From assembly GCA_026392455.1 (NCBI GenBank), contig JAPLCB010000010.1, forward strand, positions 248,001 to 312,000: a stretch of DNA of 64,000 nt, in the 5' to 3' direction. Positions 1-64,000 of the stretch are shown piece by piece. The stretch comes from Propionibacteriales bacterium (lineage in GTDB: Bacteria > Actinomycetota > Actinomycetes > Propionibacteriales > Nocardioidaceae). The translations under genes were made by a program, and so were the position numbers. The notes beneath the pieces are model-generated. The model was not told the origin of the DNA. It was given only the letters and a program-made list of their open reading frames with translations, and did no database searches. How positions within the stretch are numbered: the first letter of the stretch is position 1; every line of letters begins with the position of its first letter.

Positions 1-297
1 CAGTTCCGGGTCCCGCCGTACGTGCTCGGCACGCCGAAGAGCTCGGGGTCGGGGACAGCGGTGCCGCCGATCTCGGTCGCCAACGGTGACGTGTCGCTGC
101 TGGGAGTCATCAACCTGGGCACGCTCGTCGGTGCGATCACCAGTGGGCTGATCACCCCGTTGGTGAACCCGCTGCTCGCCAACGTCAACTCGATCCTGGT
201 CGGTCCGCTCGCGACCCTGCTCGGTCTCAAGCTCGGCGGCGCGGACGTGTTCCTCGACCAGCTGCCTTCCTGCAAGACGGTGGGACTCACCGGCTAG
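1..297 (+). CDS. C-terminal fragment of a TadG/TadE-like envelope protein (partial, start outside window)
   Basis: The reading frame is open from the first base and ends at TAG 295-297, so only the last 98 residues are visible. The fragment is rich in Leu, Val, Gly and Asn and has alternating hydrophobic stretches but no catalytic motif. It ends with a short Cys-containing tail (QLPSCKTVGLTG). Actinobacterial Flp-pilus TadG-like proteins often end with a similar hydrophobic repeat and a lone Cys near the C-terminus, which is the reason for the tentative name. The N-terminal part is needed to decide. Confidence 0.4.
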   Translation, partial: QFRVPPYVLGTPKSSGSGTAVPPISVANGDVSLLGVINLGTLVGAITSGLITPLVNPLLANVNSILVGPLATLLGLKLGGADVFLDQLPSCKTVGLTG

Positions 298-302
298 AGC
301 CC

Positions 303-378
303 GCATCCGGGGACCGGGAGTTGTCCACGGGACCCGTCCTGGGGGCGGGTCTCCACAGCAGCCCAGGTCCCCGGATGC
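303..378. repeat. 13-bp inverted repeat between the TadG-like gene and yraN
   Basis: GCATCCGGGGACC (303-315) is repeated as its exact reverse complement at 366-378, with a 50-base centre that contains a further GACCCG/CGGGTC pair. It lies right after the stop of the first gene and 46 bases before yraN. The position suits a terminator or a transcript-end structure, although there is no T tract. Confidence 0.5.
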
Positions 379-423
379 GCCCGGACCGGTACGCCGGTTG
401 GGTTCGTCGCGGAGGTGACCGCG

Positions 424-789
424 ATGACGACGGCACGACAGCGACAGGCCCTCGGGGCGTACGGCGAACGGTTGGCGGCCCGGTACCTGGTCTCCCGGGG
501 GATGAGCATCCTGGACCAGAACTGGCGGTGCCCGGCGGGTGAGATCGACCTGGTCCTGCGGGACGGTGCCGACGTCGTGGTCTGCGAGGTCAAGACCCGG
601 CGAGGTTCGGTCGGGGGACCGCCGCTCGCGGCCGTCGGCCCGCACAAGCTGGCCCGGCTCCGCCGGCTGGCGGTCCTCTGGGTCGAGGACCACGAGCCCG
701 GCCGGCCCTCGATCCGGCTCGATCTCGTCGGGGTGCAGCTGCCCTACCGGGGCCCGAGCCTGGTCGAGCACGCGATCGGGGTGGGCTGA
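424..789 (+). CDS. yraN: YraN / UPF0102 family endonuclease-like protein
   Basis: 121 residues, the usual size of the family. The YraN signature is present: an early GAYGERLAARYL helix, then AGEIDLVLRD and CEVKTRR. In the restriction-endonuclease-like fold these supply the acidic (E-D) and Glu-x-Lys residues of a nuclease site. The ATG at 424 is chosen because GGAGG at 411-415 sits eight bases upstream; a GTG at 415 is the alternative. The stop overlaps the ATG of comM as TGATG. The yraN-comM-dprA order is common in actinobacteria. The cellular role is unsettled; links to DNA processing come from its neighbours. Confidence 0.9.
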   Translation: MTTARQRQALGAYGERLAARYLVSRGMSILDQNWRCPAGEIDLVLRDGADVVVCEVKTRRGSVGGPPLAAVGPHKLARLRRLAVLWVEDHEPGRPSIRLDLVGVQLPYRGPSLVEHAIGVG

Positions 790-2387
790 TGTACGCCGCG
801 ACCCGCACCGTGTCGTTGCTCGGAGCGCGTGGTCACGTGGTCGACGTCCAGGTCGACGTGACCAACGCGGTGATCGACACCGTGGTGGTCGGCCGGCCGG
901 ACCCGTCGATCCGGGAGGGCCGGGCCCGGTGCCGTGCCGCGGTGGAGAACAGCGGGCTGCGCTGGCCGGTGTCGCGGCGGGTGACCATCTTGCTGTCACC
1001 GGCCGACCTCCCCAAGCGCGGGACCCACTTCGACCTGGCGATGGCGATCGGCGTGGTGGCGGCCGACCCGGAGCAGGGCCTGGCGGGGCTCCTCGACGAC
1101 GTCGTCCTGATCGGCGAGCTCACCTTGAACGGCCAGCTGCGTTGTGTGCCGGGCGTGCTCCCGATGGTGATGGCGGCGGCCGCGCAGGGAGTCCGGCGGG
1201 TCGTCGTGCCGGAGCCACAGGTCCACGAGGCGGCGTTGGTCGACGGCGTCGAGGTCTACGGGGTGCGCTCCCTGAACCAGGCGATCGCGCTGCTGCGCGG
1301 GGACGAGATCCCGGAGGCGCCGCCCGTGGAGGCCGCGCCCGCTCAGAGTCTGCTGGGGCGCCGCCAGCACGCCCGTCTCGAGCAGGTCGACCTCGCCGAC
1401 GTGCTCGGGATGCCGGAGGCGCGCCTCGCGCTGGAGGTTGCGGCGGCCGGCGGCCACCACCTGTTGCTGACCGGTGCGAAGGGTGCCGGCAAGACCACCC
1501 TGGCGGAGCGGTTGCCGACGATCCTGCCGGACCTCGACCGGCAGCAGTCGCTCGAGCTGACCGCCATCCACTCGCTGAGCGGTGGTCTGCCGCGCGGCGC
1601 CGCGGTCGTGACCCGGCCACCGTTCCGGGCCCCGCACCACACGGCGTCCCGGGCCGGGATCCTCGGTGGCGGGACCGGACGGGTCAGCCCGGGCGAGGTG
1701 TCGAAGGCGACCCACGGGGTGCTCTTCCTCGATGAGTTCCCGCTGCTGCCCTCGGACGTGATCGAGGCTCTGCGGCAACCGCTGGAGAGCGGCGAGATCA
1801 CCATCGCACGCGGCGACGACGAGGCCACCTTTCCTGCGGCGGGGATGCTGGTGCTGGCCTGCAACCCCTGTCCCTGCGGCGAGTACAGCACCCGTGCGCG
1901 CGAGAACCGGTGCGTCTGCTCGGAGGTCAAGCGACGTGCCTACCGGCTCAAGATCTCGGGCCCGATCGCTGACCGGATCGACATCACCCGGGTGATCGAA
2001 CCGCTGAGCGGCCACGAGCGGGGGGACCGGCTCTCGGTGCCCGAGAGCTCGACGACGGTGCTCGCCCGGGTGGTCGCGGCGCGCGAACGCCAGCAGGCCC
2101 GCTACGCCGGCTTCGACTGGCAGCTCAACGCGCACGTTCCCGGCCCGGAGCTGACCTCTCGGTGGCCGCTCAGCGAGGAGGCGACCCGGCGCCTGGACGT
2201 CGAGGTCTACGGCGGGACCTTGACCCGGCGCGGGGCAACCCGGGTGCACCGGGTCGCCTGGTCGGTCGCCGACCTCCGCGGGTCCGACCGCCCCGGGCTC
2301 GACGAGTTCGAGGTGGCGCTCCGGCTGCGTACCGGTGCTGACCTCGACCTGGAGATGCTCCGGCCGAGCCGCGGTGTCGCCGGATGA
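789..2387 (+). CDS. comM: ComM/YifB family Mg-chelatase-like AAA+ ATPase
   Basis: 532 residues. An N-terminal Lon-protease-like (ChlI) domain spans about residues 1-170. The AAA+ core follows: Walker A GAKGAGKTTLAERLP near 230, Walker B VLFLDEF near 317, and the CNPCPCG turn plus a further Cys pair, typical of YifB. A Mg_chelatase C-terminal helical domain ends the protein. In naturally competent bacteria ComM is a hexameric branch-migration helicase acting after DNA uptake; here the role is inferred from family. The ATG overlaps the yraN stop (TGATG), and the stop overlaps the dprA start (ATGA), so the three are probably translated as a coupled unit. Confidence 0.93.
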   Translation: MYAATRTVSLLGARGHVVDVQVDVTNAVIDTVVVGRPDPSIREGRARCRAAVENSGLRWPVSRRVTILLSPADLPKRGTHFDLAMAIGVVAADPEQGLAGLLDDVVLIGELTLNGQLRCVPGVLPMVMAAAAQGVRRVVVPEPQVHEAALVDGVEVYGVRSLNQAIALLRGDEIPEAPPVEAAPAQSLLGRRQHARLEQVDLADVLGMPEARLALEVAAAGGHHLLLTGAKGAGKTTLAERLPTILPDLDRQQSLELTAIHSLSGGLPRGAAVVTRPPFRAPHHTASRAGILGGGTGRVSPGEVSKATHGVLFLDEFPLLPSDVIEALRQPLESGEITIARGDDEATFPAAGMLVLACNPCPCGEYSTRARENRCVCSEVKRRAYRLKISGPIADRIDITRVIEPLSGHERGDRLSVPESSTTVLARVVAARERQQARYAGFDWQLNAHVPGPELTSRWPLSEEATRRLDVEVYGGTLTRRGATRVHRVAWSVADLRGSDRPGLDEFEVALRLRTGADLDLEMLRPSRGVAG

Positions 2388-3520
2388 TTCCGGTCGACGA
2401 CCCGGAACGCCGCGCCCGGCTGGTGCTGAGCTCGATCGGTGAGCCCGGCGACCCGCGACTGCTGTCGCTGGTCGCCGAGATCGGGCCGGTCGCGGTCCTG
2501 GAGGCCTTGCGCGAGCAGAGTGCCTACGGTGAGCTCAGGGACTCGCTCGCCGAACGGCTGGCGACGTGCCGTCCGGGTGACGTGCTTGCTGGTGCTGCCC
2601 GTCGCGGGATTCGGTTCGTGGTCCCGGGGGACCCGGAGTGGCCGGAGTCGCTGGCCGACCTGGCTTCGGTCCCGCTCCTGCACCAGCGCGGTGGGGTCCC
2701 GCTCGGTCTCTGGGTGCGCGGGCCGCTGCGGCTCGACGAGGTGGCCGGCGGGGTGGCCGTCGTCGGTTCCCGGTCCGCCACCGGGTACGGCGGCCGGGTC
2801 GCCGGCGACCTCGGTGCAGCGCTGGCCGATTCGGGGCGGGCGGTGATCTCCGGTGCTGCCTTCGGGATCGACCAGTCCGCACACCGAGGTGCGCTGGCGG
2901 TCAGGGGCCCCACCGTCGCGGTGCTCGCCTGCGGTGCGGACCGGGCCTACCCGCTCGCCCACGCGCAACTGCTCGCGCTGATCGCCGAGGAGGGTCTGGT
3001 CGTGTCCGAGGCTGCACCTGGTTGCGCACCGACCCGGGTCAGGTTCCTGGCCCGGAACCGGCTGATCGCCGCGCTCGCCCGGGGGACCGTCGTCGTGGAG
3101 GCGGCGGCACGCAGCGGAGCCCTGAACACCGCCAACTGGGCCGACAGCCTGGGGCGCAGCGTGATGGGCGTACCGGGTCCTGTCACCAGTGCCGCGTCCC
3201 AAGGTGTTCACCACCTGATCAGGGCCCGCAACGCCCTGCTGGTCACCGGGCCGGCTGACGTCCTGGAAGCGGTCTCGTCGGCAGGGGAGAACACGGTCGA
3301 CCAGTTCTCCGGGCCGACCCATCCCCGTGACGCGCTCAGCATCGAGCACCGGCAGGTCCTCGACGCTGTCCCGGTCGGCCGGCCTGCGACGGTCCAGCAG
3401 GTCGCCCGCGCTGCCGGGACCTCGATCAGGTCCGCGACCCAGGCGCTCGAGGTCCTCCGCGGTGCCGAGCTGGTGGCTGAGGTCGGCGACCGCTGGCGGC
3501 TGACCCCGGCGAGGGAGTGA
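2384..3520 (+). CDS. dprA: DNA-processing protein DprA
   Basis: 378 residues. It has the DprA Rossmann-like core: GSRSATGYGG nucleotide-binding-type loop, SGAAFGIDQSAHRGAL, and the later AARNRLIAALA and EAAARSGALNTA segments. A C-terminal winged-helix region (about 310-375, with Q-Q-V-A-R-A-A-G-T-S) follows. DprA binds single-stranded DNA and loads RecA during transformation; in bacteria not known to be competent it is still widely kept. The start ATGA overlaps the comM stop by four bases. An annotation as 'Smf' would mean the same family. Confidence 0.93.
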   Translation: MIPVDDPERRARLVLSSIGEPGDPRLLSLVAEIGPVAVLEALREQSAYGELRDSLAERLATCRPGDVLAGAARRGIRFVVPGDPEWPESLADLASVPLLHQRGGVPLGLWVRGPLRLDEVAGGVAVVGSRSATGYGGRVAGDLGAALADSGRAVISGAAFGIDQSAHRGALAVRGPTVAVLACGADRAYPLAHAQLLALIAEEGLVVSEAAPGCAPTRVRFLARNRLIAALARGTVVVEAAARSGALNTANWADSLGRSVMGVPGPVTSAASQGVHHLIRARNALLVTGPADVLEAVSSAGENTVDQFSGPTHPRDALSIEHRQVLDAVPVGRPATVQQVARAAGTSIRSATQALEVLRGAELVAEVGDRWRLTPARE

Positions 3521-3563
3521 GACCCCCTCGTCGCGCCTGCGTCCGGTCGCGGTCCCGACTTCG

Positions 3564-3569
3564 TACGCT
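3564..3569 (+). promoter_or_regulatory. -10 box of leaderless xerC promoter
   Basis: TACGCT lies six bases before the ATG at 3576, with no Shine-Dalgarno between dprA and xerC. Confidence 0.6.
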
Positions 3570-3575
3570 GGTCCG

Positions 3576-4511
3576 ATGGAGGCCGGTCAGGAACGTGAGC
3601 TGCCTGAGGAGTTCGCGCAGGCCCTCGCGGCCTACGAGCGACACCTCGTCTCCGAGCGCGACCTGACGCCGCACACCGTCCGGGCTTACCTCGGCGACGT
3701 GACCGGGATGCTCACCCATGCTGCGGCGATGAGCCTGGTCCGGCTCGACGAGCTCGACATCCGTACGTTGCGCAGCTGGTTGGCCAACCAGCAGACCCTC
3801 GGGAAGGCCCGCAGCACGATGTCTCGACGGGCGACGGCGATCCGGGTCTTCACCGCCTGGGCGTTCCGTACCGGGCGTGCCCGCGCCGACGCCGGGGCGC
3901 AGCTGGGGACGCCCAAGGCCCGCAAGTCGCTGCCAGCTGCCCTCGACGTCGCTCAGGCGCGTGCCCTGCTCGAGGCGGCCGCAACCCGGGCCGACGACGG
4001 CAGCCCGACCGGGTTGCGCGACGTGGCGATCCTGGAGCTGCTCTACGCGACGGGCGCGCGGGTCGGCGAGCTCTGCGGCCTCGACGTCGACGACGTCGAC
4101 CGTTCACGGCGGGTCGTCCGGGTCTTCGGCAAGGGACGCAAGGAACGGACCGTGCCCTACGGGCTTCCCGCGGACCTGGCCCTGGGTCGGTGGCTCGACC
4201 AGGCGCGCCCGGTGCTCTTCGCACCGGGGGCGGGGCCCGCGCTCTTCCTCGGCGCCCGCGGAGGGCGGATCGACCAGCGCGCGGTCCGGTCGATGGTGCA
4301 CCGACGTCTGGCCGACGTACCTGGAGCGCCGGACCTGGGGCCGCACGGCCTGCGACACACCGCAGCTACTCACCTGCTCGAAGGTGGCGCCGACCTGCGG
4401 ACCGTCCAGGAGATGCTCGGCCACGCGTCCCTGGCCACGACGCAGATCTACACCCACGTCACCTCCGAGCGTCTTCGCAGCGCCTACCAGCTGGCGCATC
4501 CCCGGGCCTGA
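3576..4511 (+). CDS. xerC: Tyrosine recombinase XerC
   Basis: 311 residues. The SAM-like N-terminal DNA-binding domain (about 1-95) is followed by the catalytic domain with all expected active-site positions: Arg in ATGARVGELCG, Lys in GKGRKERTVP, the HGLRHT box, a His in GHASLATTQIY and the nucleophile Tyr in that same segment (TQIYTHV). With XerD it resolves chromosome dimers at dif, activated by FtsK, which is also in this window (59930-62485). The ATG is probably the first base of the mRNA. It is convergent with the M23 gene and the two stops abut in a TGATCA palindrome. Nothing suggests a phage integrase. Confidence 0.93.
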   Translation: MEAGQERELPEEFAQALAAYERHLVSERDLTPHTVRAYLGDVTGMLTHAAAMSLVRLDELDIRTLRSWLANQQTLGKARSTMSRRATAIRVFTAWAFRTGRARADAGAQLGTPKARKSLPAALDVAQARALLEAAATRADDGSPTGLRDVAILELLYATGARVGELCGLDVDDVDRSRRVVRVFGKGRKERTVPYGLPADLALGRWLDQARPVLFAPGAGPALFLGARGGRIDQRAVRSMVHRRLADVPGAPDLGPHGLRHTAATHLLEGGADLRTVQEMLGHASLATTQIYTHVTSERLRSAYQLAHPRA

Positions 4512-5063
4512 TCACCCAGGACGCGGCAGCAGGCGCACGGGGCCGGCCCCGACCAGGCCGAGCGGATCGCGGTAGGCGTCACCGGACCTGAGCCCCCAGT
4601 GCAAGCAGGCACGCGGCGAGCAGTGGCTGCGTCCGGTCTGCAGGGTCCCGATCACGGCACCACCGACCAGCTGCTGACCGACCCGTACCCGGGCTGCCAC
4701 CGGTTCGTAGGTGGTCCGGAAGCCACCGTGGTCGATCACCACCACGCCGCGCCCCGCCAGGGCCCCGGCGAACGACACCCGGCCCGGCAGTGCCGCCAGC
4801 ACGTCCTGGCCCGCCCGGGCGAGCAGGTCGACGCCGCGGTGTCCCGCGTTCCAGTCCTGCAACGGGGGATCGAACCGCCGGACCACCTCCGGGATCGGTT
4901 CGAGTGGCCAGCGAGCGATCGCGGGCCCGGGAACGGCTGGGAGCCCTCGTGGGGCAGCGACCAGCGTGGCTGCGGTGGTCGTGGCGGCCCGCGGTACCGG
5001 GGTCACCGGCGGTGGCGGCAGCAGGATGCCGAGGCTCAGGAGCAGGGCGGAGAGTGTGTTCAT
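4512..5063 (-). CDS. Secreted M23-family peptidase (LytM domain)
   Basis: 183 residues. An N-terminal hydrophobic stretch (MNTLSALLLSLGILL) looks like a signal peptide or anchor, followed by an Ala/Pro/Thr-rich linker. The LytM domain begins near residue 60 with FDPPLQDWNAGHRGVDLLA, supplying the first zinc ligands (H-x3-D), and ends with the H-x-H pair context HCSPRACLHWGL. M23 proteins cut peptidoglycan cross-bridges or, if inactive, activate amidases. Here the zinc ligands look intact. It is divergent from rpsB and convergent with xerC, with stop codons touching. Substrate unknown. Confidence 0.85.
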   Translation of the reverse strand: MNTLSALLLSLGILLPPPPVTPVPRAATTTAATLVAAPRGLPAVPGPAIARWPLEPIPEVVRRFDPPLQDWNAGHRGVDLLARAGQDVLAALPGRVSFAGALAGRGVVVIDHGGFRTTYEPVAARVRVGQQLVGGAVIGTLQTGRSHCSPRACLHWGLRSGDAYRDPLGLVGAGPVRLLPRPG

Positions 5064-5163
5064 GGCGCCAGCGTGCGGGGCTGGGGCCGATCGCCGGGGT
5101 GGTGTTGCCGGACCGGTGGAGTGGCGGGGTCCTCGCGGGACTGTGGAGGGTGCCCTCGGCGTT

Positions 5164-5193
5164 TCGACAACGGCGACGGCACCCGGCTAGAAT
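5164..5193 (+). promoter_or_regulatory. rpsB-tsf promoter
   Basis: TCGACA (5164-5169), an 18-base spacer and TAGAAT (5188-5193) form a sigma-A/HrdB-like promoter. It predicts a leader of roughly 225 bases before rpsB, which contrasts with the leaderless genes around it. Confidence 0.6.
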
Positions 5194-5427
5194 CCTCCTC
5201 AGCAACCCGCATGGGTTGACTTCGCACGCCCGCAGACCGTGCCGACCCCCTCCTGGGAGTCGGAACACCCGCGGGTGAGGGCTTTCAGTCCCGTCCGACC
5301 ACCGGTCGGTCAGGTCAGGTCCTCACGCTGGCGTCAGGGCAGGCCCAGAACGAACGGCGCCTGCATCGAACTGAAAATCGGATCGTGTGCGGCAGCCTGC
5401 TCACGATCCACAACAGGAAGCAGAACA
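5194..5427 (+). promoter_or_regulatory. Structured leader of rpsB
   Basis: This untranslated stretch holds a 12-base perfect palindrome CACCCGCGGGTG (5266-5277), a stem CCGACC/GGTCGG (5295-5309) and an 8-bp stem GGATCGTG (5380-5387) with CACGATCC (5402-5409). The last stem ends five bases before the AGGAAG ribosome-binding site (5414-5419). Ribosomal protein S2 represses its own operon in E. coli, so an S2-binding leader is plausible but inferred. Between the M23 gene start (5063) and the promoter (5064-5163) I see nothing further. Confidence 0.45.
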
Positions 5428-6396
5428 ATGGCAGTCGTCACCATGCGCCAGCTCCTCGAGAGCGGCGTCCACTTCGGGCACCAGACCCGTCGCTGGAACC
5501 CGAAGATGAAGCGCTTCATCATGACCGAGCGCAACGGCATCTACATCATCGACCTGCAGCAGTCGCTGTCGTACATCGACACCAGCTACGCGTTCATCAA
5601 GGACACCGTGGCCAAGGGCGGCACCATCATGTTCGTGGGCACCAAGAAGCAGGCCCAGGAAGCGATCGCCGAGCAGGCGACCCGCGTCGGGATGCCGTAC
5701 GTCAACCAGCGCTGGCTCGGTGGCATGCTCACCAACTTCCAGACCATGAGCCAGCGGATCACCCGGCTCAAGGAGCTCGACGAGGTCGACTTCGACACCG
5801 TCGCCGGCTCGGGTCGTACCAAGAAGGAGCTCCTGCAGATGAAGCGGGAGCACATCAAGCTCGACAAGACCCTCGGTGGTATCCGGGCCATGGGCCGGAC
5901 CCCGTCCGCCGTCTGGATCGTCGACACCAACAAGGAGCACCTCGCGGTCGACGAGGCGCGCAAGCTGAAGATCCCGATCATCGCGATCCTGGACTCCAAC
6001 TGCGACCCCGACCTGGTCGACTACCCGATCCCGGGCAACGACGACGCCATCCGTGCGGTCGGTCTGCTGACCCGCGTCATCGCTGACGCCGTCGCCGAGG
6101 GCCTGATCGCCCGTTCCGGTGTCAAGACCGAGGGCGACGTCATCGGCGCCGAGGAGCCGCTGGCCGACTGGGAGCGCGACCTGCTCACCACGACCGAGGC
6201 TCCCGCTGCCGAGTCGGCTGCTGCCGAGGCGCCCGTCACCGAGGCCGTCGTCGAGGCCGCTGTCGCGGCGACCGGTGGCGACGCTGCTGTCGAGAACACC
6301 CCGGCCGTCGAGGCCACCGGCGCCGCTTCCGAAGCGGCCGAATCCGTTGCAGCGATCGACGAGGTCGCGGCTGCTGACGAGACGAAGGAGGCCTGA
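5428..6396 (+). CDS. rpsB: 30S ribosomal protein S2
   Basis: 322 residues. The start ATG 5428 follows AGGAAG (5414-5419) and gives the classic [20 protein letters not shown]-terminus. Conserved S2 segments include [26 protein letters not shown] and the central [12 protein letters not shown]. The core ends near residue 255. A C-terminal tail of about 65 residues made mainly of Ala, Glu and Val follows; such acidic tails occur in actinobacterial S2 and should not be taken as a fusion. The stop is three bases before tsf, so the two are one operon, as in most bacteria. Confidence 0.97.
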
Positions 6397-6399
6397 GGC

Positions 6400-7212
6400 G
6401 TGGCGATTTCTGCTGCTGACGTCAAGAAGCTCCGTGAGATCACCGGCGCGGGGATGATGGACTGCAAGAAGGCGCTCGAGGAGGCCGAGGGCGACTTCGA
6501 CAAGGCCAGCGAGCTGCTCCGCATCAAGCTCGGCAAGAAGGCCGCCGAGCGCGGCGCCGAGCGCGAGGCCACCGCTGGTCTGGTTGCGAGCTCGGGCGGT
6601 GCCCTGGTCGAGCTGAAGAGCGAGACGGACTTCGTCGCCAAGAACGAGGCGTTCATCGCGGCCGCCCAGAAGATCGTCGAGGCTGCCGCGGCAGCCCAGG
6701 CGGCCGACACGGAGGCGCTGCTGGCGGTTCCGCTCGACGGCAAGACGGTCGGCGAGGTCGTCCACGAGCTCGCGGTGGCCATCGGCGAGAAGATCGAGCT
6801 CGGCAAGGTCGCCTACTTCGGCGGTCAGTCGGTCGTCTACCTGCACAAGCGTGCCGCTGACCTGCCCCCGGCAGTCGGCGTCCTGGTGGAGTACGAAGGC
6901 GACAACGCCGACGCTGCTCGTGGCGCTGCGATGCAGGTCGCCGCGATGAAGCCGACCTACCTCTCCCGTGACGAGGTCCCCGCGGACGTCGTCGCCAAGG
7001 AGCGCGAGATCGGTGCTGCCATCGCTCGCGAGGAGGGCAAGCCCGAAGGAGCGATCGAGAAGATCGCCGAGGGTCGCCTGAACGGCTTCTTCAAGGACGT
7101 CGCGCTGCTCGACCAGTCGTCGGTCACCGACTCCAAGAAGTCGGTCAAGGCCGTCCTGGACGAGGCCGGCGTGACCGTGACCCGGTTCGCCCGGTTCGAG
7201 GTCGGCGCCTGA
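6400..7212 (+). CDS. tsf: Translation elongation factor Ts
   Basis: 270 residues, starting at GTG 6400 with AAGGAGG (6385-6391) upstream inside the rpsB end. The N-terminal UBA-like motif [19 protein letters not shown] and the core signature [15 protein letters not shown] are complete. EF-Ts exchanges GDP for GTP on EF-Tu. It is followed by a strong hairpin (7272-7313), so transcription of rpsB-tsf probably ends there. Confidence 0.97.
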
Positions 7213-7271
7213 CCCAGTGCCGGGTGCCGGCGTACCGGCCCTGAAACTGAACTGAACTACGAAGTACGAGG

Positions 7272-7320
7272 AGGCCGGTCCGATGAAAATCACTACGATC
7301 ATCGGACCGGCCTTCTTCGC
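7272..7320 (+). terminator. Terminator after tsf
   Basis: AGGCCGGTCCGAT (7272-7284) pairs perfectly with ATCGGACCGGCCT (7301-7313): 13 bp with a 16-base loop, followed by TCTTCGC. It separates rpsB-tsf from pyrH. Confidence 0.7.
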
Positions 7321-7350
7321 TACCCACAGCCGGTCTGCAAGGGAGAGCCA

Positions 7351-8097
7351 ATGACGTACAAGCGGGTCCTACTCAAGCTGTCCGGCGAGGTCTTCGGCGG
7401 CGGCCGGGTCGGCGTCGACCCCGACGTGGTCGCGGGCATCGCCCGGGAGATCGCGTCCGTGCAGCGGGCCGGCTTCGAGGTGGCCGTGGTCACCGGAGGC
7501 GGAAACTTCTTCCGGGGCGCCGAGCTCCAGCAGCGCGGCATGGACCGTGCGCGTGCTGACTACATGGGCATGCTCGGCATCGTGATGAACTGCCTGGCGC
7601 TCCAGGACTTCCTGGAGAAGGAAGGCATCGAGACCCGGGTCCAGACCGCCATCACCATGGGTCAGGTCGCCGAGCCGTACATCCCGCGGCGGGCGATCAG
7701 GCACCTGGAGAAGGGCCGCGTGGTCATCTTCGGCGCTGGCGCCGGGATGCCCTACTTCTCGACCGACACGGTTGCGGCCCAGCGTGCGCTGGAGACCAAG
7801 TGCGAGGTCGTCCTGATGGGCAAGAACGGGGTTGACGGCGTCTACAGCGCGGACCCGCGCAAGGACCCGACCGCCACCAAGTACGACGAGGTCTCGTTCC
7901 AGGAGGTGCTCCAGAAGGGCCTGAAGGTGGCCGATGCCACCGCCTTCGCCCTGTGCATGGAGAACGACCTGCCGATGATCGTTTTCGGGATGGAGCCGGA
8001 AGGCAACATCCTCAAGGTCGTCCAGGGTGAGAAGATCGGCACGCTCGTCGGTGGGACGACCGGTGCCGCCGACGATTCGACTAAGGAGCAGCAGTGA
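7351..8097 (+). CDS. pyrH: UMP kinase
   Basis: 248 residues of the amino-acid-kinase fold. Visible motifs are [14 protein letters not shown] at the N-terminus, [11 protein letters not shown] (phosphate loop) and [18 protein letters not shown] near 165-180. It phosphorylates UMP to UDP and is usually allosterically controlled by UTP and GTP. The ATG is preceded by AAGGGAGAG (7338-7346). The last codons overlap frr as GTGA. The order rpsB-tsf-pyrH-frr-cdsA is strongly conserved in bacteria. Confidence 0.96.
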
Positions 8098-8651
8098 TCA
8101 CCGAGACCCTCAACCAGGCCGACCAGAAGATGAGCAAGTCGGTCGAGTCGACGCGCGAGGAGTTCGCCGCGATCCGCGCCGGCCGTGCCAACCCGAGCAT
8201 GTTCTCCAAGCTCGTGGCCGAGTACTACGGCACCCTGACCCCGCTCCAGCAGCTGGCCTCGTTCGCGTCCCAGGACGCGCGCACCATCATCGTGACGCCG
8301 TTCGACATGGGTGCTCTGGACAACATCGAGCGGTCCATCCGTGACTCCGACCTGGGGGTGAACCCCTCCAACGACGGAAAGTCGATCCGGTGCTCGTTCC
8401 CGGAGCTCACCGAGGACCGGCGCAAGGAGTACATCAAGATCGCCAAGACCAAGGCCGAGGACGGCAAGGTGAGCGTCCGCAACGTCCGGCGCAACGCCAA
8501 GCAGGACCTCGAGAAGCTCGAGAAGGACGGCGAGGTCGGCAAGGACGACGTCACCGGTGCCGAGAAGAAGCTCGACGGACTGACCAAGAAGCACACCGAC
8601 GAGATCGACGAGATGCTGAAGAAGAAGGAAGCCGAGCTGCTCGAAGTCTGA
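8094..8651 (+). CDS. frr: Ribosome recycling factor
   Basis: 185 residues, the standard length. The GTG start overlaps the pyrH stop (GTGA), giving translational coupling. Typical RRF blocks are present: [19 protein letters not shown] in the first helix, [16 protein letters not shown], and the C-terminal charged helices ending [13 protein letters not shown] with EF-G splits post-termination ribosomes. Confidence 0.97.
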
Positions 8652-8667
8652 GCACCCGGCCCTCACC

Positions 8668-9555
8668 ATGACGACCTCAGACGCGACCACGCCGGAGCAG
8701 CCGGCGCCCGCCCAGGACCACGGGCGCGCCGGTCGGGACCTGCCGGCAGCTGTCGCCTCGGCTGTGGTGCTCCTCGCCGTGATCGCCGGCTCGCTGTTCT
8801 TCTTCAAGACCGCCTTCATCGTGGTCGTCGCGGTGGCCGTTGCGGTGGCGATCTGGGAGCTGCACCGCGGCCTGCTGGCCAACGGCATCGACATCCCGGA
8901 GCAGCCGCTGATGGTCGGCGGTGTGGTGATGGTCGGCGTCGCCTACTTCTGGGGTGCTCCGGCACTGGTCACCGCGACCGCGGTGAGCGCCCTGGTGATC
9001 ATGCTCTGGCTGCTGCGACGGGGCGTGGACGGCTTCGTCCAGAACGCTACGGCGGCGGTCTTCACCCTGATCTACGTCCCCTTCCTCGGGTCCTTCGTCG
9101 CCCTGATGCTGGCCGAGGGCGGTGACTGGACGAGCACCGATCACCTCGACGACGGCGTCAAGGGCATCTGCGCCTTCATCCTGATCACGATCGCGTCGGA
9201 CATCGGTGGCTACGTCGCCGGCGTGCTGTTCGGGAAGCACCCGATGGCTCCGGTGATCTCGCCCAAGAAGTCCTGGGAAGGCTTCGCCGGCTCGGCAGTC
9301 TTCTGCATCGGCGCCGGCATCGGTCTGATGCAGTGGCTGGACGGTGACCTCTGGGTCGGCATCGCCCTGGGTGCGATCGCGGTGGTGATGGCCACCCTCG
9401 GCGACCTGGTCGAGTCGGTGATGAAGCGCGACCTCGGGATCAAGGACATGTCCCAGATCATCCCGGGGCACGGGGGACTGATGGACCGGCTGGACTCGTT
9501 GCTCGCCACGATCGCCCCGATCTGGTTGCTGCTGCACTACTGCGTCTTCAACTGA
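8668..9555 (+). CDS. cdsA: Phosphatidate cytidylyltransferase
   Basis: 295 residues with about eight hydrophobic segments after a hydrophilic N-terminus. The CdsA signature is clear near the C-terminus: GDLVESVMKRDLGIKD followed by IPGHGGLMDRLDSL. It makes CDP-diacylglycerol from phosphatidate and CTP at the inner membrane. The gene begins 16 bases after frr, probably in the same transcript. Confidence 0.94.
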   Translation: MTTSDATTPEQPAPAQDHGRAGRDLPAAVASAVVLLAVIAGSLFFFKTAFIVVVAVAVAVAIWELHRGLLANGIDIPEQPLMVGGVVMVGVAYFWGAPALVTATAVSALVIMLWLLRRGVDGFVQNATAAVFTLIYVPFLGSFVALMLAEGGDWTSTDHLDDGVKGICAFILITIASDIGGYVAGVLFGKHPMAPVISPKKSWEGFAGSAVFCIGAGIGLMQWLDGDLWVGIALGAIAVVMATLGDLVESVMKRDLGIKDMSQIIPGHGGLMDRLDSLLATIAPIWLLLHYCVFN

Positions 9556-9568
9556 GGCGGAACCGATC

Positions 9569-10390
9569 GTGGGGAGCGGGCGTCGGATCCCCATGTCTCT
9601 CCTGCGGGTTCGTGCAGTCGGTGTCCTGGTCGGATCGCTCCTGGTCGGCTGCGGCAGCAGTGGCGCTTCACCGGACGACGTGGACGGCCGAGCCGCTGGC
9701 CGTCCGATCGAGGCGACGTACGTCGTCACCGGGGTGACCCGGGCCGGCACGCCGTACGCGTTGGTCAAGGGCACCGAGATCCGCCTGGCCTTCACCCGCG
9801 ACAGCGTGACCATCACGGCGGGTTGCAACACGATGAGCGGCTCCTACGCGTGGGACGGCTCGCGGCTGACCGTGCCCGGCCTGGCCACGACCGAGATGGG
9901 CTGCGACCGGGCGCGGATGGACCAGGATGCCTGGATCGCCGGACTCTTCGCCGGCCCGGTCCGGCTGAGCACCGGGAACGACGCCGCGATCATCTCGGGC
10001 GATGTCGTTCTGACGCTCACCGACCGGGAAGCAGTATCGCCCGACCGCCCGTTGCAGGGGACCCGCTGGGTGCTGGACACCCTGATCGACGAGGAGACCG
10101 CGTCCTCGGTCCCCGCGGGCATCGAGGCGTTCCTGCTGATCACCGGGTCGTCGATCTCGTTGGACGACGGCTGCAACTCCGGGAGCGGAAGCGTCGAGAT
10201 CGCCGGCGACGTGATCGTGGTCGACCAGACGGCCCGGACCCAGAAGGCGTGCCAGGGGACGGAGACGGTGGAGGGCGCCTTCACCGCGGTGCTCGACGGG
10301 GCGGCGACGTTCCGGATCGAGGAGGACCGGCTGACGATCACCCACGACGGTCGTGGCCTCGGGTTCGTGGCGGCCGTGGACGGCCGGTGA
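9569..10390 (+). CDS. Lipoprotein with two META (HslJ-like) domains
   Basis: 273 residues. A short basic N-terminus, a hydrophobic segment and the lipobox LLVGC mark a lipoprotein. Two repeats follow, each with the META-domain pattern of a GCN core (TITAGCNTMSGSY near 80, LDDGCNSGSGSV near 205) and a second Cys further on (TEMGCDRARM, TQKACQGTE), suggesting a disulphide in each. Start GTG 9569 has GAGGCGGA upstream; ATG 9593 is an alternative and leaves the signal peptide intact. META domains occur in HslJ and secreted proteins of unclear role. Confidence 0.75.
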   Translation: MGSGRRIPMSLLRVRAVGVLVGSLLVGCGSSGASPDDVDGRAAGRPIEATYVVTGVTRAGTPYALVKGTEIRLAFTRDSVTITAGCNTMSGSYAWDGSRLTVPGLATTEMGCDRARMDQDAWIAGLFAGPVRLSTGNDAAIISGDVVLTLTDREAVSPDRPLQGTRWVLDTLIDEETASSVPAGIEAFLLITGSSISLDDGCNSGSGSVEIAGDVIVVDQTARTQKACQGTETVEGAFTAVLDGAATFRIEEDRLTITHDGRGLGFVAAVDGR

Positions 10391-10429
10391 TTCGGTGATC
10401 GGTTCGGGTGGTGGGAGAATCAGGGGGCC

Positions 10430-11563
10430 ATGGAACCGATCAAGACCCTCCCGCTCGTCTTCGAGGAGCCGCAAGGCCCCCGAGGTCCGAAGCCGAAGCC
10501 GCCGCCACACCTCGCGGACCTCACCCCGGCCGAGCGCAAAGCGCGGTTGGAGGAGCTGGGGCTTCCCGGGTTCCGGGCCAAGCAGCTGTCGACGCACTAC
10601 TTCGAGCGGCTGGTCGACGACCCGGCTGCGATGACCGATCTTCCGGCGGCGTCCCGGGACGAGCTGGTCGCCGGGCTGCTCCCGCACCTGATGACCCCGC
10701 TGCGGGTGATGGAGGCCGACAAGGGCGCCACCCGCAAGACGCTGTGGAAGCTCTTCGACGGCTCGCTGGTCGAGTCCGTTCTGATGCGCTACCCGGGCCG
10801 GGTGACGATGTGCGTCTCCAGCCAGGCCGGCTGCGGAATGGCCTGTCCGTTCTGTGCGACCGGTGCCGGGGGACTGACCCGGAACATGAGCACCGCGGAG
10901 ATTGTCGAGCAGGTGGTGGCCGGCGCCAGGTCGTTGGCTCGCAACGAGGTCCCCGGTGGTCCGGGCCGGGTGTCGAACGTCGTGTTCATGGGCATGGGCG
11001 AGCCGATGGCCAACTACAACGCCGTGATCGGTGCCGTGCGCCGGCTGACCGACAAGACCCCGGACGGCCTGGGGATGTCGGCCCGAGGCATCACCGTCAG
11101 CACCGTCGGGCTGGTGCCGAGGATGAAGCAGCTTGCCGACGAGGGCATCCCGGTGACCCTCGCACTGAGCCTGCACGCGCCCGACGACGAGCTGCGCAAC
11201 GAGCTGGTCCCGATCAACACCCGGTTCTCGGTGGCGGAGACCGTCGAGGCAGCCTGGGACTACGCCCGGAAGACCAAGCGCCGGGTCTCGATCGAGTACG
11301 CCATGATGCGCGACATCAACGACCAGGCCTGGCGCGCGGACCTGCTCGGCGACGTGCTCAACTCGTACGGCGACTGGGCCTGGGTGCACGTCAACCTGAT
11401 CCCGCTCAACGAGGTCCCCGGGTCGCAGTTCACCCGTTCACGCGACGAGGACACTGACGAGTTCGTCCGACGGCTCGAGGCCAAGGGCATCCCCACGACG
11501 GTCCGGGACACCCGGGGCAGCGACATCGACGCTGCGTGCGGGCAGCTCGCGGCCGCGGAGTAG
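10430..11563 (+). CDS. rlmN: 23S rRNA (adenine2503-C2)-methyltransferase RlmN
   Basis: 377 residues. The radical-SAM cluster motif is the RlmN form, C-x3-C-x2-C in [24 protein letters not shown] and the [17 protein letters not shown] block follow, with the second catalytic Cys in the C-terminal DIDAACGQL. These distinguish RlmN/Cfr from other radical-SAM enzymes; chromosomal context favours RlmN. It methylates A2503 of 23S rRNA and A37 of some tRNAs. It lies downstream of cdsA and the lipoprotein, on the same strand. Confidence 0.94.
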
Positions 11564-11661
11564 CGGCCGGCGTCGACTCGTCCGGTTCTCAGGACCACTG
11601 GCTCTGCCAGATCGCCGGGAACAGCGAAACGGGCTCGCCCTGCGTCAAGGACCTGGAACGA

Positions 11662-11697
11662 CGAACCGCCCGGACACCTGGGTGCCCGGGCGGTTCG
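11662..11697. terminator. Bidirectional terminator between rlmN and the phosphoesterase gene
   Basis: CGAACCGCCCGG (11662-11673) pairs with CCGGGCGGTTCG (11686-11697). CACC/GGTG continues the stem towards a two-base loop after one mismatch. It lies between two convergent genes, so it can serve both. Confidence 0.75.
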
Positions 11698-11705
11698 CTC
11701 AGGTC

Positions 11706-13574
11706 TCAGGCCTCGGCCATCGCCTCGTCGCGCCGTGAGATCACCTTGGCTGCGAGCGCGCCGCCTACCAGGGCGGCAGCGGCGACCGGGCTGACGCTGC
11801 TGGTCGCCGGCGCCGCGCAGGGCGCCACCGTCACGTCCGCGGGCCGGGCCACCAGGAGCTCGGTGTTGCGGTCGGCCTCGGTGCCCGATGCGGCCGCGAG
11901 GTCCGACTGCGGGTCGTTGGCCGACAGCTCGCGCGACAACGCCGCCAGACCGCTGGTGGTGGTGTCGTTCCCGACCCGCTCGGCCCCGCCGGCGTGGTCG
12001 ATGATCGTGGTGAAGATCGACAGGGTGCCGTCGGCGTTGTCGACGATCTCGATCAGGCGCGCCTGCTGCGGGTAGTCGATGTGGGCGGCGGTGTTGATCT
12101 CCCAGAAGCCGCCGACCCCGTCGGCCCGCTTGTGCGCGATGATCTCGTTGCGGTGGGTGTGCCCGTTGACCCAGGCGATCACCCGCGGTTGGGTCAGCAG
12201 GTAGCTGGTCAGGTCCGCACCCAGGACGCGCAGGCTCGGGTCGAGCCCGGTGAGGACCAGCGGGTTGTTCATGGTCCCGCTGGTGTGGTGGCTGTAGAGG
12301 ATCACGGCCTTGCCGGTGGCCGAGGCGATGGTCGCCTTCAACCACGCGAACTGCGCCTGGTCCAGCGACCCGTCGGCGTACCCGTTCGGGTTGACCGTGT
12401 CCATCGCGATGTGCCGGAAGCTGCCCTCGTCGAAGTAGTAGTAGGCGGTGCCGTTCGCCTTGTTCGCCTCGGTGTAACCGTGGCCCTTGGGAAGCGTCGT
12501 GGTGGTGAAGTACTCGTTGATGACCTCCTTGCGCGACAGGTTCTTCCGCGCCGGGTCCGGGGTCACCAGGCGGGCGCCGGGCAGCAGGTTGATGCTGCTC
12601 AGCAGGCCGATGAGGTCAGCGTTCTTCAGGGCGTTCAGGACGTCGCTCTGGGTCACGCCCGGCGGGACCGTGATGACCTTGACGGCACCGCGGGACAGCA
12701 GGTCGAGCTGGGTGGTCGAGTTCGGGAAGTTGCCCTGGATCAGGCCGTCGTGGTTCCCGAAGACGGTGTACCACTTGACCCCGAGGCCCTCGGCGTTGAA
12801 CGGCTGCCGGGCGATGTTGAGCAGGCCGGGCACCGTCGGGTACCCGTGGTCCTTGCGGAGCTTGTCCGGCTGCTTGAGGCCGGGGTTCCCGTCGGGGTGC
12901 CAGTAGTGGGTGTCGTAGTAGAGGGCGTTGTTGTCCATCACGCCCTCGTACTTCGAGTAGCTCCCGCTGTCGGGACGGAGGTCGTCCTTCCCGTCGAGGA
13001 TGTCGATGTTCCAGCGGATCTCGTTCTTCTGGCAGTTGTCGGAGTTGTCGCCGGTCTCGATCATGAACGACAGGGGCAGGCCGGTGACCGGCGCCGCGTC
13101 CTTCACCACGTTGACCGCCTTCACCATGGCGTCGGCGACGTGTGCGCTGAGCATCTCCCACGGCCGGTAGGACGACGACAGCAGCCCGGGGACGACGCCG
13201 AGGTCGTTGGGGTCCTCGAACCGGTCAAGCCACTCGACCCGACCGGGAGACTGGTGGTCGACCACGTGGATGTCGCTGAACTGGGCGAACGCGAGCATCG
13301 GCGTCCGGCAGGAATCGTCGTCGTAGGTCGCCGCGATCCCGAGGTCGGCGCGGACGGTGTGCTCCTCGCCGGCCAGCTCGACGATCTTGGAGTAGCCGCT
13401 CGCGTTCGGGTCTCCGGGGCCGTAGGTCTTCGCCAGCGTCGTGCCGGCGGTGTTCACCACCCCGGCGACCGCTGAACCGCTCAGCGAGGTGAACAGGGGG
13501 ACTGCGGCAGCGCTGCCGCCCACGACTGCGGCTGAGCGCAGGACGTTACGTCTCGACATCTCCATGTGTCGCAC
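11706..13574 (-). CDS. Tat-exported metallophosphoesterase, membrane-anchored
   Basis: 622 residues. A twin-arginine signal MSRRNVLRSAAVVGGSA sits at the start (ATG 13574, 13565 or 13559 possible). All calcineurin-like motifs are visible in order: FSDIHVVDH (D-x-H), TGDNSDN (G-D-x2-D-N), FGNHDG (G-N-H-D/E), YSHHTSG and NGHTHRNE (G-H-x-H). The C-terminus has a hydrophobic stretch then RRDEAMAEA, resembling a cell-surface anchor. It matches the TIGR03767-type phosphoesterases of actinobacteria. Substrate unknown; probable phosphodiesterase or phosphatase at the outer face of the membrane. Confidence 0.85.
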   Translation of the reverse strand: MRHMEMSRRNVLRSAAVVGGSAAAVPLFTSLSGSAVAGVVNTAGTTLAKTYGPGDPNASGYSKIVELAGEEHTVRADLGIAATYDDDSCRTPMLAFAQFSDIHVVDHQSPGRVEWLDRFEDPNDLGVVPGLLSSSYRPWEMLSAHVADAMVKAVNVVKDAAPVTGLPLSFMIETGDNSDNCQKNEIRWNIDILDGKDDLRPDSGSYSKYEGVMDNNALYYDTHYWHPDGNPGLKQPDKLRKDHGYPTVPGLLNIARQPFNAEGLGVKWYTVFGNHDGLIQGNFPNSTTQLDLLSRGAVKVITVPPGVTQSDVLNALKNADLIGLLSSINLLPGARLVTPDPARKNLSRKEVINEYFTTTTLPKGHGYTEANKANGTAYYYFDEGSFRHIAMDTVNPNGYADGSLDQAQFAWLKATIASATGKAVILYSHHTSGTMNNPLVLTGLDPSLRVLGADLTSYLLTQPRVIAWVNGHTHRNEIIAHKRADGVGGFWEINTAAHIDYPQQARLIEIVDNADGTLSIFTTIIDHAGGAERVGNDTTTSGLAALSRELSANDPQSDLAAASGTEADRNTELLVARPADVTVAPCAAPATSSVSPVAAAALVGGALAAKVISRRDEAMAEA

Positions 13575-13738
13575 AACGACCAGAAGTGGTTCAGGTCACG
13601 TTCAGCGAGGTGCGGCTTCCCACCGGACCGGCCGGATTCGGAGCGGTTGTGGACACTCCCTGCCGCGTCCGCGAAGATTGGTTCCCGGACCACCAGCGAC
13701 GTCGCGTGCCCTCGCGACGCCACCGAGGAGTGCTACCC

Positions 13739-14164
13739 ATGGCGGACACGCCAGACCCGAGCAAGCTGCAACGGCTGAACCGACTCGACGCGCTCAGCGA
13801 CTCCGAGCTGGCCACGGTCGTCCGGGCCGGCCGGTACGTGACCCTGCCGGCGGACTGGTCGGTGATCTGGGAGCGGACCCCGGCCGACAAGGCGTACCTG
13901 ATCATCGACGGGGAGGTGTCGGTCCGCCGCCGTGGCACCGAGATCGCGCGGCTGGGCCCGGGAGACGTGATCGGCGAGATCGCCATCGTCAACCACCAGC
14001 TCCGGACCGCCAGCGTGGTCAGCCTGACCCCGCTGGAGGTCATTCACTTCACCCGGGAGTCGTTGGAGGAGCTGCTGGTGTCGGTGCCGGCGTTCGGCGA
14101 GGCGCTGCGAGGCACCACCGCGGACCGGATGCCGTCGGACGGTGCGGGGGGCGACGGTGCCTGA
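13739..14164 (+). CDS. Cyclic nucleotide-binding domain protein
   Basis: 141 residues, one cNMP-binding jelly roll. The phosphate-binding cassette region reads GPGDVIGEIAIVNHQLRTASVVS: the G-E-x-A and R-T-A-S residues typical for cAMP contact are present. There is no DNA-binding, kinase or channel domain, so it is a stand-alone sensor or adaptor. GAGGAG (13725-13730) precedes ATG 13739. Its last codons overlap the class III cyclase start by eight bases, so a cAMP producer and a cAMP receiver are made together. Function in the pair is inferred. Confidence 0.85.
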   Translation: MADTPDPSKLQRLNRLDALSDSELATVVRAGRYVTLPADWSVIWERTPADKAYLIIDGEVSVRRRGTEIARLGPGDVIGEIAIVNHQLRTASVVSLTPLEVIHFTRESLEELLVSVPAFGEALRGTTADRMPSDGAGGDGA

Positions 14165-15263
14165 GCCGCTCGACCCGCAGGCGATCTTCGACCTGGTCGA
14201 GCTGCACCTGCTGGGCAGCCACCCCACCCTGACCGGCGCGGAGCTCGCGGCCGCCGTCGGGATCCCGATGGACCTGGCCCGGGCGCGGTGGCGCTCACTG
14301 GGTTTCACCTCGGTCGGCGACGACGAGGTCGCGTTCACCGAGGCAGACCTCAACGCACTGCGCCTGACCCAGCGGATGCACGACCTGGGCATGATCGACC
14401 CCGACGACGAGGCCGCCCTGATCCGGACCCTGGGGAGGAGCTTCGCGCGCCTCGCCGAGTGGCAGATCACCATGCTCGCCCGCACGGTCGGAACGAACCC
14501 GGACCTCGACATCACCGGTCTGGCCGCGGTGATGAACGAGGTCACTCCGGTGATCGAGGAGGTCCAGAACTACATCTGGCGTCGGCACACGCTCAGCGCT
14601 GCCTCCCGGCTGCTGCTGGCCCCGTCCGCCGATGACGACGCGGACGGCGACGGCGCGTACACCGCGATCGGGTTCGCGGACATCGTCGGCTACACCCGCC
14701 AGACCCGATCGCTGAGCCAGGGGGACCTCGCGTCGCTGGTCGAGCACTTCGAGGACCAGGCCCAGGCGATCATCACCGGCCACCACGGCCGGATCATCAA
14801 GACCATCGGGGACGAGATCCTCTTCGCCGTCGACTCGGCCGCCGACGCGGCTGCGATCGCGCTGGACCTCGTCGAGGAGCACCTCATCGACGAGGACTTC
14901 CCGCAGCTGCGGGTCGGCGTCGCCTGGGGCTCGGTCCTGCAGCGGCTCGGGGACGTCTTCGGTCCGACCGTCAACATCGCCAGCCGGTTGACCTCGATCG
15001 CCCGGCCGGGACGGGCCTTGATCGACAAGGAGCTCGCCGAGGCGATCGAGGGCAACGAGAACTTCAAGCTGCGGCGGATGCGCCGGATGTCGGTCAAGGG
15101 CTACCGACGCCTCGAGCCGTGGGCGTTGCGCCGTCCGCTGGAAGAGGGCGAGCTACCCCCGGTCGCGGCGGTGCTGCACGAGAAGGGGCAGGACCTCCTG
15201 CGGGCTGTCGACGAGATCCAAGGACGCGCCGAACGCGTGGCCCTCGGCGAGGGATCCGAGTAG
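14157..15263 (+). CDS. Class III adenylate/guanylate cyclase with N-terminal regulatory domain
   Basis: 368 residues from GTG 14157 (GTG 14142 is possible). The N-terminal ~165 residues resemble the all-helical autoinhibitory domain of mycobacterial Rv1264/Rv2212-type cyclases. The catalytic domain has the metal Asp in GFADIVGYTRQ, the Lys and second metal Asp in KTIGDEILF, and the transition-state Asn/Arg in GPTVNIASRLT. It therefore looks active and is probably an adenylate cyclase (Lys substrate pointer). It is cotranslated with the upstream cNMP-binding protein. The 3' end overlaps the opposite LOG-like gene by 111 bases. Confidence 0.88.
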   Translation: MPEPLDPQAIFDLVELHLLGSHPTLTGAELAAAVGIPMDLARARWRSLGFTSVGDDEVAFTEADLNALRLTQRMHDLGMIDPDDEAALIRTLGRSFARLAEWQITMLARTVGTNPDLDITGLAAVMNEVTPVIEEVQNYIWRRHTLSAASRLLLAPSADDDADGDGAYTAIGFADIVGYTRQTRSLSQGDLASLVEHFEDQAQAIITGHHGRIIKTIGDEILFAVDSAADAAAIALDLVEEHLIDEDFPQLRVGVAWGSVLQRLGDVFGPTVNIASRLTSIARPGRALIDKELAEAIEGNENFKLRRMRRMSVKGYRRLEPWALRRPLEEGELPPVAAVLHEKGQDLLRAVDEIQGRAERVALGEGSE

Positions 15264-16253
15264 CTCCCAGACCTCGAACGCCCGGGTCCAGTGCTCGCGA
15301 CCGACCAGGACCATCGGGATGATCGCGGTGGCCGGTGCGTAGTAGTTGGCGCACGCGGCCTGAAAGATCTCCTGGACGGTCCCGGCAGCGCCCGGTAGGA
15401 ACACCAGACCGCCCCGGCAGGCTCGCAGGAGCACGTCCTCGCGGGTTGCGTTGGAGAAGTACTTCGCCACCGACGTCGCCAGCGCGTTCGGCGGCTCGTG
15501 ACCGTAGAACCAGGTCGGGACACCTAACGACTCGGTGGTCGAGGGCCAACGCCGGCGGACCTCGAAGGCAGCCCGCGCCCACGCCGTCACCTCGGTGAAC
15601 TCCGGGGCCGCTGCCAGTACCGCGAGGGCCTCGTCGACCGCGTCGTCCGGTGCGGTCGACAACCAGGCGCCGAGGTTGGCGGCCTCCATCGCTCCTGGAC
15701 CGCCTCCGGTGGCGACGGTGAAGGAACCGGCGAGCTCGCGACCGAGGACGGCGGCGGCCCGGTAGTCGGGATCGTCCCGACGCAGGGCGTGACCACCCAG
15801 GACCCCGACCAGCTCACGGCCCTCGACGAACTCCTCGAGGGCGTCGTCGATCGCGTGGTCGTGCAACGCCGAGGCCAGGGTGCGATCCACGGTGCGGATC
15901 TCCAGCGACCAGGCGTACGCCGCGGCATCCAGGGTGCCGGCGTAGCCGGTGTCCAGTCCGGCGTACAGCTCCTCGGGCGAGTACAGGGCCGCGCGGTAGG
16001 GATCGACCGGGACGTCGGGGACCGTCGGGAAGACCAGGCCGCCGCGGTTCCGGACGTCGGCCTCGCTGCCGGGCCCGGAGCCGGCCGCGAAGCGGCACCC
16101 GAGGAAGACACCGCCGGAGACGCTGATCCTGCTCAGCTCGTAGGACCGCGTGGAGAGGTCCAGCGACTGCAGGTGCCAGCCGTGCAGGCTGCCGAGTCCG
16201 TCGGCCAGGGCCTGGTCGAAGGCCTCGAGGGTCTCGAGCTCACGGATCCGCAC
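15153..16253 (-). CDS. LOG-family-like Rossmann nucleotide-binding protein
   Basis: 366 residues, longer than classical LOG enzymes (~190). The middle has VATGGGPGAMEAANLGAW, the LOG-family nucleotide loop. The second signature, normally P-G-G-x-G-T-x2-E, reads FLPGAAGTVQEIFQ, keeping the catalytic Glu and Gly-Thr. LOG proteins hydrolyse nucleoside 5'-monophosphates (cytokinin ribotides in plants). The substrate of this long group is not established. A TAGGTT box six bases before GTG 16253 predicts a leaderless mRNA. Its last 37 codons lie antisense to the cyclase gene. Confidence 0.75.
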   Translation of the reverse strand: MRIRELETLEAFDQALADGLGSLHGWHLQSLDLSTRSYELSRISVSGGVFLGCRFAAGSGPGSEADVRNRGGLVFPTVPDVPVDPYRAALYSPEELYAGLDTGYAGTLDAAAYAWSLEIRTVDRTLASALHDHAIDDALEEFVEGRELVGVLGGHALRRDDPDYRAAAVLGRELAGSFTVATGGGPGAMEAANLGAWLSTAPDDAVDEALAVLAAAPEFTEVTAWARAAFEVRRRWPSTTESLGVPTWFYGHEPPNALATSVAKYFSNATREDVLLRACRGGLVFLPGAAGTVQEIFQAACANYYAPATAIIPMVLVGREHWTRAFEVWELLGSLAEGHAFGASLDLVDSPQEVLPLLVQHRRDRG

Positions 16254-16259
16254 GACCAG

Positions 16260-16265
16260 AACCTA
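16260..16265 (-). promoter_or_regulatory. -10 box of LOG-like gene (leaderless)
   Basis: TAGGTT on the minus strand, six bases before GTG 16253. Confidence 0.6.
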
Positions 16266-16337
16266 ACGCGTCGGTCTGGTCATCGGACGTTCACCGGCCC
16301 GCGGCACGCACCTTGCCGGTCGTTTCGACGGCGCTCC

Positions 16338-16343
16338 TACCTT
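16338..16343 (+). promoter_or_regulatory. -10 box of GT4 gene (leaderless)
   Basis: TACCTT, seven bases before ATG 16351. Confidence 0.6.
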
Positions 16344-16350
16344 CAGGGTC

Positions 16351-17535
16351 ATGAGCGCACTGGGCACTACCCTTGCTCGTCGGTCGATCACGCCGGCCCG
16401 TCGGACCTCCGGGCTCCGGATCCTGATCGTCACCGAATCCTTCCTCCCGCAGGTCAACGGGGTCACCAACTCGGTACGACGGGTGCTGGAGCACCTCGAG
16501 GGCACCGAGCACGAGGCGATGCTGGTCGCACCGTCCGGCCCGGACGAGTTCGCCGGCGCGCGCGTGCACCGGGTCACCTCGGTGGCGATGCCGACGTACC
16601 GCGACTTCCCGATCGGGTTGGCGTCGCAGCACACCCTGCGCCGGATCTTCGCCGAGTTCCGGCCGGATCTGGTTCACCTGGCCTCGCCCGCGCTGCTCGG
16701 CCGGGCGGCCGGGGCGATGGCACGCAGCCTGGGCATCCCGGTCGTTGCCGTCTACCAGACCGACCTGATCGGCTTCGCCGCCCGCTACCGGATCCCCGGT
16801 GCAACCGCGATGATGCGTCGGCTCACCACCAGCATCCACGGGGCCGCTGACCTCAACCTGGTGCCGTCGAGCGCGAGCCGTGACCAGCTCGACGCCCTCG
16901 GCATGGCCAACCTGGCGCTGTGGCCCCGTGGGGTCGACGACGTCCAGTTCTCGCCGGCCCGTCGTTCCGGTCAGCTGCGCGACGAGATCGGTGCGCGGCC
17001 CGGTGAGGTGCTCGTCGGGTACGTCGGACGACTCGCTGCCGAGAAGGAGCTCGACCTGCTGCGTGCCCTCGAGCACCTTCCGAACCACCGCCTGGTGATC
17101 GTCGGCGGCGGACCGGAGGAGGGCCGCCTGCGGGGACTGCTGCCGGCAGCGCACTTCCTCGGCGTGCGCCACGGTACGGACCTGGGCCGGATCGTGGCCT
17201 CGTTCGACGTGTTCGTGCACACCGGGAGCACCGAGACGTTCTGCCAGGCCGCGCAGGAGGCGTTGGCCTCGGGAGTGCCGGTGGTCGCGCCGGACGCGGG
17301 CGGTCCCCGGGACCTGGTCCGCTCGGGGGAGAACGGCTTGCTGTTCACGCCCGGCGACGGTGCCGACCTCTTCGCCTGCGTCGACGAGCTCGTCCACGAC
17401 CCCGGACTCCGCGTCCGGATGGGGACCGCTGCCTACCACGGCGTACGGGACCGGACCTGGGCCAGTGTCAACGATGCTCTGCTGGCGTACTACCAGCAGC
17501 TCGTCGGCCCGGCCCAGATCCGTCTCGTCGGCTAG
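16351..17535 (+). CDS. GT4 glycosyltransferase, MgtA/PimB-like mannosyltransferase
   Basis: 394 residues with the GT-B two-domain fold. The N-terminal ILIVTESFLPQVNGVTNSV block is characteristic of the actinobacterial MgtA/PimB' group, which add alpha-mannose to glycolipids of the envelope. The C-terminal domain has GYVGRLAAEKEL and the E-x7-E donor motif (ETFCQAAQEALASG, then PDAGGPRDLV). The first 20 residues are basic with no membrane helix, so it acts at the cytoplasmic membrane face. The acceptor (glucuronosyl-diacylglycerol, phosphatidylinositol mannoside or another) cannot be told from sequence. Confidence 0.8.
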   Translation: MSALGTTLARRSITPARRTSGLRILIVTESFLPQVNGVTNSVRRVLEHLEGTEHEAMLVAPSGPDEFAGARVHRVTSVAMPTYRDFPIGLASQHTLRRIFAEFRPDLVHLASPALLGRAAGAMARSLGIPVVAVYQTDLIGFAARYRIPGATAMMRRLTTSIHGAADLNLVPSSASRDQLDALGMANLALWPRGVDDVQFSPARRSGQLRDEIGARPGEVLVGYVGRLAAEKELDLLRALEHLPNHRLVIVGGGPEEGRLRGLLPAAHFLGVRHGTDLGRIVASFDVFVHTGSTETFCQAAQEALASGVPVVAPDAGGPRDLVRSGENGLLFTPGDGADLFACVDELVHDPGLRVRMGTAAYHGVRDRTWASVNDALLAYYQQLVGPAQIRLVG

Positions 17536-17545
17536 ACCACCCGCC

Positions 17546-18424
17546 CTAGAAGCAGCTCGCCATCAGCCGGCCGAACAGCTCGTGCTCGTCGACGTCGAGC
17601 CCACGGCGCGCGAACCAGCTGCACACGTTGCGGCAGTCCCGCATCAGGAAGTCGGCCCCCTGCGGGTTGGCGACGATGTCGACCATCTGGGGGAGGTCGA
17701 TGATCACCAGCCGCTCGCCGGCCGCCAGGATGTTGTAGGGCGACAGGTCCCCGTGCGCGAGGCCCCGGTCCGCCAGCGCGGTCATCGCCTCGGTGAGCTG
17801 GCGGAACCACTCGGCGAGCAGCTCGGGAGACGGCCTGGTCGTCGCCAGCCGCGGCGCGGCCTCCCCGTCCACGGTGACGAGCTCCATCAGGATCTCGGTG
17901 CCGTCGATCTGGACCGGGTAGGGGACCGGGATCCCCGCCTCCCAGCACCGGCACAGCGACTCCCACTCGGCCCAGGCCCACTGCCCGGCGGCAGCCTGCC
18001 TGCCGAACGCCGTCTTCTTGGCGATCGCCCGGGCCTCCCGGGAGTCGCGGGTGCGTCGGCCCTCGGTGTAGTCGGCGTTGCGGTGGAAGTTGCGGTGGTC
18101 GGTACTGCGGTAACGCTTCGCCGCGAGCACCACCAGGTCGTCGGTCCCGGGGACCGCGCGTTCCAGCAGGAAGACGTCGGCCTCCTTGCCGGTCTTGAGG
18201 ATGCCCAGGTCGGTCTCGACGGCCGCGCGGTCGGTCACCAGCCACCGGGGTGGTGGCTGCGGACCGCGCATCAGCGGCTCGAGGTCCCAGTAGCGGGTGA
18301 ACCGCTGGCCGTCGTCGGGGTCGTCGATGACGACGTACTCGAACGGGTCGGTGCCTTCGGTGTGTTCGGTGCGTGCGGTTCGCTCAGCGAAGAAGTACGG
18401 GGTCGGCTGGTCGCCAGTGGTCAT
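17546..18424 (-). CDS. RIO1-type serine protein kinase
   Basis: 292 residues. RIO signatures are complete: GKEADVFLLERA (phosphate-loop equivalent), AAKRYRST (ATP-binding Lys), the catalytic loop AHGDLSPYNIL and the metal motif IDLPQ in place of DFG. The C-terminal FLMRDCRNVCSWF block is the RIO1-family helix. RIO kinases act in ribosome maturation in archaea and eukaryotes; the role of bacterial members is unclear. The ATG at 18424 has only a weak GGAG upstream, and a short ORF with a better ribosome-binding site overlaps the start (18384-18485). Confidence 0.85.
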   Translation of the reverse strand: MTTGDQPTPYFFAERTARTEHTEGTDPFEYVVIDDPDDGQRFTRYWDLEPLMRGPQPPPRWLVTDRAAVETDLGILKTGKEADVFLLERAVPGTDDLVVLAAKRYRSTDHRNFHRNADYTEGRRTRDSREARAIAKKTAFGRQAAAGQWAWAEWESLCRCWEAGIPVPYPVQIDGTEILMELVTVDGEAAPRLATTRPSPELLAEWFRQLTEAMTALADRGLAHGDLSPYNILAAGERLVIIDLPQMVDIVANPQGADFLMRDCRNVCSWFARRGLDVDEHELFGRLMASCF

Positions 18425-18485
18425 GAGAGGAGCTCCGGGATGAGGTGAAGGGGTTGGCGGGCATGCCGCTCACATCGACCTGCAT
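18384..18485 (-). CDS. Possible 33-residue leader ORF overlapping the RIO kinase start
   Basis: On the minus strand GAGGAGGGTGAC directly precedes an ATG at 18485 that opens a 33-codon frame (MQVDVSGMPANPF...) ending inside the RIO gene in a different frame. The Shine-Dalgarno is stronger than that of the RIO gene. It could be a small protein or a translational-coupling leader. Nothing else supports it, and the peptide has no recognised domain. Confidence 0.35.
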   Translation of the reverse strand: MQVDVSGMPANPFTSSRSSSHDHWRPADPVLLR

Positions 18486-18562
18486 GTCACCCTCCTCGGT
18501 TCCGGAGCCCGACGGGCTCGACCAGACCAGGGTCCCCGATCCGTACGCCGGCCGGCAACCGG

Positions 18563-19417
18563 TTATTCGGCGACCGGGTGCAGCAGCGCCGCGAGCTCCT
18601 CGACGCCGTCGACCAGACGCGTCCCAGGACGTGCCCAGGACGCGTTGGCGTCGACGGGGTGCACCGGCACGCCCACCGGGAGCAGGCCGGTCGCGACCAG
18701 CGCGTCGGCCAGGGCGGCGGACCCAGCCCGGTCGTAGCCGCACGGTGCGACCACGACCACCTCAGGAGCGGTCGCACGCACCTGCTCCCAGGTCACCCGG
18801 CGGGACTTCTCGCCGCCCGTCGCCAGAACGGGGTCGCCGCCGGCGAGGGTGATCATCTCCGGGATCCAGTGCCCGGGCGCGAACGGAGGATCGGTCCACT
18901 CCAGGAACATCACCCGCGGGCGCGCTCGACCGGCGACCCGTTCGGCGACCACCTCCAGCCGGCGGCGCTGGTCGGCGACGAGCTCAGCGGCACGCGTCTC
19001 GTGGCCGGTCGCCCGGCCGAGCTCCACGATCGAGGCGAAGACCTCGTCCAGGGTGTGCGGGTCGATGGTCAGCACCTCGGCGGTGCAGCCGAGGTGGGCC
19101 AGGGCGTCGTCGACGACCGAGACGTCGACGGCGCAGACCGCGCAGAGGTCCTGGGTGACCACGAGGTCGGCGTCCAGCGCGGCCAGGGCGCCCTCGTCGA
19201 GGTGGTAGAGGTCGTCGCCGCGCTGCATCGCGGCGACGACGAAGGCGTCGATCTCCGCAGGGGTGAGACCCTCCGGCATCGCGGAGGTCGAGACGATCCT
19301 GCGGGTCCGCGCCTCGGCCGGGAAGTCGCACTCGAAGGTGACTCCCACGACCGCGTCGCCGGCCCCGATCGCGAACAGGATCTCGGTGGTCGAGGGGAGC
19401 AGGCTGACGATGCGCAC
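18563..19417 (-). CDS. Cobalamin/Fe-siderophore-binding-type protein (BtuF fold), no signal peptide
   Basis: 284 residues matching the periplasmic-binding helical-backbone fold: RIVSLLPSTTEILFAIGAGD at the start, ECDFPAEAR, VTQDLCAVCAV and MFLEWTDPPFAPGHWIPEM. The protein starts right at the fold (GTG 19417), so no signal peptide or lipobox is present and no transporter genes are beside it. This group is often called cobalamin-binding protein and may be cytoplasmic. Ligand unproven. A TAGAGT box (19424-19429) six bases upstream predicts a leaderless mRNA, sharing its -10 with the divergent dehydrogenase gene. Confidence 0.78.
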   Translation of the reverse strand: MRIVSLLPSTTEILFAIGAGDAVVGVTFECDFPAEARTRRIVSTSAMPEGLTPAEIDAFVVAAMQRGDDLYHLDEGALAALDADLVVTQDLCAVCAVDVSVVDDALAHLGCTAEVLTIDPHTLDEVFASIVELGRATGHETRAAELVADQRRRLEVVAERVAGRARPRVMFLEWTDPPFAPGHWIPEMITLAGGDPVLATGGEKSRRVTWEQVRATAPEVVVVAPCGYDRAGSAALADALVATGLLPVGVPVHPVDANASWARPGTRLVDGVEELAALLHPVAE

Positions 19418-19423
19418 GGACGA

Positions 19424-19433
19424 ACTCTAAGGT
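19424..19433. promoter_or_regulatory. Overlapping divergent -10 boxes
   Basis: TAGAGT (minus strand, 19424-19429) serves the BtuF-like gene at six bases, and TAAGGT (plus strand, 19428-19433) is placed for gabD with a ~25-base leader. The two hexamers share bases 19428-19429, so only one polymerase can bind at a time. Confidence 0.5.
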
Positions 19434-19465
19434 GGGCAGGTCGCATTTCGATCGGGAGGAACACC

Positions 19466-20935
19466 ATGAGCAGCACCGCCACCGAGAAGTCCGTCCTCGA
19501 GTCCGTGCCGAAGCAGCTGCTGATCGGCGGCGAGTGGCGCGACGCGTCGGGCGGGGCCACCTTCGAGGTCGAGGACCCGGCCACCGGGTTGGCGCTCTGC
19601 TCGGTCGCGGACGCGACCCCCGAGGATGCGCTGGCCGCGCTCGACGCGGCCGTGGCTGCCCAGGCCGGCTGGGCCGCAACGCCGCCCAACGAGCGCTCCG
19701 AGATCCTGCACCGGGCCTTCCTGGCCCTCGGGGAGCAGGCCGACGAGCTCGCGCTGCTGATGACCCTCGAGATGGGTAAGGCAATTGCCGAGTCCCGGGG
19801 CGAGCTTGCCTACGCGGCCGAGTTCTTCCGCTGGTTCTCCGGTGAGGCGCTGCGACTGGACGGCTACTACAAGACGTCAGGCAACGGGGCCAGCCGGGTA
19901 CTGGTGATGCGTCAGCCGGTCGGCCCGTGCTTCTTCATCACGCCGTGGAACTTCCCGAACGCGATGGGGACCCGGAAGATCGGACCGGCGATCGCGGCCG
20001 GCTGCACGATGGTGGTCAAGCCCGCCCAGCAGACGCCGTTGTCGATGCTGGCGCTGGCACGGGTCCTCGAGGAGTGCGGCCTGCCTCCGGGCGTCCTGAA
20101 CGTGATCACCGCGACGCGGTCCGGCGATGTCTCCGCCCCGGTCATCGGCGACCCCCGGCTGCGCAAGCTCAGCTTCACCGGGTCCACCGGCATCGGTAAG
20201 AAGCTGATCGCCCAGGCGGCCGACCAGGTCCTCAAGGTGTCGATGGAGCTCGGCGGCAACGCACCCTTCCTGGTCTTCGCGGACGCCGACCTCGACGCCG
20301 CTGTCGAGGGGGCGATGCTCGCGAAGATGCGGAACATGGGGGAGGCCTGCACCTCGGCCAACCGCTTCCACGTCCACGAGTCGGTGGCCCGGGAGTTCGC
20401 CGCGAAGCTGGCCGCCCGGATGGGGGCGCTCTCGCTCGGCCGCGGAACCGAGGATGGCGTGGACGTCGGCCCGATCATCGATGCCACCCAGCGCGACAAG
20501 GTCGCCGAGCTGGTCGACGACGCGGTCGCGCGAGGTGCGACCTGCCTGACCGGTGGCACCAAGCGCGAGGGCGCCGGCTACTTCTTCGAGCCGACCGTGC
20601 TGGTCGACGTACCGGCCGGCGCACGGGTGCTGGGCGAAGAGATCTTCGGGCCGGTTGCCCCGGTCGCGACGTTCAGCACCGACGAGGAGGCGATCGCCGC
20701 GGCGAACGACACCGAGTACGGGCTGGTCGCCTACGTGTTCACTCGTGACCTGGACCGCGCCTTCAAGGTCTGCGAGGCGCTGGAGACCGGGATGATCGGT
20801 CTCAACCAGGGCATCGTCTCCAACGCCGGCGCGCCGTTCGGCGGCGTGAAGCAGTCCGGCACCGGCCGCGAGGGCGGTAACGAAGGAATCGCGGAGTACC
20901 TGGAGACCAAGTACATCGCCCTGAACCTCGGGTGA
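19466..20935 (+). CDS. gabD: NAD(P)-dependent succinate-semialdehyde dehydrogenase family protein
   Basis: 489 residues of the aldehyde dehydrogenase superfamily. PWNFPNAMGTRK and KPAQQTPLS form the cofactor site, FTGSTGIGKKLI the Rossmann turn, MELGGNAPFLV holds the catalytic Glu, and GEACTSANRFHVHESV the nucleophilic Cys. The sequence class is nearest to GabD/SSADH. GGGAGGA (19454-19460) precedes the ATG. It would oxidise succinate semialdehyde to succinate. It ends 12 bases before dxr and may be cotranscribed. The precise substrate is not certain without biochemical data. Confidence 0.82.
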   Translation: MSSTATEKSVLESVPKQLLIGGEWRDASGGATFEVEDPATGLALCSVADATPEDALAALDAAVAAQAGWAATPPNERSEILHRAFLALGEQADELALLMTLEMGKAIAESRGELAYAAEFFRWFSGEALRLDGYYKTSGNGASRVLVMRQPVGPCFFITPWNFPNAMGTRKIGPAIAAGCTMVVKPAQQTPLSMLALARVLEECGLPPGVLNVITATRSGDVSAPVIGDPRLRKLSFTGSTGIGKKLIAQAADQVLKVSMELGGNAPFLVFADADLDAAVEGAMLAKMRNMGEACTSANRFHVHESVAREFAAKLAARMGALSLGRGTEDGVDVGPIIDATQRDKVAELVDDAVARGATCLTGGTKREGAGYFFEPTVLVDVPAGARVLGEEIFGPVAPVATFSTDEEAIAAANDTEYGLVAYVFTRDLDRAFKVCEALETGMIGLNQGIVSNAGAPFGGVKQSGTGREGGNEGIAEYLETKYIALNLG

Positions 20936-20947
20936 GAGGCTGCCCGG

Positions 20948-22072
20948 GTGACTTCTGAGCACTCGCGGCGCGACGTGGTGATCCTGGGCTCGACCGGCTC
21001 GATCGGGACCCAGGCGCTCGACGTCGTCCGAGCGAACCCCGAGCGGTTCCGGGTGGTCGCCCTGACCGCAGGAGGCGCGAACCGGGACCTGTTCGATGCC
21101 CAGGTCGCGGAGTTCGCTCCTGGGTTCTCCGGTCTGGGGGAGACCGCGTCGGTGGATGCGGCTGCGCTGGACTGCGACGTGGTGCTCAACGGCATCACCG
21201 GCGCGGTCGGCCTACGACCGACGATCGCGGCCCTGGACGCCGGTAACACCCTGGCGCTGGCCAACAAGGAGTCGTTGATCATGGGCGGCTCGGTGGTGAC
21301 CTCCCGGGCCCGGCCCGGGCAGATCGTGCCCGTCGACAGCGAGCACAGCGCGTTGGCGCAGTGCCTGCGCAGCGGTACCCCGGCCGAGGTCCGCACGCTG
21401 GTGCTGACCGCCAGCGGTGGACCGTTCCGGGGGCGCACCAGGGCCGAGCTGGCCCGGGTCACGGTCGACGAGGCCCTGAACCACCCGACCTGGGACATGG
21501 GACCGGTGGTGACGATCAACTCGGCGACCCTGGTCAACAAGGGCCTGGAGGTGATCGAGGCGCACCTGCTCTTCGACATCCCGTTCGACCGGATCCAGGT
21601 CGTCGTGCACCCGACCTCGGTGGTGCACTCGATGGTCGAGTTCACCGACGGCTCGACGATCGCGCAGGCGTCACCTCCGACGATGCTCATCCCGATCGCG
21701 CTGGGGATGGCGTGGCCCGACCGCCTGCCCCAGGTGGCGCCTGCGGTGGACTGGACGAACGCTCAGACCTGGGAGTTCTTCCCGCTCGACAACGCTGCCT
21801 TTCCGGCCGTCGAGCTCGCCCGCTCGGCGGGTGCGGCCGGTGGAACTGCTCCGGCCGTCTACAACGCTGCCAACGAGGAGTGCGTGGCCGCCTTCCGGGC
21901 TGGCCGGCTGCCGTTCGTCGGGATCGTGGACCTGGTCGGCGACGTCCTGAATTCGCACGGTATTACCGGGAACGACGTAGGCTCGACGGGAACGATCCTC
22001 TCCGTGGACGACGTGCTCGCAGCAGACGCGTGGGCCCGCACGGAGGTCGCCCGCCTGCTCGAGAAGGACTGA
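20948..22072 (+). CDS. dxr: 1-deoxy-D-xylulose 5-phosphate reductoisomerase
   Basis: 374 residues. N-terminal NADPH motif [24 protein letters not shown], the catalytic region [11 protein letters not shown] and SGGPFRG, and [19 protein letters not shown] followed by [12 protein letters not shown] are all present. It makes methylerythritol phosphate, the committed step of the MEP isoprenoid pathway; ispG, a later step, lies 1.4 kb downstream. The stop overlaps the ATG of the site-2 protease gene (TGATG), an order conserved in actinobacteria. Confidence 0.96.
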
Positions 22073-23382
22073 TGACGACCGTACTGCTCTACATCGCCGG
22101 TGTGCTCGCGATCGTCGTGGGCCTGGCGGTCTCGATCGCTCTGCACGAGTGCGGCCACATGGTCCCGGCGAAGCGGTTCGGCGTCCGGGTGCCGCAGTTC
22201 TTCGTCGGTTTCGGCAAGACCTTGTGGTCGACCAAGCGCAACGGCACCGAGTACGGCGTCAAGGCCTTTCCGCTCGGCGGGTTCGTCAAGCTGATCGGGA
22301 TGCTGCCGCCGAGCTCGGCGGCTTCGGCGGCGTCCGGCAAGACGCCCGGAACCTTCGGCCGGCTGATCTCCGACGCCCGCGAGGCCGAAGCAGCCCTGCT
22401 CGAGCCCGGCGACGAGAAGCGGATGTTCTACCGGCTGCCGTGGTGGAAGAAGGTCATCGTGATGGCCGGCGGCCCCACGGTGAACCTGGTGATCGCGTTC
22501 TTCCTCTTCGGGGGGCTCTTCTACTTCCACGGTGTCGGCGAAGCCACCACCACCGTCGGCGGGGTCGCTCAGTGCGTCGTCGTCGCCCAGGACGGCGACC
22601 CGCAGCGCGACTGCATCACCAGCGGCCCGAACGCCGATCCGCGGGCGCCTGCCGCCGCCGCGGGCATCCTGCCGGGTGATCGCATCGTCGCCTTCGGGGA
22701 TGTCCCGATCACCTCCTACGAGCAGCTCCAGAAGCTGATCCGGTCCAGCCCCCAGGAGTCGGTGTTCATCACCCTGGAGAGGGACGGCGTCGAGCGCATC
22801 GTGTCCGCGAAGACCACGGTGAACCTGCTGCCCGACCTGAACGACCCGGAGAAGACCGTCTCGGTCGGGTACCTCGGCATCAGTCCCACCGAGGTCCTGG
22901 TTTCCAAGGGCGCCGGCTACACCGTCGAGCAGATGGGCTCGATGACCAAGGCGACGGTGGTCGCCCTCGGCGACATGCCGGCCCGGCTGTGGGACGTCGG
23001 CCGCGCGGTCGTCGGCCTGCAGGACCGTGACCCCGAAGGGCCGATGAGTGTGGTCGGGATCGGTCGGGTCGCGGGCGAGGTCAGCTCGGACGACACCATC
23101 AAGGGCGGCACCCGGGTGGCCTTCGTGATCACCCTGCTCGCCGGGGTGAACCTGTTCGTGGGCATGTTCAACTTCGTGCCGCTGCTGCCCCTGGACGGCG
23201 GCCACATCGCCGGCGCGCTGTACGAGGCCGTACGACGCGGCTGGGCCAAGCTCTTCCGGCGTCCCGACCCGGGCCACTTCGATGTCGCCAAGCTGCTCCC
23301 GATCGCCTACGTGACCGCGGGCATCCTCCTGGTCATGACGGCCCTCCTGATCTATGCCGACCTGGCGGTCCCGATCTCCTAG
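22072..23382 (+). CDS. rip1: Site-2 (RseP/Rip1-type) membrane metalloprotease
   Basis: 436 residues. The zinc motif HECGH is in the first membrane helix (ALHECGHMVPAKRFG) and the second ligand motif lies near the end (FNFVPLLPLDGGHIAGAL). A PDZ domain occupies about residues 180-290 between the second and third membrane segments. The mycobacterial orthologue Rip1 cuts anti-sigma factors after a first cleavage. Start ATG 22072 overlaps the dxr stop. The gene order dxr-rip1-ispG-GNAT is the same as in Mycobacterium. Confidence 0.93.
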   Translation: MTTVLLYIAGVLAIVVGLAVSIALHECGHMVPAKRFGVRVPQFFVGFGKTLWSTKRNGTEYGVKAFPLGGFVKLIGMLPPSSAASAASGKTPGTFGRLISDAREAEAALLEPGDEKRMFYRLPWWKKVIVMAGGPTVNLVIAFFLFGGLFYFHGVGEATTTVGGVAQCVVVAQDGDPQRDCITSGPNADPRAPAAAAGILPGDRIVAFGDVPITSYEQLQKLIRSSPQESVFITLERDGVERIVSAKTTVNLLPDLNDPEKTVSVGYLGISPTEVLVSKGAGYTVEQMGSMTKATVVALGDMPARLWDVGRAVVGLQDRDPEGPMSVVGIGRVAGEVSSDDTIKGGTRVAFVITLLAGVNLFVGMFNFVPLLPLDGGHIAGALYEAVRRGWAKLFRRPDPGHFDVAKLLPIAYVTAGILLVMTALLIYADLAVPIS

Positions 23383-23432
23383 CGCGCCGCAGGCCTGCCA
23401 CCACGGCTGGCCAGCGCTTCCGGGTCGACCGG

Positions 23433-23438
23433 TAGCCT
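23433..23438 (+). promoter_or_regulatory. -10 box of ispG (leaderless)
   Basis: TAGCCT, six bases before ATG 23445. Confidence 0.6.
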
Positions 23439-23444
23439 GGGGAC

Positions 23445-24596
23445 ATGACATCGGTTTCCCTCGGAATGCCCGCAGCACCGCCGCCGGTCCTGGCGCCGCG
23501 TCGCCCGACGCGACAGATCAAGGTCGGCAAGGTCGGGGTCGGGAGCGAGTCGCCGGTCTCGGTGCAGTCGATGACGACGACCCTGACCTCGGACGTCAAC
23601 GCCACCCTTCAGCAGATCGCCGAGCTGACCGCGACCGGCTGCGACATCGTCCGGGTCGCGTGCCCGTCCCAGGACGATGCCGAGGCCCTGCCGGAGATTG
23701 CCCAGCACTCCCAGATCCCGGTGATCGCGGACATCCACTTCCAGCCGAAGTACGTCTTCGCAGCCATCGACGCCGGCTGTGCTGCCGTCCGCGTCAACCC
23801 GGGCAACATCAAGAAGTTCGACGACCAGATCAAGGAGATCGCGCGCGCCGCCAACGACCGCGGCACCTCGATCCGGATCGGTGTGAACGCCGGCTCCTTG
23901 GACCCGCGCCTGCTGGCCAAGTACGGCAAGGCGACGCCCGAGGCGCTCGTCGAGTCGGCGATCTGGGAGGCCTCGCTCTTCGAGGAGCATGACTTCCACA
24001 ACTTCAAGATCTCGGTCAAGCACAACGACCCGGTCGTGATGGTGCGTGCCTACGAGCTCCTCGCGGAGGCGGGCGACTGGCCGTTGCACCTCGGCGTCAC
24101 CGAGGCCGGACCGGCGTTCCAGGGCACGATCAAGTCGGCGACCGCGTTCGGTGCCCTGCTCTCCCAGGGCATCGGCGACACCATCCGGGTCTCGCTGTCG
24201 GCCCCTCCGGTCGAGGAGGTGAAGGTCGGGATCCAGATCCTCCAGTCGCTGAACCTGCGCCCCCGGAAGCTCGAGATCGTCTCCTGCCCCTCGTGCGGAC
24301 GCGCCCAGGTCGACGTCTACACGCTGGCCGAGCGGGTCACCGCCGGCCTCGAGGGCCTCGAGGTCCCGCTGCGGGTCGCGGTGATGGGGTGCGTGGTGAA
24401 CGGTCCCGGCGAGGCTCGCGAGGCCGATCTCGGCGTGGCGTCCGGCAACGGCAAGGGCCAGATCTTCGTCCGTGGCGAGGTCATCAAGACGGTGCCCGAG
24501 TCGATGATCGTGGAGACCCTGATCGAGGAAGCGATGCGGTTGGCCGAGGAGATGGAGCCGGTCGACGGCGCCTCCGCCGAGGTGACCGTCTCCTAG
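23445..24596 (+). CDS. ispG: 4-hydroxy-3-methylbut-2-enyl-diphosphate synthase
   Basis: 383 residues, the short bacterial form. [10 protein letters not shown] and the TIM-barrel block [17 protein letters not shown] lead to the C-terminal iron-sulfur domain with Cys in SCPSCGR and [13 protein letters not shown], the three ligands of the [4Fe-4S] cluster. It converts MEcPP to HMBPP in the MEP pathway. ATG 23445 appears to be the 5' end of the mRNA. The stop TAG shares CTAG with the stop of the opposite lipoprotein gene. Confidence 0.96.
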
Positions 24597-25267
24597 CCTG
24601 CGGCTGCCGCCAGCGCGGTCCGGATCACCCGGAGGGCTTGCCGGCAGGCCAGCCAGCTGGTGCTCTCCTTGGCGAAGTCGTCGAGGTCCTTCACCGCGGA
24701 GGTCACCGTCGCGGTCTCGGTCAGCGTCACGGACTCGAGCTGGGCCCACGGCGGGGCGAGCTCGGCGTTGGCCGCGGCGGCCTGGGCGGTCAAGGTGGCC
24801 AGGGCCGCGGTCACGGCCTGCTTGGTGGGTGGTTTCACCCGGTTCTTGCCGGTGCCGGTGGGAGCGGGCAGCGGCGCAGCCAGGTAGGCGGTTACGCCGT
24901 CGGCCACCTGGGCAGCCTGGTACTCCATGTCGTAGGGCTGGAGCCGAGCCGTGAACGTGCGGAGCTCGGTGATCCCGGTCGAGATCGTCTCGATGTTCTG
25001 CTGGCACCCGTCGGCGGTCGGCGTCTCTTCGTAGATCGAGACCGTCGCCAGCACGTTGGCCCAGCGCTTGGCCATCGCAGACGGGTTGGGGTCCTCGTCG
25101 AGCCCGACCAGGTTCGCGGCAACGTCGCGCCACTGATCGCGGCACTCCTGGATCCCGGCGTCGGTCGAGGCGGTCACCCCCGGCCGGTCATCTGCGCCGC
25201 ACGCGCTTGCGCCCAGGCTGAGGATCACGGTTGCCGCGACGGCAGCCCGGGCGAGGACGGAAGGCAT
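24593..25267 (-). CDS. Hypothetical lipoprotein, helical
   Basis: 224 residues. Signal peptide and lipobox ([10 protein letters not shown]) follow ATG 25267. The mature part is predicted mainly alpha-helical, with several Gln/Ala-rich helices and two pairs of Cys ([22 protein letters not shown]). I do not recognise the family. TACCGT (25274-25279) six bases before the ATG supports this start over a longer frame that begins upstream inside the repeat region. Convergent with ispG. Confidence 0.75.
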
Positions 25268-25273
25268 GGGCTC

Positions 25274-25279
25274 ACGGTA
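25274..25279 (-). promoter_or_regulatory. -10 box of the lipoprotein gene (leaderless)
   Basis: TACCGT on the minus strand, six bases before ATG 25267. Confidence 0.55.
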
Positions 25280-25327
25280 TCGGCCGCTCCCGGGTAGTGC
25301 AGGTGGTTCGACCCAGGTCGAGGACTT

Positions 25328-25343
25328 GGTCCCGATCGGGACC
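25328..25343. promoter_or_regulatory. 16-bp perfect palindrome upstream of a -10 box
   Basis: GGTCCCGATCGGGACC is its own reverse complement. It ends eight bases before the TAACCT at 25352, covering where the -35 region would be. A repressor or activator site is possible. Confidence 0.4.
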
Positions 25344-25363
25344 GGATCGCGTAACCTCGACCC

Positions 25364-25471
25364 GTGATCGTCGCTTCGCTCCTCAACGGGTTCTTGGCCC
25401 ACCCCTGGCACTGTGGTGATGAAGGCTCTGTGCCCCGGGTGGGGCCACGAGCAAGCTCGGGCGCTCGGTGA
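25364..25471 (+). CDS. Possible leaderless 35-residue microprotein (copy 1a)
   Basis: GTG 25364 lies six bases after TAACCT (25352-25357) and opens 35 codons (MIVASLLNGFLAHPWH...) to a TGA that overlaps the next GTG as GTGA. The start shares nucleotide and protein sequence with the ORFs at 25468, 37288 and 50050. It may be coding or only a reading of a non-coding repeat. Confidence 0.3.
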   Translation: MIVASLLNGFLAHPWHCGDEGSVPRVGPRASSGAR

Positions 25472-25548
25472 TCGTCGCTCCGCTCCTCAACGCTCCTCAC
25501 TACGCCGACAAAGGAGCAAGCTCCCTGCGGCTCCGCTCGATCGCGTAA
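25468..25548 (+). CDS. Possible 26-residue microprotein (copy 1b)
   Basis: GTG 25468 overlaps the stop of copy 1a. The frame (MIVAPLLNAPHYADK...) ends at a TAA that is the first half of the TAACCT promoter box of the GNAT gene. See copy 1a for the alternative view. Confidence 0.3.
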   Translation: MIVAPLLNAPHYADKGASSLRLRSIA

Positions 25549-25551
25549 CCT
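25546..25551 (+). promoter_or_regulatory. -10 box of GNAT gene (leaderless)
   Basis: TAACCT, six bases before GTG 25558; the box lies at the end of the repeat. Confidence 0.6.
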
Positions 25552-25557
25552 CGACCC

Positions 25558-26433
25558 GTGCCCGCCCTGCCGACCCCGGACACCGAGCGACCGGCTCGGC
25601 GCGGAACCGTGCGTGTGCTCGGGCCGGCCGACCTCGAGGCGGCGCTCGCGGTGATCGAGGCGTCACCGGTCACGAACGTCTTCGCGGACTACCGGAGCCG
25701 GATCACCCAGCTCGACCAGCGCTGGCTCGGCGGTCAGATGTGGGGTTACGTCGAGGACGACGTCCTGGTGTCGTTGTGCCACGTCGGTGCCAACCTGGTC
25801 CCGGTCGAGGCATCGCCGGAGGCGTGCTCGGCGTTCGCCGAGCGCGCACTGGCCCAGCGGCGGCTGAGCTCGACCATCGTCGGCCCCCGGGACGCGGTGG
25901 GTCGGCTCTGGGACGTCCTCGAACCGACCTGGGGCCCGGCCCGCGACGAGCGCTGGGACCAACCACACCTCGAGCTCAGCAGCCTTCCTGCGGTGGCTCC
26001 CGATCCGGCCGTCCGCAGGACCGAGCCGCACGAGGTCGAGGACCTCTACCCGGCCTGCGTGGCGATGTACACCGAGGAGGTCGGGGTCTCGCCGGAGGCC
26101 GACGGTGGCCGGAACCTCTACCGGGCCCGGGTCTCGCAGCTGGTCAACCGCGGATGGTCGTTCTCCCGGATCGAGAACGGGCGGGTCCTGTTCAAGGCGG
26201 AGATCGCCTGCGCGACCCCGTACGCCTGCCAGGTCCAGGGCGTGTACGTCGACCCGAGCCGACGGGGTGAGGGACTCTGCACCAGCGGAATGGCCGCAGT
26301 GGCGGCGATCGCGCGCGCGGAGATCGCCCCGACCGTGGCGCTCTACGTCAACGCGCACAACACCCCCGCCAGGGCGGCGTACGCGAAGGTCGGGTTCCAG
26401 CAGACCGCCACGTTCTCCACGCTGATGTTCTAG
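25558..26433 (+). CDS. GNAT acetyltransferase with N-terminal DUF4081 domain (Rv2867c-like)
   Basis: 291 residues. The N-terminal half (about 20-140) matches the degenerate GNAT-like DUF4081 domain. The C-terminal half is a standard GNAT domain with the acetyl-CoA loop QVQGVYVDPSRRGEGLCTSGM and the final NAHNTPARAAYAKVGF. In mycobacteria the orthologous gene also follows ispG. Substrate unknown. GTG 25558 is chosen from the leaderless promoter. Confidence 0.85.
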   Translation: MPALPTPDTERPARRGTVRVLGPADLEAALAVIEASPVTNVFADYRSRITQLDQRWLGGQMWGYVEDDVLVSLCHVGANLVPVEASPEACSAFAERALAQRRLSSTIVGPRDAVGRLWDVLEPTWGPARDERWDQPHLELSSLPAVAPDPAVRRTEPHEVEDLYPACVAMYTEEVGVSPEADGGRNLYRARVSQLVNRGWSFSRIENGRVLFKAEIACATPYACQVQGVYVDPSRRGEGLCTSGMAAVAAIARAEIAPTVALYVNAHNTPARAAYAKVGFQQTATFSTLMF

Positions 26434-26455
26434 CCGTGGTCCTGGGGCGGGTCGT

Positions 26456-26461
26456 TAGGGT
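26456..26461 (+). promoter_or_regulatory. -10 box of DoxX-like gene (leaderless)
   Basis: TAGGGT, six bases before ATG 26468. Confidence 0.55.
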
Positions 26462-26467
26462 GTCGCC

Positions 26468-26833
26468 ATGACTGCTCCTCTGCGCCGCGACGCGAAGCTC
26501 CTCGCCGGCGGCTTCCTCGCCTCCGGCACGGTCCACCTGGTCAAGCCGGACGTCTGGGAGCCGCTCATGCCGGACTGGGTGCCGATGCACCGCGAGGTGA
26601 TCATCTGGTCCGGGGTCGCCGAGATCGCCTGCGCGGCCGGGCTGCTCTTCCCGCCTACTCGCCGGGTTGCCGGCCTGGCCAGTGCTGCACTCCTGGCCGG
26701 GGTCTACGTCGGCAACGTCAAGATGGCCGTGGACGCGTCCCGGGGCAAGAGCCTCCCGCTGAAGGTGGCCGCCTACGGTCGGCTGCCACTGCAGTTCCCG
26801 ATGCTGCGGGCGGCGCTGCGCGCCGGTCGCTGA
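26468..26833 (+). CDS. DoxX-like small membrane protein
   Basis: 121 residues with three or four membrane segments. The N-terminal region (GFLASGTVHLVKPDVWEPLMP) and the GVAEIACAAGLLFP block fit the DoxX/SURF4-like family. These proteins are found near oxidoreductases and redox-stress genes, but the function here is not known. It has its own leaderless promoter and sits between GNAT and proS. Confidence 0.7.
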   Translation: MTAPLRRDAKLLAGGFLASGTVHLVKPDVWEPLMPDWVPMHREVIIWSGVAEIACAAGLLFPPTRRVAGLASAALLAGVYVGNVKMAVDASRGKSLPLKVAAYGRLPLQFPMLRAALRAGR

Positions 26834-26872
26834 CCTGACGGTCCCGCGTCGCGGCCGGCGACGCAGCGCAGA

Positions 26873-26878
26873 TAGCCT
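26873..26878 (+). promoter_or_regulatory. -10 box of proS (leaderless)
   Basis: TAGCCT, six bases before ATG 26885. Confidence 0.6.
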
Positions 26879-26884
26879 CTGGTC

Positions 26885-28666
26885 ATGATCTTGAGGATGT
26901 CGTCCCTGTTCGTCCGGACCCTGCGTGACGACCCGGCTGACGCCGAGGTGGCCAGCCACCGGCTGCTGGTGCGGGCCGGGTACATCCGCCGCGCGGCGCC
27001 CGGCATCTACACCTGGCTCCCGCTCGGTCTGCGGGTGCTTCGCAAGGTCGAGGGCATCATCCGCGAGGAGATGGACGCCATGGGCGCCCAGGAGCTCCAG
27101 TTCCCGGCACTGCTCCCGCGGGAGCCGTACGAGGCGACCGGGCGCTGGACCGACTACGGCGACGGCATCTTCCGGCTCAAGGACCGCAAGGACGGCGACT
27201 ACCTGCTGGGGCCGACCCACGAGGAGATGTTCACGCTGGTGGTCAAGGACCTGTACTCGTCGTACAAGGACCTGCCCGTCTGGCTCTACCAGATCCAGAC
27301 GAAGTACCGCGACGAAGCCCGCCCCCGTGCGGGGATCCTGCGCGGGCGGGAGTTCATCATGAAGGACTCGTACTCCTTCGACACCACCGACGAGGGTCTC
27401 GACGCGTCGTACGCGGCTCACCGTGCCGCGTACGTCAAGACCTTCGACCGCCTGGGGTTCGACTACGTGATCGTGAAGGCCACCGCCGGGGCGATGGGTG
27501 GTTCGAAGTCCGAGGAGTTCCTCGCGAAGGCCGACGTCGGTGAGGACACCTACGTCCGCTGCACCACCTGCGACTACGCCGCCAACGTCGAGGCGGTCGA
27601 GGTCCCGGCGCCGGCACCGGTCGACTTCGACGGTCTCCCGGCAGCTCACCCGGAGCCGACCCCCGACACCCCGACGATCGACTCACTGGTCGCCGTGCTG
27701 AACGCCCAGCACCCGCGGGCGGACCGGGCCTGGACCGCCGCCGACACCTTGAAGAACGTCCTGGTCCAGCTCAAGCACCCCGACGGCCGCCGGGAGCCGC
27801 TGGCGATCGGGCTGCCCGGCGACCGCGAGGTCGACCAGAAGCGGCTCGAGGGGCAGCTCGAACCGATCGAGGTCGAGCCGATGGACGAGGCGGAGCTGCG
27901 CAAGCACCCCGAGCTGGTCAAGGGCTACATCGGTCCGGGTGTCCTGGGCGAGGCCGGCGCGAGCGGGATCCGCTACCTGCTGGACCCGCGGGTGTCGACC
28001 GGGACCGTCTGGGTGACCGGCGCGAACGTCGCCGGGACCCATGTTCTCGACCTCGTCGCCGGCCGCGACTTCGCCGGTGACGGGACCATCGAGGCCGCCG
28101 AGGTACGTGACGGCGACACCTGCCCGCAGTGCGCCCTGACCGGGGCCGGGGGCACGTTGGAGTCAGCGCGCGGCATCGAGATGGGCCACATCTTCCAGCT
28201 CGGTCGCAAGTACGCCGAGGCGCTGGACCTCAAGGTCCTCGACGAGAACGGCAAGCTGGTCACGGTCACGATGGGCTCCTACGGGATCGGCGTCTCCCGG
28301 GCCGTCGCAGCGATCGCCGAGGGCAACAACGACGAGCTCGGCCTGGTCTGGCCGCGCGAGATCGCTCCGGCCGATGTGCACGTCGTGGCGGCGGGCAAGG
28401 AACCGGCGATCTTCGAGGCCGCTGCGGAGCTGGCCGCCACGATCTCCGCCGACGGGGTCGACGTGATCTACGACGACCGCGCCGGCAAGGTCAGTCCCGG
28501 GGTGAAGTTCAAGGATGCCGAGCTGATCGGCGTTCCGCTCATCGTCACCGTTGGTCGCGGCCTGGCCGACGGCACCATCGAGGTCAAGGACCGGCGTACC
28601 GGGGAGCGGACCGAGGTCCCCGTCGAGGAGGCCGCGGCCTACCTGACCGCGCTGGTGCGCGGCTGA
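26885..28666 (+). CDS. proS: Prolyl-tRNA synthetase, bacterial type
   Basis: 593 residues with the class II motif 1 near [20 protein letters not shown], motif 2 in [24 protein letters not shown] and motif 3 in [16 protein letters not shown]. The insertion (editing) domain spans about 225-400 between motifs 2 and 3, so this is the editing-competent bacterial form, not the archaeal/eukaryotic one. A C-terminal anticodon-binding domain follows. It charges tRNA-Pro. Confidence 0.96.
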
Positions 28667-28706
28667 CGCGGCCCGAAATCTGGCTGCGGCCGACCGGTCG
28701 TCCCGG

Positions 28707-28712
28707 TAGGTT
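28707..28712 (+). promoter_or_regulatory. -10 box of HAD gene (leaderless)
   Basis: TAGGTT, seven bases before GTG 28720. Confidence 0.55.
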
Positions 28713-28719
28713 CTCGCGG

Positions 28720-29445
28720 GTGAGCACCCCGGGCATCGACGCCGTCATCTTCGACTGGGGCGGAACCCTGACCGCCTGGCACGACATCGACTTCCACGCG
28801 GAGTCGTTGGCACTGGCCCAGGCCGTGGTGGCGACCGCGGCGCCGGACGACGACCACCACGAGAACGCCCGCGCTCTGCACCAGGCCGGCGCCACGGTGT
28901 GGGGCTGGAGCCGTGATGAGCAGCGCAGCGCTACCGTCGCCGACTTGTTCGAGGTGGCCGGGCTCGGGCACGACCCGGCCCGGCTTGACGCGTACTACGA
29001 CTTCTGGGAGCCGCACACCCTGACTGACCCGCAGGTGGGTCCGATGTGGCGGGCGCTGAGGGAGCAGGGGATCAAGGTCGGTGTCCTGTCCAACACGCTG
29101 TGGGCCCGGGAGCGGCACCGTGGCTGGTTCGAGCGGGACGGGGTCCTGGACCTGCTCGACGGCGACGTCTACACCAGCGAGATCCCTTGGACCAAGCCCT
29201 CACCGAAGGCGTTCGCGGCGGCGATGGCTGCGGTCGGGGCGGATGATCCGAGTCGGTGCGTGTACGTGGGTGACCGGCTCTTCGACGACGTCTGGGGCGC
29301 CCAGCACGCGGGGCTGAGAGCGATCCACATCCCGCACAGCGTGATTCCGGACGAGCAGGTGGGCCACTCCCAGGGAGTCCCGGACGCGGTGGCGCACGAG
29401 CTGTCCGAGATCCCTCGGATCGTCGCCGGTTTCGTGAATTCCTGA
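28720..29445 (+). CDS. HAD-superfamily hydrolase
   Basis: 241 residues. Motif I is IFDWGGTLT: the nucleophile Asp is present but the usual second Asp is Gly, as in several sugar-phosphate or atypical HAD enzymes. Motif II is VLSNT, motif III the Lys in PWTKPSPKAF, motif IV GDRLFDDVWGAQHAG. A helical cap lies between I and II. Without the second Asp the protein may not be a phosphatase; a dehalogenase-like or binding role is possible. Substrate unknown. Confidence 0.8.
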   Translation: MSTPGIDAVIFDWGGTLTAWHDIDFHAESLALAQAVVATAAPDDDHHENARALHQAGATVWGWSRDEQRSATVADLFEVAGLGHDPARLDAYYDFWEPHTLTDPQVGPMWRALREQGIKVGVLSNTLWARERHRGWFERDGVLDLLDGDVYTSEIPWTKPSPKAFAAAMAAVGADDPSRCVYVGDRLFDDVWGAQHAGLRAIHIPHSVIPDEQVGHSQGVPDAVAHELSEIPRIVAGFVNS

Positions 29446-29492
29446 AGTCGGTGGGCCCCAGGGGGTTTCGGCTCCGACCACCGGGGTACTGG

Positions 29493-29915
29493 TCAGTTAC
29501 TGGAGCCGGGGAACATCTCGGGGGTTCCTCGAAACTCCAGCTGGACCACGGCAGAGTTCTCGAGAGCGACAAGGGCCCACCTGCGTTCTGCGCCGGTGGT
29601 GTTCTCGATGAGCTGGCCGTAGGTCGTCGCGATGCGGCGCTCCAATTGGAGCGCCGCATCGTTCACGTCGGAGACGGTGTCCAGCGCCGCTGGCAGTTCG
29701 TAGGCGACTGCTGCGGACACAGGTACGCCGCCGCGCCCGGCGATCAGGACGGTCAGCTGGTCGCGGCGCCTGCGGTGGGCGCGGTAAGCGCGCAGGAGTG
29801 ATCCGTACAGGACCGGCTGCTCGGCTTTCGAGGTCTGGGCGCCGAGGACCCCGGTGAGGTACACCGCAGCGTGCTCCGCTGCCAGTGCCGCCTGGAGTGC
29901 GTCGAGGGGGGTCAC
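29493..29915 (-). CDS. Ferritin-like domain protein (DUF4439)
   Basis: 140 residues. A four-helix bundle pattern with AAEHAAVYLTGVLGA, RAHRRRRDQLTVLI and ALVALENSAVVQLEFRG matches DUF4439, a ferritin-like family of actinobacteria. Its GTG start overlaps the stop of the lipoprotein gene before it (GTGA), so the two form a unit. No signal peptide is present, so the partner may be exported and this one not. Metal binding is not established. Confidence 0.72.
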   Translation of the reverse strand: MTPLDALQAALAAEHAAVYLTGVLGAQTSKAEQPVLYGSLLRAYRAHRRRRDQLTVLIAGRGGVPVSAAVAYELPAALDTVSDVNDAALQLERRIATTYGQLIENTTGAERRWALVALENSAVVQLEFRGTPEMFPGSSN

Positions 29916-30460
29916 CGCGGACTCCCGGACAGCGGGGAGGCCACGAGCTGCTGGGAGAGACCGGCAGCCATGGTGGCGAGGAGTCGCGCGAACGGGCCGC
30001 TCTCGGCGCGCAGGGCCAGCCCGACCAATCGGTTGTGCAGGGCCTGCTCGGTCTGGGCGACCTGCTCCAGGGCGGCCGTCCGGCTCGCCGGCACCGCGGG
30101 CAACGCCTCGGCCGGGGTCGGATCGACCGTCTTCGGAACTGCTGCCCGCAGTGCCTGGAGGTGGGCGGCGTGCAGCTCGGTCAGTCCCGCGACCCGAGGC
30201 CGGAGTGCTGGGAAGGTCTTCGTCACGAGTGCAATCCGTGCCTGGGCCTGCGCCAGCGCGCCGACCGCGGTCACCGCGAGGGCCACGTCGGGGGCCAGGT
30301 CGTCGGCCGCCTCGGCTGCCGGGGTCTTGGCGGAGTTGAACGGGTTGTTCAGGCTGCATCCGGCGGTGACTGCCACGGCTGCGCCGGTGGCCAGCACGAA
30401 ACCCCGCCGGCCGGGCCCGCCGGTGCCGGGGGAGGGGATCGGATCTGTCGGCCTCATCAC
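29912..30460 (-). CDS. Hypothetical lipoprotein with Tat-like signal
   Basis: 182 residues. The N-terminus has GRRGFVLATGAAVAVTAGC: a twin-Arg-like segment, hydrophobic core and lipobox. The mature part is helical and Ala/Leu-rich, possibly ferritin-like as its downstream partner. A TAGGCT box six bases before GTG 30460 supports that start; ATG 30457 would be the second codon. First gene of a two-gene operon with the DUF4439 gene. Confidence 0.7.
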   Translation of the reverse strand: MMRPTDPIPSPGTGGPGRRGFVLATGAAVAVTAGCSLNNPFNSAKTPAAEAADDLAPDVALAVTAVGALAQAQARIALVTKTFPALRPRVAGLTELHAAHLQALRAAVPKTVDPTPAEALPAVPASRTAALEQVAQTEQALHNRLVGLALRAESGPFARLLATMAAGLSQQLVASPLSGSPR

Positions 30461-30466
30461 GGGGGG

Positions 30467-30472
30467 AGCCTA
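30467..30472 (-). promoter_or_regulatory. -10 box of lipoprotein/DUF4439 operon (leaderless)
   Basis: TAGGCT on the minus strand, six bases before GTG 30460. Confidence 0.55.
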
Positions 30473-30576
30473 CGCGGGCGACCGGGGCGGTGGGCTGTGG
30501 GTGTTTGTCGTCGGCGTCGTGAGGATCACGGCGCACCTTCACCACTGCGCGCGTGGTCGAACGGTTGTCTGATTGC

Positions 30577-30582
30577 ACTAGG
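30577..30582 (+). promoter_or_regulatory. -10 box of the rimP-nusA operon
   Basis: TAGGGT lies 37 bases before rimP, so this operon has a leader with a ribosome-binding site, unlike most neighbours. Confidence 0.5.
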
Positions 30583-30619
30583 GTTGGCCCACCACAACAA
30601 CACAGCAGGAGGTCGCCCG

Positions 30620-31102
30620 ATGAGTACTGGGAGCACACCAGACGTCACCGACCGCCTCGCCGGCGTGTTGTCCGGGCCCCTGGAGGCCCTGGGCCTCGAT
30701 CTCGAGGGCATCGACCTTTCCAAGGCCGGCAAACGCTCGGTCCTGCGGGTTGCCGTGGACAAGGACGGCGGCGTGAGCATGGACGACATCGCCGAGGCGA
30801 CCAAGGCGGTCTCAGCGGTTCTCGACGACTCCGACCTGATGGGGGCCAACGCGTTCACCCTCGAGGTGACGTCGCCGGGCGTGGACCGCCCGTTGACCCT
30901 GCCGCGGCACTGGCGGCGCAACGCGACCCGGCTGGTCAAGGTCAACCTGGGCGACGGTGACCCGGTCGAGGGCCGGATCGTCGACTCCGACGAGGACGGG
31001 GTCACGCTCGACGTGGCCGGGTCCCCGGAAGGGGCGGTCCGACTCGCCTACGGCGACATCACCAAGGCCAAGATCCAGATCGAATTCAAGAGGGAAGGCT
31101 GA
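30620..31102 (+). CDS. rimP: Ribosome maturation factor RimP
   Basis: 160 residues. The N-terminal RimP domain contains LDLEGIDLSKAGKRSVLRVAVDKDGGVSMDD and the SPGVDRPLT motif joins to the C-terminal SH3-like domain. It helps 30S subunit maturation. AGGAGG (30607-30612) eight bases before the ATG. The stop is three bases before nusA. Its order rimP-nusA-ylxR-infB-rbfA-truB is the usual bacterial one. Confidence 0.94.
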   Translation: MSTGSTPDVTDRLAGVLSGPLEALGLDLEGIDLSKAGKRSVLRVAVDKDGGVSMDDIAEATKAVSAVLDDSDLMGANAFTLEVTSPGVDRPLTLPRHWRRNATRLVKVNLGDGDPVEGRIVDSDEDGVTLDVAGSPEGAVRLAYGDITKAKIQIEFKREG

Positions 31103-31105
31103 GAC

Positions 31106-32083
31106 GTGGACATCGACATGAGCATCTTGCGCATGCTCGAGCGCGAGAAGGAGATCTCCTTCGACATCCTGGTGGAGGCGATCGAGCAGGCTCTGCTGAC
31201 GGCGTACCACAAGAGTCCGGGGGCACTGGACAAGGCGCGGGTGCAGCTGGACCGCAAGTCCGGCCACGTCGTGGTCCTGGCCCAGGAGACGGCCGAGGAC
31301 GGCACTCCCGAAGGTGAGGAGTTCGACGACACTCCGGCCGACTTCGGTCGGATCGCGGCGACCACGGCGAAGCAGATCATGCTGCAGCGGTTGCGTGACG
31401 CCGAGGACGAGATCCGGTTCGGTGAGTTCTCCGGCAAGGAGGGCGACATCGTCTCCGGCCTGATCCAGCAGGGCCGCGACCCCAACGACGTGATGGTCGA
31501 CCTCGGCAAGCTGGAGGCGCTGCTGCCCTCGGGTGAGCAGGTTCCGGGGGAGGACTACTCCCACGGGGCCCGGCTCAAGGCGCTGGTGGTCAGTGTCCGC
31601 AAGGGCATGCGCGGTCCGCAGGTGATGTTGTCGCGGACCCACCCGAACCTGGTGAAGAAGCTCTTCGCCCTGGAGGTCCCGGAGATCGGTGATGGCACGG
31701 TCGAGATCGTCGCCATCGCCCGCGAGGCCGGTCACCGCACCAAGATCGCGGTGAAGACCGACGTCAGCGGCGTGAACGCCAAGGGGTCCTGCATCGGGCC
31801 GATGGGTCAGCGGGTGCGCAACGTGATGGCTGAGCTGCACGGCGAGAAGATCGACATCGTGGACTGGTCCGACGACCCTGCGCAGATGGTGGCCAACGCG
31901 CTCAGCCCGGCGCGCGTCTCGCAGGTGATCGTGGTCGACGAGGCCGCTCGGGCTGCCCGGGTGATCGTGCCGGACTTCCAGCTGTCCCTCGCGATCGGCA
32001 AGGAGGGCCAGAACGCGCGGCTCGCGGCGCGGCTGACCGGGTGGCGCATCGACATCCGCAGCGACGAGGCACCCGCGGAGTAG
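31106..32083 (+). CDS. nusA: Transcription termination/antitermination factor NusA
   Basis: 325 residues, the short actinobacterial form with NTD, S1 and two KH domains but no C-terminal acidic repeats. N-terminal [22 protein letters not shown] binds RNA polymerase. The S1 region includes [15 protein letters not shown]. The KH part has [18 protein letters not shown] and [19 protein letters not shown], both with intact GxxG loops. GTG 31106 is preceded by GGGAAGG (31092-31098). Confidence 0.95.
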
Positions 32084-32130
32084 CGAGCCGGTTCGGTGTT
32101 GGCGCTCCGAGCGGCTAGACTCACCTGCTG

Positions 32131-32439
32131 GTGACTCCCCTCGACAAACTTCCACCCCCGGGCCCTGTCCGGACGTGTGTCGGATGTCGTGGACGAGCCG
32201 CCAAGAGTGAGTTGCTGCGGGTCACCGTTCAGCTCGGCACCGATGGCCGACCGGCCGTGGTGCCGGATCTGGGTGGAGCCGCTGCGGGCCGTGGAGCGCA
32301 CCTGCATCCCACGGAACGTTGCTTCCAGCTGGCCGAGAAGAAGCGTGCCTTCGTCCGGGCCCTGCGTCACGACGCAGGATCCGCCGGGGCGCTGGACCTG
32401 GGCCAGCTCGCAGAGCACCTTGCCCGGCACCAGATCTAG
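32131..32439 (+). CDS. ylxR: YlxR (RnpM-type) RNA-binding protein
   Basis: 102 residues. The YlxR signature is present as [18 protein letters not shown] with the two Cys, and [13 protein letters not shown] plus the basic [11 protein letters not shown] block. YlxR proteins bind RNA (RNase P in some Gram-positives) and always sit between nusA and infB. GTG 32131 lacks a ribosome-binding site; TAGACT (32116-32121) ends nine bases upstream, so a second, nearly leaderless promoter may exist inside the operon. Confidence 0.9.
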
Positions 32440-32595
32440 ACCCACTGTCCGATCAGCACCGAGATGAAACTGGAGCATCAGCTCATGAGCCTGCGATGAG
32501 ACCCTTCGCAACGAGTTCAGCGCGATGAGCGTGCACATCAACTAGCGGTCCGCAGACCCCGGTTTCAACCGTGGCTCGGACCAGGAGGAACAAGA

Positions 32596-35451
32596 GTGTC
32601 CAAGGTCCGAGTCCATGAGCTCGCAAAGGAATACGGCGTCACCAGCAAGGATGTGCTGGGGATGCTCGGCGAACTCGGAGAGTTCGTCAAGGCAGCGTCG
32701 TCGACGGTGGAGCCCCCCGTCGTCAAGCGCTTCCAGGACAAGTACGGCGCCGAGCTGACGGCCAAGGCCGAAGCGGCCGCCGCCAAGAAGGCAGCCAAGA
32801 AGGCCCCGGCCAAGAAGGCCGCTGCCAGTGCCGATGAGTCCGAGGCCGCTGCCACCGAGGTCGTCGAGACCGTGGCCGAGACGCCCGCGGAGGCTCCGGC
32901 CGCCGCGAAGGCTGCTCCGCGCCCGGGCCCGCGTGCCGCGAAGGTCGACGCAGTCGAGGAGCCGGTCGCCGAGGCGCCCGTCGTCGAGGCCGTCGTCGAG
33001 GTCGAGGCCCCGGCGCCGGCGACCGAGACACCGCGTGAGGAGCCTCCGGCTGCTGACGACTCGGCTCCGGCCGGTCCCCGTCCGCCGCGTCCCGGCGCAC
33101 CGCGTCCGGGGAACAACCCGTTCTCCTCGACCCAGGGCATGGGTCGTCGCCCGACCGCACCCCCGGCCGCTGCGGCTCCGGGTGCGGCTCCTGGCGCAGC
33201 GCCCGGAGCTCCGGCAGGCCGTCCCGGCATGCCGCGTCCGAACCCGGCGATGATGCCGAAGTCCCCGGCCGCCTTCGGTGGCGGCCCCGGTGGGGCACGT
33301 CCCCGTCCCGGTGGTCCCGGTGCTGGTGGTCCTGGCGGTCGCGGCCCCGGCGGTCCTGGTGCCGGTCGCGGCCCCGGCGGTCCCGGTGCGCGTCCCGGCG
33401 CTGGTGCCGGTGCGCCCGGTCGTGGCGGCTTCGGTGGCGGACCCGGCGGTGCTCCCGGTGGAGCGCCTGGTGGTGGCCCCGGTGGCCGTCCGGGTGGCGG
33501 TGGCCGTCCCGGCCAGCGCGGAAGCACCCAGGGTGCCTTCGGTCGCCCCGGTGGTCCGTCTCGCCGTGGGCGCAAGTCGAAGCGCGCGCGTCGTCAAGAG
33601 TTCGAGCAGATGGAAGCGCCCACGATCGGCGGCATCCGCGTCCGCAAGGGCAGTGGCGAGACCGTGCGTCTCGCCCGTGGTTCGTCGCTGACGGACTTCG
33701 CCGAGAAGGTCGGCGTGGATGTGTCCTCGCTGGTCCAGATGCTGTTCTCGCTCGGCGAGATGGTCACCGCGACCGAGTCGGTCAACGACGCGACCCTGGA
33801 GCTGCTCGGTGAGGAGCTCAACTACGTCGTCGAGGTCGTCTCGCCCGAGGACGAGGACCGCGAGCTGCTCGAGACGTTCGACCTCGAGTTCGGTGCCGAC
33901 GAGGGCGACGAGGACGACCTGGTCTTCCGGGCGCCGGTCGTGACCGTCATGGGTCACGTCGACCACGGTAAGACCAAGCTTCTCGACGCGCTCCGCAACG
34001 CCAACGTCGTGGAGGGCGAGGCCGGCGGCATCACCCAGCACATCGGTGCGTACCAGGTGCACACCGAGGTCGAGGGCGAAGACCGTCGGATCACCTTCAT
34101 CGACACCCCGGGTCACGAGGCGTTCACCGCCATGCGTGCTCGTGGTGCCCAGGCGACCGACATCGTCATCCTGGTGGTCGCGGCGGACGACGGCGTGATG
34201 CCGCAGACGGTCGAGGCGTTGAACCACGCCAAGGCCGCTGGCGTCCCGATCGTGGTCGCGGTCAACAAGATCGACAAGGAAGACGCCGACCCGACCAAGG
34301 TCCGTGGACAGCTGACCGAGTACGGCCTGGTGCCCGAGGAGTACGGCGGCGACGCGATCTTCGTCGACGTCTCCGCCAAGTCCCGGCTCAACCTGGACAA
34401 GCTCCTCGAGGCGGTCGTCGTCACGGCGGACGCGTCCCTGGACCTGCGGGCCAACCCCAACCAGGACGCTCAGGGTCTGGTCGTCGAAGCCCACCTCGAC
34501 CGTGGTCGTGGCCCGGTGGCAACCGTGCTGGTCCAGCGCGGAACGCTCCGGGTCGGCGACTCGATCGTGGCGGGTCCGGCGTACGGCCGGGTCCGGGCGA
34601 TGCTCGACGAGCACGGCGACAACATCGAGTTCGCCGACCCGTCCCGTCCCGCGATGGTGCTTGGTCTCTCCGGTGTCCCCGGTGCAGGACAGAACTTCAT
34701 CGTGGTCGAGGACGACCGGATGGCGCGTCAGATCGCCGAGAAGCGGGAGGCGCGCGAGCGTGCCGCCATGCAGGCCAAGCGTCGCGTGCGTCGCAGCCTC
34801 GAGGACTTCATGGCATCGATGGAGAAGGGCGAGAGCCAGGAGCTCAACCTCATCCTCAAGGGTGACGTGTCCGGTTCTGTCGAGGCCCTCGAGGACGCTC
34901 TCGCAGGCATCGACGTTGGTGACGAGGTCAGCCTGCGGGTCATCGACCGCGGTGTCGGTGCGATCACCGAGACCAACGTCGACCTCGCGGCCGCGTCCGA
35001 CGCGATCATCATCGGCTTCAACGTCCGGCCCCAGGGCAAGGCGAGCCAGATGGCCGACAAGGAAGGTGTCGAGATCCGGTACTACTCGGTCATCTACCAG
35101 GCGATCGAGGAGATCGAGGCGGCGCTCAAGGGCATGCTCAAGCCCGAGTACGAGGAGAACGTCCTCGGTCAGGCCGAGATCCGGGCGATCTTCCGTTCGT
35201 CCAAGATCGGCAACATCGCCGGCTGCATGGTCACCAGCGGCCTGCTGCGACGCAATGCCAAGGTCCGGGTCATCCGCGACGGTGCCGTCATCGTCGAGAC
35301 CGCCGACCTGGGTTCGCTCAAGCGCGAGAAGGACGACGCCTCGGAGGTCCGCGAGGGCTTCGAGTGCGGTCTGGTCGTCAAGGGCTTCAACGATGTCAAG
35401 GAAGGCGACATCATCGAGGCCTACGAGATGCGCGAGATCCCGCGCGGCTGA
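32596..35451 (+). CDS. infB: Translation initiation factor IF-2
   Basis: 951 residues. AGGAGG (32583-32588) precedes GTG 32596. The IF2 N-domain ([20 protein letters not shown]) is followed by a ~300-residue low-complexity linker: first Ala/Glu/Lys, then Gly/Pro/Arg repeats (33290-33550). The G domain begins near residue 450 with [13 protein letters not shown], then [17 protein letters not shown] and [14 protein letters not shown]-terminal domains 2-4 end the protein. Two stem-loops follow (35458-35552). Long Gly/Arg linkers are common in actinobacterial IF2. Confidence 0.96.
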
Positions 35452-35457
35452 TCTCCC

Positions 35458-35495
35458 TGTGCCGGTTTCACGCCACTAGGCGTGAAACCGGCACA
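35458..35495. terminator. 17-bp stem-loop after infB
   Basis: Bases 35458-35474 pair perfectly with 35479-35495 around a four-base loop (ACTA). No T tract follows. It may be a terminator, an RNA-processing site or a stabilising 3' structure for infB mRNA. The related second hairpin follows 25 bases later. Confidence 0.7.
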
Positions 35496-35520
35496 ACAGC
35501 CTGAAACTTCGCCAGTTCGA

Positions 35521-35552
35521 GTCGGTTTCACGCCGTCTGGTGGGAAACCGAC
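35521..35552. repeat. Second, related stem-loop before rbfA
   Basis: GTCGGTTTCACGCC (35521-35534) pairs with 35539-35552 around GTCT, with one mismatch and one G-T pair. The core CGGTTTCACGCC matches the left arm of the first hairpin, so the two are copies. It ends five bases before the rbfA ribosome-binding site. Confidence 0.65.
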
Positions 35553-35567
35553 AAGCAAGGAGAAACC

Positions 35568-36059
35568 ATGGCCAGCCCACGCGTACGCAAGGTCGCCGAC
35601 CGGATCAAGGTGATCGTTGCCGAGATGCTGGAGCGGCGGATCAAGGACCCGCGGCTGGGGTTCGTCACGGTCACCGACGTCCGTGTGACCGGTGATACCC
35701 AGCAGGCCTCGGTGTTCTACACGGTGCTCGCGATCGGCGGTGAGCAGAGCGCCGAGGACCTGGCCGGAACGGCCGCAGCGCTGGAGTCGGCCAAGGGCCT
35801 GATCCGCTCCGAGGTCGCCAAGCAGCTCGGGATGCGGCACTCGCCGAGCATCGAGTTCTTCCACGACGCGCTGCCCGAGACGGCCCGGCAGATCGACGAC
35901 CTGCTCGATCGCGCCAGGGCTGCTGACGAGGCCGTCGCCGCGGTTCGTACTGGTGCCACCTACGCCGGTGAGGCAGACCCGTACAAGAAGCCGAGGGTCG
36001 AGACCGACGACGACGCCGACGACGACGAGGACGACACCGAGGACGACGACACCGCGTGA
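35568..36059 (+). CDS. rbfA: Ribosome-binding factor A
   Basis: 163 residues. The KH-like core carries [36 protein letters not shown] and ending near [23 protein letters not shown]. An acidic tail (Asp/Glu/Thr, about 25 residues) follows, as in some actinobacteria. AAGGAG (35557-35562) precedes the ATG. It matures the 16S rRNA 5' end. The stop overlaps the truB start (GTGA). Confidence 0.94.
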
Positions 36060-36949
36060 GCACCACCGGAACCGCCGGGACCCCGGGCAGCGGCCTGGTC
36101 GTGGTCGACAAGCCCGCCGGGATCACCTCCCACGACGTCGTGGCCCGGATCCGTCGGTTGGCCGGCACCCGCAAGGTCGGTCATGCCGGCACGCTCGACC
36201 CGATGGCGACCGGCGTGCTGGTGGTCGGGATCAACCGGGCCACCCGGCTCCTGGGGCACCTCCTGCTGACCGACAAGGCCTACGACGGCACCGTCAGGCT
36301 CGGGGCCAGCACCACCACCGACGACGCCGAAGGTGAGCTGGTGCAATCCAGCCCCGTCGACTCGATCACCGCGGACGACGTCCGGACTGGTCTGGCCGCC
36401 ATGGTGGGCGAGATCGACCAGGTGCCGTCGGCGGTCTCGGCGATCAAGATTGACGGCAAGCGGGCCTACGAACGCGTGCGCGCCGGTGAGGACGTGCAGA
36501 TCGCGGCTCGACGGGTTCGGATCGGTTCGTTGGAGGTCGGCAGGATCGAGCGGGTCGAGGGGTTCCTCGACGTGGACATCAGCGTGCGGTGCTCCAGCGG
36601 GACCTACATCCGCTCGATCGCCCGCGACCTCGGTGCCGGACTGGGCGTCGGTGGCCACCTGACGTCGTTGCGCCGGACGTCGGTGGGCCCGTTCGGGCTG
36701 GAGATGGCGCGCACGCTGGACGAGCTCGCTGACGAGTTTATCCTGCTGGACATCGCCGAAGCCGCCCGTGAAACGTTCCCGGTGGTCGAGCTCGGGGAGG
36801 ACCACGCCTCGATGGTCCGGGTGGGCAAGAAGCTGCCGATCGAGCTCCCGGAGGCAGGCCCGGTGGCGGTCTTCGCTCCGACCGGTGAGTTCCTGGCCCT
36901 GTACGAGGCAGCCGACGCCGTGGCACGGCCGGTGGCGGTATTCGTATGA
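36056..36949 (+). CDS. truB: tRNA pseudouridine(55) synthase TruB
   Basis: 297 residues. [18 protein letters not shown] at the N-terminus and the catalytic Asp in [18 protein letters not shown] are complete, with [13 protein letters not shown] and a C-terminal PUA-like region. It makes the T-loop pseudouridine in tRNAs. Start GTG 36056 overlaps the rbfA stop (GTGA). Confidence 0.96.
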
Positions 36950-36950
36950 C

Positions 36951-36956
36951 TACGGT
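36951..36956 (+). promoter_or_regulatory. -10 box of DUF952 gene (leaderless)
   Basis: TACGGT, six bases before GTG 36963, right after the truB stop. Confidence 0.5.
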
Positions 36957-36962
36957 GGTCCG

Positions 36963-37280
36963 GTGAACGAGAACATCTTCCACCTGGCGTTGGTCAGCGA
37001 CTGGGAGGACGCGGTCGCTGCAGGCGAGTACACGATCTCCAGCCTCGGCGTCACCCTCGAGCAGGAGGGCTTCATCCACGCGTCCCGTGCCGACCAGTGG
37101 GAGGCAGTCAAGGAGCGCTACTACGGCGGCGTCACCGAGCCCCTGGTCCTGCTGGTGATCGACCCCAGCCTGTTGACCTCGCCGCTCGTGGTCGAACCGG
37201 CGGCCGGGACGACCGAGACGTTCCCGCACATCTACGGCCCGCTGAACCTCGACGCGGTCGTCGATCGTCGGGCCCCGTGA
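36963..37280 (+). CDS. DUF952 family protein
   Basis: 105 residues matching DUF952: IFHLALVSDWEDAVAAGEY, EQEGFIHASRADQW, VTEPLVLLVIDPSLL and the terminal FPHIYGPLNLDAVV. Function is not known; glutathione S-transferase-like reports exist only for distant members. GTG 36963 has a leaderless promoter overlapping the truB end. It is followed by the second repeat copy. Confidence 0.82.
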   Translation: MNENIFHLALVSDWEDAVAAGEYTISSLGVTLEQEGFIHASRADQWEAVKERYYGGVTEPLVLLVIDPSLLTSPLVVEPAAGTTETFPHIYGPLNLDAVVDRRAP

Positions 37281-37287
37281 TCGGCGC

Positions 37288-37359
37288 GTGATCGTCGCTA
37301 CGCTGCTCGCTACGCCGCCACGTGAGCACGCTCCCGTACGGCTCCGCTCGTTCGCGTAA
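37288..37359 (+). CDS. Possible 23-residue microprotein (copy 2)
   Basis: GTG 37288 opens 23 codons (MIVATLLATPPREH...) to a TAA that is part of the TAACCT -10 box of ribF, as for copy 1b. No clear -10 box lies six bases upstream. Coding status uncertain. Confidence 0.25.
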   Translation: MIVATLLATPPREHAPVRLRSFA

Positions 37360-37362
37360 CCT
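37357..37362 (+). promoter_or_regulatory. -10 box of ribF (leaderless)
   Basis: TAACCT, six bases before ATG 37369. Confidence 0.6.
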
Positions 37363-37368
37363 CAACCC

Positions 37369-38316
37369 ATGTTTGTGTGGCGTTCTCTTGACCAGGTGCC
37401 GGCAGACCTCGGCAGTACCGTGGTCGTCATCGGCAACTTCGACGGGGTGCATCTCGGTCACCAGCACGTGATCGCGCGGGCCCGCGAGGTCGCCGACGGT
37501 CTGCCGGGTACGCCGGCGCGCCTGGTGGCGGTGACCTTCGACCCGCACCCGATGGCGGTCCTGCGCCCCGAGCACGCACCCCTGACGCTGACCGATATCG
37601 ACGCGCGCTGCGCGCTGCTGGTCGAGGCCGGGGCCGATGACGTCCTGGTTCTCCCGTTCTCCCGCGAGGTCGCGGCCTGGACACCGCAGGAGTTCATCTC
37701 CCGGGTGATCGTCGAGGGTCTGCACGCGAGCGCGGTGGTGGTCGGGGCGAACTTCCGCTTCGGCACCCGGGCCTCCGGTGACGTGGCCACACTGGCCGCG
37801 GCCGGTCAGGATGCCGGGTTCACCGTCGAGGGGATCGACCTGGACGGCGGTCCGCAGGTGTGGTCGTCGACCTACGTCCGCACCTGCCTGCAGGCAGGCG
37901 ACGTCGAAGGTGCTGCTGAGGCGCTCGGCCGTCCGTACGCCGTCTCGGGTGTCGTGGTGAAGGGGGACCAGCGCGGCCGCGACCTCGGCTTCCCGACGGC
38001 GAACGTGCCGACCTCCGGGCTGGCGACCCCCGCCGACGGTGTCTACGCGGGTTGGTTGCTCCAGCGCGAGGTCGTCGATGCAGAGCCGCTGCCGGCCGCG
38101 ATCTCGGTCGGCACCAACCCGACGTTCGAAGGGGTGCGCGAGCGGCGGGTGGAGGCCTACGTCCTGGACCGGACCGACCTGGACCTCTACGGCGTCGACG
38201 TGGAGATCTCCTTCGTCGCCCGGTTGCGCGGGATGGTGGCGTTCGAGGGAATCGATGCCCTGATCGAGACGATGAAGGGCGACGTCGCGCAGACCCGGGC
38301 CCTGCTCGGCGCGTGA
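37369..38316 (+). CDS. ribF: Bifunctional riboflavin kinase / FAD synthetase
   Basis: 315 residues. The N-terminal nucleotidyltransferase domain has VIGNFDGVHLGHQHVI and WSSTYVRTCL; the C-terminal kinase domain has KGDQRGRDLGFPTANVP and a conserved Asn-Pro-Thr-Phe. It makes FMN and then FAD. The stop overlaps the cobS GTG (GTGA). The leaderless ATG 37369 lies inside the end of the intergenic repeat. Confidence 0.96.
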   Translation: MFVWRSLDQVPADLGSTVVVIGNFDGVHLGHQHVIARAREVADGLPGTPARLVAVTFDPHPMAVLRPEHAPLTLTDIDARCALLVEAGADDVLVLPFSREVAAWTPQEFISRVIVEGLHASAVVVGANFRFGTRASGDVATLAAAGQDAGFTVEGIDLDGGPQVWSSTYVRTCLQAGDVEGAAEALGRPYAVSGVVVKGDQRGRDLGFPTANVPTSGLATPADGVYAGWLLQREVVDAEPLPAAISVGTNPTFEGVRERRVEAYVLDRTDLDLYGVDVEISFVARLRGMVAFEGIDALIETMKGDVAQTRALLGA

Positions 38317-39080
38317 ACCCGTTCCTGCTCGGTCTTCGCGCCGTGGTCGCGGCGTTCAGCTTCCTCACCGTGCTGCCGTTCGGACGACTGGTCGCACTGG
38401 ACGGCCGGGACGTGGCCCGGGGCTCGGTCCTGTTCCCGGCGGTGGGCGCTGCGATCGGTGCGCTGACCGGGTCGGCGGCCTGGTTGCTCGGCGACCAGCT
38501 GCCGCCGATGCTGGCGGCCGCCCTCGCCGTCGCTGTGGGTGCTGCGGTGACCGGCGCCCTGCACCTGGACGGTCTGGCCGACTGCGCGGACGGTTTCGGG
38601 GCACGGACCCCCGAGGACCGGCTGCGGGTGATGCGGGACCACACGAACGGAACCTACGGCGGGACCGCGCTGGTCCTGGACCTGCTGATCCGGGTCGGTG
38701 TCCTGGCCGCGCTGGCCGGTACCCGCGAGGCGCTGGTGTTCTCCGTCGTGGCCGGCGCGCTCTCCCGGACGGCCGGACCGCTCCTCGCCGTGGCCCTGCC
38801 GTACGCCCAGGACCGTCCCGGTGCGGGCGAAGCCCTGAGCTCTCACCCCAGCCAGCCCCGGGCTGCTGCGGCTCTCGTGGTCGGTGGCTCGATCGCGTTC
38901 GCCTGCATCGCTCCGGACAGCGCGGCCTACGCGGCTGCGTTGGTGGCCGCGGCCGTGGTGACGACCCTGGTCGGCTGGACCTCGCGCCGGCGTCTCGGGG
39001 GTGTGACCGGTGACGTGATGGGCGCTGCGTCCGAGCTCGTCGAGCTCGCGGTACTGGTCGCGCTGGTCTGGGTCGCCTAG
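38313..39080 (+). CDS. cobS: Adenosylcobinamide-GDP ribazoletransferase
   Basis: 255 residues with about six or seven membrane segments. The CobS motifs are present: HLDGLADCADGFG and RVMRDHTNGTYG. It joins adenosylcobinamide-GDP with alpha-ribazole in the last step of B12 assembly at the membrane. Start GTG 38313 overlaps the ribF stop. It is away from any other cobalamin biosynthesis gene in the window, so it may work with a distant cob cluster. Convergent with the oxidoreductase gene, 12 bases apart. Confidence 0.88.
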   Translation: MNPFLLGLRAVVAAFSFLTVLPFGRLVALDGRDVARGSVLFPAVGAAIGALTGSAAWLLGDQLPPMLAAALAVAVGAAVTGALHLDGLADCADGFGARTPEDRLRVMRDHTNGTYGGTALVLDLLIRVGVLAALAGTREALVFSVVAGALSRTAGPLLAVALPYAQDRPGAGEALSSHPSQPRAAAALVVGGSIAFACIAPDSAAYAAALVAAAVVTTLVGWTSRRRLGGVTGDVMGAASELVELAVLVALVWVA

Positions 39081-39092
39081 GTCGTCGAAGGG

Positions 39093-41276
39093 TCAGGTCG
39101 TCTCGACGAGCTCGGCGTCCGGGACCCGGGCCGACGGCTCGGCCGGAAGGGCGATCACGGTCACCGGCACCCCGGAGAGGGCCGCGTTCCCACTGACATC
39201 GAGGCGCTCGGGATCGGTCAGGTCGTTGATCGAGACACCGGCAACACCGTGGGCGTGGCCCATCCGGGTGCCGGGGACCTGGTGGCCGTAGCCGTGCGGC
39301 AGCGACACCACGCCCGGCATCATGTCGTCCGCGGACGACACCTCCGTCTCCACCGACCCGACACGCGAGGTGATCCGGACCCGGGCGCCGTCACTGATGC
39401 CCCGGGAGGCCAGGTCGGACGGGTTCATCAGGAGGTGGTGGCGGGGCTTGCCCCGGGTCAGCCGCTCCAGGTTGTGGGTCCAGGAGTTGCAGTCCGACTT
39501 GTGCCGCCGGCCGATCAGGACCAGCTCGCCCTCGGCAGCCTCTCCTGATGTCACCTCCGGGAGCGCCTCGCGCAGCCGGTCGAGGTCGGCGACCAGGGGA
39601 GCAGGGGCGAGGTCGATCCTCTTGTCCTTGGTGTGCAGGCGCTGTGGCATCGTCGGACGCAGCTCACCGAGATCGACGCCCTCGGGGTGCTGGCGCAGCT
39701 GCTTCATCGAGGTCTTGCGGCCCAGGGCGAGCAGCAGCGTGACCATCAGGGTCGGGCTCAGCGACATCCGGAGGCGTTCGGAGAGGCGTGCCGACAGCGA
39801 CTTCTTCGCCTTGATCCGGGCACCGGTGCGGATCGCGAGCTGCTGGAAGATCTCCCAGTCGTGCATCGCGTCCTTCTCCTTGTCGAACACCGCAGGTGTG
39901 AACCGGGCTGTGTTCCGGACGCTGAGCATGTGGAAGACCAGGTCGTAGTGGTCCCGCTCCAGGGCCGTGGTCGGCGGCAGGATCACGTCGGCGTGCCGAG
40001 TGGTCTCGTTGACGTAGATGTCGACGCTGGCCATGAAGTCGAGCCCGGCGAAGGACTCGCTGAGCCGACGCCCGTCGGGTGTGGAGAGCACCGGGTTGCC
40101 GGCCAGGGTCAGGACCGCCTTGATCTGTCCGGCGCCCGGGGTGTCGATCTCCTCGCGGAAGCAGGACACCGGCAGCTCGCCGCCGAACTCCGGCATGTCC
40201 CGGACCCGGCTGCGCCACACGTCGAAGTGTCCGGCCCCGAGCAGGCCGTTCTTAGCGGCGTCGATCGCCGGTTCCGGGAAGAGCACCCCGCCGACCCGGT
40301 CGAAGTTGCCCGACAGCAGGTTGAGCAGGTTGATCGCCCACTGGCAGATCGAGCCGAAGCCTTGGGTGGACAGACCCATCCGGCCGTACGCCGCGGCGCC
40401 GTCCGCGGCCGCGAACTCACGGGTGATCCGCCGGATGACCTCGGCGTCGACACCGCTGACCGAGGCCGCGTACTCGGGGGTGAAGTCGGCGATCGCGTCC
40501 GCGAGGGCGTCAAGGTTGTCGACGTACGACGGGGGAGTCGCCAGGTTCTCGGTGATCAGGGTGTTCACCATCGCCATCAGCACGACCGCGTCGGTGGCCG
40601 GTCGGATGAAGTGGTGCTCGGTCGCGACCTTGGCGGTCTCGGTCCGGCGCGGGTCGAAGACGACCATCTGGCCGCCTCGGGCCTTGAGGTCGCGGACCCG
40701 GTTCGGGAAGTCCGGCACCGTCATCAGGGAACCGTTGGACGCCATCGGGTTCGCCCCGAAGACCAGGAAGTAGCTGGTCCTGTCGATGTCGGCGACCGGC
40801 AGCAGCAGCTGGTGGCCGAACTGCAGCATCCCGACGTACATGTGCGGGATCTGGTCCACCGACGAGGCGGAGAACTTGTTCCGGGTCTTGAACGACTTGA
40901 TCAGCTCGAACCCGTGGGTCATCGCGCCCAGGGAGTGGGCGTTCGGGTTGCCGACGTAGATCCCGAGCGCGTTCTTGTCGTTGTCGTTGATTGCCTTGGC
41001 CAGTCCGTCGGCGACGGCGTCCAGCGCCTCGTCCCAACCGATCTCGGTCCAGACCGCGTCAGCACCGGTGCCGGTGCGACGTACCGGGCGGCGGAGCCGG
41101 TCCGGATCGGTGTAGATGTCGGCGAGCGCGACGCCCTTGGGGCAGATGTGGCCCCGGGAGAGCGGATCGGCCTCGTTGCCCTTGATGCTGGTGACCGCGC
41201 CGTCGGTGATCGTCAGCGTGAGGCCGCAGATGGCCTCGCAGAGGTTGCAGACGGCGAGCTTCGTCGTGGTGGTCAT
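39093..41276 (-). CDS. Molybdopterin oxidoreductase (formate-dehydrogenase-like)
   Basis: 727 residues. An N-terminal [4Fe-4S] set, C-x2-C-x3-C in [10 protein letters not shown] with a later Cys in [14 protein letters not shown], leads to the molybdopterin domain and a C-terminal dinucleotide-binding domain ([19 protein letters not shown]). No Cys or Sec is evident where formate dehydrogenases have it; ASSVDQIPH there suggests Ser/other ligand. No partner subunits or cofactor genes are adjacent. It probably belongs to the stand-alone actinobacterial group of unclear substrate. No TGA-coded Sec is needed to keep the frame open. Confidence 0.82.
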
Positions 41277-41364
41277 GCACCGGATCGTCCCACGTGACCT
41301 GGCTCACCGCTACGGTGCCGGAGCGGGTGATTCCGACGATTTCTTCTGGGTGTACCGGCGCTGA

Positions 41365-41370
41365 TAGTCT
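41365..41370 (+). promoter_or_regulatory. -10 box upstream of rpsO
   Basis: TAGTCT with an upstream TGA extension (41362-41364) lies about 85 bases before rpsO, so this ribosomal gene has a leader. Confidence 0.45.
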
Positions 41371-41458
41371 TCAGCGTTGCCGTAGATCGGCCGCGGAACC
41401 CAGTGCCCGGAGGACAAGCCCCGGCGCGCCGCGCAGCGAACATATGAAGGGAGTCGAC

Positions 41459-41734
41459 GTGTCCATCGGTACTGACGCAGAGACCAAGAAGAAGATCATC
41501 GCCGAGTACGCCACCGGTGAGGGCGACACCGGCTCCCCGGAGGTGCAGATCGCTCTGCTCTCCCACCGCATCGCGCACCTGACCGAGCACCTCAAGTCGC
41601 ACAAGCACGACCACCACAGCCGTCGCGGCCTGCTCTTGCTGGTCGGCCAGCGTCGTCGCCTTCTCAACTACCTCGAGAAGACCGAGATCGAGCGCTACCG
41701 TTCGATCGTGCAGCGCCTCGGCCTGCGTCGCTGA
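41459..41734 (+). CDS. rpsO: 30S ribosomal protein S15
   Basis: 91 residues, near the standard 89. GTG 41459 is chosen from AAGGGAG (41447-41453) and from the S15 N-terminus; ATG 41444 would add five residues. S15 blocks: [36 protein letters not shown] and [23 protein letters not shown]. It binds 16S rRNA helix 20-22. It precedes pnp, as in most bacteria. Confidence 0.96.
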
Positions 41735-41741
41735 CTCCCGC

Positions 41742-41772
41742 ACGGCGGTTCGCCTTCTAGGCGGGCCGCCGT
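41742..41772 (+). terminator. Hairpin after rpsO
   Basis: ACGGCGG (41742-41748) pairs with CCGCCGT (41766-41772) and the inner CGCCT with AGGCG, followed by TGCGTTTATCTT. A partial terminator or RNase III site between rpsO and pnp. Confidence 0.6.
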
Positions 41773-42028
41773 TGCGTTTATCTTCACCCTGCAAGGTTCA
41801 CTTGCTACAACTGAATACAAACCATTAACAGGAGCGGCCCGCGATACGCCGGCCCGGTCCTCGGTAGTGGCCTTCGGAGCAGCGTTCCGCGGGCCTCGAT
41901 CGAAGACCGGCCACCTCCCTCACGGCTTTTCGTAAGCGCAGCGTGAGGACGCAGGCAGTGCCTCACTCGTAGCCCTTGCGGGCTAAACATGGGCTCGCGG
42001 AACGCTCCGCGAAGAGAAAGGGAAACCC
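41773..42028 (+). promoter_or_regulatory. Highly structured leader of pnp
   Basis: An AT-rich patch (41786-41830) probably holds the pnp promoter. Downstream, GGCCCGCG (41836-41843) can pair with CGCGGGCC (41888-41895). Closer to the gene, three tandem hairpins follow: GTGAGG/CCTCAC (41943-41966), TAGCCC/GGGCTA (41970-41985) and TCGCGGA/TCCGCGA (41995-42012), the last seven bases before the AAAGGG ribosome-binding site. PNPase autoregulates its mRNA through leader processing in E. coli; something similar here is inferred. Confidence 0.5.
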
Positions 42029-44266
42029 TTGACTGAGGGCCCCGTCATTTCCGCCGTCGAAACCGTTCTGGACAACGGCAAGTTCGGCACCCGCACGATC
42101 AAGTTCGAGACCGGCCTCCTGGCCCGCCAGGCTGCTGGCGCCGTCACCGCGTACCTCGATGACGACACGATGCTGCTGTCGGCGACCACCGCCGGCAAGC
42201 AGCCCAAGGACCACTTCGACTTCTTCCCCCTGACGATCGACGTCGAGGAGCGGATGTACGCCGCCGGCCGGATCCCCGGCTCGTTCTTCCGGAGCGAAGG
42301 CCGTCCAGGCGAGGACGCGATCCTCGCCTGCCGCCTGATCGACCGTCCGCTGCGACCGACCTTCAAGAAGGGTCTGCGCAACGAGGTCCAGGTCGTCATC
42401 ACCGTGATGGCGCTCAACCCGGACGCCCCCTACGACGTCCTGGCGATCAACGCCGCGTCGGCGTCCACCCAGATCTCCGGCCTGCCGTTCACCGGCCCGG
42501 TCGGCGCCACCCGGGTTGCCCTCATCGAGGGTCAGTGGGTCGCGTTCCCGTCGTACAGCCAGACCGAGAAGGCCGTCTTCGACATGGTCGTCGCCGGTCG
42601 GGTCACCGACACCGGTGACGTCGCGATCATGATGGTCGAGGCGGAAGCCACCGAGAACACCATCGAGCTCATCGCGAACGGCGCCACCGCGCCGACCGAG
42701 GAGGTCGTCGCCAGCGGTCTGGAAGCGGCCAAGCCGTTCATCAAGCAGCTGTGCGAGGCGCAGGTCGAGCTGGCCAAGCAGGCCGCGAAGCCGGTCCAGG
42801 AGTTCCCGATCTTCCTGGACTACGAGGACGACGCGTACGAGGCCGTTGCCGCGCACGCGACCGAGGCCACCGCTGCCGCGCTGACCATCGTCGGCAAGGC
42901 CGAGCGCGAGGACAAGCTCGACGACATCAAGGCCGACGTGCTGAGCGCGCTGGGCGAGAAGTTCGAGGGTCGCGAGAAGGAGATCGGCGCAGCGTTCCGC
43001 TCGCTGAACAAGGCGCTGATGCGTCAGCGCGTGCTCCGCGACAAGATCCGGATGGACGGCCGTGGCCTGACCGACATCCGGACGCTGTCCGCCGAGGTCG
43101 AGGTCCTGCCCCGCGTGCACGGTTCGGCGCTGTTCGAGCGCGGCGAGACCCAGATCCTGGGTGTCACCACGCTGGACATGCTCAAGCTCGAGCAGCAGCT
43201 CGACGGTCTCTCCCCGGAGAAGCACCGCCGGTACATGCACAAGTACATCTTCCCGCCGTTCTCCACCGGCGAGACCGGCCGCGTGGGTTCGCCCAAGCGC
43301 CGCGAGGTCGGTCACGGTGCGCTCGCGCGCCGCGCCCTGCTCCCGGTCCTGCCGACGCGTGAAGAGTTCCCCTACGCCATCCGTCAGCTCTCCGAGGCGA
43401 TGGGCTCCAACGGCTCCACGTCGATGGGTTCGGTCTGCGCCTCGACGCTGTCGCTGCTCCAGGCAGGCGTTCCGCTGAAGGCTCCGGTCGCCGGTATCGC
43501 GATGGGTCTGATCTCCGACGAGGTCGACGGCAAGACCGAGTACGTCGCGCTGACCGACATCCTCGGTGCCGAGGACGCGTTCGGTGACATGGACTTCAAG
43601 GTCGCCGGCACCAAGCAGTTCGTCACCGCGCTGCAGCTCGACACCAAGCTCGACGGCATCCCCGCCGACGTGCTGGCCGGCGCGCTGACCCAGGCCCGCG
43701 ACGCCCGTCTGGCGATCCTCGAGGTGATGGCTGAGGCCATCGACGGCCCCGAGGAGATGTCCATCCACGCTCCGCGGATCATCACGGTGAAGATCCCGGT
43801 CGACAAGATCGGCGAGGTGCTCGGGCCCAAGGGCTAGGTCATCCACCAGATCCAGGACGACACCGGCGCCAACATCTCGATCGAGGACGACGGCACCATC
43901 TACATCGGTGCCACCAACGGTGAGGCCGCTGAGGCCGCTCGTCAGGCGATCAACCAGATCGCCAACCCGACGATGCCGGAGGTCGGCGAGCGCTACCTCG
44001 GTACCGTCGTGAAGACCACCAACTTCGGTGCGTTCGTCTCGCTGATGCCGGGCAAGGACGGGTTGCTGCACATCAGCAAGCTCCGTGGTCTCGCCGGTGG
44101 CAAGCGGGTCGACAACGTCGAGGACATCTTGTCCGTCGGTCAGAAGATCCAGGTCGAGATCGGTGAGATCGACGACCGCGGCAAGCTGTCGCTGATCCCG
44201 TACATCGAGGAATCCGGAAGCGCCGACGGCGACTCTGCGGACTCCGAGGAGTCCGTCGAAGCGTGA
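42029..44266 (+). pseudogene. pnp: Polyribonucleotide nucleotidyltransferase gene interrupted by an in-frame TAG
   Basis: The frame starts at TTG 42029 (AAAGGG ribosome-binding site at 42017-42022) and would give 745 residues, the normal length. Codon 603, expected Lys in the KH loop G-P-K-G-K, is TAG (43835-43837). Read through it, the frame continues without error: [19 protein letters not shown], then the S1 domain [21 protein letters not shown] to TGA 44264-44266. The 602-residue product keeps both RNase PH domains and the helical linker but lacks KH and S1. One A-to-T change explains it. A sequencing error is possible. Downstream ATG 43973 could restart an S1-only fragment but has no ribosome-binding site. 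Confidence 0.9.
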
Positions 44267-45558
44267 CGCTCGCAGCTGAGCAGAAGCCCGGCACGACCCG
44301 CACCCTCATCGAAGGCGTCCAACGGACTGTCCTTCCGGGAGGGCTGCGGGTCGTGACCGAGCACGTCCCCGGTGTCCGTTCCGCGGCCATCGGGGTCTTC
44401 GTCGGGGTGGGTTCCCGGGACGAGTCGCAGACCCTGAACGGGGCTTCGCACTTCCTGGAGCACCTGCTCTTCAAGGGCACCCCGACCCGGACGGCGATGG
44501 AGATCTCCTCGGCACTGGATGCCGTCGGGGGTGAGTTCAACGCGTACACCGCTCGGGAGTACACCTGCTACCACGCCCGGGTCCTCGACGCTGATCTGCC
44601 GATGGTGGTCGACGTTCTCGGCGACATGCTCACCGCCTCGGTGATCACGCCCGAGGACGTCGAGGCCGAGCGCGAGGTGATCCTGGACGAGATCGCCATG
44701 CACGACGACGATCCCGACGACGTGGTCCACAACCTCTTCGCGGCCAAGGCCTGGGGAGGGACCTCGCTGGCGCGCCCGATCGCGGGCACCGCGGAGTCGA
44801 TCCGGGCCCTGACCCGGCCGCAGATCAACCGCTACTACAAGACCCGGTACACCGCGCCGGCGATGACCGTCGCCGTGGCCGGCAACATCGTCCACCGCGA
44901 CGTGGTCCGGCTGGTGCGCAAGGCGTTCTCGCGCAACCACTTCCTGGCCGACCTCGACGCCCGGCCGTTGCCGCCGAGGCTGGCCGAGAAGGCGCGTGCC
45001 ACCAAGCCTGGCGAGGAGCAGACCTCGCGTCCGTTCGAGCAGGTGAACCTGGTCCTCGGGATGCGCGGTCTGACTCGCTCGGACCCCGCTCGCTATCCGC
45101 TCGGGGTCCTGAACGCCGCCTTCGGCGGGGGATCCTCGTCGCGGCTGTTCCAGGAGGTCCGGGAGCGCCGCGGGCTGGCCTACTCGGTGTACTCGTTCGC
45201 GACCAGCTACTCCGACTCCGGCATGGTCGGGGTGGCCTGCGGGTCGCTGCCCAGCAAGTCCGCCGAGGTCCTGGACGTGGTCCGCAGCGAGCTGGCCCGG
45301 GTCGTCGAGACAGGGTTGACCCAGGACGAGGTCGACCGCGGCCGCGGTCAGATGCGTGGCGGCATGGTGCTGAGCCTGGAGGACACCGGTTCCCGGATGA
45401 CCAGGCTCGGCGAGGTCGAGCTCTTCCAGGAGCGGCTGCTGTCGCTGGACGAGGTGCTCGAACGTCTCGACCAGATCACCACCGACCAGGTGCACGAGCT
45501 CGCCACGGACCTGTTCTCGCGGCCGGAGACCCTCGCGGTCGTCGGTCCGACGCGTTAG
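44263..45558 (+). CDS. M16-family zinc metallopeptidase (processing-protease-like)
   Basis: 431 residues. The inverted zinc motif H-x2-E-H is in [15 protein letters not shown], with the third ligand Glu in [16 protein letters not shown]. The C-terminal half has the R/Y pair in [13 protein letters not shown]. It resembles the PqqL/mitochondrial processing peptidase group and in actinobacteria always follows pnp; the role is unknown. GTG 44263 overlaps the pnp stop (GTGA), so its translation would normally be coupled to the pnp end that the TAG now prevents ribosomes from reaching. Confidence 0.9.
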
Positions 45559-46067
45559 CCCAGCAAGCCGTACAGCGCTCCGGCGCACGCGATCGCCCAC
45601 AGGACGCTGGTGAACGAGCCGATGATGAACCGTTCCGCCGCGCCCGGCTGCTTGAGCTCGGGGTAGCGGCCGAGTCCCTTCATCGCCAGCACGATCGCGA
45701 GCCCCTCGGGCCAACCGGCGATCAGGGTGGTGAAGATCGCGACCCGCTCCATCGCGCCGATCCAGGCTCCGCCCCGGAGGATGTCTCCGGCCTGCTCGAT
45801 TGGGCCGCCGTGGTCGGCCGCGTGCAGGACCGCGGCCGTGACGGGCCCGCCGCCGAAGGCAGCAAGGGTCGCCACCAGCACGATCAGGGTGCCGCGCAGG
45901 GCGTCGCCCTGGGCGGCGTACGACGGGTCGAACAGCTGCCAGGTCCCGAGACCGACGAGCGCCACGACCCCGACCGTTGCTCCGACCTGGTGTGCCCGGT
46001 GCCGGGTGAGCAGGAACCAGCCGGGAAGACTGCCCGCCAGTGCGAGCAGGATGATCGCGATCTGCAT
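45555..46067 (-). CDS. Hypothetical membrane protein beside SatD-like gene
   Basis: 170 residues with about five hydrophobic segments: N-terminal IAIILLALAGSLPGWFLL, a Gly-rich GVVALVGLGTWQLF, LIVLVATLAAFGGGP, VAIFTTLIAGWPEGLAIVLAMKGL and the C-terminal helix. A loop reads GRYPELKQPGAAERFIIG, shared by related membrane proteins that neighbour SatD genes. Function unknown. ATG 46067 overlaps the stop of the SatD-like gene by one base (TGATG). Confidence 0.7.
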   Translation of the reverse strand: MQIAIILLALAGSLPGWFLLTRHRAHQVGATVGVVALVGLGTWQLFDPSYAAQGDALRGTLIVLVATLAAFGGGPVTAAVLHAADHGGPIEQAGDILRGGAWIGAMERVAIFTTLIAGWPEGLAIVLAMKGLGRYPELKQPGAAERFIIGSFTSVLWAIACAGALYGLLG

Positions 46068-46681
46068 CAGGTGTTCTCCTTCGGTCCTCGTTCCAGTGCG
46101 GTGTCGATCAGCTCGGCCAGCAGGGCCGCGGCCCGGTCGGCTTCGACCAGCCCGGCGGCCTGGGCCCGCTGGGAGACCGCGGACTGGCTGATCCCGAGCC
46201 GGACCGCGGCCTCGGCGTGGGTGAGTCCTCCGGACAGGAGGTCGGCGACCTCCCACCCCCGGCTGCTGCGCCGGGTGAGAACGCCGGCCCAGAGCCAGGC
46301 CACGGTCTCGATCTGCTCAGCAGCGTACGGCTTGCTCCCGACGACACTGATCCTGCTGGACTGCTGCTTGGCCCGGTTGACCGCTGTTCGGGCCAGGACG
46401 AAGGCCTCGCCCCGACCGGCCCGGGTCGATCCCGGCAGCGGGAGCTCGATGCTGCCCAGGCCGAGGCCGATGTTCCAGGCGTCGTCGCGCAGCAGCAGGG
46501 CGATCCGGTTCACGATGGCGCGGCCCTCGCTGAGGATCCCTTGGATCTCGTCACCGGCGGTGCGCTCGAAGGGGCGTTCGACCGGGCCGTGCGACGGGTC
46601 GTTGAGCAGCGTGAGCGCTCCGGGAACCAGGTCCGGTCCGGACTGGCTCCCGCGTTGGTCGACCGTGAGTACTGCGATCAT
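46067..46681 (-). CDS. SatD-like regulator with C-terminal HTH
   Basis: 204 residues. The N-terminal part fits the SatD family (AVLTVDQRGS, FERTAGDEIQGIL, NIGLGLGSIELPLPGSTRAGRGEAF). The C-terminal ~65 residues form a helix-turn-helix, HAEAAVRLGISQSAVSQRAQAAG. The first gene of a two-gene operon with the membrane protein. A GGAGG ribosome-binding site precedes ATG 46681. The CCTTAT half-sites upstream (46695-46728) suggest autoregulation. Its ligand and target are not known. Confidence 0.72.
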   Translation of the reverse strand: MIAVLTVDQRGSQSGPDLVPGALTLLNDPSHGPVERPFERTAGDEIQGILSEGRAIVNRIALLLRDDAWNIGLGLGSIELPLPGSTRAGRGEAFVLARTAVNRAKQQSSRISVVGSKPYAAEQIETVAWLWAGVLTRRSSRGWEVADLLSGGLTHAEAAVRLGISQSAVSQRAQAAGLVEADRAAALLAELIDTALERGPKENT

Positions 46682-46694
46682 CTGAAGCCTCCAG

Positions 46695-46728
46695 CCTTAT
46701 CTGAGCAAGCATAAGGATAAAACCTTAT
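46695..46728. promoter_or_regulatory. Three CCTTAT/ATAAGG half-sites at the SatD-like promoter
   Basis: CCTTAT (46695-46700), ATAAGG (46711-46716) and CCTTAT (46723-46728) form two overlapping palindromes, the second with a six-base centre. They cover the minus-strand promoter region, including a TATCCT-like -10, and lie 33 bases from the divergent dapB -10. Likely operator of the neighbouring HTH protein. Confidence 0.5.
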
Positions 46729-46760
46729 TTGGAAAAGATGAAGGCCAGAACCTGTTCCGG

Positions 46761-47540
<780 letters not shown>

Positions 47541-47556
47541 TCCTCGTCGGGGAGGT

Positions 47557-47868
47557 TCAGAGCAGTCGCACCAGGGCCGCCGTCGCTGCGGCGACGAGCA
47601 CCACGACCAGGAACGGCGCCCGGAGCACGAGCGCGACCGCAGCCGCCCCCAGCCCGGCGACCCGCGCATCCAGGGTCAGGGTCGGGTGCGCGCCCTCGGC
47701 GTTCGAGAACACCTGGACCGCGATCAGTGCGGTCAGCAGGACGACCGGAAGCAGGTCGCCGACCCGCTGGACCAGAGGTTGCTCGAGGACCCGTTCGGGA
47801 ACCGAGAGCCCGGCCAGCTTGAGCAGGTAGCAGGCCAGTCCGCAGGCCACGATCGCGATCCAGGTCAT
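47557..47868 (-). CDS. azlD: AzlD-type branched-chain amino acid exporter small subunit
   Basis: 103 residues, three or four membrane segments, beginning MTWIAIVACGLACYLLKLAG, the usual AzlD pattern. Its ATG overlaps the azlC stop (ATGA). AzlC/AzlD pairs export branched-chain or azaleucine-like amino acids. Confidence 0.85.
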   Translation of the reverse strand: MTWIAIVACGLACYLLKLAGLSVPERVLEQPLVQRVGDLLPVVLLTALIAVQVFSNAEGAHPTLTLDARVAGLGAAAVALVLRAPFLVVVLVAAATAALVRLL

Positions 47869-48551
47869 CGTGGCCTGCCTGACAGGGCCAGGCCGAGGGC
47901 AACCACCGCAGCGGCGAGCACCGGCACCCCCGCCGGGGTCAGCGGCACCAGGGCCAGCGCCAGGGCGGCCGCCAGGAGGGCGGCGGCCCTGCTGGTGATG
48001 CTGTCCAGGCGCGGCCAGAGCAGTGCCAGGAACGCACCCCCGACGGCGGCATCGAGCCCGTAGTCGCGGGGGTCGCCCAGTGACTCCCCGGCGAGGGCCC
48101 CGCCCAGGGTCGCCAGGTTCCAGAGGACGAAGACGCCGATCCCGGTGGTCAGGAAGCCGGTGCGGGCGGCTGACGTCGAGCCCCGGGTGACGCTCATGGC
48201 CGCGGACTCGTCGATCACCAGGTGGGCGGCCGCGGCGCGCCGGGCCCCGCGCCAGCCGAGCAGGGCCCCCAGCCGCAGACCGTAGAGGGTGTTGCGGGCA
48301 CCCAGGAGGATCCCGGAGGCGGCGCCGAGCAGGGGAGCCCCGCCGGACGCGATCACCCCGATGAAGGCGAACTGCGAGGCGCCGGTGAAGACCAGGAGGG
48401 ACAACGCACAGGTCTGCGCGACGCTCAGACCGCTGCTGACCCCGACCGCCCCCACCGAGATGCCGTAGGTGCCGGTGGCCACCGCGACCGCGATCCCCTC
48501 GCGGACGATCTGACGAAGCTCGGACGCTGTCGGCTCGGGCTGGGTGTCCAC
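47865..48551 (-). CDS. azlC: AzlC-type branched-chain amino acid exporter large subunit
   Basis: 228 residues, five or six membrane segments. AzlC features: SLLVFTGASQFAFIGVIA, LLGARNTLYGLRLG and the HLVIDESAAM segment. Followed in the same unit by azlD with four-base overlap. Substrate inferred from the family. Confidence 0.88.
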   Translation of the reverse strand: MDTQPEPTASELRQIVREGIAVAVATGTYGISVGAVGVSSGLSVAQTCALSLLVFTGASQFAFIGVIASGGAPLLGAASGILLGARNTLYGLRLGALLGWRGARRAAAAHLVIDESAAMSVTRGSTSAARTGFLTTGIGVFVLWNLATLGGALAGESLGDPRDYGLDAAVGGAFLALLWPRLDSITSRAAALLAAALALALVPLTPAGVPVLAAAVVALGLALSGRPR

Positions 48552-48566
48552 CGGGATGCGGTGCGA

Positions 48567-49106
48567 TCAGCCCAGGTCGGTGTGCAGCCGGACCTGCTTC
48601 ACGGTGACCGAGCCGTCGCCGGTCAGGTCGAGGGTCCGGTGCGCGCCGTCGGGTCCCCAACCGGCCGCGGCCAGGAAGGCGCGGGTGCTGTCGTCGCCGG
48701 CCGGCAGCCAGGTGACCGCCCGGGTGAACCGGTCCGCCTTCAAGGTGTCGATCGCCGCTTGCATCAGGCGGGAGCCGTGGCCGGCCGATCGCTTGTGCGG
48801 ATCCACGGTCAGGTCGGTGACCTCGCCGTCGGCGATCGGGTCGCAGTCGGGGTCGCTGGCAGGCCCGGTGATGGCGAACCCGGTGACCAGGTTCCGCTCC
48901 AGGCCGATCAGCACCCGGTTGCGGGCGTCGGCCGGTCTGGCCAACGACGCGCGCCAGCCCTCGGCGATCTCGGCCGGGTCGAGGGCCGACAGCACCTCGC
49001 CGGGAAGCAGGCCGGCGTACGACGAGCGCCAGGCCCGTACCTGCACGGCCGCGATGGCCGGGGCGTCGTCGGACCAGGCAACACGGCAGGAGACGTCAGC
49101 ACTCAC
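48567..49106 (-). CDS. GNAT-family N-acetyltransferase
   Basis: 179 residues from GTG 49106; TTG 49118 would add four. One GNAT domain: VRAWRSSYAGLLP near the start and the acetyl-CoA loop DLTVDPHKRSAGHGSRLM, in which SAGHGSR replaces the common Q/R-G-x-G-x-G/A pattern with modest change. Substrate unknown. It starts 29 bases from the stop of the transporter gene. Confidence 0.8.
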   Translation of the reverse strand: MSADVSCRVAWSDDAPAIAAVQVRAWRSSYAGLLPGEVLSALDPAEIAEGWRASLARPADARNRVLIGLERNLVTGFAITGPASDPDCDPIADGEVTDLTVDPHKRSAGHGSRLMQAAIDTLKADRFTRAVTWLPAGDDSTRAFLAAAGWGPDGAHRTLDLTGDGSVTVKQVRLHTDLG

Positions 49107-49135
49107 GCCTTCATCCAATCAGTCGCACCGGACCG

Positions 49136-49975
49136 CTACCCGGCCAGCCCCTCGAGTTCCTCGCCGAGCTCGGCCCCGAGCCCGTCCGCGGCCATCAGCA
49201 GCCGGGCCTCGGTGCTGCACAGCACGATCCCGGCGACCATGGCCAGACCGAAGGCGATCAGTCCCGGGCCCCACCACCCGGTGCGTACCTCGTCGTCGAA
49301 CAGCGCGATCCCGACCGCCGCCGGGATGGCCGTCTGGAGGAGGGTCTGCGGCGCGGTTGCGGCCGTCACCGACGTACGTTGGAAGGCCAAGGAGTAGAGC
49401 ACGAACCCGATGCCGCCGTAGAGCCCGATGCTCACCGCCGTTGCATAGGTGTTCAGGTCCCAGTGGAAGTCGACCAGGGCTCGGGTGGCGATCGGTGAGA
49501 TCCCGTAGGCGACCCCGGAGAGCACCGCGAGCAGGATGCCGCTGAGCGGGTGCTGCCAGCGCCAGGCCAGCCAGCCCGCCACCGAGGTGGTCACCAGCAG
49601 CGAGTAGAGCACGATCGTGGTGGTGTCGGTGAAGTGCGAGGTCCCCACGTCGCCCGAGGCCAACGACAGGACGCCGAGCCCGAGGACCATCCCGCCGATC
49701 GCGGTCCAGTGGATCCCCCTGAGCGACTCACCCATCACGAACGACGCGATCAGCGCCGAGACGATCAGGGAGGTGCCGACCCCGACCTGCGCCAGGTACA
49801 GCGGAAGCTGGGCGATCGCGACCAGGTGCAGCGCCCAGCCGACCAGGTAACCCGCAAGAACGACGAGCATCATCGGGGAGCGCAGCCCGTGCCGACGGAT
49901 CACCGAGGCCTGCACGGCGGCGATGACACCGAAAACGAGCGCCCCCAGCAGCGCAGCGCTCACACCCAGGATCAC
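49136..49975 (-). CDS. DMT-superfamily transporter (EamA-like)
   Basis: 279 residues with about nine membrane segments in two EamA-type halves (VQASVIRRHG in the first, ALVDFHWDLNT loop before the second). A C-terminal acidic tail (ADGLGAELGEELEGLAG) is soluble. Probable metabolite exporter; substrate unknown. GTG 49975 has no obvious ribosome-binding site. Confidence 0.78.
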   Translation of the reverse strand: MILGVSAALLGALVFGVIAAVQASVIRRHGLRSPMMLVVLAGYLVGWALHLVAIAQLPLYLAQVGVGTSLIVSALIASFVMGESLRGIHWTAIGGMVLGLGVLSLASGDVGTSHFTDTTTIVLYSLLVTTSVAGWLAWRWQHPLSGILLAVLSGVAYGISPIATRALVDFHWDLNTYATAVSIGLYGGIGFVLYSLAFQRTSVTAATAPQTLLQTAIPAAVGIALFDDEVRTGWWGPGLIAFGLAMVAGIVLCSTEARLLMAADGLGAELGEELEGLAG

Positions 49976-50025
49976 GATGGGAGTCTGCCATGCGCGGCCG
50001 ACGTTGTGTCCGACAACGCCGGAGG

Positions 50026-50039
50026 TACCTGCGCAGGTA
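50026..50039. promoter_or_regulatory. 14-bp perfect palindrome in the DMT/thyA intergenic region
   Basis: TACCTGCGCAGGTA is self-complementary and overlaps the first two bases of the TAAGTT -10 box (50038-50043). It also lies in the upstream region of the divergent transporter gene. A likely regulator-binding site. Confidence 0.45.
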
Positions 50040-50043
50040 AGTT
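50038..50043 (+). promoter_or_regulatory. -10 box upstream of microORF and thyA
   Basis: TAAGTT, six bases before ATG 50050. Confidence 0.5.
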
Positions 50044-50049
50044 GGGCCC

Positions 50050-50139
50050 ATGATCCTCGCTCCGCTCGTCAACGCGACCGCGCCGTGCCGCGGATGTGGC
50101 CCCGAGCAAGCTCGGGCACTCGGTAGGCTCGGCACGTGA
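50050..50139 (+). CDS. Possible leaderless 29-residue microprotein coupled to thyA (repeat copy 3)
   Basis: ATG 50050 opens 29 codons ([15 protein letters not shown]...) whose TGA overlaps the thyA GTG as GTGA. The nucleotide head matches the repeats at 25468 and 37288, and the GAGCAAGCTCGGG core (50104-50116) matches copy 1a (25449-25461). The -10 spacing and the coupling overlap both fit a real short gene, but the peptide has two Cys and no known domain. Confidence 0.35.
50124..50129 (+). promoter_or_regulatory. -10 box of thyA (leaderless)
   Basis: TAGGCT, six bases before GTG 50136. Confidence 0.55.
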
Positions 50140-50930
50140 AGAGCTACCTCGACCTGGTCCAGCGGATTCTCGACGAGGGCGTCGAGAAGTCGGACCGCAC
50201 CGGCACCGGCACGCTCTCGGTCTTCGGCCACCAGATGAGGTTCGACCTGGCCTCGGGGTTCCCGCTGGTCACCACGAAGAAGATCCACACCCGGTCGGTC
50301 TTCGCCGAGCTGCTCTGGTTCCTGCGCGGCGACACCAACGTGAAGTGGTTGCAGGACCGCGGGGTCTCGATCTGGGACGAGTGGGCCGACGAGAACGGCG
50401 ACCTGGGTCCGGTCTACGGCTACCAGTGGCGGTCCTGGCCGACCCCGGACGGTCGGCACGTGGACCAGATCGCCCAGGTCGTTGCCGACCTCCGCAGCAA
50501 CCCGGACTCACGCCGTCACATCGTCTCGGCCTGGAACGTCGCCGACATCCCCGAGATGGCGCTCGCCCCCTGCCACACGATGTTCCAGTTCTACGTCGCC
50601 GACGGGAAGCTCTCCTGCCAGCTGTACCAGCGCTCGGCCGACGTCTTTCTCGGCGTCCCGTTCAACATCGCGTCCTACGCGCTGCTCACCCAGATGGTGG
50701 CGCAGGTCTGCGACCTGGAGCTCGGCGACTTCGTGCACACCCTGGGCGACGCGCACCTCTACACCAACCACCTCGAGCAGGCCCGGTTGCAGCTGACCCG
50801 GGAACCCCGGCCGCTGCCGACGCTGACCCTGGACCCTGCGGTGCGTGAGCTCGACGCATTCGACCTGGAGCACATCACCATCGACGGCTACGACCCGCAC
50901 CCCGGGATCAAAGCCCCCATCGCGGTATGA
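50136..50930 (+). CDS. thyA: Thymidylate synthase ThyA
   Basis: 264 residues. The catalytic Cys is in [13 protein letters not shown], preceded by [16 protein letters not shown]. Dimer and folate-binding parts include [27 protein letters not shown] and [13 protein letters not shown]. It methylates dUMP using methylene-tetrahydrofolate; dfrA next to it regenerates the folate. This is the ThyA, not the ThyX, type. Confidence 0.97.
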
Positions 50931-50961
50931 CCAGCACGGTCTGGCGCAGGTCGGTGAGCCG

Positions 50962-51441
50962 GTGCCCCTGACTCTGGTCGCTGCCGTCGCCGACAACGGC
51001 GTGATCGGCGCTGACGGCGACATCCCGTGGCGGCTGCCGGCGGACTTCGCGCACTTCAAGGCGTTGACCTTCGGTCACGTCCTGGTGATGGGCCGGGCAA
51101 CGTACGAGTCGATCGGTCGGCCGTTGCCGGGACGGACCACCATTGTGCTGACCCGGGACCCGGGCTGGACCGCCGACGGTGTCCTGGTCGCGCGCGACCT
51201 CGACGAGGCGCTCCGGCTCGCGGAGGGGATCGATGACGAGGTCTTCGTGGTCGGCGGAGCCTCGGTGTACGCCGAGGCGCTGGCCCGCGCAGACGTGCAG
51301 GTGCTGACCGAGGTCCACCTCAGCCCGACCGGAGACACCCACTACCCCGAGTTCGAGCCGACCCAGTGGGTCGAGACGCAGCGCGAGTCCCATGCCGACG
51401 GCGAGGTCGCGTTCGAGTTCGTCTGGTGGGAACGCGTCTAG
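50962..51441 (+). CDS. dfrA: Dihydrofolate reductase
   Basis: 159 residues. NGVIGADGDIPWRLPADFAHFKALT and VLVMGRATYESIGRPLPGR are the NADPH/folate site; the conserved Asp of the folate pocket is in ADFAHF. GTG 50962 fits the family start; no strong ribosome-binding site is seen. It regenerates tetrahydrofolate consumed by ThyA 31 bases upstream. It shares a CTAG with the stop of the opposite gene. Confidence 0.93.
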   Translation: MPLTLVAAVADNGVIGADGDIPWRLPADFAHFKALTFGHVLVMGRATYESIGRPLPGRTTIVLTRDPGWTADGVLVARDLDEALRLAEGIDDEVFVVGGASVYAEALARADVQVLTEVHLSPTGDTHYPEFEPTQWVETQRESHADGEVAFEFVWWERV

Positions 51442-52349
51442 AGCTGGGCCAGCGACTCGGTGGCGATCGACTCGAAGACGACCTGCTCCGAGGCGAAGTC
51501 CGAGTCCGGGATCGGCCAGTGGATGACGATCTCGTCGAACCCCAGCGCGCGGTGCCGGCCGGCGAAGTCCACGAACCGGTCCACCGACTCCAGCACCTCG
51601 TTCTTCTCGGGGGTGAACCCGGTCAGCAGGATCCGGCGGACCGTGCCCGGGTCCCGGTCGATCGCCGTGCAGGCGGCCTCGAGCCGGTCGACCTGACCGG
51701 CGATCGCTGCGTCCGAGTCGGCCGGTGTCCCGTCGGCGAAGAGGGTGTCGTCACCGGTGGTCACCCAGGCCTCGCCGTACCGTGCTGCCAGGGCGAGCCC
51801 GCGCGGCCCGGTGGCTGCCACGGCGAACGGGAGCCGCGGGGTCTGGACGCACCCGGGGACGTTGCGGGCCTCGTACGCCGAGTAGAAGGTTCCCTCGTAG
51901 GTCACGTCCGGCTCGGTGAGCAGCCGGTCGAGCAGGGCGACGAACTCGGCGAAGCGGTCCGCGCGCTCCCGCGGCGACCACGGCGCCTGACCGAGGACCG
52001 CGGCGTCGAAGCCCGAGGTCCCGGCACCGATCCCCAACCTGATCCGACCGCCTGACAGGTCGTCGAGGGTGATCAGGTCCTTGGCCAGGGTGACGGGGTG
52101 CCGGAAGTTCGGGTTCGTCACCAGGGTGCCGAGGCTGATCCGTTCGGTGGCGAGCGCGGCGGCCGTCAGGGTCGGCACCGCGCCGAACCACGGTCCGTCG
52201 CGGAAGGTGCGCCAGGAGAGGTGGTCGTAGGTGTACGCCGTGTGGAACCCGAGCTGCTCGGCTCCGACCCAGGAGGCCTGCGCGCCGTCGTTCCACCGTT
52301 GATGGGGGAGCACGACCGTGCTCAGGACCAGGGGGCGCACAGTGCTCAT
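51438..52349 (-). CDS. LLM-class F420-dependent oxidoreductase
   Basis: 303 residues of the luciferase-like TIM-barrel family: YTYDHLSW near 40, LGTLVTNPNFRHPVTLAKDLITLDDLSGGRIRLGIGAG and the CVQTPRLPFAVAATGPRGL block. The pattern fits an F420H2-dependent enzyme of actinobacteria. A TAGCCT box seven bases before ATG 52349 points to a leaderless mRNA. Substrate unknown. Confidence 0.83.
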   Translation of the reverse strand: MSTVRPLVLSTVVLPHQRWNDGAQASWVGAEQLGFHTAYTYDHLSWRTFRDGPWFGAVPTLTAAALATERISLGTLVTNPNFRHPVTLAKDLITLDDLSGGRIRLGIGAGTSGFDAAVLGQAPWSPRERADRFAEFVALLDRLLTEPDVTYEGTFYSAYEARNVPGCVQTPRLPFAVAATGPRGLALAARYGEAWVTTGDDTLFADGTPADSDAAIAGQVDRLEAACTAIDRDPGTVRRILLTGFTPEKNEVLESVDRFVDFAGRHRALGFDEIVIHWPIPDSDFASEQVVFESIATESLAQL

Positions 52350-52356
52350 GGCCCCG

Positions 52357-52362
52357 AGGCTA
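52357..52362 (-). promoter_or_regulatory. -10 box of LLM gene (leaderless)
   Basis: TAGCCT on the minus strand, seven bases before ATG 52349. Confidence 0.55.
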
Positions 52363-52379
52363 GAGCAGCGTGCGGCTGG

Positions 52380-52982
52380 TCAGGCCTTGGTGGAGATCAG
52401 GGTCAGGATGTCCACGACCGTGGACCGGACCTTGGTCGCGTTGGTTCCCGGGTCGGGGCTCAGGTCGACCTGGAACACGTTCGTCCCGACCCGGACCAGG
52501 CCGCTGCCCCGAACCGTCTCGCCACCGCCGAAGGTCCCGGTCTTCACGTAGGCCTGGTCGCCGACCCCGTCGAGGGGACTACCGGCGTCGCCCTGGAGAA
52601 CCCCGGAGATCCCGGCGACGGAACCTTCGAACCCGCCGGCGCCTTCGTCCAGCACGGAGGAGTTCAGCGACACCGAGGCTGCCCGCGGGTCGTCCTCGTT
52701 CGAGAAGTTGCAGCCACCCCCGGGAATCTCCTCGCTGGTCACCGGTCCGCCGAGCAGGTCGGAGATCTCGGCTTCGGTCACCAGGGTGCAGATGTCGATG
52801 AGACCGCCCGAGGCGGTATCGGTCTCATCGCTGGCCGGCCCCGGAGTCTGGTCGGTTCCGGCCGAGGTGCCGGGCGAGTCAGCCTTCGGCTCGTCCGATC
52901 CGCAGCCGGTCAGGGCGCCGAGCGCCAGCACGCCGACGAAGGCGGTAGCAGCGAGACGGGGGAGAGTGCGGCGGATTCGCAT
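52380..52982 (-). CDS. DUF3558-type lipoprotein (copy 1)
   Basis: 200 residues. Lipobox LGALTGCGSDE follows the signal peptide, then a Ser/Thr/Pro/Asp linker. The DUF3558 core has IDICTLVTEAEISDLLGG and EIPGGGCNFSNEDD, with two Cys likely forming a disulphide. GAGGAG precedes the ATG. Adjacent to a second, shorter-diverged copy (53118-53816). Function unknown. The 135 bases between the two genes show no confident promoter or terminator. Confidence 0.78.
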   Translation of the reverse strand: MRIRRTLPRLAATAFVGVLALGALTGCGSDEPKADSPGTSAGTDQTPGPASDETDTASGGLIDICTLVTEAEISDLLGGPVTSEEIPGGGCNFSNEDDPRAASVSLNSSVLDEGAGGFEGSVAGISGVLQGDAGSPLDGVGDQAYVKTGTFGGGETVRGSGLVRVGTNVFQVDLSPDPGTNATKVRSTVVDILTLISTKA

Positions 52983-53117
52983 GGAGCTCCTCGGGAGGAC
53001 GTGACGGCACCAGGGCAGTGCCTGCGAGGACGTTAACGGAGAACCTTCACCCGGATAAGTAGGGTTTCTGCCCGTTCGAGCTCGCAGCACCCCGCTGACC
53101 TGCCCGACCGCGACGGC

Positions 53118-53816
53118 TCAACCGGTCTGGGCCACGGCGAGGCGCAGCAGGCCGAGCACCAGGGTCCGCACCCGTTCCCGGCTCAGACCGGTGCTCTGGG
53201 CGAGGTTGACGCTGATCAGGCGGTCGCCCACCCGAACGGCGCCGGCGCCCTGCAGCTGGGTGCCGCCGAAGGAGGTGCCGGTGACCACGAAGGCCTCGTC
53301 GCCGATCGCGGAGACATCCTCCGGATCGCCTTCGACCGCCGAGATCGCGTTCTCCTTCGCGCCGGACATCCCGCCGGCCATCTCCGCGAACGGCACCTCG
53401 ATGAAGTTCGCTGCCGGGGGGCGAGGGCGGGCCTGGGTGAACGCGCAGCCGCCCCCGGGGATGGCGGCACCGGTGACGCTCCCGCCGAGCACGCCGGCGA
53501 CCTCAGCCTCAGCCAGGTCGACGCAGATGCCGCCTCCTGCCGCGGCCGGTTCGTCGTCCCCCTCGCCGTCGCCGCTGCCCTCGGCGGGCCTGCTCGGCGT
53601 GCGCGTCGGGGTCGGGACCGCTGTCCGGGGCGTCGCCCAGGGGGTGGTCGGAGCAGCCGTGATCGGCAGGTCTCCTGGGGAGGGAGTCGACGACACCTGC
53701 GGTTCGGTCGCGGTCTCCCCGGCGCACCCGGTCAGGGCGGCGGCGCCGAGCGCGAGGGCCAGGACCGGGGCAGCCAGTCGCTGCCGGAGGGGGCGGTACG
53801 GTGCCGAGATCGTCAT
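53118..53816 (-). CDS. DUF3558-type lipoprotein (copy 2)
   Basis: 232 residues. Lipobox AALTGCAGET, a Thr/Pro-rich linker of about 60 residues, then the same core as copy 1: ICVDLAEAEVAGVLGGSVT and AAIPGGGCAFTQ, and matching later parts (GDEAFVVTGTSFGGTQLQGAGAVRVGDRL). Clearly a tandem paralogue that has diverged outside the core. Divergent from dapA. Confidence 0.76.
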   Translation of the reverse strand: MTISAPYRPLRQRLAAPVLALALGAAALTGCAGETATEPQVSSTPSPGDLPITAAPTTPWATPRTAVPTPTRTPSRPAEGSGDGEGDDEPAAAGGGICVDLAEAEVAGVLGGSVTGAAIPGGGCAFTQARPRPPAANFIEVPFAEMAGGMSGAKENAISAVEGDPEDVSAIGDEAFVVTGTSFGGTQLQGAGAVRVGDRLISVNLAQSTGLSRERVRTLVLGLLRLAVAQTG

Positions 53817-53878
53817 CCGGGCGAAGTTACTCCTCCGTCCCGGGGGATATCCGGGGGCGCGCCGCGAGCCGGGCCGAC

Positions 53879-53884
53879 TAGCCT
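53879..53884 (+). promoter_or_regulatory. -10 box of dapA (leaderless)
   Basis: TAGCCT, seven bases before ATG 53892. Confidence 0.6.
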
Positions 53885-53891
53885 TACCCCC

Positions 53892-54803
53892 ATGAGCCTG
53901 CCTGCAGCCCCCTTCGGTCGCGTGCTCACCGCCATGGTGACGCCGTTCAACGACGACGGATCGGTCGACCTCGACGCGGTGGCCAAGGTCGCGGATCACC
54001 TGGTCAGCAACGGCAACGACGGCATCGTCGTCAGCGGAACGACGGGGGAGTCGCCCACGACGACGGCTGCGGAGGACGGCGAGACCCTGCGGGTCGTCAT
54101 CGAGACCGTCGGGGACCGCGCCACCGTGGTCGCCGGCATCGGCACGAACGACACCCGGCACTCGGTCGAGCTCAACGAGCAGGCTGCCAAGATCGGTGCC
54201 GACGGAGCCCTGCTGGTGACGCCGTACTACAACAAGCCGACCCAGGCCGGGCTCGTCGCGCACTTCGAGGCGGTCGCGGCTGCCAGCGACCTGCCGGTGA
54301 TGCTCTACGACATCCCGGGGCGCACCGGGACCACGATCGCCCCGGAGACCTACGCCGCCCTCGCGGCCAACGAGAAGTTCGTGGCGGTCAAGGACGCCGT
54401 CGGGGACCTCTTCCGGGGAGCGAAGATCATGGCCGAGACCGACCTGGCCTTCTACTCCGGTGACGACGTCCTCAACCTGGGCTGGCTGACCCATGGTGGC
54501 TGCGGGATCGTCTCGGTGGTCGGCCACGTCGCCGGCAACCAGTACGCCGAGATGGTCGCTGCCGTGGACCGCGGCGACCTCGCCGGGGCCCTGGCGGTCT
54601 ACAACGACCTGCTCCCGGTGGTGGACGCGATCATGGGTCAGGCTCCCGGTGTGATGACGGCCAAGGCCGCCCTGCAGCTCCTCGGGATCACCACCAACAG
54701 GGCCGTCCGGCTGCCCCTGGTCGAGGCTGACCTCGAGCTGGTCGGCATCGTGCACGAAGCGTTGGCAAACGCCGCGCTCCTCCCGCTGTCAGAAAGCAAC
54801 TGA
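53892..54803 (+). CDS. dapA: 4-hydroxy-tetrahydrodipicolinate synthase
   Basis: 303 residues. TIM barrel with GTTGESPTTTAAE, PYYNKPTQAGLVAHF, YDIPGRTGTTIAPET and the Schiff-base Lys in KFVAVKDAVGDL. It condenses pyruvate and aspartate semialdehyde, the first step of the lysine/DAP branch; dapB lies 6.4 kb away. The stop overlaps rnj (TGATG), a common arrangement in actinobacteria. Confidence 0.96.
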   Translation: MSLPAAPFGRVLTAMVTPFNDDGSVDLDAVAKVADHLVSNGNDGIVVSGTTGESPTTTAAEDGETLRVVIETVGDRATVVAGIGTNDTRHSVELNEQAAKIGADGALLVTPYYNKPTQAGLVAHFEAVAAASDLPVMLYDIPGRTGTTIAPETYAALAANEKFVAVKDAVGDLFRGAKIMAETDLAFYSGDDVLNLGWLTHGGCGIVSVVGHVAGNQYAEMVAAVDRGDLAGALAVYNDLLPVVDAIMGQAPGVMTAKAALQLLGITTNRAVRLPLVEADLELVGIVHEALANAALLPLSESN

Positions 54804-56497
54804 TGAGTCACGCACACCCCGAACTGCCCACCCCCGGACCGCTGCCGAAGGGCGGCCTGCGCGTCATCGCGCTCGGCGGTCTCGGCGAGGTCGGTCGGAA
54901 CATGACCGTCTTCGAGTACGACGGCCGGCTCCTGATCGTCGACTGCGGGGTGCTCTTCCCCGAGGAGAACCACCCGGGGGTCGACCTGATCCTCCCGGAC
55001 TTCGACGCGATCCGGGACCGTCTGGACCAGGTGGACGCCCTGGTACTCACCCACGGTCACGAGGACCACATCGGGGCTACCCCGTACCTGCTCCGTGAGC
55101 GTCACGACATCCCGCTGGTCGGCTCGCAGCTCACGCTGGCGCTGCTGGACTCCAAGCTCCGCGAGCACCGGATCAAGGACACCGTCAAGCACATCGTCAC
55201 CGAGGGCGAGACCATCACCTTCGGTCCGTTCGAGCTCGAGTTCGTCGCGGTCAACCACTCGATCCCGGACGCGTTGGCGGTCGCCATCAAGACCGGTGCC
55301 GGCGTCGTCCTGCACACCGGCGACTTCAAGATGGACCAGCTCCCGCTCGACGGCCGGATCACCGACCTGCGCGCGTTCGCCCGGCTGGGCGAGGCCGGCG
55401 TCGACCTCTTCCTCACCGACTCCACCAACGCCGAGGTCCCCGGTTTCACCACCGCGGAGAAGAACATCGCGCCGGTGCTCGACCGGGTCTTCCACACCCG
55501 CGCCAACCAGCGCATCATCGTCGCCTGCTTCGCCTCGCACGTGCACCGGGTCCAGCAGATCCTCGATGCCGCCCACGAGCACGGTCGCAAGGTTGCGTAC
55601 GTCGGTCGCTCGATGGTCCGCAACATGGCGATCGCCCGCGACCTCGGCTACCTGCACGTCCCCCCGGGACTGCTGGTGGATCCGAAGGAGCTGGCCACCC
55701 TGCCGCCCGGGAAGGTCGTGATGATCTCGACCGGTTCCCAGGGTGAGCCGCTGTCGGCGCTGAGCCGGATCGCGCAGCGCAACCACAACTTCGTCACCAT
55801 CGAGGAGGGCGACTGCGTCGTGCTCGCCTCCTCGCTGATCCCGGGGAACGAGAACGCCGTCTACCGGGTCATCAACGGCCTCACCGCGCTCGGTGCCAAC
55901 GTGGTCCACAAGGGCAATGCCCTGGTGCACGTCTCCGGCCACGCGAGTGCCGGTGAGCTCCTCTACTGCTACAACATCGTGAAGCCGAAGAACGTGATGC
56001 CGGTGCACGGCGAGATCCGGCACATGCACGCGAACGCCGAGCTCGCGAAGCTGACCGGTGTCCCGGCCGACCGGGTCGTCGTGGCTCAGGACGGTTTTGT
56101 GGTCGACCTCGTCGACGGCAAGGCTGCGATCACCGGCAAGGTGGACTGCGGCTACGTCTTCGTCGACGGCAGCTCGATCGGCGACATCACCGAGAGCGAC
56201 CTCAAGGACCGCCGGATCCTCGGCGAGGAGGGCTTCATCTCGGTGATCGTGGTGATCGACTCGCAGACCGGCAAGGTCGTCAGCGGCCCCGAGATCCACG
56301 CACGAGGTTTTGCCGAGGACGACGTGATCTTCGACGAGATCAAGGGTCCTATCGTCGATGCCCTCGACAAGGCGATCAGCGACGGGGTCAACGACTCCTA
56401 CCAGCTCCAGCAGAACATCCGTCGGGTCGTGGGGCGTTGGGTCTCGGGCAAGCACCGCCGTCGCCCGATGATCATTCCCGTCGTCCTGGAGGCTTAG
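54803..56497 (+). CDS. rnj: Ribonuclease J
   Basis: 564 residues of the metallo-beta-lactamase/beta-CASP fold. LTHGHEDHIGATPYLL (zinc motif), HTGDFKMDQ and STNAEVPG are in the catalytic part, with the CASP domain ending in SGHASAGELLYCYNIVKPKNVMPVHGEIRHM. A C-terminal domain follows. It processes and degrades RNA, and with PNPase it shapes mRNA turnover, so a truncated PNPase would put more weight on this enzyme. Confidence 0.95.
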   Translation: MSHAHPELPTPGPLPKGGLRVIALGGLGEVGRNMTVFEYDGRLLIVDCGVLFPEENHPGVDLILPDFDAIRDRLDQVDALVLTHGHEDHIGATPYLLRERHDIPLVGSQLTLALLDSKLREHRIKDTVKHIVTEGETITFGPFELEFVAVNHSIPDALAVAIKTGAGVVLHTGDFKMDQLPLDGRITDLRAFARLGEAGVDLFLTDSTNAEVPGFTTAEKNIAPVLDRVFHTRANQRIIVACFASHVHRVQQILDAAHEHGRKVAYVGRSMVRNMAIARDLGYLHVPPGLLVDPKELATLPPGKVVMISTGSQGEPLSALSRIAQRNHNFVTIEEGDCVVLASSLIPGNENAVYRVINGLTALGANVVHKGNALVHVSGHASAGELLYCYNIVKPKNVMPVHGEIRHMHANAELAKLTGVPADRVVVAQDGFVVDLVDGKAAITGKVDCGYVFVDGSSIGDITESDLKDRRILGEEGFISVIVVIDSQTGKVVSGPEIHARGFAEDDVIFDEIKGPIVDALDKAISDGVNDSYQLQQNIRRVVGRWVSGKHRRRPMIIPVVLEA

Positions 56498-56501
56498 CAG
56501 C

Positions 56502-57179
56502 ATGGGTGTACCCGGTCCTGAGGAGTTCGTCAGCTACCAGCAGTGGGGTCTCGACTTCTTCGCCGAGGCCGTCAGTCAGGACCGGATCCTGGGCGCGGTC
56601 AACAACATCGCCGGTCAACCGATCGACTTCGGTCCGATCGGGGTGGGACCGGGCAAGATCGCGAAGGTCAAGGCCTACGGAGCGATCGGAGCGGCGAGCG
56701 CACACCGCCTGGACACGCCGCAGATCTCCTACCGCGTCGAGCTGCCGGTCAGCCTGACCTTCGAGGTGAACCTCCAGGTCGAGACGCACACGTTCCACGC
56801 CGAGCTGCTGGTACCCCTGACCCTGACCGCCCAGGCGGTCGAGGGGGTCAAGATCTTCATCACGATCGACCCGCCGCGCAGCTCGGACGTCGAGGTGAAG
56901 GTCCAGGCCGAAGGCATCCGGGCCACGATCATGCAGCGGGTCGTCAACATCGAGGCAGAGCTCCGACGCTTCGTCGCGAAGTACGTCGCCCGCGAGACGA
57001 CCAAGCCGCACATCGAGGAGGCTCGTGTCATCGACGTCTCCGCCGCCATCGACAAGGCTTGGGGCTCGATCGCGCCGAAGCCGGCCGAGTCCAAGGTCAC
57101 CGACGACTTCGCCGAGGCCCTCGAGGCCGAGATCCGGGAGAACGAGGACACCTTCATCAGCGAGCTCGGCGAGGGCTGA
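56502..57179 (+). CDS. Conserved hypothetical protein, beta-rich with long C-terminal helix
   Basis: 225 residues, four bases after rnj. I do not recognise the family. Residues about 45-145 look like long alternating beta strands (SYRVELPVSLTFEVNLQV, FHAELLVPLTLTAQAVEG, VKIFITIDPP, DVEVKVQAEG), followed by an amphipathic helix (RVVNIEAELRRFVAKYV) and an acidic tail. This order recalls tubular lipid-binding (TULIP/SMP-like) folds, a hypothesis only. No signal peptide or membrane segment. Its fixed place after rnj suggests cotranscription. Confidence 0.6.
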   Translation: MGVPGPEEFVSYQQWGLDFFAEAVSQDRILGAVNNIAGQPIDFGPIGVGPGKIAKVKAYGAIGAASAHRLDTPQISYRVELPVSLTFEVNLQVETHTFHAELLVPLTLTAQAVEGVKIFITIDPPRSSDVEVKVQAEGIRATIMQRVVNIEAELRRFVAKYVARETTKPHIEEARVIDVSAAIDKAWGSIAPKPAESKVTDDFAEALEAEIRENEDTFISELGEG

Positions 57180-57203
57180 GGGTGCGGCCAGCGTCGTTGA
57201 CCC

Positions 57204-58464
57204 TCACTCGCGTCTGCTGAAGGTGACTCTGCCGCTCTTGCTGGCCTTGAGCTGGTAGCGGGCGTCGTGGGCCAGGGTGTGGTGCCGGGGGCAGAGGAGC
57301 ATGCCGTTGTCCACGGACGTTGCGCCGCCCCTGGCCCAGGGAACCGGATGGTGGACGTGGCACATGCTCGGGGGCCAGTCGCAGCCCTCGACGACGCAGC
57401 CCTGGTCCCGGTGCGCGATGACGAGGCGTTGAGGTTCCGTGTGGAACCTGGTTTGGCGGCCAAGGTCGAGGATCTGGGACTTCGTGCCGAGGACGGCAGG
57501 GATGATTCCGGCTTCACAGGCCATCCGGCGTGCTTCGGACGCCGAGATCGTCTCGCCGGTATCGAGAGTGGCGGCCTTGTCGGCGCCGAGGAGGTTCTCC
57601 AGGGTCATCGTGACCACCACGGTGGCGGCGATCCCGCCAGCCTTCGGTGTGCCGGAAGTCGCTCGGGTCTCGACGTACTCGGTGAACGCCTGACCGAGCC
57701 GCAGGGGTCGCGCCACCACCTCGACCCCGGCGCCCGATGCGGCCTGGTGGCCAGGCGGCGGCGATCGCGGAAAGGTGCTTGCGCAGCATCTCCCCGGCCA
57801 GGACCGGAATCTTGAACCTGCCGACCACCGACCCGTGGCCGTCAGGGTTCATGACGAACGATGCGGTCGCCATGGCGTGCTGCTCTTCGCGTTCCACGAC
57901 CTGGCGTTCGTGCTCGTCGGCGATCTCGGGGGCGATCACCTCCAGGATCCTGCGGCCCAGGATGCGTAGTTCACGAGGGTCGTGGTGCTGGGCCAGGGCG
58001 ACCAGGTGCTGCTCGGCGTCGTGGCGCAGCGCGTGCGGGACGAGATCGGTGGGGAGGGCTTCGACGGCGTTGAGGATCACCGCCGCCTGGTCGACCGAGA
58101 TGTCCCCGAGTCGCAGAGCGCTGCTGGTCGGGGGGTGGGCGTCGTCGTCGAGCGCCGTGGCGAGCGCGACCTGGCGATGTGCTTGCTTCGTGGTGGTCCG
58201 GGTGGTGCTGGCCCACCACCCAGCGGTGCTCGTCGCGCCGACCGCGTCGCCGACCTGGTGCCGGTCGGCTTCGCGCAGCGTGGTCAGGAGCAGGGCATCG
58301 AACCAGTTCCGGTGCCGGGCAAGACGCTCCATCGCCCCAGCGACCTCCGACGGGGACAACGTCCACACCGGAACATCGCAGTGCCGGGCACGAAGAGCCT
58401 CCAGCTCGTCGACCAACGACAGCAGTCGATGCTGCAGCTGGGTCCCGATCACTCCCGACGTCAT
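57204..58464 (-). pseudogene. DUF222/HNH endonuclease-like gene (13E12 type) broken by a frameshift
   Basis: The 5' part (58464 down to about 57752) encodes a DUF222 domain starting MTSGVIGTQLQHRLL. The 3' part, in another frame, encodes the rest (ARPLRLGQAFTEYVE...) and the HNH motif with GCDWPPSMCHVHHPVPWARGG and NGMLLCPRHHTLAH. Removing one base near 57749-57752 (minus-strand context TGGCCACCAG) joins W and HQAASGAGVE into one frame. The full length, 1261 bases, is one more than a multiple of three. A TAGCGT box precedes ATG 58464 by six bases. Such genes are often repeated and decaying; a sequencing error is also possible. Confidence 0.8.
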
Positions 58465-58470
58465 GCCACG

Positions 58471-58476
58471 ACGCTA
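58471..58476 (-). promoter_or_regulatory. -10 box of DUF222/HNH gene (leaderless)
   Basis: TAGCGT on the minus strand, six bases before ATG 58464. Confidence 0.5.
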
Positions 58477-58582
58477 GGAACCGCCGCCGACACCGGACCC
58501 GCTCCAGCGACAATCCGGACCGACTTTTCGCCATCTGTCGCAGGAGCACTGGAACTGTCGGTACTGGCGCCCTCGTGGCCGG

Positions 58583-59803
58583 CTAGACGAGCACCCCGGC
58601 GAAGACCATCGCTGCGAGCCGGACGTACTGCACCGTGCAGAGCACCAGCAGCACCACCAGCACGGTGATCTGCAGCCAGCGCGGTCGGATGTTCCGGAAC
58701 AGCAGCAAGGCCACGAACATCTGCCCGTGGTTGCGGTACCAGCTCATCTTGGCGCCGGCGAAGAACGGCATCAGGAAGATCGCCCCCATCAGCAGCAGGG
58801 CCGCCCATTCGTCGACCTCCAGGCGGCGGTCGCGCAGCAGTCGCCAGCCCGTGGCGAACAGCAGGACCAGCACCAGGAGGCCGTTCAGCCAGAGCTGCAG
58901 GTGGTGCGCCTCCAGGCTGCCTCTGGTCAGCCACGTCAGGGTGGTGTCCGGGTTCAGGAAGTAGTCCTTGAACGGCAGGTCGTAGGCGGTACGGGCCTCG
59001 GTGAGCGGGTTCTTCAGGCCGCCCTGACCGTAGCTGGACTCGTTGATCTGCTCGTAGGCGTCCCAGGCTCCGGTCGCCCGCCACATCATCCACTTCGCCC
59101 AGAGCACGCCTCCGGCGGCCACGACGGCCGAGCCGAGGGCCTTGGCGACGCGAACCCGCACCGGATCGGACCGCCAGGCGAAGAAGACGCTGAGCAGCAG
59201 CATCCCGACCGCGACGGCGCCGACCAGGTGGCAGGCTGCCGCGACGAAGCCGCCTGCCGCCGCGATCACCCAGGACCCGCGCTTGACGCCGATGACCGCG
59301 ACCAGCAGCGCCAAGGTCCCGAGCGCGATCGGGAAGGCCATGTGGAAGTAGATGCCGCCGGGGAAGACCACCCCGAGCGCCATGATCAGACCGGTGACCG
59401 AGGTCAGCCTGGAGCCGAGCAGGTACCAGAGGGCGGCGAACATCCCGAGCAGCGCCAGCTCGGAGACCACGACCGCCGCGACGTCGGGGGAGAGGCCGGC
59501 CGCCGCGAAGGCCCGGACCACCACCGGATAGCCCGGGAACCAGGCGACGTTGCCGCACAGCACGTCCCGGAAACCCGCTTCGGCGTACCCGGCACGGTCC
59601 CAGCAGCGGAACATCTCGTAGCCGTCCCGGGAGATCGACAGGTAGTGCGCCGAGTCCCACCGTTCACGGCCCGCCACGCTCCAGTAGGCGACGTCACTGG
59701 CCCGGGCGACGCACCAGGTGATCGCTGAAGCGGCCAGCCAGGCGAGGAACGGGGGAGTCGACCACCGCAGCGTCGCTCGTACATCCACCCGGGCCGAGAG
59801 CAT
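58583..59803 (-). CDS. PIG-V-like membrane mannosyltransferase (GT-C)
   Basis: 406 residues with about ten membrane helices. The first luminal/external loop has RERWDSAHYLSISRDGYEM, then VAWFPGYPVVVR: the WD-x2-HY-x2-I-x2-GY and FPGYP blocks are typical of PIG-V-type (GT76) enzymes. Actinobacterial relatives probably use polyprenyl-phosphate mannose to glycosylate envelope lipids or proteins. It would act on the outer membrane face. Acceptor unknown. The upstream 126 bases separate it from divergent ftsK. Confidence 0.72.
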   Translation of the reverse strand: MLSARVDVRATLRWSTPPFLAWLAASAITWCVARASDVAYWSVAGRERWDSAHYLSISRDGYEMFRCWDRAGYAEAGFRDVLCGNVAWFPGYPVVVRAFAAAGLSPDVAAVVVSELALLGMFAALWYLLGSRLTSVTGLIMALGVVFPGGIYFHMAFPIALGTLALLVAVIGVKRGSWVIAAAGGFVAAACHLVGAVAVGMLLLSVFFAWRSDPVRVRVAKALGSAVVAAGGVLWAKWMMWRATGAWDAYEQINESSYGQGGLKNPLTEARTAYDLPFKDYFLNPDTTLTWLTRGSLEAHHLQLWLNGLLVLVLLFATGWRLLRDRRLEVDEWAALLLMGAIFLMPFFAGAKMSWYRNHGQMFVALLLFRNIRPRWLQITVLVVLLVLCTVQYVRLAAMVFAGVLV

Positions 59804-59916
59804 GCAGGCATGATTCCACCCGGGCGGCGGGTCGTCGGGACCCGGACCCAGGAACCAACGCCGGGATGTTACGCAACACGCCGGGTGCGACGCGTGGGAC
59901 TCCTGAGGTTTGAGAG

Positions 59917-59922
59917 TACATT
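59917..59922 (+). promoter_or_regulatory. -10 box of ftsK (leaderless)
   Basis: TACATT, seven bases before ATG 59930. Confidence 0.6.
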
Positions 59923-59929
59923 TCCGACC

Positions 59930-62485
59930 ATGGCGACCCGTACGTCTTCCCCGTCGGCGTCGCGAAGCAGGAGCACTACGAGCAGTGGTGCTGCTACTCC
60001 GCGTTCCCGACCGTCCGGTAGCCAGGGCAAGCGCAAGCCTGCAGCACGGAAGTCAGCCGCTTCGAAGAAGAAGCGTCCGGCCCCGCGCGCAGTCCGCAAC
60101 GGTCCTGGTCCCGTTTCGCGTACCTTCTCCGCGCTCGGTCGCGGCACTGGTGCGGTCTGGCTGGGCGTGGCGGGAGGGATCGGCTCCGGAGCCCGCACGA
60201 TCGGCCAGGGCGCTCGCGACATCGATCCTGAGCACCGCCGCGACGGCGCCGGTCTGTTCCTGATGGCGCTCTCGGTGGTCGTCGCCGCCTCGGTCTGGTG
60301 GCAGCTCCCGGGTGCCGTCTTCGAGGGCACCCGTGCCGTCGTGGCCGGCTCGGTCGGCCTGATCGCCTGGTTCGTCCCCCTGCTGCTGGTCTACATCGCC
60401 TGGCGCAACATGCGCGACCCGGAGGCCAACGGCCCGGTCGGTCGCCAGGTCGTCGGCTGGGGAGCGTTGCTCTTCGGCGTCCTGGGCGTCGTCCACATCG
60501 CCAACGGGTCCCCGAAGCCCGCGCTGGGGGACACCGGCGACCTGCAGCAGGCGGGGGGCGCCCTCGGGTTCGTCGTCGCGAAGCTGCTCACCGATCTCCT
60601 GCACACCTCGTACGTCGTGGTGCCACTGCTGATCCTGCTCGCAGCGTTCGGGGTGCTGGTGGTCACCGCGACCCCGATCTACCAGATCCCCGGCCGCCTC
60701 CGGGTGCTCCGGGACAAGGCGCTGGGCCGGCACGTCGAGCTCGACGCCCCCGCTGAGCTGCCCGAGAAGAAGCGACGCTCCCGCAAGGCCCTGCTCGACG
60801 ACGCCATCGACCCGGACATGGGCGACGCGCCGTACGACACCCCGTTGGTCCTGGAGGCCCGGGAGGTGAAGAAGCGCGGGAAGAAGGCCGATGCCGGCCT
60901 GGACGTCTTCGACGTGGAGGCCGACGCCGCAGAACCCTCTGCGGACACCGGCGACCTCGAACCACCGCCGCACACCCCCCTGCCGCAGCGGGTCGAGCAG
61001 CTCAGCCTGTCTGGTGACATCACCTACACCCTGCCCGAGAGCGACATCCTCAAGCCGGGCAGCGCGCACAAGACCCGGACCCCGGCGTCGGACGCCATCG
61101 TGGAGCGCCTGACCGGCGTCTTCGAGGAGTTCGACATCGACGCGACCGTCACGGGCTACACCCGCGGCCCGACCGTCACCCGGTACGTCGTCGAGCTCGG
61201 CCCCGCGGTCAAGGTCGAGAAGATCACCAACATCGCCAAGAACATCTCCTACGCGGTCGCCTCGGCCGAGGTGCGGATCCTGTCGCCGATCCCCGGTAAG
61301 TCCGCGGTCGGTATCGAGATCCCGAACACCGACAAGGAGATCGTCTCGCTGGGTGACGTGCTGCGCTCGAACACGGCGCGCAACGACCACCACCCGATGG
61401 TGGCCGGACTCGGCAAGGACGTCGAGGGCGGCTTCGTCGTCGCCAACCTGGCGAAGATGCCGCACCTGCTGGTGGCCGGTGCCACCGGCTCGGGCAAGTC
61501 CAGCTTCATCAACTCGATGATCACCTCGATCCTGATGCGCTCGACCCCCGACGAGGTCCGGATGATCATGGTCGACCCGAAGCGGGTCGAGCTGAACGCC
61601 TACGAGGGTGTCCCACACCTGATCACCCCGATCATCACCAACCCGAAGAAGGCCTCCGAGGCCTTGCAGTGGGTCGTCCGCGAGATGGACATGCGCTACG
61701 ACGACCTCGCCAACTTCGGCTTCCGGCACATCGACGACTTCAACAAGGCGGTCCGGGCCGGCAAGGTGCAGGTGCCCGCCGGGAGCGAGCGGCAGCTGTC
61801 GCCGTACCCGTACCTGCTGGTGATCGTCGACGAGCTGGCCGACCTGATGATGGTCGCGCCGCGCGACGTCGAGGACGCGATCGTCCGGATCACCCAGCTC
61901 GCGCGGGCTGCGGGTATCCACCTGGTGCTCGCCACCCAGCGGCCTTCGGTCGACGTGGTCACCGGCCTGATCAAGGCCAACGTGCCGTCCCGGCTGGCGT
62001 TCGCGACCTCCTCGTTGGCCGACTCCCGGGTGATCCTCGACCAGCCGGGCGCGGAGAAGCTGGTCGGTCAGGGTGATGGTCTGTTCCTGCCGATGGGTGC
62101 CTCCAAGGCGGTCCGGGTCCAGGGCAGCTGGGTCACCGAGGCCGAGATCGCCCAGGTGGTCAAGAAGTGCAAGACCCAGCTCGAACCGACCTACCGCGAG
62201 GACGTCACCGCCCCGGCTGCGTCCAAGCGGGAGCTCGAGGACGACATCGGCGACGACCTCGACCTGGTCGTCCAGGCGATCGAGCTCGTCGTCTCCACCC
62301 AGTTCGGCTCGACCTCGATGCTGCAGCGCAAGCTCCGGGTCGGGTTCGCGAAGGCCGGACGACTGATGGACATCATGGAGAGCCGGGGGGTGGTCGGCCC
62401 GAGCGAAGGCTCCAAGGCCCGCGACGTCCTGATCAAGCCCGACGACCTCGACGGGGTCATCGCGACGTTGCAGGGGGAAGCATGA
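59930..62485 (+). CDS. ftsK: DNA translocase FtsK
   Basis: 851 residues. A basic N-terminal segment (Ser/Arg/Lys-rich, about 60 residues), four membrane helices (about 100-260), an acidic linker, then the motor: Walker A in VAGATGSGKSSFINSMI, DPKRVELNAYEGVPHL, Walker B LLVIVDELADLMM and HLVLATQRPSVDVVTGLIKAN. The C-terminal gamma winged helix (STQFGSTSMLQRKLRVGFAKAGRLMDIME) recognises KOPS and activates XerCD. ATG 59930 is chosen for the leaderless promoter; longer frames upstream lack support. The stop overlaps the next ATG (ATGA). Confidence 0.95.
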   Translation: MATRTSSPSASRSRSTTSSGAATPRSRPSGSQGKRKPAARKSAASKKKRPAPRAVRNGPGPVSRTFSALGRGTGAVWLGVAGGIGSGARTIGQGARDIDPEHRRDGAGLFLMALSVVVAASVWWQLPGAVFEGTRAVVAGSVGLIAWFVPLLLVYIAWRNMRDPEANGPVGRQVVGWGALLFGVLGVVHIANGSPKPALGDTGDLQQAGGALGFVVAKLLTDLLHTSYVVVPLLILLAAFGVLVVTATPIYQIPGRLRVLRDKALGRHVELDAPAELPEKKRRSRKALLDDAIDPDMGDAPYDTPLVLEAREVKKRGKKADAGLDVFDVEADAAEPSADTGDLEPPPHTPLPQRVEQLSLSGDITYTLPESDILKPGSAHKTRTPASDAIVERLTGVFEEFDIDATVTGYTRGPTVTRYVVELGPAVKVEKITNIAKNISYAVASAEVRILSPIPGKSAVGIEIPNTDKEIVSLGDVLRSNTARNDHHPMVAGLGKDVEGGFVVANLAKMPHLLVAGATGSGKSSFINSMITSILMRSTPDEVRMIMVDPKRVELNAYEGVPHLITPIITNPKKASEALQWVVREMDMRYDDLANFGFRHIDDFNKAVRAGKVQVPAGSERQLSPYPYLLVIVDELADLMMVAPRDVEDAIVRITQLARAAGIHLVLATQRPSVDVVTGLIKANVPSRLAFATSSLADSRVILDQPGAEKLVGQGDGLFLPMGASKAVRVQGSWVTEAEIAQVVKKCKTQLEPTYREDVTAPAASKRELEDDIGDDLDLVVQAIELVVSTQFGSTSMLQRKLRVGFAKAGRLMDIMESRGVVGPSEGSKARDVLIKPDDLDGVIATLQGEA

Positions 62486-64000
62486 CGATCCAGCTGCACC
62501 GTCACGACCACCGAGCACCGGAGTCCAGCGAGGACGAGTCCGGACCCCAGGTGGCGGTCCGACGCAACGTCGTGCTGAGCGGCGTGGTCGGAGGGGCAGC
62601 CCTGCTCCTCGCCGTTGCCTTCCTCGCCCGTGGTTCGTCGGCGAGCGACGTCTTCCTCGGCCTGGTGCTCGTGCTGGTCGCCGGCTTCAACCTGCCCGCG
62701 GTGGTGTCGGCCAGGACACCGGTGCTGGTCGCGGACGACTACGGGATCCGGCTGCGGGTCGGACTGGGCTGGCGTGGGCTGCCGTGGACCGCGATCCGCC
62801 AGCTGGTGGTCGAGGACCCGGCTTCGTTGCTCCGTGAGGGCCGCCTGGTGATCGTGCCGGGAGACCGCAAGGCCGCCTTCCGTCGGTTGGACAAGCCGGC
62901 CCGCTGGCACCTGCGCTGGAACAAGTACTGGTACGGGACCTCGCTGAGCATCCCGCTCGGGATCACGACGGCGACCGATTCGGCCGACCTGGCGGCCGAT
63001 CTCTCCTCCCTGGCCGCGGGCCGGGTCGAGGTGGTTCACGTCAGTGCTCACGAACGGCAGTGGACCGAGGCCGAACCCGCTGCTCGGGCCGCGCTGCCCG
63101 AGCCGCTCGAGCCGCTCGAGCTGTTCGTCCCCGACCAGCCGGTGCCGGACGAGGACGGCGAACCCGTCGCGGTCGAGGTCGATCTCGGCCCGCAGCTGCC
63201 GGAGCCGGTCCTGCCGCTGCGCGACCTGAGCACCCCGGCACGGATCGACGTCCGTCTCGAGCCGCGGGTCGCCGACGACACCGTGGACCAGGCAACCCAG
63301 GTGACCCGGGTCGAGAGCCTCGTCACCGAGGAGCTCCCGGTCGAGATCCTGATCGACGACCTCGCGGTCGTGAACCCGGTGGCCGCTCCGATCATCGGTG
63401 CGAAGGTGTCCCACGCCCGCGAGTGCCTCGACATGAGCATCGACGAGCTCGCCCAGCGGACCCGGATCCGACCGCACGTCCTCGAGGCGATCGAGCAGGA
63501 CGACTTCGGGCCCTGCGGCGGTGACTTCTACGCTCGTGGGCACCTGACAGCGATCTCCCGTGCCCTCGGTCTGACCCTGGACCCGCTGCTGGCGATCTAC
63601 GACGAGCGCTACGCACAGGCCCCGATCAACGCTCGGCGGGTGTTCGAGGCCGAGCTGTCCTCGGGGCTCTCCGGCGGCGTCCGGGCGACCCTGGCGGGCC
63701 CCCGTTGGAGCCTGCTGATCGGGTCGGTCCTCTCGCTGACGATGATCTGGGGCCTGGCGCGCATCTTCGCCGGGGACGCGGACGCGTTGAACGCGGCACC
63801 GCCGCCGGCGCAGTCTGCTGGCCTGGCCGGAAACCAGACGCCGATCACCTCGCCGAGGATGCGGACCACGCCGATGACCGTGACGGCGGCCTACGCCAGC
63901 ACCCACGTCGTCGTCAAGGACCGGACCGGGAAGACGCTGTGGTCGGGGGACCTCGGGATCGGACGGAAGCGGAAGGTCGTCGGGTTGGCGCCGTTCACCG
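62482..64000 (+). CDS. RodZ-like HTH/DUF4115 membrane protein with long N-terminal extension (partial, runs off window)
   Basis: ATG 62482 overlaps the ftsK stop (ATGA). The frame is open to the window end (506 codons seen). Order of parts: two N-terminal membrane helices (about 30-75), a region of about 110 residues with a PH-like pattern (VLVADDYGIRLRVGLGWRG), a linker rich in Pro/Glu/Leu, then a RodZ-type HTH (LSHARECLDMSIDELAQRT-like, near 313) with YARGHLTAISRALGL, a membrane helix (WSLLIGSVLSLTMIWGL) and the start of a DUF4115 domain. The ~300 residues before the HTH are longer than in RodZ itself. In actinobacteria this gene follows ftsK. Confidence 0.75.
   Translation, partial: MTIQLHRHDHRAPESSEDESGPQVAVRRNVVLSGVVGGAALLLAVAFLARGSSASDVFLGLVLVLVAGFNLPAVVSARTPVLVADDYGIRLRVGLGWRGLPWTAIRQLVVEDPASLLREGRLVIVPGDRKAAFRRLDKPARWHLRWNKYWYGTSLSIPLGITTATDSADLAADLSSLAAGRVEVVHVSAHERQWTEAEPAARAALPEPLEPLELFVPDQPVPDEDGEPVAVEVDLGPQLPEPVLPLRDLSTPARIDVRLEPRVADDTVDQATQVTRVESLVTEELPVEILIDDLAVVNPVAAPIIGAKVSHARECLDMSIDELAQRTRIRPHVLEAIEQDDFGPCGGDFYARGHLTAISRALGLTLDPLLAIYDERYAQAPINARRVFEAELSSGLSGGVRATLAGPRWSLLIGSVLSLTMIWGLARIFAGDADALNAAPPPAQSAGLAGNQTPITSPRMRTTPMTVTAAYASTHVVVKDRTGKTLWSGDLGIGRKRKVVGLAPFT

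Follow-up and report, generated by a model that had tools for sequence, protein, structure and literature searches.

A private in-frame amber codon in the KH loop of an actinobacterial pnp gene, probably part of a local sequence error

The window covers 64,000 nucleotides of contig C5 (bases 248001-312000). The genome amounts to 3.55 Mb in 11 contigs, with completeness given as 100 and contamination as 0.34. In the window, a pnp gene for polynucleotide phosphorylase (PNPase) lies between rpsO and a gene of the M16 peptidase family (Table 1). The gap between rpsO and pnp (41735-42028) measures approximately 290 bases. As written, pnp is an open frame of 602 residues, which runs from a TTG start to an in-frame amber codon (TAG). 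Only one copy of pnp was found in the genome, and a second pnp was rejected. Among the matches listed, the nearest named loci were the pnp genes of Nocardioides jejuensis and N. carbamazepini with 87% identity.

Table 1. Positions in the window of the pnp region and of the RNase J gene
Feature	Position	Strand	Remarks
rpsO (ribosomal protein S15)	41459..41734	+	Upstream of pnp; TIGR00952, 130.7 bits
pnp as written	42029..43837	+	RNase PH domains, helical domain and first part of KH; amber end
Private substitution, codon 598, CTC (Leu)	43820	+	A to C, I598L; Ile in 109/109 relatives
Amber codon 603	43835..43837	+	In frame; follows directly on the KH loop GPKG (GXXG)
pnp frame past the amber codon	43838..44266	+	Remainder of KH and S1 domain, then TGA
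Private substitution, codon 606, CAC (His)	43844	+	A to C, N606H; Asn in 108/109 relatives
Second private group, S1 part (V700I, V701L)	44126..44131	+	Two neighbouring codons with three base changes in all
GAGGAG, SD-like	44246..44251	+	Putative, from sequence; 11 nt upstream of the M16 GTG at 44263
M16 peptidase-family gene	44263..45558	+	Unbroken; GTG start overlaps the pnp TGA
RNase J	54803..56497	+	TIGR00649, 504.2 bits (cut-off 400)

The 602-residue product has the composition of a PNPase, with two RNase PH-type domains and a helical domain between them. Upstream of the TAG, the Pfam families RNase_PH (two stretches), PNPase and RNase_PH_C were matched, and both NF008805 and TIGR03591 scored above their cut-offs. 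TIGR02696 gave 1096.9 bits, just below its cut-off of 1106.75, with the profile matched to position 598 of 720. The residues EVLGPKG immediately precede the TAG, past which the frame is free of stops for 142 codons, up to a TGA at 44264-44266. This part matches S1 and, narrowly, the rest of KH_1 (22.1 bits against a cut-off of 21.5); as the KH_1 profile resumes at position 22, the predicted product would include about 20 residues of KH. Across the stop, the frame shares 96% identity with the intact pnp of a relative (residues 1-744). The preliminary description of this DNA had placed a TAG after G-P-K-G in the KH loop, in the frame from 42029, and had found that frame open through KH and S1 to 44266; both points are confirmed in the deposited sequence. 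It had also predicted a product with RNase PH domains but without KH and S1. The RNase PH domains do lie upstream and S1 downstream, but only most of KH is downstream and its first part is kept. Since the frame stops inside KH and both KH_1 and S1 are matched only past the TAG, KH would be incomplete and S1 absent from the translated product, provided that the TAG is real.

Codon 603 was read directly in 109 relatives, comprising 80 and 29 loci from two sets whose species may overlap. It was AAG in 103, CAG in four and AAA in two of them, a stop in none, and in all 109 the frame has no stop over 129 codons or more from this position. The expectation that homologues carry Lys here is thus upheld, with a few Gln residues besides, and the proposed comparison with relatives leaves the stop private to this genome. 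Within the genus, pnp was matched in 24 of 24 genomes and only the window genome received a stop flag; in several of the others contig ends interrupt the gene, and in one the match is confined to the part past codon 660. All 142 genomes of the order sample matched pnp, with stop flags in 14 of the 141 others, and the phylum sample gave 387 matches in 396 genomes, with one stop flag (G306) among the matches listed. These 15 flagged genomes were rejected as sharers of the stop, because theirs is the natural C-terminal one and they have Lys at 603. Apart from the window genome, none of the order sample (141 genomes) has a premature stop in the matched part of pnp, and a shared or older stop of the clade was rejected, as it was not seen in the relatives examined (109 loci, genus and order samples). 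Among the papers listed by a literature search on truncated PNPase, none contains the phrase 'premature stop codon', and natural published cases are possible.

The amber codon had been ascribed to one A-to-T change. The A-to-T change at 43835 (K603 to stop) is there, but it is the middle of three private changes within 25 bases (43820, 43835 and 43844), not an isolated one, and in all three the first base of a codon is C or T in place of A. At these sites, the five nearest relatives are identical to one another. Against five mutually agreeing close relatives, the first 722 codons contain 26 private base changes. Nineteen of these occur up to codon 597, at third positions and silent except for V269A, and four more follow 43844, one silent at 44063 and three at 44126, 44129 and 44131. 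In all seven relatives compared, codons 700-701 (44126-44131) read GTC GTC. An alignment of 110 protein sequences has 359 sites with at least 98% conservation, a set that does not include Lys603 (105/109), and the window genome departs from it only at 598 and 606. Nine of the 359 sites are located within eight residues of codon 603; for a pair of independent departures, the chance that both lie there is approximately (9/359)^2 = 6e-4. A-to-C and A-to-T changes account for 31 of the 288 private nonsynonymous changes in the window genes compared (the three pnp changes included), and from this share the chance of three such changes is about 1e-3.

Grouped private changes are found elsewhere in this genome. 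When private nonsynonymous changes in 43 window genes were grouped into overlapping triples spanning up to 30 nt, 32 were obtained, among which the pnp group alone consists purely of changes from A at first positions. Overlapping triples of private amino-acid changes elsewhere numbered 10 in the window and 23 in 6 of the 49 genes of a wider stretch. Some triples are in better-conserved surroundings, with a local conservation of 0.97-1.0 at 10865-10879 versus 0.87 for pnp. The former site has two whole-codon replacements private to the window genome, at a place with almost no variation among the relatives compared. In ispG (23445-24596), AAG is changed to ATC, giving Ile for the Lys of all five relatives compared, with further changes near that codon, two of them common to G016. 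What distinguishes the pnp group is that three codons each carry one base change, and of the same kind. The most plausible view of three like changes spread over nine codons of so conserved a loop is that of one local event. This is the KH GXXG loop, which in the enzyme from Caulobacter touches the backbone of the RNA (PMC3376730). A mutator signature was rejected, as private changes show no general A-to-C excess (39 versus 61 C-to-A). Templating by a fold or repeat was likewise rejected, with only the short palindrome CTCGGGCCCAAG and one imperfect direct repeat present and no unusual fold at the local strand (z 0.60).

The integrity of the surrounding sequence was assessed over 204 kb of the same contig using the ORFs of two relatives, of which 213 matched at 60% identity or more (genes may count twice) and covered 137,429 bases. 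Besides the two pnp copies in the ORF set, 18 ORFs were flagged for stops and four for frameshifts. Inspection of seven of the 22 at the level of single residues suggested N-terminal extensions before the true start, or ORFs in the wrong frame or strand. Thirteen were tested by overlap, and nine of them lie over an unbroken high-GC3 frame of the window genome, which left four short ORFs without such resolution (G019_95, G019_135, G019_136 and G015_108). The remaining two, G015_64 and G019_133, are at the places of G019_81 and G015_79. Thus, no other conserved gene was confirmed broken in the 204 kb, with the four short ORFs ambiguous. In a scan of the window only, pnp was the sole flagged gene among 43 with a hit (6 of 49 genes had none). 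On these two scans, a generally broken assembly was rejected.

The stop in pnp is most likely not a biological feature. We regard the TAG as part of a local error in the deposited sequence, with a probability of roughly 0.65 by our judgement. On this view, three bases in a 25-base segment around the GGGCCCAAGGGC stretch would have been miscalled, or would not be representative, in a pnp that is otherwise normal and functional, and the cell would make an ordinary full-length PNPase, KH and S1 included. This explanation predicts grouping, privacy and absence of functional consequence. It starts from private, grouped changes of one type at near-invariant sites, a pattern that also fits clustered mutation, and would place their origin in sequencing or assembly. 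It is favoured because pnp is single-copy, has been reported as essential in Streptomyces (PMC5872136, PMC10126417), and has no premature stop in its matched part in the rest of the order sample; a precedent is provided by M. smegmatis, with sequencing errors in 28 of 73 resequenced interrupted genes (PMC1852416). Several findings count against it: the assembly looks clean, the site is deep in the contig (291835 of 402197), no other conserved gene is confirmed broken nearby, grouped private changes are not rare in the genome, the local fold is ordinary, and there is a hint of relaxed selection in KH-S1. An artefact at 43820-43844 also does not explain the group at 44126-44131. The preliminary description had rightly named sequencing error and readthrough as alternatives to a real stop, and error is now the best reading. 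If the bases are wrong, which is more likely, the rule to be drawn is to seek companion changes at invariant sites before believing a lone in-frame stop.

A real stop is the less probable explanation, but one with some evidence of its own. One recent clustered mutational event, such as error-prone lesion bypass, would have produced the three changes, and the strain would live with a 602-residue core-only PNPase, which lacks a complete KH domain and S1 and would still degrade and extend RNA while binding it poorly. The absence of another confirmed broken gene in the same 204 kb is consistent with such an event, as are the private changes in KH-S1 (codons 577-722), where six nonsynonymous (TAG counted) to one synonymous contrast with 1:13 in codons 1-576 (p 0.0009); the same test in each of seven relatives gave p 0.13 or more. 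When changes were polarised against the nearest relative, the ratios were 6:6 versus 6:31 (p 0.048), and four control branches gave p 0.32 to 1. This weak excess of amino-acid changes is a hint that would fit truncation. However, the seven private KH-S1 bases form two groups and one silent site, so that the counts are non-independent, and as they include the TAG and rest on the groups at 43820-43844 and 44126-44131, the evidence is overstated. Synonymous divergence in KH-S1 is ordinary (6 in 146 codons versus 31 in 576). An authentic pseudogene or truncated allele might be shared by close relatives or decay further, and here the observations are mixed: no relative examined has the stop (0/109) and none of the 142 codons beyond it has become another stop, but there is the weak nonsynonymous excess. 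The reported essentiality of pnp in Streptomyces (PMC5872136, PMC10126417) argues against this event, which must in addition have prevailed in the sequenced culture.

Loss of KH and S1 can nevertheless be survived in other bacteria. A KH-S1 deletion in Pseudomonas aeruginosa is viable, yet shows no growth at 16 °C (PMC4773659). With an E. coli allele devoid of KH and S1, a strain deleted for pnp survived zeocin at an intermediate level; the allele reduced the recovery of transductants 25-45 fold (PMC5379764). Cores without KH/S1 form trimers and bind RNA, as in the E. coli core 3gcm (PMC2723993). Since the loss is tolerated with defects in these two species, survival with a truncated PNPase would be possible, with poorer RNA binding. 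Still more tentatively, a burst of A-to-pyrimidine changes may have hit the KH loop and the coding part for KH-S1 may now be drifting, making this a natural actinobacterium with a core-only PNPase. If so, the RNA-binding domains would be dispensable in this lineage, although the enzyme is reported essential in Streptomyces, where PNPase is also the proposed maker of RNA 3' tails (PMC5872136). Reinitiation after the TAG was rejected, as the first in-frame ATG lies beyond the KH part, has no SD-like sequence and would yield an S1 fragment only. If the bases are right, the strain is a natural experiment, ready to use, on the roles of KH and S1 in PNPase.

Two further explanations appear improbable. 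The TAG could be real and read through often enough for useful amounts of full-length PNPase, in line with the open and conserved frame past the stop and with the proposal that in-frame stops with apparent readthrough are widespread in prokaryotes (PMC7918605). Programmed readthrough would call for a conserved stop, but none of the 109 relatives keeps it, no CTA anticodon was found among 44 tRNAs (RF00005 matches, ARAGORN anticodons), and RF1 is present (prfA, 462 bits, cut-off 423.25). The last two results led us to reject a suppressor tRNA or loss of RF1, and leave readthrough at a useful level unlikely and without visible support. ARAGORN also called an 88-nt tRNA-like gene with a two-letter anticodon (L150:953-1040, minus strand), outside the 44 tRNA-family matches, and a tmRNA overlapping a tRNA-Ala(cgc) gene (L141:1120-1591, minus strand), which is probably spurious. 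Slightly more remote is a mixed template, in which a mixed culture or a metagenome bin contributed the bases of a minority variant, or of a foreign molecule, in place of those of the strain's main population. It would account for grouped private bases in a normal background, but the surrounding bases match the genome's own lineage and contamination is given as 0.34.

A real stop could also affect the gene downstream. The M16 gene had been described as losing its upstream ribosomes, and its start does overlap the pnp stop, by four bases; however, it need not rely on coupling alone. With an SD-like GAGGAG before its GTG, lost coupling might weaken rather than abolish M16 expression, and polarity over the approximately 425 untranslated bases before it is possible if the TAG is real. 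RNase J, suggested as compensation, is indeed in the window. This enzyme is common in actinobacteria, and its presence is therefore nothing special as compensation.

Among known PNPases, the closest structural comparison is with PDB entries 1e3h and 1e3p, the actinobacterial PNPase/guanosine pentaphosphate synthetase I (Streptomyces antibioticus). Residues 10-601 of the window pnp align to its residues 25-616 (1000.8 bits), and the domain order is equal up to the KH loop, where the window frame stops inside KH. The E. coli PNPase core without KH/S1 (3gcm, 3h1c) has both RNase PH parts and the helical domain, and is nearly the predicted window product. The 549 residues of 3gcm aligned to window residues 17-575, so that the predicted product would extend 27 residues further, into KH. 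The E. coli cores, which assemble into trimers and of which crystals with RNA were obtained (PMC2723993), are laboratory constructs, whereas the window product is a predicted natural one. In Streptomyces, rpsO likewise lies upstream of pnp, and S. coelicolor has an RNase III hairpin between the two genes (PMC10126417). The proposed prokaryotic readthrough cases (PMC7918605) resemble the window gene in having a TAG in a conserved frame that is open beyond it; in their example, however, the TAG is at one position in several Paenibacillus sequences, whereas that of the window pnp is private. The interrupted coding sequences of Mycobacterium smegmatis mc2 155 (PMC1852416) are similar in that conserved genes are broken in one deposited genome. 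They came from older sequencing with miscalls, overcalls and undercalls, whereas the window pnp has three substitutions, and 28 of the 73 interrupted genes that were resequenced proved to be sequencing errors.
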